From the IMG/VR virus record IMGVR_UViG_3300035698_013628, positions 1 through 23,417 of that record: a stretch of DNA of 23,417 bases. One strand, given 5' to 3'. Below, piece after piece: positions 1-23,417 of this stretch; within the stretch, counting starts at the first letter, position 1, and each line of letters opens with the position of its first letter. The position numbers and the translations under genes were made by a program. A model generated the notes under the pieces. The model ran no database searches, was not told the DNA's origin, and worked only from the letters and a program-made list of their open reading frames with translations. This DNA is from a virus.

Positions 1-506
1 AATTTATCTGATAGCATCTGCATCATACTCATCGCTTTACCCATTCGTGCATTATTCAACATTTTGAACGGTTCATCAAGGATGAAAATTGGTCTGGTAG
101 ATTTATTCAATGCCCAAAATGCTATCCGCAATGCAAAACTAACAATATCAATAACCCCACCACCCACAGAATCCATCGGCTTCATCTTAGTTTTATTTCT
201 GACAAGCCACAAATCTGCTTCAGTCTTACCTCGTTTCTTAACAAATTCAAGTACGAACTTATATGCAGCTGATCCAAATACTGATGAGATTGCTGTAGTA
301 ACTAATTTACTTATGTGGACTTCCAGCTTTTTTTGTGTATCTTCTGCAGCTTTAACAAAAATAGCTTGTGTCTGTTCCAATACCTCAGTTGTTTCTTTTT
401 CAACAGCTAATGCTTTAGATTCTTTAATTATAAGTGTTTCCAAATGTTCTTGAGCTGCCCTATCTTTTTCCATCTGTTTTCTAGCATTTTTAATTACTGG
501 AACCAT
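1..506 (-). CDS. Rad50/SbcC-like ATPase, C-terminal half (partial, runs off left edge)
   Basis: At least 168 codons, read from my own translation of the minus strand; the 3' end lies outside the window. The first ~65 residues are charged and helical (coiled coil). Then come an ABC-type signature, SVGGG, at about residues 110-114 and a Walker B, PIFILDEPFK, at about 144-153. These are the parts of an SMC/Rad50 ATPase that the gene at 1666-2763 lacks, so the two products together would make one ATPase head. The start at 506 has GGTGAT just upstream, matching the 3' side of the anti-Shine-Dalgarno pairing; an in-frame ATG at 521 is a possible alternative. It begins 4 bases past the stop of the small coiled-coil gene. 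Known of the family: Rad50 with Mre11 processes DNA ends for recombination-dependent replication (T4 gp46/gp47). That the split halves assemble is inference. Confidence 0.82.
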   Translation of the reverse strand, partial: MVPVIKNARKQMEKDRAAQEHLETLIIKESKALAVEKETTEVLEQTQAIFVKAAEDTQKKLEVHISKLVTTAISSVFGSAAYKFVLEFVKKRGKTEADLWLVRNKTKMKPMDSVGGGVIDIVSFALRIAFWALNKSTRPIFILDEPFKMLNNARMGKAMSMMQMLSDK

Positions 507-510
507 ATTA

Positions 511-747
511 TCACCATTCATAATTAGCACGTAGTTTAGTAATACCTGATTCTAACTTCTCTTCCAATTCATCATCCAATTTTTCTAATGCTTTTACTTC
601 TTTGTATCCTTCTTTTACCGTAGATACTCCACAAGTTTTCAATGTCTTCATTTGTTCAGAAAGAGTACCTGTCTTTTCAGCCCTTTCTTGTTTAGCCTGT
701 TGAATCTGATCTTTCAATGAATTCAATTCTTTCAAAACATTTTCCAT
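511..747 (-). CDS. small coiled-coil protein between Mre11 and Rad50-C
   Basis: 78 residues, almost entirely charged heptad-like helix with Leu, Glu and Lys, broken near the middle by a GVSTV turn with one nearby Cys. That pattern suggests a helical hairpin. No catalytic motif is visible. The ATG at 747 is chosen because a GAGGTGAT ribosome site lies right upstream; an upstream in-frame GTG at 753 would overlap the Mre11 stop by two bases. The gene sits between Mre11 and the C-terminal Rad50 half. This placement suggests that it supplies part of the coiled-coil arm missing from the split Rad50, or bridges the halves. That role is inferred from position and composition only. Small coiled-coil genes of this kind next to split SMC-type genes are, as I recall, common in phages. 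Confidence 0.75.
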   Translation of the reverse strand: MENVLKELNSLKDQIQQAKQERAEKTGTLSEQMKTLKTCGVSTVKEGYKEVKALEKLDDELEEKLESGITKLRANYEW

Positions 748-749
748 TA

Positions 750-1673
750 TCACCTCTTATTCTTATTATAGTATCTTCCAATGATTTCTAGTGCTGTATC
801 CTCAACAACTTTTGAAATGGTATTATCTTTCAAAAGACCCTTTACATTTTCCTCATAATCCAAAGCAACTTCATAATTTGATGATAAACCTTCCATAAAT
901 ACTTCAAGATCTTCTTCTCGTTTCTTAACACTATCTGCCAATTCTACATTCATGACTTCATCAAATGGATGGTGTGGAATTATTAACCGTACTATTTCCA
1001 AAGTTTCTGTATCAAACAAATAAACACTTGGTATATGTTCTCTTTGAATTAAAGAATTTCTCATTACTGAACCTGCATTTATAAGAATTCCACCACGAGT
1101 TTTTGCATCAATTACAAACGATTGATGATTGTCACCAGAAACTATCAAATTCATATCAGAATTATTCCAAAGCAAAGAATTACCTTCAATAAAATCTGTA
1201 TGTCCTGGCCACAATGGACCTGATTTAGTTACCATCCTATGAACAACCAAAATATTAAAACTATCTGGATTTTTAGGAGCTACATTATCTTCATCCCAAG
1301 ATTGTCCATAAATTTCAGCATCTCCACAAACAGAAGATTCAGATCCTAATAGCGTAACAGCTTGAGCCTCATCTAAAACTGTCAGCTTTGCATCTTCTTT
1401 GCGTCTATATTTTAAATCATGCTGGCCATATACTGTAAGAATTGGAATGTCCGTACTATAACACAAAGACATAATTTCCAATTCAGCCCAATTTGGAATA
1501 TCAGGGGCATCAAACATATCACCACCTAATAGCATAGCCGAACATTCATGCAATTCAGCTTGATCTATAATCCATTCAAATTTTCCCATCAAAGTTTCAT
1601 AATAATCATCAATTCTGTACTTTGGTGAAGATACCCTGATATGCAAATCACTAAAACATAAAAACTTAGACAT
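750..1673 (-). CDS. Mre11/SbcD-like (gp47-like) nuclease subunit
   Basis: 307 residues of calcineurin-type metallophosphoesterase. Metal-binding motifs appear in family order: FSDLHI (D9, H11), GGDMFD (D52), GQHD at 83-86, VVHR near 143-146 and SGDNHQ near 180-185. The usual GNHD motif reads GQHD here, so the Asn is Gln. The known role of Mre11/gp47 is a manganese-dependent nuclease that works with the Rad50/gp46 ATPase to resect DNA ends and start recombination. The ATG at 1673 overlaps the end of the Rad50 N-terminal half by 8 bases and has a GGTGG ribosome site, so the two are probably translationally coupled. The gene lies between the two Rad50 halves, which supports a Mre11-Rad50 complex. 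The C-terminal ~80 residues are the usual cap and Rad50-binding region, not resolvable by eye. Confidence 0.93.
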   Translation of the reverse strand: MSKFLCFSDLHIRVSSPKYRIDDYYETLMGKFEWIIDQAELHECSAMLLGGDMFDAPDIPNWAELEIMSLCYSTDIPILTVYGQHDLKYRRKEDAKLTVLDEAQAVTLLGSESSVCGDAEIYGQSWDEDNVAPKNPDSFNILVVHRMVTKSGPLWPGHTDFIEGNSLLWNNSDMNLIVSGDNHQSFVIDAKTRGGILINAGSVMRNSLIQREHIPSVYLFDTETLEIVRLIIPHHPFDEVMNVELADSVKKREEDLEVFMEGLSSNYEVALDYEENVKGLLKDNTISKVVEDTALEIIGRYYNKNKR

Positions 1674-2763
1674 CCATCCACCTCAGATTATTATTTTTAA
1701 ATTCACCACCACATAATGGGCAAACTTCCAGTTGCTCCATACATTCTGTAGCTTGGTTAATAAGATCCTGTATTCTTTCATCAACTTCGTCTAAATCCTC
1801 AGTAGTACCATCAATCATTGAAAGAGTACTCTTTAAATCTTTAAGCCTTTGTTGAATTATCTTTCGTTCATTTCCTGTGGCAATTAAAATTTCCATTGAT
1901 TGTTCAGCTGATATAATATGATCAAAAGCCTTTATAAGCCCTTTAGTCTCATCAATGCTATTCAAGGTATGCTCTAACCTTTTTCGTCGTTCCTTGACCC
2001 CTTTAAGCTCTTCTAAATCTAAAAATAAACCTTTTGACTCATCCTCAACACTTAACCAATCAGTAATTTCTTTTATTTCATCTTGAGTCTTTTCTATAAA
2101 ACCCAAAAGTTCTATAAGCTGATCATGTTTCTGTAAACATTCATCCCGTTCAGTATCAAGACTTTCGAGCTCTTTAATCAATATTTCAACATCATCCAAA
2201 TGATCATATTCAGAAAGTTCCACCTGCATTTCAGCAATCTTTGTTTCAAGAAACTTTGATTCTCGCTTACTACTTCTAATATCTCTAATTACTTCTGCTA
2301 CACAAAAATCAATGATCTGCAAATTTGCAATTTCATTAATGCGTTTTGCAACTTCACCAGATGAATCCTGAAGTTGAAAATACTTTTCATGTTGTCCTTG
2401 AATGTTTACATCACCTAATTTTATAAAATTTGTAACATCCACCGGAACATCTGTTTTTATAGCATTGTATTCTTCAGATCCTAATACATAGCCATTAAAT
2501 GATTTTTGTCGTTTCCTTGTTACCTTTTCATCTCCAAATACCAATGACACACTTGTACCAGCATCCTTTTCAGCAAAATAACTTTGAAATGCTGTTCCAG
2601 TAGGTCTATTTCTAATAACCCAATTTATTGCTCTAAATATGGCTGATTTCCCTGAATCACTAGGTCCAGTGATTGCATTGATACCTGGAGAAAAATTCAA
2701 TATAGTATTCTGATGTGATTGGAAATTTTTAACAATTATTCTGTCAAGATTTTGAGTTTTCAT
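1666..2763 (-). CDS. Rad50/SbcC-like ATPase, N-terminal half ending at the zinc hook
   Basis: 365 residues. The N-terminus is a classic SMC/Rad50 start: IVKNFQSHQNT, then Walker A GPSDSGKS at 33-40, then a Q-loop-like region. About residues 150-340 are long coiled coil. The protein stops 14 residues after a CPLCGG zinc-hook motif (C348, C351), so the returning coiled coil and the signature/Walker B lobe are absent. These are encoded by the gene at 1-506. The start at 2763 is chosen because it follows the RuvC stop and has AAGGGATC upstream; a longer reading from 2814 would lie inside the upstream gene. The known Rad50 role is ATP-driven DNA tethering and nuclease control with Mre11. A full-length Rad50 or gp46 would be a single chain, so this is a natural split or, less likely, a family-typical two-gene form. 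Confidence 0.9.
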   Translation of the reverse strand: MKTQNLDRIIVKNFQSHQNTILNFSPGINAITGPSDSGKSAIFRAINWVIRNRPTGTAFQSYFAEKDAGTSVSLVFGDEKVTRKRQKSFNGYVLGSEEYNAIKTDVPVDVTNFIKLGDVNIQGQHEKYFQLQDSSGEVAKRINEIANLQIIDFCVAEVIRDIRSSKRESKFLETKIAEMQVELSEYDHLDDVEILIKELESLDTERDECLQKHDQLIELLGFIEKTQDEIKEITDWLSVEDESKGLFLDLEELKGVKERRKRLEHTLNSIDETKGLIKAFDHIISAEQSMEILIATGNERKIIQQRLKDLKSTLSMIDGTTEDLDEVDERIQDLINQATECMEQLEVCPLCGGEFKNNNLRWMDV

Positions 2764-2771
2764 ATGATCCC

Positions 2772-3359
2772 TTACCCATACATAAGAACTAAATTTCTTG
2801 AGCCTGATGCCCACATTACACCTATGCTATCTGCAATATGCTCGAACTTACCGGCAGGGTAACTCTCACCCCATGATGTAGTATACATTACTTGTTTTGA
2901 TGATTTACCAGCTCTTTTTCCTTTACTAATACTAATCACTTTTTCAGTTCTCTTCCATTTATATTTCTTTGCAACAATGTCCATAATTTCAGATTTACTA
3001 GCATTTTTACGTCCAGCTACAGCCATCTTTACAGCATTTTGATTAACCCATTCTGTAGGTAATCCTTTTACTCTACAAAAAGCCACTACCATACCACCAG
3101 CCCACCCCAGTAAAGCTGCTGCCCTGGCATTTTGCGATCCTGAAGGTAATTCGCCAATAACACCTGATACATCATACTCTTCCAAAATTGCTATCAATTC
3201 TCCAATCATAGCAGAACAACGGTCAGCCCTTTCATCAGAAACATATACATGCTTTTTTCCAGACTTAGGCGCACTAATAACCCCCACATCCAGAACCTCT
3301 CCACTTTGGAAAACTGACCAACCTATGTTTGAAAATGCTATGTCCAATGACAAAATCAT
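2772..3359 (-). CDS. ruvC: RuvC-like Holliday-junction resolvase (RNase H fold)
   Basis: 195 residues. It opens with a beta-strand Asp motif, ILSLDIAFSNIGWSV (D6), has an internal acidic strand GVIGELPSG (E70) and ends with FEHIADSIGV (H174, D177). This is the order of acidic and His residues expected in RuvC-type nucleases. The WVNQNAVKMAVAGRKNASK stretch matches the DNA-binding loop and helix region of phage RuvC-like proteins. The ATG at 3359 is preferred because GAGGTGG lies just before it; a GTG two codons upstream is possible. The known function is to cut four-way junctions. Its place between the flap exonuclease and Mre11/Rad50 suggests processing of recombination and replication intermediates before packaging. 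Bacterial RuvC is somewhat shorter; the extra residues include a Lys/Ser-rich segment near 139-160. Confidence 0.82.
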   Translation of the reverse strand: MILSLDIAFSNIGWSVFQSGEVLDVGVISAPKSGKKHVYVSDERADRCSAMIGELIAILEEYDVSGVIGELPSGSQNARAAALLGWAGGMVVAFCRVKGLPTEWVNQNAVKMAVAGRKNASKSEIMDIVAKKYKWKRTEKVISISKGKRAGKSSKQVMYTTSWGESYPAGKFEHIADSIGVMWASGSRNLVLMYG

Positions 3360-3367
3360 AACCACCT

Positions 3368-3577
3368 CTACAGTATAAAGTTAGGAAGACCATTAATATT
3401 AGATGCAATCAAAGTAATACGATTTAATTCTTTGTTTTTAACAGTTATTCGATCATTCAATTTCTTATGTGCTTCTCCTGGATCTTCAGCTACAATGTAA
3501 GCAGAATAACTAACATCTTCTTCCATAACAATCCCATCTATTACTACCCTATATAATTTCTTTTTTACATCTATCAT
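3368..3577 (-). CDS. small conserved-looking phage protein, function unknown
   Basis: 69 residues with no catalytic motif or membrane segment. The sequence alternates short hydrophobic strands (LYRVVIDGIV, YSAYIVAED) with a basic/acidic helix (PGEAHKKLNDR) and a final strand (RITLIASNI). This pattern suggests a small alpha/beta fold such as those of host-takeover or replication accessory proteins, but I cannot name it. A consensus AGGAGG sits 4 bases before the ATG. The gene fits tightly between the FEN-like exonuclease (10-base gap) and the RuvC-like gene (8-base gap), so it is co-transcribed with repair nucleases. That it is a real gene is supported by the strong ribosome site and the tiling; its role is unknown. 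Confidence 0.7.
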   Translation of the reverse strand: MIDVKKKLYRVVIDGIVMEEDVSYSAYIVAEDPGEAHKKLNDRITVKNKELNRITLIASNINGLPNFIL

Positions 3578-3588
3578 CTTTCCTCCTG

Positions 3589-4425
3589 TTATCCCAAATC
3601 AAAATATTCTGCCCATTCATCAAAACAACGTTTTCCTTCATCCTTCAAAAAAGATGAAAACTTTAAAACAGTAAAAACTGTTAAAAAATCTGACATCAAC
3701 AAAGCATCATCTTTAATTTCAGTAATATTTATTGGTCTGATTCCACTAAATGGCAATTGAACAATTGGAATATTTGTCTTCAAAATTTCTTCTTTTTGTT
3801 CTACAATCCTCTTATAAACCTTACCCCCAAATTTCATTTTCCCTGTTATGTATTGAATTGCTTTCTTTTCACCCACACCAACTATACCTTTCACAGTATC
3901 AGAACTACATCCTGCCAATGCTTTCACTTGTATCCAATCTTTGGGTTCTATTCCATAATCTTCTATAAAAGAATCCTTTGTAATCAACTTCTTTTTGATA
4001 GGCTGATAAATTTGAACTGAATTGTCTAAAAGTTGATACAGATCTTCATCCCCTGAAATAATGGTATAATCATCAGGAAAGTTCTGAACAATATACGCCA
4101 AAATATCATCTGCTTCATATCCTGGTTGTACAAACACATTCTTAAATCCAAGATCAGGAAGGACTTCAGTTCGCAACATTTTAAATTGAGCCAACCCTTC
4201 TTCCAAATCAGGATCATCTTCTTTGTCTCTATTCTTATATGTTGGCATTACATCTTTTCTAAAAGATCTCTTAGAATCCCAACAAAAAATAAAATTGTTA
4301 GTTTCACATTCCTGTGCAAGAGTGAAAAGTTGGTTTACAAAACCAAACACAACTCCCAATTCCAAAACACCTATGCTGTGGTATGCACGATATGCCAAAT
4401 TATTTGCATCAATTATAAGTTTCAT
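3589..4425 (-). CDS. 5'-3' exonuclease / flap endonuclease (PolA 5'-nuclease, T4 RNase H type)
   Basis: 278 residues. The motifs of the FEN/5'-nuclease superfamily appear in order: IIDANNLAYRAYH (D6), FCWDSKRSFRKD (D50), PGYEADDILAYI (E104, D106, D107), IISGDEDLYQLL (D126, D128) and the helix-hairpin-helix region AGCSSDTVKGIVGVG (D176). The known role is removal of RNA primers and 5' flaps on the lagging strand. This fits, because the family A polymerase at 9551-12112 carries a uracil-glycosylase-like N-terminus in place of a 5' nuclease. The start overlaps the UvsX stop by one base (TAATG), a typical translational coupling. Length is normal for the stand-alone phage version. Confidence 0.93.
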   Translation of the reverse strand: MKLIIDANNLAYRAYHSIGVLELGVVFGFVNQLFTLAQECETNNFIFCWDSKRSFRKDVMPTYKNRDKEDDPDLEEGLAQFKMLRTEVLPDLGFKNVFVQPGYEADDILAYIVQNFPDDYTIISGDEDLYQLLDNSVQIYQPIKKKLITKDSFIEDYGIEPKDWIQVKALAGCSSDTVKGIVGVGEKKAIQYITGKMKFGGKVYKRIVEQKEEILKTNIPIVQLPFSGIRPINITEIKDDALLMSDFLTVFTVLKFSSFLKDEGKRCFDEWAEYFDLG

Positions 4426-5612
4426 TAAAACCTTCGTTTTCTATCAAGCTTCACAGAGTCTTCACGTTTATCCCAACATTGCTGCACAATACTAAACAAC
4501 TGATCTTCTAAATTACCATCTTCAATATGTTTAACCAGTTTTATCTTAGTAGCCTGGATATCAAATTCTACGGCATCAATAAGAGTAGTACCTTTTTCCT
4601 TTTTCTTGGTGATGCCTGCTTTCTTTTTTGCTGCAGCATCTGCTTTCTTTTGTGCAGGTGTTTTCGTAGGTGGACCCCACCATTTAGTCTCAAGAAGGAA
4701 GTCACAGCAACTGTTTACGTCATCCACACCATAATCGTAATACACAGGAAAAGTAATTGATCGTTTCTTTCCAGTTAATTTATTCTTATCTACCTTTGCA
4801 CCCACCCAATTACCAATATTCAATCCTTTAGATTTTTCAGCAGCAAGCACAGACAACCATATTTCATGTGTAGAATAAAATTTTAATGCCCTACCACCTG
4901 ATCTAGTCTTCGGTTTGAAAAGAGAACCAAAGCCAATATTATCCCTCGTCTGGCTAATTATTAACACTAACGAATCAGAATCCTTTATTTTACCCTTTAT
5001 CACCCTGAGCATTTCAGATGCCATTCTAGGCTTTTCAGTTTTATATGAACCACTTTTATCTTTCTTCTGCTTTTTATACTCATCAGATCTTTTCACTTCT
5101 TCTTCAGATGAAATAGAATCAAAACTATCTAAGATGTAGAAAACTGGTCCAGGTTTATCCAATTCTCTTAACACACTCCCATAAAAATCCTCAATAGTTT
5201 CTGAAACTTCATCCTCTTCAAGAATCGTTACCCTTTCAGCAACATTAGAACCAAACAAATATTCAAGATCAAATTCATTAGCTCGTTCAGCTTCATCAAA
5301 AATAATACGATGCTTATCAAACCGTGGTTGTCTACACATTTCAGCAATGCCTGTAAGTGCTAAAATGGTTTTACCACTTGAACTATCACCAATTAAATTC
5401 ACCACTTTACCAGCCGAATATCCACCATCAACACAATCTGAACATGCTAAATTTAACATGACTGATCCAGTAGGAATAAGTGTAGCAACCTCTTTTTTCT
5501 TAGTCACAGGTGATAAAATACCCTTTTCAACATCTTTCACAATTTTGCCTATATCCATTTCTTCTGAAGGGGAATCACTACCCCCTTCAGGTTTCTTCCT
5601 ACGTTTCAACAT
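4425..5612 (-). CDS. uvsX: RecA/UvsX-like strand-exchange recombinase
   Basis: 395 residues. The RecA core is clear: Walker A GDSSSGKT at 75-82, a catalytic-Glu strand RIIFDEAERAN near 102-112, Walker B VFYILDSFDSIS near 150-161, then an SLVLIISQTRDNIG strand (L1/L2 region) and SGGRALKFYSTHEIWL. The N-terminus is basic and acidic (oligomerisation segment) and the C-terminal ~80 residues are Lys-rich then helical. The known role is an ATP-dependent filament on single-stranded DNA that drives strand exchange. The SSB and UvsY-like genes just upstream and the UvsW-like helicase at the right edge complete a T4-style recombination set. GGAGC is placed 6 bases before the ATG, and the SSB stop lies 3 bases upstream. 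A KaiC-type ATPase is the only real alternative and fits the neighbourhood less well. Confidence 0.92.
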   Translation of the reverse strand: MLKRRKKPEGGSDSPSEEMDIGKIVKDVEKGILSPVTKKKEVATLIPTGSVMLNLACSDCVDGGYSAGKVVNLIGDSSSGKTILALTGIAEMCRQPRFDKHRIIFDEAERANEFDLEYLFGSNVAERVTILEEDEVSETIEDFYGSVLRELDKPGPVFYILDSFDSISSEEEVKRSDEYKKQKKDKSGSYKTEKPRMASEMLRVIKGKIKDSDSLVLIISQTRDNIGFGSLFKPKTRSGGRALKFYSTHEIWLSVLAAEKSKGLNIGNWVGAKVDKNKLTGKKRSITFPVYYDYGVDDVNSCCDFLLETKWWGPPTKTPAQKKADAAAKKKAGITKKKEKGTTLIDAVEFDIQATKIKLVKHIEDGNLEDQLFSIVQQCWDKREDSVKLDRKRRF

Positions 5613-5615
5613 TTA

Positions 5616-6716
5616 TTAGCTCCTAGTTCTCCTACGTCTACGAGTTGTTTTTTCTTTTGGCTCTTCTTTAGGCTCTTTTTTAGACTCTTTTTTAGGTTCC
5701 TCTTTAGGCTCTTCTTTAGGCTCTTCTTTTGGCTCATCCTTCAGAAGTTTGGCATTTTCCCTGGCACAAGGTTTCCATTCAGTGCAATCTTCGCAATGTT
5801 CCAATGTGTCAATATCAACTCCAAAGGTTCCACCACCTGGACATGAATCACCATCTTCCTTTGCTTTGGATTCTTCCTTTGCTTTGGGTTCTTCCTTTGC
5901 TTTGGGTTCCTCTTTTTTACCCCTAGACCTACCCCTCTTTTTAGCAGTTTCAGGTTCAGGTTCAGGTTCATTATCATTTGCAGTTTTTGCTTCGCCCCAA
6001 TAGGCTTCATGCAATTCATCATATGATGGAATTTCGATGGATTCATCAAGACAATAAACCTGAGCCATGATTTCATCATCAATTTCATAATCCCTATCCA
6101 AAAAATTATGCCCATAAAATGAAGTATTTTCAGCACCAGTACCTTCTCTGGTGAATTCAATAGTCTTACCATCTATAGGACTAGAAAAAGGAATATAATC
6201 TTCACTAACTGCCTGCCCTCTTCTACGTTTTGGCTTTGCCAATTTCACAAAGTATCTCTCACTATACCAATGAGAAAATTCCCAAATCTGGACTCCCTTA
6301 TCCTCTTCCTTATCAGAATCATAACAAACAACATTGTATACACACCTGTTTTTAGGATAAAGAGCCTTGATTTCTTCATCATCAGCACCTTCCTTTTTCA
6401 ACTGTTTCCGATGCTCACAAATAGGACAAGGTTTTCCATAATTTGTGGGACACACATATTGACCTTCTGCAGGCCCAACCCTCTGATGCACTTTCAATTG
6501 AAGAACGTAAGCAACATCACCCTCTTTCAAATTGGGATCATTTTCTCCAACCTCATAAGGAATAACATCAATAGTATGATCACCTTCACCAGCTTTAAAA
6601 AAACTAGCTTCAAGATCATCTTTGAAAATTGAAATAAATCCACCAGATTTCCTAACACTGCTTTCTTTAGTTCGTTTTTTTAATGCTTCTACCATTGCTT
6701 TCTTGTCTATAGCCAT
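5616..6716 (-). CDS. gp32-like single-stranded DNA-binding protein with KEP-repeat and Cys-motif tail
   Basis: 366 residues. The N-terminal ~235 residues resemble T4 gp32: a zinc-binding C89-x7-C97-x2-C100-x-H102 motif, then an aromatic and basic OB-like core (YNVVCYDS, QIWEFSHWYSERYF). The tail differs from gp32. After an acidic (EP) stretch and a basic patch (RGRSRGKK) come KAKEEP repeats, a second Cys cluster (C292, C308, C311, C317), and KEEPKEEP repeats ending in an Arg-rich TRRRRRT. The ATG at 6716 has a consensus AAGGAGG 6 bases upstream; a longer reading from 6734 would include that site. The known role is to coat single-stranded DNA at forks and recombination intermediates and to recruit partners through the tail. 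The gene directly precedes uvsX. The basic C-terminal end is unusual, since SSB tails normally end acidic. Confidence 0.88.
   Translation of the reverse strand: MAIDKKAMVEALKKRTKESSVRKSGGFISIFKDDLEASFFKAGEGDHTIDVIPYEVGENDPNLKEGDVAYVLQLKVHQRVGPAEGQYVCPTNYGKPCPICEHRKQLKKEGADDEEIKALYPKNRCVYNVVCYDSDKEEDKGVQIWEFSHWYSERYFVKLAKPKRRRGQAVSEDYIPFSSPIDGKTIEFTREGTGAENTSFYGHNFLDRDYEIDDEIMAQVYCLDESIEIPSYDELHEAYWGEAKTANDNEPEPEPETAKKRGRSRGKKEEPKAKEEPKAKEESKAKEDGDSCPGGGTFGVDIDTLEHCEDCTEWKPCARENAKLLKDEPKEEPKEEPKEEPKKESKKEPKEEPKEKTTRRRRRTRS
5659..5730 (-). repeat. 12-bp tandem repeat in the SSB tail (six units)
   Basis: Six consecutive 12-base units, variants of ggctcttcttta on the plus strand, encode the Lys-Glu-Glu-Pro / Lys-Lys-Glu-Ser run near the C-terminus of the SSB. 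Units differ by one to three bases. The frame is kept because the unit is a multiple of three, so slippage would change tail length without breaking the gene. Confidence 0.9.
5855..5908 (-). repeat. 18-bp tandem repeat in the SSB (three units)
   Basis: Three adjoining 18-base units, nearly identical, of the form cttcctttgctttgggtt on the plus strand. They encode the Lys-Ala-Lys-Glu-Glu-Pro/Ser repeats before the second Cys cluster. An 18-base repeat encoding a related peptide occurs in the gene at 16724-17449. Confidence 0.9.
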
Positions 6717-6846
6717 TTGTATCCTCCTTACCATTAAAAATTTGTTTCACTTCAAAATAAGATCTAAATATTGCAGATGACAAAACTCTCATAACAACAT
6801 ATAAACCTATAAATCCAACCATACTAATTAATACCCATTTCCACAT
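6667..6846 (-). CDS. 59-residue single-pass membrane protein overlapping UvsY-like and SSB genes
   Basis: This short reading frame, easily missed, fills the 129 bases between the UvsY-like and SSB starts. Its ATG shares one base with the UvsY-like stop (TAATG) and has an AAGGA ribosome site 6 bases upstream. Residues ~4-27 form one strongly hydrophobic helix (WVLISMVGFIGLYVVMRVLS), flanked by a short Trp/Lys N-terminus and a charged, soluble C-terminal half. The last 50 bases overlap the start of the SSB gene in another frame, and the SSB ribosome site lies inside this frame. What is seen: start, coupling and membrane helix. A membrane anchor for the recombination complex or a host-takeover peptide are both possible; I do not recognise the family. 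The tail may be under weak constraint because it overlaps SSB. Confidence 0.55.
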   Translation of the reverse strand: MWKWVLISMVGFIGLYVVMRVLSSAIFRSYFEVKQIFNGKEDTNGYRQESNGRSIKKTN

Positions 6847-7364
6847 TATGATTCCTTTTTCTTTCGTTTCCGTCTTGTCAAACTTTTTCTCACTTCTTCA
6901 GTTACTCTATTATCTGCCTCCTTTCGCACATCTTGCGCTACTTTTGGTTCTGAATAATAATTTCCTATCCAAAGGCTAACTTCATTTTCCAACGCTTTCT
7001 TTTTGTGTTCAAATGCTTCTTTTACACCAGTTAAAATATTAACATTCTTTTTAGAATCTAAATATTCATCAACCACATCTTGATAATCTTGATTGGCAAT
7101 AATAGCGCTACTGATTGCACTTTCAGTAATCTTACCAGAAGATCCAGGAACAACCCCATGTGTTTGTGGTGATTTTCGTATTGCTGCATCAAGCTGAGCT
7201 TTTACAAAATCCACATCCTCTTTCAATTTATCTCTATTATGTACTGCTTCAGAATATCTTTCAGCCCACTTCATATACAACAATGCCTGATCTTCCCATT
7301 CAACATCTAATTTATGCTTATCTAATGATAAATCAGTTTCATATTCAGTCTTTTGATCAACCAT
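6846..7364 (-). CDS. uvsY: UvsY-like recombination mediator (probable)
   Basis: 172 residues, all helical and highly charged, with a Lys/Arg-rich C-terminus (LTRRKRKKKES). The order of motifs resembles T4 UvsY: LSLDKHKLDVE, then LLYMKWAERYSEA, a long helix DKLKEDVDFVKAQLDAAIR, a variable loop, an ITESAISSAI segment, and FEHKKKALENEV near the C-terminus, comparable to the UvsY basic RSFALKH helix. The known UvsY role is to load UvsX onto SSB-coated DNA. The assignment rests on this weak pattern together with the SSB and uvsX genes downstream. The ATG at 7364 is chosen for its GGAGGA site; an upstream ATG at 7400 lacks one. The 70-base gap before it has a weak promoter-like pair (TTGAAA at 7419-7424, AATGAT at 7396-7401, 17-base spacer). 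Confidence 0.62.
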   Translation of the reverse strand: MVDQKTEYETDLSLDKHKLDVEWEDQALLYMKWAERYSEAVHNRDKLKEDVDFVKAQLDAAIRKSPQTHGVVPGSSGKITESAISSAIIANQDYQDVVDEYLDSKKNVNILTGVKEAFEHKKKALENEVSLWIGNYYSEPKVAQDVRKEADNRVTEEVRKSLTRRKRKKKES

Positions 7365-7434
7365 GTATCTTCCTCCTATTATCAATATACCATGTATCAT
7401 TCATTTTTTAGACATTATTTTCAAAAAAATGAAA

Positions 7435-9537
7435 TTATTTCAATAAACAAAGATAACAAGCCAATGTAAGTCCAGCTTTTCCTGAATAAGAAAATGTTTT
7501 TTCAAAAAGAGCAATGATAACTGCCGCCCTATCAGCACTTGCTGTTGTTGTATCCTTTTTTGAGCCTAATATTACAGTATTCATATAATTTAATACAGCA
7601 TATCTAACACTTTCAGGATCAGCTTCGAGATCTTTCAAAATAGCAACGGTTTCTGTCCACTTCTTACCAGCTATCAAGGCTCTACATAAATCTATTGTGA
7701 CTGCTTTATCAACTGTAAAATTACTAACAGCCTGCATCACCATTTTATCATCTTCAATATCAATAACTGAATCTAATGTCACTAAAGCTTCTCTTGGAGA
7801 ACCATTTGAAACTCTTGAAATTTCCTTTAATGCAGCTTCTGGAAAATCTTCAACACCTTCTTTTTCAAGAACATGTTTAAGCAGTTCAATAATTGTCCTT
7901 CGTTTCAATGATTCAACCTTAAATTTTGTACATCTAGTCTTAATAGTAACCAATAGCTTTTGAGGTTCAGTTGTACACAAAACAAAATACACCCATGATG
8001 GAGTATCTTCCAATATTTTTAATATTGCATCTTTTGCATCACCCGTAAGCTTGTGACAATTATGAACTGGGAGATTATTAACAAAATAAGAAGGATGATT
8101 TTCAACTTCTAAATCATAAAATTCTACAAATCCTTGATCTCGTTCTTTATCACCAATAACACTTGAGAAAGTTCTATCATTACTTCCTCGTTTGTAAACC
8201 TCAATACTTTCCATCCTAATTGATTCAGCATTGTTGTTTTCTTTTGATCTTTCAAGATAGCATCTTTCAATCTGTGACCTTTCCCATCTAATTCTATTCC
8301 CAATCTCAACTTTTTGTTGCCTATATCCACTTTGTAATTTGTTGGATATCCAACTTTCTTCTTCCCCAATGATATTGCTACTTCCATTTGCCATCCCAAA
8401 GCTGTAGCTAAAAGCATTTGAGGTTGTGTGTAATTTCCATTTCCTCCACGTTCTCCTGGCCAAACATGTAAGGTTCCATTTATTCTTTTTGTATTCTTTG
8501 CTTTTTCTATATTCTTTGGATTGTATGATGGATTGTTCTTTTTCATTCTTTCTGAACGCATTTTGAATAATATTGCAGATTCCTTTGGATTGACTTGGTA
8601 AAACTTCAGAATACCCTTGCTTACTTTCTTTCCATGATCTGGATGACGTAGCATTTTTTGAAAGTTTGGTTGTCGATTCCTCCATTTTCCTACACATATT
8701 TGAGAACAAAATCTCTGTTGATCTTTGTGAGAAGTTATGATTTCCATTAATGTTCCACATTCTTCGCAAGGAATTTCCTTTGTTATCCCAAATCCCATCT
8801 TCAAATTTCGTAATTTTTGACCACAAGACTTTGAACAAGTTTCTTGAGTATGCTTTCGTGGAACAAACTTGTTCTTGCAAATTGGACATGCTTGACTTTT
8901 CATATTTTGGCTCCTTTAGTGAAGTTATGTTATCCAACATATCACCATCAAAACCAAAAATCAAATCATTTTGTTGCAAATCTATAGATTTTTTCCACCC
9001 ATTATTTGTAAAGAAAAGATGTTCTCTTGTAGAATAAGTAGTTAATCCATTGGAAAACTTCAACCTAACAATCCTATCCAAAGCCACTCTGTTCTTAAAA
9101 ACATTTAAAACTGTATCTATTCCAGACAAAGAGTAAACTTGATTTCCTTTTTGTATAGCTTCAATTGGCATAACACCAGAAGGAGTATTAACAAGAGATC
9201 CTTTAGCAAAACACTCATCAAGAAGATAAATTTTACATGGACCATCCATTGGAGCATACTTACAATTTGAAATAAAATCTCTAACTGTCTTAATACCCCT
9301 GTCAGTTGCTATGTTAAGTTCTTTAAAATCCCTATCAGAACACTTCAATTCATTTTTAATGATCCTACCAAATGTTGTTTTTCCACAACCAGAAGGTCCA
9401 GAAAAAAGAAAAACATGAGGTTTTCCACTTTCTCTACTTAAAATTGGTTCCAACTGTGCAATTACTTTTTCATTTCCAAAAACTTCATCAAGATTTGTTG
9501 GGCGATACTTTAAATGCAATGCTAAACTGTCATCCAT
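7435..9537 (-). CDS. dnaX: DnaX/gp44-like clamp-loader ATPase interrupted by an intein
   Basis: 700 codons, of which 109-493 are intein, leaving a 315-residue clamp-loader subunit, close to the size of T4 gp44. The extein shows HLKYRPTNLDEVFGN at the N-terminus, Walker A GPSGCGKT at 47-54, Walker B IYLLDE at 103-108 completed by CHKL after the intein, sensor-1 region FVLCTTEPQKLL, the TRCTKFKVESL segment with the arginine finger region, and sensor-2 like NGSPREAL near 578-585. The known role is to open and load the sliding clamp at primer ends using ATP. The insertion directly follows the Walker B Asp-Glu, so the unspliced protein should be inactive. AGGAGG lies 6 bases before the ATG, and the polymerase stop is 13 bases upstream. 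Confidence 0.93.
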   Translation of the reverse strand: MDDSLALHLKYRPTNLDEVFGNEKVIAQLEPILSRESGKPHVFLFSGPSGCGKTTFGRIIKNELKCSDRDFKELNIATDRGIKTVRDFISNCKYAPMDGPCKIYLLDECFAKGSLVNTPSGVMPIEAIQKGNQVYSLSGIDTVLNVFKNRVALDRIVRLKFSNGLTTYSTREHLFFTNNGWKKSIDLQQNDLIFGFDGDMLDNITSLKEPKYEKSSMSNLQEQVCSTKAYSRNLFKVLWSKITKFEDGIWDNKGNSLRRMWNINGNHNFSQRSTEILFSNMCRKMEESTTKLSKNATSSRSWKESKQGYSEVLPSQSKGICNIIQNAFRKNEKEQSIIQSKEYRKSKEYKKNKWNLTCLARRTWRKWKLHTTSNAFSYSFGMANGSSNIIGEEESWISNKLQSGYRQQKVEIGNRIRWERSQIERCYLERSKENNNAESIRMESIEVYKRGSNDRTFSSVIGDKERDQGFVEFYDLEVENHPSYFVNNLPVHNCHKLTGDAKDAILKILEDTPSWVYFVLCTTEPQKLLVTIKTRCTKFKVESLKRRTIIELLKHVLEKEGVEDFPEAALKEISRVSNGSPREALVTLDSVIDIEDDKMVMQAVSNFTVDKAVTIDLCRALIAGKKWTETVAILKDLEADPESVRYAVLNYMNTVILGSKKDTTTASADRAAVIIALFEKTFSYSGKAGLTLACYLCLLK
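8059..9213 (-). other. intein in the clamp loader (385 codons, Walker B site)
   Basis: The intein runs from Cys109 to Asn493 of the precursor, with Cys494 as the +1 residue. The N-terminal splicing block is CFAKGSLVNTPSGVMPIE. Block B is TYSTREHLFFT, with the conserved His at 173. The C-terminal blocks are FYDLEVENHPSYFVNNLP followed by VHN, giving penultimate His and terminal Asn. The Hint-domain N-part is about 103 residues and the C-part only about 22. The 260 codons between them show no DOD or HNH motif in this frame and read as a polar Ser/Asn/Lys/Glu-rich chain. In the +1 frame the same bases encode a complete endonuclease. All residues needed for standard Cys-initiated splicing are present; splicing itself is inferred. 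Confidence 0.93.
8124..8903 (-). CDS. Vsr/EDxHD-like homing endonuclease, out of frame inside the intein
   Basis: 259 residues, +1 frame relative to the intein. Two treble-clef-like zinc modules come first: C6-x2-C9 with C23-x3-C27, and C46-x2-C49 with C66-x3-C70. A basic linker rich in Lys, Asn and Pro follows (about 80-145). The C-terminal nuclease core has Asp193, then GIELDGKGH (E204, D206, H210), LKDQKK and GWKVLRFTNEEV. This matches the Vsr/DUF559-type PD-(D/E)xK fold and the EDxHD homing endonucleases. It has its own AAGGAG site 7 bases before the ATG and ends in TAG just before the C-terminal splicing block. The known family role is a double-strand cut at intein-free alleles that spreads the element. 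Independent translation is inferred from the strong ribosome site. A free-standing gene invading the intein is the likely origin. Confidence 0.88.
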   Translation of the reverse strand: MKSQACPICKNKFVPRKHTQETCSKSCGQKLRNLKMGFGITKEIPCEECGTLMEIITSHKDQQRFCSQICVGKWRNRQPNFQKMLRHPDHGKKVSKGILKFYQVNPKESAILFKMRSERMKKNNPSYNPKNIEKAKNTKRINGTLHVWPGERGGNGNYTQPQMLLATALGWQMEVAISLGKKKVGYPTNYKVDIGNKKLRLGIELDGKGHRLKDAILKDQKKTTMLNQLGWKVLRFTNEEVMIELSQVLLVIKNEIKDL

Positions 9538-9550
9538 TTCCTACCTCCTA

Positions 9551-12112
9551 TTAAACTTCTGATTTCTCATACCATGAACCATCAACAGGGGTCAGTTCAA
9601 AATCCACACCCAATGGTACTATAATCCATGGATGCTCTTCTCTAATATCTTTTGTCATCACCCTTTCTGCAACTTCAAATATATGATCCTTTTCATCTGG
9701 CACCAAATCAAACAAAATACTGTCATGGATTTGGCCTACTATTCGTGAATCCCATCCCTCCTTTTTTCTAATTTCATTTATTCTTGTTAATGACCACAAC
9801 AAAAAATGGAATGCTGTACCCTGAATTGGAGCATTAATAATTTTGTTTTTTGTTAAAAAACCTCCTCTCCTATGCCCAAAATACATTTCAATATAACCCT
9901 TCTTTTGGTAATTCTTTATCAACTCCTCTTGCCACTTCTTTACCACCTTAAAACGAGTCCAAAATTGATTCTCACATTTTTTCACATGAGATTCAAATTG
10001 AGTATAAGTCATACCCAAATGCTGCCTTGGTGTTATTCCATCAACAACCAAATCCATACAGGTTTCCCAAATACTAGAAGCGCAAGCCTTATACCAAGAT
10101 CCATAAAATTCAGCAAACACAAACAAGCTCTTTGCAAAATATCGTAAATTAGTTGATGCGCCATCCACTTTTGTCATAACTTGATCTGTTGACATCTTAA
10201 AAATATTCTTAGCTTGATCCCTATGCATACATGACTTTGGATTGTTTATATATTTCACCAATACTGGATCTTTTGTGAAACATGCAATTATTCTAACCTC
10301 AATACTCCCATAATCTATTTCACAAAGCATATTACCAGGACTTGGCATAATTCCAGACCTTGCAATTTTCTTTGCTCGTTCATCCCTAACAGGTACATTT
10401 TGAAAATTTGGAGCAGATGATGAACTACGATATGTCCTAGCTGTATGAAGATTAAAAAATGGATGCATCCTACCATCTTCAATTTCCCTGATAAATTGTG
10501 CTAGATATGTTCCCCTTACTTTATCCAACAACCTAATTTCTAAAAGATTTTTAGTAAATTCAACATCCATTTCAGTTAATACTTCTTTATCAACAGAAGG
10601 CTGACCTGTAGCTGTAAACTTTGTGGGTTCAAGACCCATTATATCAAACAACAATTCTCTAAGATCTTTAGGAGATCCTGTATTGATTTTATGTCCAGCT
10701 TTATCCTTAAACAATTTTGCTTCTTTGCCATTTGTAACTTGATCAGTCAAATCTTGTATCATAGTTGCCATTTCAACATCTTTATCTAAGTAATACTGTT
10801 CATTCATAGCAATACCAAATTCTTGAGCATCAGCCAATGCTATTAAACCATTTATCCACAATTCTTTTGCCTTACTGAGTCCTTCATTGTTTACAGCCTT
10901 TTCTTGATCCTTAAAAAGTTGATGTGTTATTATAGCATCCATCCCATCATACATCAATAAATCTTCTAATGGGACTTGATCCAATCTATTCCTAATTTCA
11001 CCTTTTTTTGGTGCTATAAATTTATCAACTGCACCATCATATTTATCAACTCCGTAGTTAATATATGCTTGAAATTTTAATCCAGAAAACTTCCTACGAT
11101 CATCCAAAAGGTGGGCCACATTCATACTACACCAATGCCAATTTTTAACTTCTATACCATAAACTTCTCGTGTCCAAGATTCTTCAAACTTCAAATTGTG
11201 AGCAATCTTTTTTATGTGTTCACTTTCTAAAATTTCAATCCACAAATCTTCAATTTCAATTAATTGAGCATCAGTCCAATGAGGATATCCTAATGGAATA
11301 GCAAAGCAATCTCCCAAATCAGTTGCAATCCCAACAGACCAGATTATATGTTCTTTGTTATATGGTTTCAACCCTGATGTTTCATAATCAAAGGTCATTT
11401 CATTTGCTTCATCTGCTGTCCTTTCAAGCAATTCCATTGCCCTATCAAAATCAGTTACACATTCCACTTTAGTTTCAAAATCAATAAAATCAGGCAAATC
11501 GCTTTTCAACAACTTACAGGCATTTTTAATATCCCTTTTAAAAACATGAGCAGCATCTTTATGTTTCAAAATAAATGAGGGATTGTATATTGGAACTATC
11601 CATGCATCAGTTGGCCTATCAGGAATATGCAATCCCCTCCATCTTTCAATATTTGAATCACTAAACCTACCCATATAGAATGAAGAAACTGCAACACCAC
11701 CCAAAAGCCAAATAAATTCAGGTTCAAGTTCATTTATCAAAACATCCAATCGTTTTTTGCATAACTTTATTTCCTTCTTACTCGGTTTGTTATCTTTTCT
11801 ATTTTTTGGTACTTTACAACATACAGCATATGTTTTCCAAAAATCAGTATCAAGATCATATCCATTCTTTCTAAGAGCCATCCTGAGCATTTGTCCTGAT
11901 TGCCCTACAAGTTGTATGCCCCTTTCATCTTCTGTATTACTTGGAGCTTCTGTTATGATTAGACACTGTGTTTTACCTTCACCAGAATATTCCATCTTTG
12001 GATTAATTGAATTTTTATAAAGTCCACAGTTTTCACAATTATCATATGGAATAAAGTCGATAAAATCGGTACTATCTAATTCCTCTGTAGTAAAAAACCC
12101 ACTATTTGCCAT
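9551..12112 (-). CDS. polA: family A DNA polymerase with N-terminal uracil-glycosylase-like domain
   Basis: 853 residues in three parts. Residues ~20-205 match family 4-type uracil-DNA glycosylase: Cys26/29, 98/99 and 118 in the Fe-S pattern, ITEAPSNTEDERG, LVGQSGQML and a WLLGGVAV strand. Residues ~235-410 are a 3'-5' exonuclease with Exo I TFDYETSG (D242, E244), Exo II AHNLKFE and Exo III YDGMDA. Residues ~415-853 are the polymerase: motif A CEIDYGSIEVR, motif B RYFAKSLFVFAEFYG, motif C GQIHDSILFD (H796, D797). The usual HDE is HDS, as in some phage enzymes. The start at 12112 has GGAGATT upstream, whereas the ATG at 12127 has none. The known role is the replicative polymerase; SPO1-type phages carry a similar fusion. 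Whether the glycosylase-like domain cuts uracil or only binds DNA is not visible. Confidence 0.95.
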   Translation of the reverse strand: MANSGFFTTEELDSTDFIDFIPYDNCENCGLYKNSINPKMEYSGEGKTQCLIITEAPSNTEDERGIQLVGQSGQMLRMALRKNGYDLDTDFWKTYAVCCKVPKNRKDNKPSKKEIKLCKKRLDVLINELEPEFIWLLGGVAVSSFYMGRFSDSNIERWRGLHIPDRPTDAWIVPIYNPSFILKHKDAAHVFKRDIKNACKLLKSDLPDFIDFETKVECVTDFDRAMELLERTADEANEMTFDYETSGLKPYNKEHIIWSVGIATDLGDCFAIPLGYPHWTDAQLIEIEDLWIEILESEHIKKIAHNLKFEESWTREVYGIEVKNWHWCSMNVAHLLDDRRKFSGLKFQAYINYGVDKYDGAVDKFIAPKKGEIRNRLDQVPLEDLLMYDGMDAIITHQLFKDQEKAVNNEGLSKAKELWINGLIALADAQEFGIAMNEQYYLDKDVEMATMIQDLTDQVTNGKEAKLFKDKAGHKINTGSPKDLRELLFDIMGLEPTKFTATGQPSVDKEVLTEMDVEFTKNLLEIRLLDKVRGTYLAQFIREIEDGRMHPFFNLHTARTYRSSSSAPNFQNVPVRDERAKKIARSGIMPSPGNMLCEIDYGSIEVRIIACFTKDPVLVKYINNPKSCMHRDQAKNIFKMSTDQVMTKVDGASTNLRYFAKSLFVFAEFYGSWYKACASSIWETCMDLVVDGITPRQHLGMTYTQFESHVKKCENQFWTRFKVVKKWQEELIKNYQKKGYIEMYFGHRRGGFLTKNKIINAPIQGTAFHFLLWSLTRINEIRKKEGWDSRIVGQIHDSILFDLVPDEKDHIFEVAERVMTKDIREEHPWIIVPLGVDFELTPVDGSWYEKSEV

Positions 12113-12129
12113 ATAATCTCCAATCATTT

Positions 12130-13197
12130 TTATGGTAATCTCATGCCATAATTATTTACTCTTTTTGGAATAATCAATCCCTTTTTCTTTATTAATCTAT
12201 TATGTTTAAAAGGTTTGTAATTCACATCATGCTGCCACCTGCCCCATTTCTGCACAATTTTAGCAACATCTGGATGTTGTGTTTGCAAAGATTTAGCCAT
12301 GTCTAATCTACCATCACCTGCATACAATTCATCAGTGTTTCCACCAATCATTTTCATGGTTTGAACTTTCTTAGCCATAAATGCATAAAATAATACAGTA
12401 CACCATCCATCTTTTAGAATTCTTAATGACAAATCTGTATCTTCATTATATCGACCTCTCCACTTATATGGAATATCATTCTTAATCAAAATACATGAAT
12501 AAATTCTTGTGTTAAGCACAAATGGAATTACATGTTTAGATTTTCTTGGAACAAACATTTCATATTGAAAGCCTGATATAGCTACATTTTCATACCGATC
12601 AACAAAGTCTTCAGCTGCACAAAACATTGGTCCACCAGCATATGTCTTTAAATTACGATTCAATCTTAAAAAACTAGCTAAATTATCATCTAATATCCAG
12701 TGCCTTTCAGCACCAATTGACACTGAATGTTCCCACACCCAATTCCTAGCTGGTATTGATCCCTGACCCAAATTACTAAATGGCAACACATAAATGTTTT
12801 TTGGGTCAATCACAGCAGCATATTGATCATATTCCTGTGGTTCAATCACTACATGATATGGAATCTTCCATTTTTCCAATGCTTTTATAGTTAATCTACT
12901 TTTCCACCTGCCTTTTGAAATCACATAAATTGGATATCTTGGGTCCATTTTATTGTAAGCATATGTATACCATTTTGTTCTTATTGATTTTGGATACCAC
13001 ATATATTTCGTTTTTGAGTGTATTTGTTGATCCATTAATTTGGCAAATGCATCAACATCATTTTGATTATGAAAATTAACCTGTATAGAAGTATATGGAG
13101 TCAATTCTTCTTGACTAAATTCTGGCATATCTTGCCATTCTTTTTTCCATTCACTACTAAATTCATCACTTATAAAAAATCCATCATTAATCTTCAT
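12130..13197 (-). CDS. TET-associated-type glycosyltransferase, second copy
   Basis: 355 residues, paralog of the next gene upstream. The N-terminal ~70 residues hold a GFF peptide at 6-8, WQDMPEF, and the small IQVNF...AFAKLM...TKYMWYP domain. The glycosyltransferase part starts at YPIYVISKGRW (88-98). It has IEPQEYDQYAAVID, GQGSIPARNWVWEHS, HWILDDNLASF (DDN at 170-172), VAISGFQYEMF, YNEDTDLSLRIL and TDELYAGDGR. This is the GT-A-like family that Aravind and colleagues linked to TET/JBP phage DNA modification (TAGT/GREB1). In that setting the enzymes transfer sugars to modified bases; the target here is inferred. The ATG lies 11 bases inside the end of the first copy, with AAGGA 5 bases upstream. 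It ends 17 bases before the polymerase start. Confidence 0.83.
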   Translation of the reverse strand: MKINDGFFISDEFSSEWKKEWQDMPEFSQEELTPYTSIQVNFHNQNDVDAFAKLMDQQIHSKTKYMWYPKSIRTKWYTYAYNKMDPRYPIYVISKGRWKSRLTIKALEKWKIPYHVVIEPQEYDQYAAVIDPKNIYVLPFSNLGQGSIPARNWVWEHSVSIGAERHWILDDNLASFLRLNRNLKTYAGGPMFCAAEDFVDRYENVAISGFQYEMFVPRKSKHVIPFVLNTRIYSCILIKNDIPYKWRGRYNEDTDLSLRILKDGWCTVLFYAFMAKKVQTMKMIGGNTDELYAGDGRLDMAKSLQTQHPDVAKIVQKWGRWQHDVNYKPFKHNRLIKKKGLIIPKRVNNYGMRLP

Positions 13198-14266
13198 TAT
13201 ATTCCTTTAAAACCATGTCATAATTATTCACACCTTTTGGCACAATCAAGCCCTTTTTCTTTATTAAGCCATTATATTTAAAACCTTTATAATTCACTTG
13301 ATGTTGATACCTGCCCCATTTCGTTCTTATACAAGCAATATCTGGGTGCTGTGTTTGCAAAGATTTAGCCATGTCTAATCTACCATCACCTGCATACAAT
13401 TCATCAGTGTTTCCACCCCCCATTTTCATTGTGGCTGTTTTATCAGCCAAAAATGTATTAAACAATACTGTACACAAACCACCTTTTAGTGCTCGTATAC
13501 ATAAATCTGTATCTTCATTATAACTTCCTCTCCACCTATATGGAATATCATTCTTAATCAAAATACATGAATAAACTCTAGTATTAAGATAAAATGGAGG
13601 ATATACACCACTCCAATGACAAAATGAATGGTAATGAAAACCTGATATAGCTACATTTTCATACCGATCAACAAAATCTTCAACACATTTGAAAATAGCC
13701 CCAGTTGTTACACGTATTTTTTTATTATTATTAAAACGATAAAACCAACGCAGATTATCATCTAATATCCAATGTCTTTTGGCACCTAATGACATTGAAT
13801 GTTCCCACACCCAGTTTCTTGCAGGTATTGATCCTTGACCCAAATTACTAAACGGTAATACCAACAACTTCTTTGGGTCAATCACAGCAGCATACTGATC
13901 ATATTCCTGTGGTTCAATCACTACATGATACGATTGATTAATATCATCTAATGCTTTTACAGTTAACCTTTGATTACATTTCCATCTATTTTTTGAAATC
14001 ACATAAATTGGATAAGTTGCATTCACCTCCTTTCCGACATATCTCATTGTTTTTGGTTCAAATCTATTAGGAACTGTATAATGCACAAATTTAGTTTGAG
14101 CAGTAATTACTTGACCCACCTGTTCTGCAAATTGATTCATTTGTTTTTCATCTTTAAAATTAACAGTTATTGATGCAAATGGTTTTTTATTCTCATTAAT
14201 ATATTCTGGCATATCTTGCCATACTTCATCCATCACATCAATAACTTCGCCATCAAAAAATCCCAT
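13187..14266 (-). CDS. TET-associated-type glycosyltransferase, first copy
   Basis: 359 residues, same architecture as its downstream neighbour and clearly paralogous along the full length. An MGFFDG start, WQDMPEY and the ITVNF...QFAEQVGQ domain (residues 1-65) precede the catalytic part: YPIYVISKNRW, IEPQEYDQYAAVID, GQGSIPARNWVWEHS, HWILDDNL (DDN at 169-171), YNEDTDLCIRAL (EDTD at 251-254) and GNTDELYAGDGR. The acidic DDN and EDTD motifs are the likely metal and sugar-nucleotide sites of a GT-A fold. Changes in the 173-190 region (FYRFNNNKK versus FLRLNRNLK) and in 210-230 suggest a different acceptor or sugar from the second copy. The ATG at 14266 follows AAGGGG and the stop of the 63-residue gene (9-base gap). 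DNA glycosylation is the leading hypothesis; protein or RNA targets are not excluded. Confidence 0.83.
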   Translation of the reverse strand: MGFFDGEVIDVMDEVWQDMPEYINENKKPFASITVNFKDEKQMNQFAEQVGQVITAQTKFVHYTVPNRFEPKTMRYVGKEVNATYPIYVISKNRWKCNQRLTVKALDDINQSYHVVIEPQEYDQYAAVIDPKKLLVLPFSNLGQGSIPARNWVWEHSMSLGAKRHWILDDNLRWFYRFNNNKKIRVTTGAIFKCVEDFVDRYENVAISGFHYHSFCHWSGVYPPFYLNTRVYSCILIKNDIPYRWRGSYNEDTDLCIRALKGGLCTVLFNTFLADKTATMKMGGGNTDELYAGDGRLDMAKSLQTQHPDIACIRTKWGRYQHQVNYKGFKYNGLIKKKGLIVPKGVNNYDMVLKEYNED

Positions 14267-14275
14267 GGAATCCCC

Positions 14276-14467
14276 TTACAACCACACAGATTTAGTTTTA
14301 GTGGTAATTACCCGGCCTACCTCTTTTGCAAATTGATTCATTTCTTCTTCAGTTTTGAAATGAACAATTATTGCCTTATATGGCGCTTGCTGTTGTTTTA
14401 GAAAATCTGGCATATCTTTCATTTCTTCTTCAGTCAACTTGATATCTTCATCATTAAAAAATCCCAT
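14276..14467 (-). CDS. stand-alone copy of the glycosyltransferase N-terminal domain (63 residues)
   Basis: 63 residues: MGFFNDEDIKL, a DMPDFL motif, then AIIVHFKTEEEMNQFAKEV and ITTKTKSVWL. It aligns end to end with residues 1-65 of the first glycosyltransferase, including the MNQFA core, and stops where the catalytic domain would begin. The ATG at 14467 has a perfect GGAGG 6 bases upstream; reading further upstream would run into the radical SAM gene. It may be a truncated third glycosyltransferase copy, but the clean ribosome site and intact domain argue for a working small protein, for example an adaptor that binds the same partner as the enzymes. I recognise this small domain as recurrent in phage modification proteins but know no biochemical function for it. 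Confidence 0.75.
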   Translation of the reverse strand: MGFFNDEDIKLTEEEMKDMPDFLKQQQAPYKAIIVHFKTEEEMNQFAKEVGRVITTKTKSVWL

Positions 14468-14477
14468 CACCGCCCTC

Positions 14478-15623
14478 CTATTCACTTTTCCATGAATCAC
14501 CAACCCAATATTGAGATACCAATGCATTCATTTCTTCTTCAGTCTTGATATTCTTACCCCAATATGGAATGTCGCATCTAATGGAAGTGAATGAACATTT
14601 AGAACAATACTCATGAGATCGTCTATCTTTATGATACAACTTATTTCTCACATCCTGCATATATGAACCCAACCAAAATTTAAAAAATCCATCTAATCCT
14701 TCTTTAATATTTCCAAACTCATTAACTGTATGCCTTAAATAATCAAAGCAACAAAATATAAATGTCCCATCATAATTCACATTCACAAACTTATTTGGTA
14801 AGTCGCACCTCCTATCTGGAGGCGATGTGACTTTTCTCATTCCAAACTTCCCTGCAGCTTTCCAATCCAAATCATTAAAAAAGGTTTGCAAATAACCCCT
14901 TCCAACTTTTCTTGTTGACCAATTATATGGATTTTCAGCCAACATTATTATATGAACATCAGGATTATTTTGATTTGTAAAAACACTTGGAACACACTTT
15001 GGTTTATGATCTTGATGATACCAATAATATCCAGAATCATCAGCAAGCTTCTTATGATCATCATACGGTGCATACATATCCACAAACACCATATTCAATC
15101 CAGCTTCAAATAATTGCTTATACGTCAACTTACCATTCATTAATTGAGTACCATTCGTATATGTCAATATTTGAATATTTGGACAAATAGATCTTGCAAT
15201 ATGTATAAACTCTACAAAATCTGGATGTAGTGTAGGTTCCCCTGCATTACACAATTCCAAACGTGTAAAAGGAGCAACCTTTTGGATAGTTTCTAACAAT
15301 GAAACCCAAACGTCTTTTTTCATAAAATGAATTTCATTTTTTGGAAACAATCGTGTTGGACAAAAAGCACAGGCTAAATTACAACCTCGTGTGATTTCTA
15401 CCCACCATCCCCAAGTATTCAACCTACCAAGTGGGCGTTTTGGATTCTTACACATGGTACTAAGATGTTCATGCATTGATGAATTCAATGTCTTATCAGA
15501 TAAAAGATTATCTTTGTATGCTTTAAATTCATCATCAACAACTAACTTTTGCTTTGCCTGTTTTGGCAACTCAAAAGGCAGGGATGAATAAAACTCATTA
15601 GGTAAATCATCAAAAAATCCCAT
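14478..15623 (-). CDS. radical SAM enzyme with C-terminal Cys-rich (SPASM-like) region
   Basis: 381 residues. The Fe-S/SAM motif is EITRGCNLACAFCPT (C81-x3-C85-x2-C88). A GEPTLHPDF motif follows, the usual SAM-binding GE element, then an ILTYTNGTQL strand. In the C-terminal third, cysteines in CDLPNK, FIFCCFDY and YCSKCSFTSIRC match an auxiliary cluster region (SPASM or twitch type). The N-terminus is MGFFDDL, like the next genes. The start at 15623 has GAGG 6 bases upstream and lies one base past the clamp stop; a TTG four codons earlier is possible. Radical SAM enzymes of this type add or rearrange groups by radical chemistry. Its position before two TET-associated-type glycosyltransferases suggests that it makes or alters the base or sugar they act on. 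The substrate is unknown. Confidence 0.88.
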   Translation of the reverse strand: MGFFDDLPNEFYSSLPFELPKQAKQKLVVDDEFKAYKDNLLSDKTLNSSMHEHLSTMCKNPKRPLGRLNTWGWWVEITRGCNLACAFCPTRLFPKNEIHFMKKDVWVSLLETIQKVAPFTRLELCNAGEPTLHPDFVEFIHIARSICPNIQILTYTNGTQLMNGKLTYKQLFEAGLNMVFVDMYAPYDDHKKLADDSGYYWYHQDHKPKCVPSVFTNQNNPDVHIIMLAENPYNWSTRKVGRGYLQTFFNDLDWKAAGKFGMRKVTSPPDRRCDLPNKFVNVNYDGTFIFCCFDYLRHTVNEFGNIKEGLDGFFKFWLGSYMQDVRNKLYHKDRRSHEYCSKCSFTSIRCDIPYWGKNIKTEEEMNALVSQYWVGDSWKSE

Positions 15624-15624
15624 A

Positions 15625-16656
15625 TCAAACCTCAAATTTTGTCAACCAAAGAAGATGCCTAAAATTATCCAATTCAAATAATGCCTTATCCTGTCCCAAT
15701 ATAACTTCATCTGTTTTTTCCAACATCTTCTGTAAAAAGTCAGGATTAACCTTAAATGTCATTGGATCATGATCCCAGTATTCTCCTTCAACAATTGTTT
15801 CAGTCCATCCAACTTCTTTCTTTTCACAATACAATACAATATTTTCTTTTGTGAATGTGATTTCTATTAACTGATCCTGAGTTGATTCAGATTTATCAAC
15901 CATTACTGCCACAACACTCAAAGAATCAATCAAATTTGGAAGCTTAGTTTTTGTGCCATCAAATGCAAAAAGATAATCAGTTTTTGGATATTTTATAGGT
16001 GGAATAAGTCTACAACACACGATAACATCTGCATCTGTAGAAAAACAAATCCATGATTCCCCTGCTGTTATGGCATACTCTTTTATAGTTGGAAAATTCA
16101 AAATAAACTTAGCTGATGAAGCTGGTATCAAAACTGCATCCATTGAAGCATCCAATGTGTATTCAGATATTCTCAACTCATCACTTGATATCATCTTATT
16201 ACCAGACACTTTTATTCCTGTTAATGCAATTTTATTTGAATCTTTGGATGTTGTAAACCTACACAAATCCAACCCTGTTATAAATCCTTTTGGAAGTGGT
16301 TTAAAATCCAAATTACTAATATCCAACGTATCCACACCCTTTAAATATTCATCAACTGCAAAACTTGAAATTTCAGCTTTTGTCTTACCAGATTTAATAA
16401 GCAATTTTTTATCTTCAAATTCTATATCAACCACAGATGACAAAGTTGGAAGTAGTGCAAGCATTTCTGTTGCTGGTATTCCACATGTAAAATCAAACTT
16501 ATCAAATGGATGTATGATGCATACAACATTGTTATATGTCAAAATATCTTGACCATCTATAACGAAAACTGGTTTATCACCAGCTAAACCTTCTGTTGGA
16601 AGTCCAAATTTTAAGCTATTCAAAATTCCAACTAATTCATCTCTATCTATTTCCAT
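15625..16656 (-). CDS. dnaN: DnaN-like DNA polymerase sliding clamp
   Basis: 343 residues with repeated beta-rich modules and clamp-like turns: IDRDELVGILNSLKFGL at the N-terminus, KLLIKSGKTKAEISSF, KGFITGLDLCRFTTSKDSNKIALTGIKV near the middle, and RISEYTLDASMDAVLIPASSAKFIL. The last matches the family's second-domain EFPxxR-like region in layout. The known role is a ring that tethers the polymerase, loaded by the DnaX-like protein. The start at 16656 is firm: AAGGAG lies 6 bases upstream and the terminator hairpin sits just before it, so the in-frame codons back to 16764 are not used. Length is near the bacterial beta clamp (about 370). The clamp is first in the long downstream operon. Assignment is by pattern and context; the termini are not typical of any well-known clamp. 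Confidence 0.75.
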   Translation of the reverse strand: MEIDRDELVGILNSLKFGLPTEGLAGDKPVFVIDGQDILTYNNVVCIIHPFDKFDFTCGIPATEMLALLPTLSSVVDIEFEDKKLLIKSGKTKAEISSFAVDEYLKGVDTLDISNLDFKPLPKGFITGLDLCRFTTSKDSNKIALTGIKVSGNKMISSDELRISEYTLDASMDAVLIPASSAKFILNFPTIKEYAITAGESWICFSTDADVIVCCRLIPPIKYPKTDYLFAFDGTKTKLPNLIDSLSVVAVMVDKSESTQDQLIEITFTKENIVLYCEKKEVGWTETIVEGEYWDHDPMTFKVNPDFLQKMLEKTDEVILGQDKALFELDNFRHLLWLTKFEV

Positions 16657-16672
16657 GCAATTCTCCTTTTCT

Positions 16673-16713
16673 AAAAAACATAAATAGCCCTGGAAACATC
16701 CAAGGCTATTTAT
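16673..16713 (-). terminator. intrinsic terminator between the 241-residue gene and the clamp
   Basis: A 15-bp stem (arms 16680-16694 and 16699-16713) with one G-U pair on the transcribed strand closes a 4-base loop. It is followed two bases later by six U residues (16673-16678). It lies 10 bases after the stop of the gene at 16724-17449 and only about 20 bases before the clamp start, whose ribosome site follows the U-tract directly. No obvious strong promoter lies between, so the clamp operon probably depends on read-through or on anti-termination. Confidence 0.85.
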
Positions 16714-16723
16714 ATCAAATACA

Positions 16724-17449
16724 TTACTTTTTATAGGTCCATTTACCATTGTCATCTGCTTCAATCACACCAAAATCAGTCAAACAATTGATGTAAAAGG
16801 CAACATGCGAATCTGTCCTGGATGATACATGAAGCTTCCCAAATTTTGCACTGAGTTCTTCCTTTGTACCACCACCATCATCCATAACTTTCTTGAACAC
16901 TTCAGATGTAGTCAAACGTTTCAGTTTCTTTACTTTAGGTTCCTTCTTTGCTTTAGGTTCCTTCTTTGCTTTAGGCTCCTTCTTTGCTTTCGGCTCCTTC
17001 GGTTCTTTTACAATATTCTTACAGGCATTCATACATTCCACATATTCAACATTGTAATCCCTTTTACAATCGGTACATTCATCAGCTTTTTCATCCCATC
17101 CAGTCTTAAAAACTGGACATTCCTCTTTCACTTCCTCTTTGGGTTCCTCTTTCACTTCCTCTTTGGGTTCCTCTTTCACTTCCTCTTTGGGTTCCTCTTT
17201 CACTTCCTCTTTGGGTTCCTCTTTGGCTTCCAATGCAACCACCAATTCATTATTCAATTCTGTAACTTCTTTGGGAATCTTGGCCTCATCAGCGGCAGGA
17301 ATTTCATCAATAGCTTTAAAAAAAGCATTCACCAATACTACTTTCTTCCCATTCATCTTAATCTTTTCCTTCACCAATCCAGCTTCTATCAATGCTGTAA
17401 TCGCCTTTTTAACCACATTGATATTAACATCCAAATCTTTAATCTCCAT
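16724..17449 (-). CDS. double winged-helix protein with KEP repeats and Cys cluster, function unknown
   Basis: 241 residues. Residues 1-50 look like a winged helix (NVVKKAITALIEAGLVKEK, then MNGKKVVLVN). Residues 76-110 are four copies of an eight-residue KEEPKEEV repeat. A Cys cluster (C111, C125, C128, C139, C143) follows, then KEPKAK repeats (147-172). Residues 178-241 are a second winged helix (TTSEVFKKVMDDGGGTKEELSAK, ending DNGKWTYKK). The Cys cluster and both repeat types resemble the SSB tail. AGGAGG stands 8 bases before the ATG. The gene has its own consensus promoter and terminator, so it is probably strongly expressed as a single-gene unit. DNA binding is a fair inference from the two winged helices; a partner of the SSB or an abundant nucleoid or regulatory protein are options. 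I do not recognise a named family. Confidence 0.85.
   Translation of the reverse strand: MEIKDLDVNINVVKKAITALIEAGLVKEKIKMNGKKVVLVNAFFKAIDEIPAADEAKIPKEVTELNNELVVALEAKEEPKEEVKEEPKEEVKEEPKEEVKEEPKEEVKEECPVFKTGWDEKADECTDCKRDYNVEYVECMNACKNIVKEPKEPKAKKEPKAKKEPKAKKEPKVKKLKRLTTSEVFKKVMDDGGGTKEELSAKFGKLHVSSRTDSHVAFYINCLTDFGVIEADDNGKWTYKK
16934..17002 (-). repeat. 18-bp tandem repeat (three full units and one partial)
   Basis: Three 18-base units of the form tttaggttccttctttgc (plus strand; the third has one change) at 16934-16987, then a diverged partial unit. They encode the KEPKAK repeats after the Cys cluster of the double winged-helix protein. The unit keeps the reading frame. Confidence 0.9.
17121..17216 (-). 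repeat. 24-bp perfect tandem repeat, four units
   Basis: Four exact 24-base units (17121-17144, 17145-17168, 17169-17192, 17193-17216) encode the eight-residue KEEPKEEV repeat. The lack of any base difference between units, even at silent positions, points to recent expansion by slippage. Copy number is likely to differ between related phages. Confidence 0.95.
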
Positions 17450-17473
17450 TTTACTTCCTCCTTATGAGTTTAT

Positions 17474-17489
17474 GATTGCAACTGCAATC
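17474..17489. promoter_or_regulatory. 16-bp perfect inverted repeat in the 5' leader
   Basis: Perfect 7-2-7 inverted repeat, gattgca-ac-tgcaatc, between the promoter and the ribosome site of the double winged-helix gene. As RNA it could only form a very tight hairpin, so a dimeric protein-binding site on DNA is more plausible. It is not the same sequence as the palindrome at 17503-17517. Confidence 0.5.
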
Positions 17490-17502
17490 TGTTATAAGTT
17501 TG

Positions 17503-17517
17503 TTGTGAACTTCACAA
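17503..17517. promoter_or_regulatory. 15-bp perfect palindrome, probable operator over the transcription start
   Basis: TTGTGAA-C-TTCACAA on the plus strand, two perfect 7-base arms around one base. It begins 2 bases downstream of the -10 element at 17520-17525, so it covers the expected +1 site. This position is typical of a repressor operator. The winged-helix product of the gene it controls is one candidate regulator (autoregulation), by inference. Confidence 0.6.
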
Positions 17518-17519
17518 TC

Positions 17520-17547
17520 ATTATAATAATTGATACTGGAATGTCAA
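17520..17547 (-). promoter_or_regulatory. consensus sigma-70-type promoter
   Basis: On the minus strand TTGACA (17542-17547) and TATAAT (17520-17525) are separated by 16 bases. Both hexamers match the consensus exactly. The element lies in the 127-base gap between the DnaB-like helicase and the double winged-helix gene and points into that gene. It should be read by host RNA polymerase holoenzyme. Confidence 0.85.
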
Positions 17548-17576
17548 TAGAAAATATTAATTCTCTTCAAAATAAT

Positions 17577-18875
17577 TTATTCATCCTCTTCATCATCAAA
17601 TAATCTTTCCCACACCAACCCACCTTTTCCATCTTCTAATAGGTGAATATCAAATTGCACCATTCCTGGTCCAGGTGGAACACTCCTTGCCTTTTCAAAG
17701 ATCACAGAAAACCTTGCTCCCTGTTCACTAGAATACATGGCAGGCGACTTCAACTTAATAATGCAATCCAATGCATCTTCTCTACCAGATGTTCCTCTCT
17801 GCCCAGTAGCACCCTTACCAGCATGATGGATCAATAACACAGTTACACCCAAATGTCTCAATGAAATAAGCCATTGATTAATCGGATCCCAGTCCTCTTT
17901 ACTGTTTTCTGCAATTCCTGGTGTCAATGATGAAATGTTGTCAAGAATCAATAATTGATACTTTTCATTATTATACAAATATTGATATAGAGCATTTCTA
18001 TATTCTTCAGTAGAAATATTCATTTGAACACCATACGATTGTGCATATTGTGAAGATGTGAGAACATCAAATGGATATTCTTCTGCTTCCTCACCATACA
18101 TATCCTGTAAAGTTTTCAACCGTTTCTGCATTTCATATTCACTCATTTCACCATCAACATACAAAACACCTGTTTGAGTTTCCACAGTCCATGGTCCCAA
18201 TGTTTTCCCAAAAGAATTTTTTCTTGTGACCAATGCAGCCAATGTCATTGACAACCAAGTTTTACCTATGCCCCTTGGAGCATATATCATACTAATATTC
18301 CCATCAATTAACCAGGGATCTATAATAACATTTGGAGGTTCTATCTTCTTATTTATAAAAGCTGTTGAACTCAATGTTACTTTGCTTATATTTTGCACAA
18401 TATCCCCAAAAGCCTCCTTTTGCTGTGAATACTGTTTCAAAACTTCTGTGGCCTTATCTGTATCTCCTCTTTCAAACAATATGGTTACTTCTTCCAATGT
18501 AACTGCTATGCCACGTTTAACCAAAAAATCTTTTGCTTGAGCAATTTCAAAAGTGATATTAACATCTTCTCTGATTTCAAATGCCTTTGATAATCCTTCA
18601 AGATACTTTGAAACTATTTTTGTGGTTTTTTCATCCTCATGAATCATTGCATCTTCAAACAATATCTTCAGATTACTCTTTGGAGCTTCAGCATACTTTT
18701 CAAAATAACTTTGTATCCATTTAAAAGCAGTTTTTGCATCATCTGTTTCTAGTAACCTTTGAGTTGTTTGTGGAATTATTTCTGAACAAAATTTTGTTGA
18801 TGATACCAAATTTGTGATCAAATTTTTCTCTTGTGAGTTATCAACACCAGTCCGTCTACGCTTAATCTTAGCCAA
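17577..18875 (-). CDS. dnaB: DnaB/RepA-type replicative helicase, TTG start
   Basis: 432 residues. The N-terminal ~150 residues are helical and resemble the DnaB N-terminal region. The RecA-like motor follows: Walker A APRGIGKT at 199-206, a TGVLYVDGEMS strand (catalytic Glu), Walker B YQLLILDNIS near 306-315, VTVLLIHHAGKGATGQRGTSGRED with the conserved His/Gln sensor region, and an acidic C-terminus (FDDEEDE). The known role is unwinding ahead of the fork with primase. The start is a TTG at 18875 with a perfect AGGAGG 7 bases upstream, giving an MAKIKRRRTG N-terminus. Upstream in-frame ATGs at 18896 and 18914 would put that ribosome site inside the coding region and add an unlike N-terminus. 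It lies 80 bases after the probable loader. A RepA-like hexameric helicase is an equivalent name. Confidence 0.87.
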   Translation of the reverse strand: MAKIKRRRTGVDNSQEKNLITNLVSSTKFCSEIIPQTTQRLLETDDAKTAFKWIQSYFEKYAEAPKSNLKILFEDAMIHEDEKTTKIVSKYLEGLSKAFEIREDVNITFEIAQAKDFLVKRGIAVTLEEVTILFERGDTDKATEVLKQYSQQKEAFGDIVQNISKVTLSSTAFINKKIEPPNVIIDPWLIDGNISMIYAPRGIGKTWLSMTLAALVTRKNSFGKTLGPWTVETQTGVLYVDGEMSEYEMQKRLKTLQDMYGEEAEEYPFDVLTSSQYAQSYGVQMNISTEEYRNALYQYLYNNEKYQLLILDNISSLTPGIAENSKEDWDPINQWLISLRHLGVTVLLIHHAGKGATGQRGTSGREDALDCIIKLKSPAMYSSEQGARFSVIFEKARSVPPGPGMVQFDIHLLEDGKGGLVWERLFDDEEDE

Positions 18876-18955
18876 TCGCAATCCTCCTATATACATTGAT
18901 GTGCATTTACCCAAAAGCTCTTACTGTGATGATCCTCAACGGTTCTAGTACACAA

Positions 18956-20620
18956 TTAGTGCTTTTCCCTAAAGTCTTTCCATGGCATCTCCAATGGAAT
19001 TTCTTTCCTATTCATTTCTCCAGTACTTTTAAGTAATTTTGGTATCCTTTCTTCATAAGTGTTTACAGACAATAACCAACTGAGGGATATTTTATTATTA
19101 GGGTTAATCGAATCCGATATGGCCCTATACACAACAATAACCATTGCTACAGGATCATTTGGAAGCCTAATAATAGCTTTCTTTCCCTTATCACCAAATC
19201 CATAGGTTTTCATGAATGTCAATAATCTCTTTGTGGCTGTCCTAAACAGGTTTTCCTCAACTATTGACAATCCATTTTTAGCACACAATTCAAATTCCTT
19301 AAAAGTGATCTCTGGCCAATCAGGACTAAATGGATAACTTATTTTACCATGAGTAGTTTTATGATCTGGTTTCAAGAACATTTCCTTAAATTCCTGTGTA
19401 ACCTTTGGGTTTGGATCTTTTATGTAGTTACCATAATGATCAGCAAGATATGATTGTGACTTTAAACATTCCTTAAACCACACCGTACTTTTCTTCACAC
19501 AATTGTTATCATAAATTCGTTTCTTCACAGCAACTGAAAACCCATTTAAAAATTGTGCTAAATCAATCCTATGACCTGAAACTTCTGATTGTAAAGAATA
19601 GTTATGTGTATCTGTAAGGATGTTTGAATATGTGGTAATAGACTTTTTGATTTTAGATAATGGGAAACTGTCAGTGAATAATCTTGGCAATGACTTTCTG
19701 GTAACATTAATATATGTGTTTGTTGGTCTATTGCCATTTTTTGGAACTCGAATCTTTTGCACACCTGGACATTGATTCCAATGTCTGATAACTTCATTGA
19801 TGGATGATTCGTAAGGGTTTTGCCTCACCGAGAGTTCTTGTTGATCTTCCTGTTTTTGCCTTCTAATCAAAACTGGTTTAGAATCTTCAGTAATATTACT
19901 CTCAGCTGCTGTAGAATCTTCAGTAATATTACTCTCAGCTGCTGTAGAATCTTCAGTAATATTACTCTCAGCTGCTGTAGAATTTCTTCCAATGGTTATG
20001 TTACTCTCTGTATCAATATCAACATTGGAAGTACTCTCAGGGGAACCAGATGCAGCAGAGCCTGATTTATCAGGCTGGGTGCTTACTCTTTCTTTAGAAA
20101 GAGTATTCTTTATAAATATATTCTTTATAAATGTAGGTGTCAAAATGGCGCTTTTAAATGTTCCATTTTGACACATTTGGATATCACAGTTAGTTAACAG
20201 GTTTATTAAGTATTCTTTTGGTAAACCTTTTGATTCCCTATCATCATCAACTTCTTTCAATATATCAAGGAGTTCAGTCAATCTTATCATACTAATAGAA
20301 TAATAATTTCGTGGTGGGACACCCCTTCTTTCTACGGAAAGTATTCCTAAATCAATAAATTCTTTTATGTACTGAGTTTGTTGTTTCCTTAATATACCAG
20401 TGTTCCATGCAATTTTCTTTTGATCACAAAATACAAAAAGATTCTTATTCTTTTTTTGTCTTCGAATATATGCTATCCAATCAATGATGTAAGTTAACCA
20501 TGTTGTCCTTTTTGCCCCAAAAACTAATGATACCGTTTTGTTTGTTCTCCAATATGCATCACCTGAAAAATTTACAAAATCAGCATTTATTTTATCTATA
20601 TCAATAGTCTGCAAAGTCAT
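18956..20620 (-). CDS. replication initiator or helicase-loader-like protein, winged helix plus repeats
   Basis: 554 residues. Residues ~20-125 form a winged-helix domain (KRTTWLTYIIDWIAY, FVFCDQKKIAWNTGI, QQTQYIKEFIDLGILSVERRG, VPPRNYYSI) that is paralogous to the whole gene upstream. Residues ~180-260 are a polar linker with three exact 11-residue repeats. Residues ~270-554 are helical, with NEVIRHWNQCPGVQK and later charged segments, resembling C-terminal regions of phage replisome organisers. No ATPase motif is seen. The position between primase and the DnaB-type helicase suggests origin binding or helicase loading; that is inference from context. The start at 20620 is the first in-frame ATG; a weak GGAG-like site (TAGGAG) precedes it. 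Confidence 0.72.
   Translation of the reverse strand: MTLQTIDIDKINADFVNFSGDAYWRTNKTVSLVFGAKRTTWLTYIIDWIAYIRRQKKNKNLFVFCDQKKIAWNTGILRKQQTQYIKEFIDLGILSVERRGVPPRNYYSISMIRLTELLDILKEVDDDRESKGLPKEYLINLLTNCDIQMCQNGTFKSAILTPTFIKNIFIKNTLSKERVSTQPDKSGSAASGSPESTSNVDIDTESNITIGRNSTAAESNITEDSTAAESNITEDSTAAESNITEDSKPVLIRRQKQEDQQELSVRQNPYESSINEVIRHWNQCPGVQKIRVPKNGNRPTNTYINVTRKSLPRLFTDSFPLSKIKKSITTYSNILTDTHNYSLQSEVSGHRIDLAQFLNGFSVAVKKRIYDNNCVKKSTVWFKECLKSQSYLADHYGNYIKDPNPKVTQEFKEMFLKPDHKTTHGKISYPFSPDWPEITFKEFELCAKNGLSIVEENLFRTATKRLLTFMKTYGFGDKGKKAIIRLPNDPVAMVIVVYRAISDSINPNNKISLSWLLSVNTYEERIPKLLKSTGEMNRKEIPLEMPWKDFREKH
19881..19979 (-). repeat. 33-bp perfect tandem repeat, three units
   Basis: Three exact 33-base units (19881-19913, 19914-19946, 19947-19979), plus a diverged partial fourth unit extending to about 20010, encode an 11-residue repeat with core AAESNITEDST in the linker of the initiator-like protein. 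The repeat is in frame and AT-rich. Initiator genes often contain their own origin iterons, so a DNA role is possible as well as a protein linker role. Confidence 0.95.
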
Positions 20621-20634
20621 TTGTGGTACTCCTA

Positions 20635-20973
20635 TTATAATGTGACGAAAACATACTTAGCTAAGTTATCCACATCAATGTAATAATGATTTCGTGGTGG
20701 GATGCCTTTTCTTTCTACATAAAGTACGCTTACACCAACAAATTCTTTTATATATTTGGTTTGTTGATCTTTTGATATGCCAAGCTCCTGTGTTATTTGC
20801 TTTTGGTCACAAGTAAAATAACCACAATCATGGTTATTTTGTTTTAGCATACGTGATCCATGTTCTGTAAGATAAGTTAGCCACATAGCTTTTGATATAC
20901 CAAAAGCACGAACAAATAATTTATTAACTTTCCAACTTTCATCCATCAATAATAGCAAATTAGAATTTTTCAT
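20635..20973 (-). CDS. stand-alone winged-helix DNA-binding protein, paralog of the initiator N-terminus
   Basis: 112 residues made almost entirely of the same winged helix as residues 20-125 of the next gene: SKAMWLTYLTEHG, GYFTCDQKQITQELGIS, KDQQTKYIKEFVGVSVLYVERKGIPPRNHYYIDV. Shared features include the CDQK motif, QQTxYIKEF and the RKG/RRG-PPRN turn. It lacks the linker and C-terminal region. The ATG at 20973 is chosen since it follows the primase stop by one base and has GAGG 9 bases upstream; an ATG at 20988 inside the primase gene is an alternative. It probably arose by tandem duplication. It could compete with, or heterodimerise with, the larger protein at the same DNA site. DNA binding is inferred from the fold pattern. 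Confidence 0.8.
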   Translation of the reverse strand: MKNSNLLLLMDESWKVNKLFVRAFGISKAMWLTYLTEHGSRMLKQNNHDCGYFTCDQKQITQELGISKDQQTKYIKEFVGVSVLYVERKGIPPRNHYYIDVDNLAKYVFVTL

Positions 20974-20974
20974 G

Positions 20975-21874
20975 CTAAAAAACCTCATCTCTTAACTCTT
21001 TAACATCTTCCTCTGTTAATTCCCCTGGATCACCATCAGACAAGCTAATGACTTCCACATTATCTACGATGTTTGCCATTTTTTTAGCCAATTTATATGC
21101 TTTGTCAGTTGCATCAGAATCAAACATAATGATCAAATTATCTATGGATGTAAGCAGTAAAATTTGGGTTTTTGATAATTGAGTACCATATGATGCTATA
21201 GCCCCATCTCCAATTCTCCAAACGTCCATGATTCCTTCAACTAAAATGGCAGTTCTATTTACAGTATCAAAATTGTATAATGTTTGCTTAATAGGAATAA
21301 TACTTTTTGGATCTGGAAGGTGTTTGTATGCTAATGAAGCTTTGGTTGTTACATCCCTGGATGTGTAAGACACAATTTTGCCTTTAAATATGACAGGAAT
21401 AATCACTCTAAATTTCCAATCTCCAAGAGTGGTAGTAAATTTTAATCTATACTTCCTTGTCAGATAATCCAAGTCATAATTTCGTCCCTCCAAATATTTT
21501 CTATGCAATGATGGTATTTTATCTTGAGTATGTTTAGGCCAAATAATTTTAGGTGCAGGTATATGTTCTTTCTTTTCTGGTTGTGGTCTTATAATGCCTT
21601 GTGAGAATTCAGTTACTGCTAGTTCAGCTTCTAACCAAGAGCAATTATCCAGTTCTTTTACTAATTTTACAGGGTGAGCTGATTCTCCACAAATCCAGCA
21701 ATTACCAAACCCACTTTGTATATTTATTCCAAAATGTTCTGATGGATCTGATCCACAAAAAGGACAGTTCGTTTCAATCCAACCATCCGTTACATTCTTC
21801 CCTGATGTTCTATAAAAAATATCTCTGTCTTCAAGAAATTCAATGATATCAAAATCCCCTGCATCAAACCCCAT
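20975..21874 (-). CDS. dnaG: DnaG-type primase (zinc finger plus Toprim), no helicase domain
   Basis: 299 residues. The N-terminal zinc-binding domain is NCPFCGSDPSEHFGI...NCWICG (C37, C40, H47, C59, C62). A basic subdomain with DWKFRVIIPVIFKGKIVSYTSRD follows. The Toprim core has LVEGIMDVWR (E213), MFDSDATD (D252, D254) and SDGDPGEL. The known role is synthesis of RNA primers for lagging-strand replication with the DnaB-type helicase. Length fits short phage primases that lack the C-terminal helicase-binding or helicase part. Reading starts at the ATG at 21874. An overlapping ATG at 21880, better placed after GAGG, would give only a five-residue peptide ending inside the primase start, so translational coupling through that micro-ORF is possible. 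The gene follows the structured leader at 21894-21973. Confidence 0.92.
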   Translation of the reverse strand: MGFDAGDFDIIEFLEDRDIFYRTSGKNVTDGWIETNCPFCGSDPSEHFGINIQSGFGNCWICGESAHPVKLVKELDNCSWLEAELAVTEFSQGIIRPQPEKKEHIPAPKIIWPKHTQDKIPSLHRKYLEGRNYDLDYLTRKYRLKFTTTLGDWKFRVIIPVIFKGKIVSYTSRDVTTKASLAYKHLPDPKSIIPIKQTLYNFDTVNRTAILVEGIMDVWRIGDGAIASYGTQLSKTQILLLTSIDNLIIMFDSDATDKAYKLAKKMANIVDNVEVISLSDGDPGELTEEDVKELRDEVF

Positions 21875-21893
21875 TTTTCATAGCCTATACCTC

Positions 21894-21973
21894 AAAAAAG
21901 AAAAGCCCTGAGAATTGTCAGAGCTTGTAATCAACTCTCCCATGCCTCACGACATGGGAATTCTCAGGGCTTT
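21894..21973 (-). terminator. Y-shaped (three-way junction) terminator or attenuator RNA before primase
   Basis: On the transcribed strand a perfect 15-bp outer stem (arms 21902-21916 and 21959-21973, core AAAGCCCTGAGAATT) encloses two further hairpins. One has arms 21939-21944 and 21953-21958 (CCCATG/CATGGG, 8-base loop); the other has arms 21920-21925 and 21933-21938 (6 bp with one G-U, 7-base loop). Only three bases at the junction are unpaired. The structure is followed by U-C-UUUUUU. It lies after the helicase gene but also downstream of a promoter candidate at 22011-22038, so it could terminate helicase transcripts, attenuate primase expression or define a ~110-base RNA. Confidence 0.8.
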
Positions 21974-22010
21974 ATTGATTCTTTCTTTGTTTACAAGTTT
22001 TGACATTTTT

Positions 22011-22038
22011 ATTATATTCACTTTTTTCAAAAAGTAAA
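22011..22038 (-). promoter_or_regulatory. sigma-70-like promoter candidate upstream of the primase leader
   Basis: Minus-strand TATAAT (22011-22016, exact -10) with TTTACT (22033-22038, 4 of 6 to the -35 consensus) at 16-base spacing, in the gap after the helicase stop. The region is very AT-rich, so the -35 is uncertain. The predicted transcript enters the three-way-junction structure about 30 bases downstream. Confidence 0.5.
22020..22035. promoter_or_regulatory. 16-bp perfect palindrome in the promoter spacer
   Basis: Perfect 7-2-7 inverted repeat ACTTTTT-TC-AAAAAGT (plus strand) between and partly over the candidate promoter elements. Position suggests an operator, but the sequence is simple A/T-rich DNA and could arise by chance. 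Confidence 0.35.
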
Positions 22039-22058
22039 GAAAAATTTTTAAAATTTAA

Positions 22059-23411
22059 TCATAACCATTCATTAGTCACATATAAGGAAACTCTGGCCAC
22101 TGAATGTTGTGCTAAATAACGATATGGATCAAGAAAATCAATGAGGAGCACTGAATCTTTTCCTGATGCTTCATCGGTCCTAAGACCTCTACCCAATGCT
22201 TGTGCTGTTTGAATCGCTGATTTACCACCTAATGCTAATATAACTGTATTTAGCGATCGCACGTTTACCCCTTCTTTCCATATGCTAGTACAAATTACAC
22301 ATTTCGTTGTCTTTTCATCTAAGGCATTTTGTACCAATAATCGAGTGTCACCTTCAGTTTTCCCTTGAACAAATGTGATATCCAAATCATATAGGTCTTG
22401 TCCAAGTTCAACCAGATTATCACCATGTGCTATTTCTCTTATCATAATCAAAACTGTATGCCCAGCATCAATTTGTTTTTTTGATTCTTCGAGAATTAGT
22501 CTATTCCTGGCCCTATTTTCAACAATGCCATGAACTACAATATCCTTGTATTTATTAAATTCACCAATCATATTTGAGTATGGAACAGGAATTAATTTCA
22601 CATTTGGAGTTGCCAATATATTACTTTTCACCCCTTCTTGTATTGTGAGTTCTCCTATAACTGGTCCAATTAATCCTTCCAAATATAATTTACCTTCTGT
22701 GGAAGTGGGCAAAGTTGCTGTAAGACCCAATCTCATAGGAGCAGTTATCAATTGTAATACTTTTGCGTATAAACCAGTTGGAGAATTACAGTGATGGCAC
22801 TCATCTGTAATCACCATATCAAACAAACCATAATAGGATACTGGATCTAACTTTGAAAATGTTTGAATAGTGGATAATGTAATTTTATGTTTTGATTTGA
22901 ATTTATCCTTACTACCACCACCCAACATTTGCACATCAGTAAATCCAAATTTTTCCATTTCTCTACGAGTTTGTTTTAGAATATCCACCATATGGCATAA
23001 AAATAAAATCTTAGCTTTTGGAAAACATGACATCAATAATAATGCCACAATTGTTTTTCCTGATCCAGTTGGAGATTGCAACACTCCACGTTGATATTCA
23101 ATAGCTTTGTTGACCAATTCAGATTGATCTGGCCTTGGTGTAATGCCCTTCAAAAGCATTTTCTTTGTGGGTTTTACCTTTTTAACTTTGCCAGATACAG
23201 CAATATCAGGAAATGCTGATTGAATTCTTGACAACATTCCTGTTAAGAATAATCCATCTTTTTGCAATGCGCACTTATCATATTTTTCTACTATCACACG
23301 GCTTCTGGTTTTTCGTCCAAATTTTGCAGAGTATGTGAAAAGTGGTTTTAATTTGCCAATTGCAGCATTGTTTGCTTGGCAATGAATTGAGTCAATAATT
23401 TCAATTTCCAT
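22059..23411 (-). CDS. uvsW: SF2 DNA helicase, UvsW/XPB-like
   Basis: 450 residues. The helicase motifs are Walker A SPTGSGKT at 113-120, motif Ia LFLCHMVDIL, motif II DECHH at 203-207, motif III LGLTATLP at 229-236, motif V-type STSIWKEGVNV-like CTSIWKEGVNVRSL, and motif VI QALGRGLRTDE. The ~90-residue N-terminal part before TPRPDQ (Q-like motif) is a small DNA-binding region. The known role of T4 UvsW is branch migration and removal of R-loops or recombination intermediates, which fits the UvsX/UvsY/SSB set in this window. The ATG at 23411 is the first usable start, because an in-frame TAA lies immediately before it. Only six bases upstream are in the window, so the ribosome site is not visible. 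A generic DEAD/DEAH repair helicase is the alternative label. Confidence 0.88.
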   Translation of the reverse strand: MEIEIIDSIHCQANNAAIGKLKPLFTYSAKFGRKTRSRVIVEKYDKCALQKDGLFLTGMLSRIQSAFPDIAVSGKVKKVKPTKKMLLKGITPRPDQSELVNKAIEYQRGVLQSPTGSGKTIVALLLMSCFPKAKILFLCHMVDILKQTRREMEKFGFTDVQMLGGGSKDKFKSKHKITLSTIQTFSKLDPVSYYGLFDMVITDECHHCNSPTGLYAKVLQLITAPMRLGLTATLPTSTEGKLYLEGLIGPVIGELTIQEGVKSNILATPNVKLIPVPYSNMIGEFNKYKDIVVHGIVENRARNRLILEESKKQIDAGHTVLIMIREIAHGDNLVELGQDLYDLDITFVQGKTEGDTRLLVQNALDEKTTKCVICTSIWKEGVNVRSLNTVILALGGKSAIQTAQALGRGLRTDEASGKDSVLLIDFLDPYRYLAQHSVARVSLYVTNEWL

Positions 23412-23417
23412 TTAAAG

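What the first reader, a model, noticed from the sequence alone, without database searches (positions are those of the whole stretch)
8059..9213. Intein whose homing endonuclease is a separate gene in another reading frame
The clamp-loader intein has complete N- and C-terminal splicing blocks in one continuous frame, but its middle carries no endonuclease motif in that frame. In the +1 frame, a 259-codon gene with AAGGAG, ATG and TAG fills precisely the space between the blocks: it starts at intein-precursor residue 212 and stops at residue 471, just before the C-terminal block FYDLEVEN. Ordinary inteins carry the endonuclease as an in-frame domain. Related known cases are split inteins with a free-standing endonuclease gene between the halves (the fractured genes in which the EDxHD family was first noted). 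Here the host protein is not split, so one locus makes a cis-splicing precursor and a separately translated endonuclease from overlapping frames. I am not aware of a described case; this could be an intermediate between mini-intein plus free-standing endonuclease and split intein.
Basis: partly seen in the sequence, partly recalled or inferred. Interest (0 to 1): 0.93.

Follow-up and report, generated by a model that had tools for sequence, protein, structure and literature searches.

The report
Intein hiding an overlapping nuclease gene
A self-splicing protein insert (intein) in a phage replication gene carries its homing nuclease as a second, overlapping gene in another reading frame, and the same arrangement recurs in about 140 distinct phage and prophage loci, so it is an overlooked class of mobile element rather than an oddity or a sequencing error.

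Summary
On the minus strand, 7435-9537 encodes a clamp-loader precursor with a complete intein (8059-9213) between DE and CH of its Walker B motif. A 259-codon DUF559/EDxHD-type nuclease gene (8124-8903) with its own Shine-Dalgarno, ATG and TAG lies in the +1 frame. I found 206 loci (141 non-redundant), including finished phages such as CP-T1, MR14 and many Vibrio phages, always in the +1 frame. Over 21,697 nuclease codons the intein frame has 0 stops against 1,120-1,623 expected; free-standing, in-frame and fractured relatives have stops at about the chance level. Substitutions switch codon phase at the nuclease borders, so both frames are selected. The nuclease's 3' end is truly dual-coded: its core strand GWKVLRF is read in the intein frame as the Hint strand (R)VESVEV, with strong codon bias. 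Vibrio phage helicases show empty, mini-intein and nested-intein alleles at the same site, and the nested intein has moved laterally. Splicing and cleavage are inferred, not assayed. No earlier description was found in the held literature; the nearest are 'ShiLan' hidden HNH insertions (no splicing domain) and fractured genes (split inteins).

The parts
7435..9537 (-). precursor ORF, 700 aa: clamp-loader (DnaX-like) protein interrupted by an intein
   Evidence: DNA_pol3_delta2, AAA, Intein_splicing; intein-less homologues align
9214..9537 (-). N-extein, residues 1-108, ending in Walker B ...YLLDE
8059..9213 (-). intein, 385 aa, CFAKGSL...LPVHN; inserted DE^CH
   Evidence: Z 19 to intein structures; C1, T/S62, H65, H384, N385 conserved
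7435..8058 (-). C-extein, beginning CHKLTGDAKDAI, with stop
8124..8903 (-). nested nuclease gene, 259 aa, +1 frame relative to the precursor; zinc-finger-like Cys motifs plus DUF559/EDxHD-like C-terminal domain
8911..8917 (-). Shine-Dalgarno AAAGGAG, 7 nt before the nuclease ATG
8916..8918 (-). in-frame TAA five codons upstream of the nuclease ATG (argues against entry by frameshifting)
8128..8226 (-). dual-coded segment: intein residues 330-362 (strand ESIRMESIEV and beyond) and the nuclease C-terminal end (strand WKVLRF, two helices)
8059..8123 (-). C-terminal splicing blocks FYDLEVENHPSYFVNNLPVHN, after the nuclease stop

Best explanation
This is a mobile intein with an out-of-frame, overlapping homing-endonuclease gene. 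Ribosomes translating the clamp-loader gene read straight through in the host frame and make a 700-aa precursor whose Hint halves (intein residues 1-~95 and ~330-385) fold around a ~230-residue non-homologous passenger and splice it out, restoring a 315-aa clamp loader. Other ribosomes initiate at an internal Shine-Dalgarno/ATG and make a 259-aa nuclease in the +1 frame. The nuclease is inferred to cut intein-less alleles at the Walker B (DE^CH) codons so that repair copies the whole intein across. Selection keeps the intein frame free of stops throughout the nuclease gene, and the last ~33 nuclease codons also encode a Hint strand, so nuclease and intein are physically entangled. Shown computationally: the anatomy, both frames under selection, recurrence, lateral movement of the unit, and both folds predicted. 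Inferred: internal initiation, splicing, cleavage and homing.
For: Anatomy and families. Same layout, same +1 phase, same DE^CH type of site in 206 loci / 141 non-redundant, in clamp loaders and DExH helicases. Zero stops over 21,697 codons versus 1,120-1,623 expected, third frame not depleted; free-standing, in-frame and fractured relatives carry 12-31 stops in that frame, about the permuted expectation. Most variable codon position switches from intein position 3, to nuclease position 3 inside the gene, back to intein position 3; all positions low in the 3' overlap. Gly of GWKVLRF is GGG 77/90 versus 359/1223 elsewhere (Fisher 2e-26); Val A/G-ending 72/74 versus 66/109 (1e-9). First-ATG Shine-Dalgarno 42/89 versus 79/655 at internal ATGs (1e-13). 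AlphaFold: nuclease pLDDT 93.8, nearest fold I-Bth0305I 3r3p; intein pLDDT ~97 for residues 1-~90 and 330-385 including the dual-coded strand, ~50 in the passenger, Z 19 to inteins. Empty, mini-intein and nested alleles at one site; 1.088.O vs 1.027.O exteins 78%/76% but intein 95.8% identical.
Against: No expression, splicing or cleavage data. The window is one metagenomic phage contig. The 'nested' class was recognised partly by its open intein frame, although the controls and the small number of broken cases make this a minor bias. About half of first ATGs lack a clear Shine-Dalgarno by my score, so some starts are uncertain. The lateral-transfer and empty-allele evidence comes from Vibrio phage helicases, not from this clamp loader. 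Foldseek support for the nuclease fold is modest (E 1.6e-3).
Confidence: 0.92

Rival explanations
1. Assembly or sequencing indels near 8124 and 8903 move an ordinary in-frame endonuclease domain out of frame.
For: In-frame members of a related nuclease group exist in other inteins (L045, L046).
Against: The same +1 layout is present in annotated phage genomes from several projects and about 200 contigs; stop depletion and dual-coding codon bias cannot come from indels.
Confidence: 0.005
2. Programmed frameshifting into and back out of the nuclease frame makes an intein-nuclease fusion, so the nuclease is a domain of the intein rather than a separate protein.
For: Frameshifting is known in phages; the two frames differ by one base.
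Against: An in-frame stop lies 5 codons upstream of the window's nuclease ATG and a median of 27 nt upstream across loci; starts are enriched for Shine-Dalgarno; the intein frame is selected to stay open along the whole nuclease gene, which frameshifted ribosomes would not need.
Confidence: 0.03
3. It is a fractured gene/split intein: two host halves trans-splice and the continuous host frame is incidental.
For: True fractured relatives with the same family exist (L042: 25 stops in the host frame).
Against: Zero stops versus about 16-29 expected in the window alone and 0 versus >1,000 across the class.
Confidence: 0.02
4. The middle of the intein frame is itself a functional domain, and the nuclease ORF is the secondary overprint.
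For: The intein-frame passenger is slightly more hydrophilic than synonymous permutations.
Against: Inside the gene, nuclease codon positions 1-2 are conserved and position 3 varies; the intein-frame passenger folds at pLDDT ~50 while the nuclease folds at 94.
Confidence: 0.02

Closest known systems
Cis-splicing inteins with an in-frame homing endonuclease domain (PI-SceI type)
   Same: Same Hint fold and splicing residues, same insertion within conserved ATPase motifs, endonuclease located between the splicing halves, empty alleles known.
   Different: The endonuclease is not part of the intein polypeptide; it is a separate gene in the +1 frame whose 3' end also encodes a Hint strand.
Fractured genes with split inteins and EDxHD endonucleases (Dassa et al. 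2009, known to me from memory and from citations in PMC12350094 and PMC3229294; full text not held)
   Same: EDxHD/Vsr-like endonuclease gene between intein halves in phage replication genes.
   Different: There the host gene is broken into two; here the host frame is unbroken and selected to remain so. L042 is a relative of the fractured type.
ShiLan domain and Pacc40 hidden HNH insertions (PMC11855218)
   Same: Endonuclease encoded out of frame inside an uninterrupted phage host ORF; the host-frame translation of the insert looks disordered.
   Different: HNH family, no splicing domain, no detectable Shine-Dalgarno; the insert is thought to stay in the protein.
I-Bth0305I (PDB 3r3p), EDxHD homing endonuclease, and DUF559 protein 3hrl
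   Same: Best sequence and fold matches of the nuclease's C-terminal domain.
   Different: I-Bth0305I is an intron-encoded homing endonuclease; these nucleases are longer, with zinc-finger-like Cys motifs and an (S)ERMKKNNP segment.
CapR-like plus EDxHD/Vsr-like endonucleases of phage group II introns (PMC12350094)
   Same: Similar modular idea: N-terminal small domains then an EDxHD/Vsr-like domain, in phage.
   Different: Intron-encoded; relationship to this family not tested here.

Membership tests
Intein (cis-splicing, Hint fold) | N-terminal nucleophile Cys/Ser, block B T/SxxH, C-terminal (H/S)N followed by Cys/Ser/Thr | tested here: met
   C1 72/72, T/S62 72/72, H65 71/72, N385 72/72, H384 67/72; +1 Cys in the window
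Intein (cis-splicing, Hint fold) | In frame with both exteins in one continuous ORF | tested here: met
Intein (cis-splicing, Hint fold) | Hint fold | tested here: met
   AlphaFold residues 1-~90 and 330-385 pLDDT ~97; VIA-align Z 19.0 to 2lwy, 18.1 to gp41-1
Intein (cis-splicing, Hint fold) | Intein-less alleles at the same site | tested here: met
   Vibrio phage helicases 141O35-1 and 1.024.O lack it exactly at DE^CH; clamp-loader homologues align without it
Intein (cis-splicing, Hint fold) | Splicing activity | not testable with these tools
   needs expression
Intein with in-frame endonuclease domain | Endonuclease translated as part of the intein polypeptide | tested here: not met
   nuclease is in the +1 frame in all 206 nested loci
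EDxHD homing endonuclease family | Fold and sequence relation to I-Bth0305I | tested here: met
   Foldseek rank 1 3r3p (E 1.6e-3, prob 1.00); profile hit 3r3p E 6e-4; 3hrl E 1e-11
EDxHD homing endonuclease family | Conserved E, D, H, D active-site residues | tested here: inconclusive
   E204, D206, H210, D219 invariant in 67 sequences, but the defining paper was not held, and 3r3p lacks the D and H at the aligned positions
EDxHD homing endonuclease family | Site-specific DNA cleavage and homing | not testable with these tools
   lateral movement of the unit is consistent
Fractured gene / split intein | Host gene broken into two separately translated halves | tested here: not met
   intein frame unbroken and stop-depleted
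ShiLan-type hidden endonuclease insertion | Out-of-frame endonuclease in an uninterrupted host ORF | tested here: met
ShiLan-type hidden endonuclease insertion | HNH nuclease and no self-splicing domain | tested here: not met
   DUF559/EDxHD-like nuclease and a complete intein

The most novel reading that the evidence does not exclude
The overlap is a genetic lock. Because the nuclease's catalytic core also encodes an intein strand, and because its frame is held inside a required protein's ORF, the nuclease cannot be deleted or frameshifted without destroying splicing of a replication protein. This would let the homing endonuclease escape the usual cycle of degeneration and loss, and would make nested inteins the long-lived source from which fractured genes, split inteins and free-standing nucleases arise. 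Consistent: all 141 non-redundant nested nucleases are unbroken; mini-inteins at the same site are a different allele (about 53% identical) rather than deletion products; split and free-standing forms are scattered tips in the tree. Nonsense changes in the nuclease frame alone would not be blocked, and the search could favour intact copies.
Probability: 0.4. Interest if true: 0.93.

Novelty: new variant of a known kind. Interest (0 to 1): 0.87.

Why it matters
Inteins are described as carrying their endonuclease as an in-frame domain, lacking it, or being split. A large class that carries it as an overlapping gene has been missed because annotation calls only the long host ORF (for example 'putative helicase' in CP-T1). 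It gives a natural, conserved case of dual coding between two unrelated folds, with about 140 natural variants as a data set, a concrete stepping stone between cis-inteins and fractured genes, and a testable idea of how a homing endonuclease can avoid being lost. It also offers natural inteins that tolerate ~230-residue passengers of varied sequence, and a source of uncharacterised EDxHD-type nucleases directed at Walker B coding sequences.

Tried and rejected
Indel artefact: rejected by recurrence. Frameshift fusion: disfavoured by upstream stops and Shine-Dalgarno starts. RNA-level intron: no Rfam match in the window, and the intein frame is under protein-level selection on both sides. Fractured gene: rejected for the window by stop depletion. 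Hydrophilicity selection on the passenger: a small shift (mean z -1.4), but confounded by stop avoidance, so not claimed. In-frame relatives (L045, L046, L180; L181 by its C-terminal block) are on a long branch and do not settle the direction of evolution. The primary paper on fractured genes was not held. Searches for intein with 'alternative reading frame', 'overprinting' and 'DUF559' gave nothing closer than PMC11855218.

Full report
What is in the window. The minus strand 7435-9537 is one 700-codon ORF for a DnaX-like clamp loader (Pfam DNA_pol3_delta2, AAA) interrupted by an intein (Pfam Intein_splicing). The intein is 8059-9213: DE|CFAKGS...VHN|CHK, inserted between the acidic pair and Cys-His of the Walker B motif. 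Residues essential for splicing are present: C1, TREH in block B, HN at the end, Cys at +1. A second ORF, 8124-8903, lies in the +1 frame; it has AAAGGAG 7 nt before ATG, 259 codons and TAG, and its C-terminal domain is DUF559. An in-frame stop precedes the ATG by five codons, so ribosomes cannot simply slide into this frame from far upstream.

Recurrence. tblastn against phage records found relatives of the nuclease inside genes annotated as helicases. In all five loci read in detail (CP-T1, MR14, Vibrio 104E43.1, K391, 1.088.O) the nuclease is in the +1 frame of the annotated helicase, although no record annotates it. Scans of IMG/VR and GTDB genomes, classified with profile models of the nuclease and of the two intein halves, gave 206 loci with the nested +1 layout, 141 of them non-redundant at 85% nuclease identity. 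None is in the +2 frame: the conserved RMKKNNP motif forces a TGA there (ATG followed by A), and that frame has many stops in nearly all full-length cases. Host genes in the 91-locus set are clamp loaders (42) and helicases (48), almost all with the intein at DE^C(H).

Both frames are selected. For 91 non-redundant loci I kept each nuclease protein and permuted its synonymous codons: 1,120 stops expected in the intein frame, 1,623 if codons follow extein usage, 0 observed; the third frame shows no depletion (1,958 versus 1,773 expected). The class was partly defined by openness, so controls matter: free-standing (L041, L135, L138), in-frame (L045, L046) and fractured (L042) relatives carry 12-31 stops in the same frame, close to permuted expectation (slightly fewer in L138), and only L016 is in between with one stop against about 15. 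In 38 pairs of related inteins the most variable codon position is intein position 3 before the nuclease (0.40), nuclease position 3 within its body (0.45), and intein position 3 again after its stop (0.41); in the 3' overlap all positions are lower (0.26, 0.16, 0.19).

Dual coding. The nuclease core motif GWKVLRF(T/S)N is read in the intein frame as (R)VES(V/I)E(I/V)Y. Codons in the motif are chosen for the intein: Gly is GGG in 77/90 against 359/1223 elsewhere in the same genes (Fisher 2e-26) and 9/63 for other Gly-Trp pairs; Val ends in A or G in 72/74 against 66/109 elsewhere (1e-9). AlphaFold places this stretch as strand 232-237 of the nuclease (overall pLDDT 93.8) and as strand 330-339 of the intein (pLDDT ~97). 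The mini-intein of the related site has RVKSARYV in the corresponding place. So about 33 codons, 8128-8226, encode ordered structure in both frames. The rest of the nuclease (intein residues ~100-328) is modelled with pLDDT about 50 in the intein frame, as expected of a passenger.

Folds. The intein model matches solved inteins at Z up to 19. The nuclease's best fold match is the catalytic domain of I-Bth0305I (3r3p), then 3hrl; profile search of the PDB agrees. Zinc-finger-like Cys motifs at its N-terminus are seen in the alignment and in scattered Pfam hits.

Mobility. In Vibrio phage helicases the same site exists in three states: empty (141O35-1, 1.024.O and others), a 450-bp mini-intein without nuclease (K459, K389 and others) and the 1068-bp nested intein (1.088.O, 1.027.O, K391). 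Between 1.088.O and 1.027.O the exteins are 78% and 76% identical but the intein 95.8%, so the nested intein moved between lineages as a unit. Free-standing copies (L138, L213, L225) lie immediately upstream of intein-less DExH helicase genes.

How it most likely works. Host-frame ribosomes make the spliced protein; internal initiation makes the nuclease. Support for initiation: the first ATG has a Shine-Dalgarno in 42/89 loci against 79/655 for internal ATGs (P 1e-13), and the start lies a median 27 nt after an in-frame stop. The nuclease is inferred to cut empty DE^CH alleles. Splicing, cleavage and homing were not tested.

Evolution. On nuclease trees the nested state spans both host gene types and deep branches; split and free-standing forms are scattered tips. 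This suggests nested inteins can give rise to fractured genes and free nucleases, but the root is not fixed and supports are moderate. All 141 nested nucleases are unbroken, consistent with, but not proof of, a lock created by the overlap.

Known versus new. In the held open-access papers the nearest report is the ShiLan/Pacc40 hidden HNH insertions, which have no splicing domain or Shine-Dalgarno. Fractured genes with EDxHD endonucleases are the nearest by family but have broken host genes (recalled and cited; paper not held). I therefore rate this as a new variant of a known kind: inteins and homing endonucleases are known, the overlapping out-of-frame, partly dual-coded arrangement is not described in anything I could search.

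Noticed in passing
window 12130-14266 (-): Two tandem TET-associated glycosyltransferase (TAGT) genes, and a radical SAM/SPASM gene at 14478-15635, suggesting a phage with hypermodified DNA bases.
   Followed up: no
L038 1095-4730: The same helicase ORF carries a second intein-like insertion, apparently at the Walker A lysine (GSGK^C), upstream of the nested-nuclease intein.
   Followed up: no
L016:2926-3774 (same contig as L080): Nested intein with a single stop codon in the intein frame against about 15 expected: possibly just split, just inactivated, or an error.
   Followed up: partly
L042:2213-4433: Fractured gene: intein halves in the same phase around the nuclease with 25 stops between, yet the dual-coded strand ERVESIEIY is kept.
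   Followed up: partly
L045:901-4356, L046:1495-3612, L180, L181: Related nucleases are carried in frame inside inteins of phage genes of another kind (possibly MuF-like capsid proteins).
   Followed up: partly
L138:3842-4426, L213:3358-3996, L225:3516-4184: Free-standing copies of the nuclease sit directly upstream of intein-less DExH helicase ORFs (DESH, DEAH, DECH).
   Followed up: partly
window 9551-12127 (-): DNA polymerase A fused to an N-terminal uracil-DNA-glycosylase-superfamily domain.
   Followed up: no
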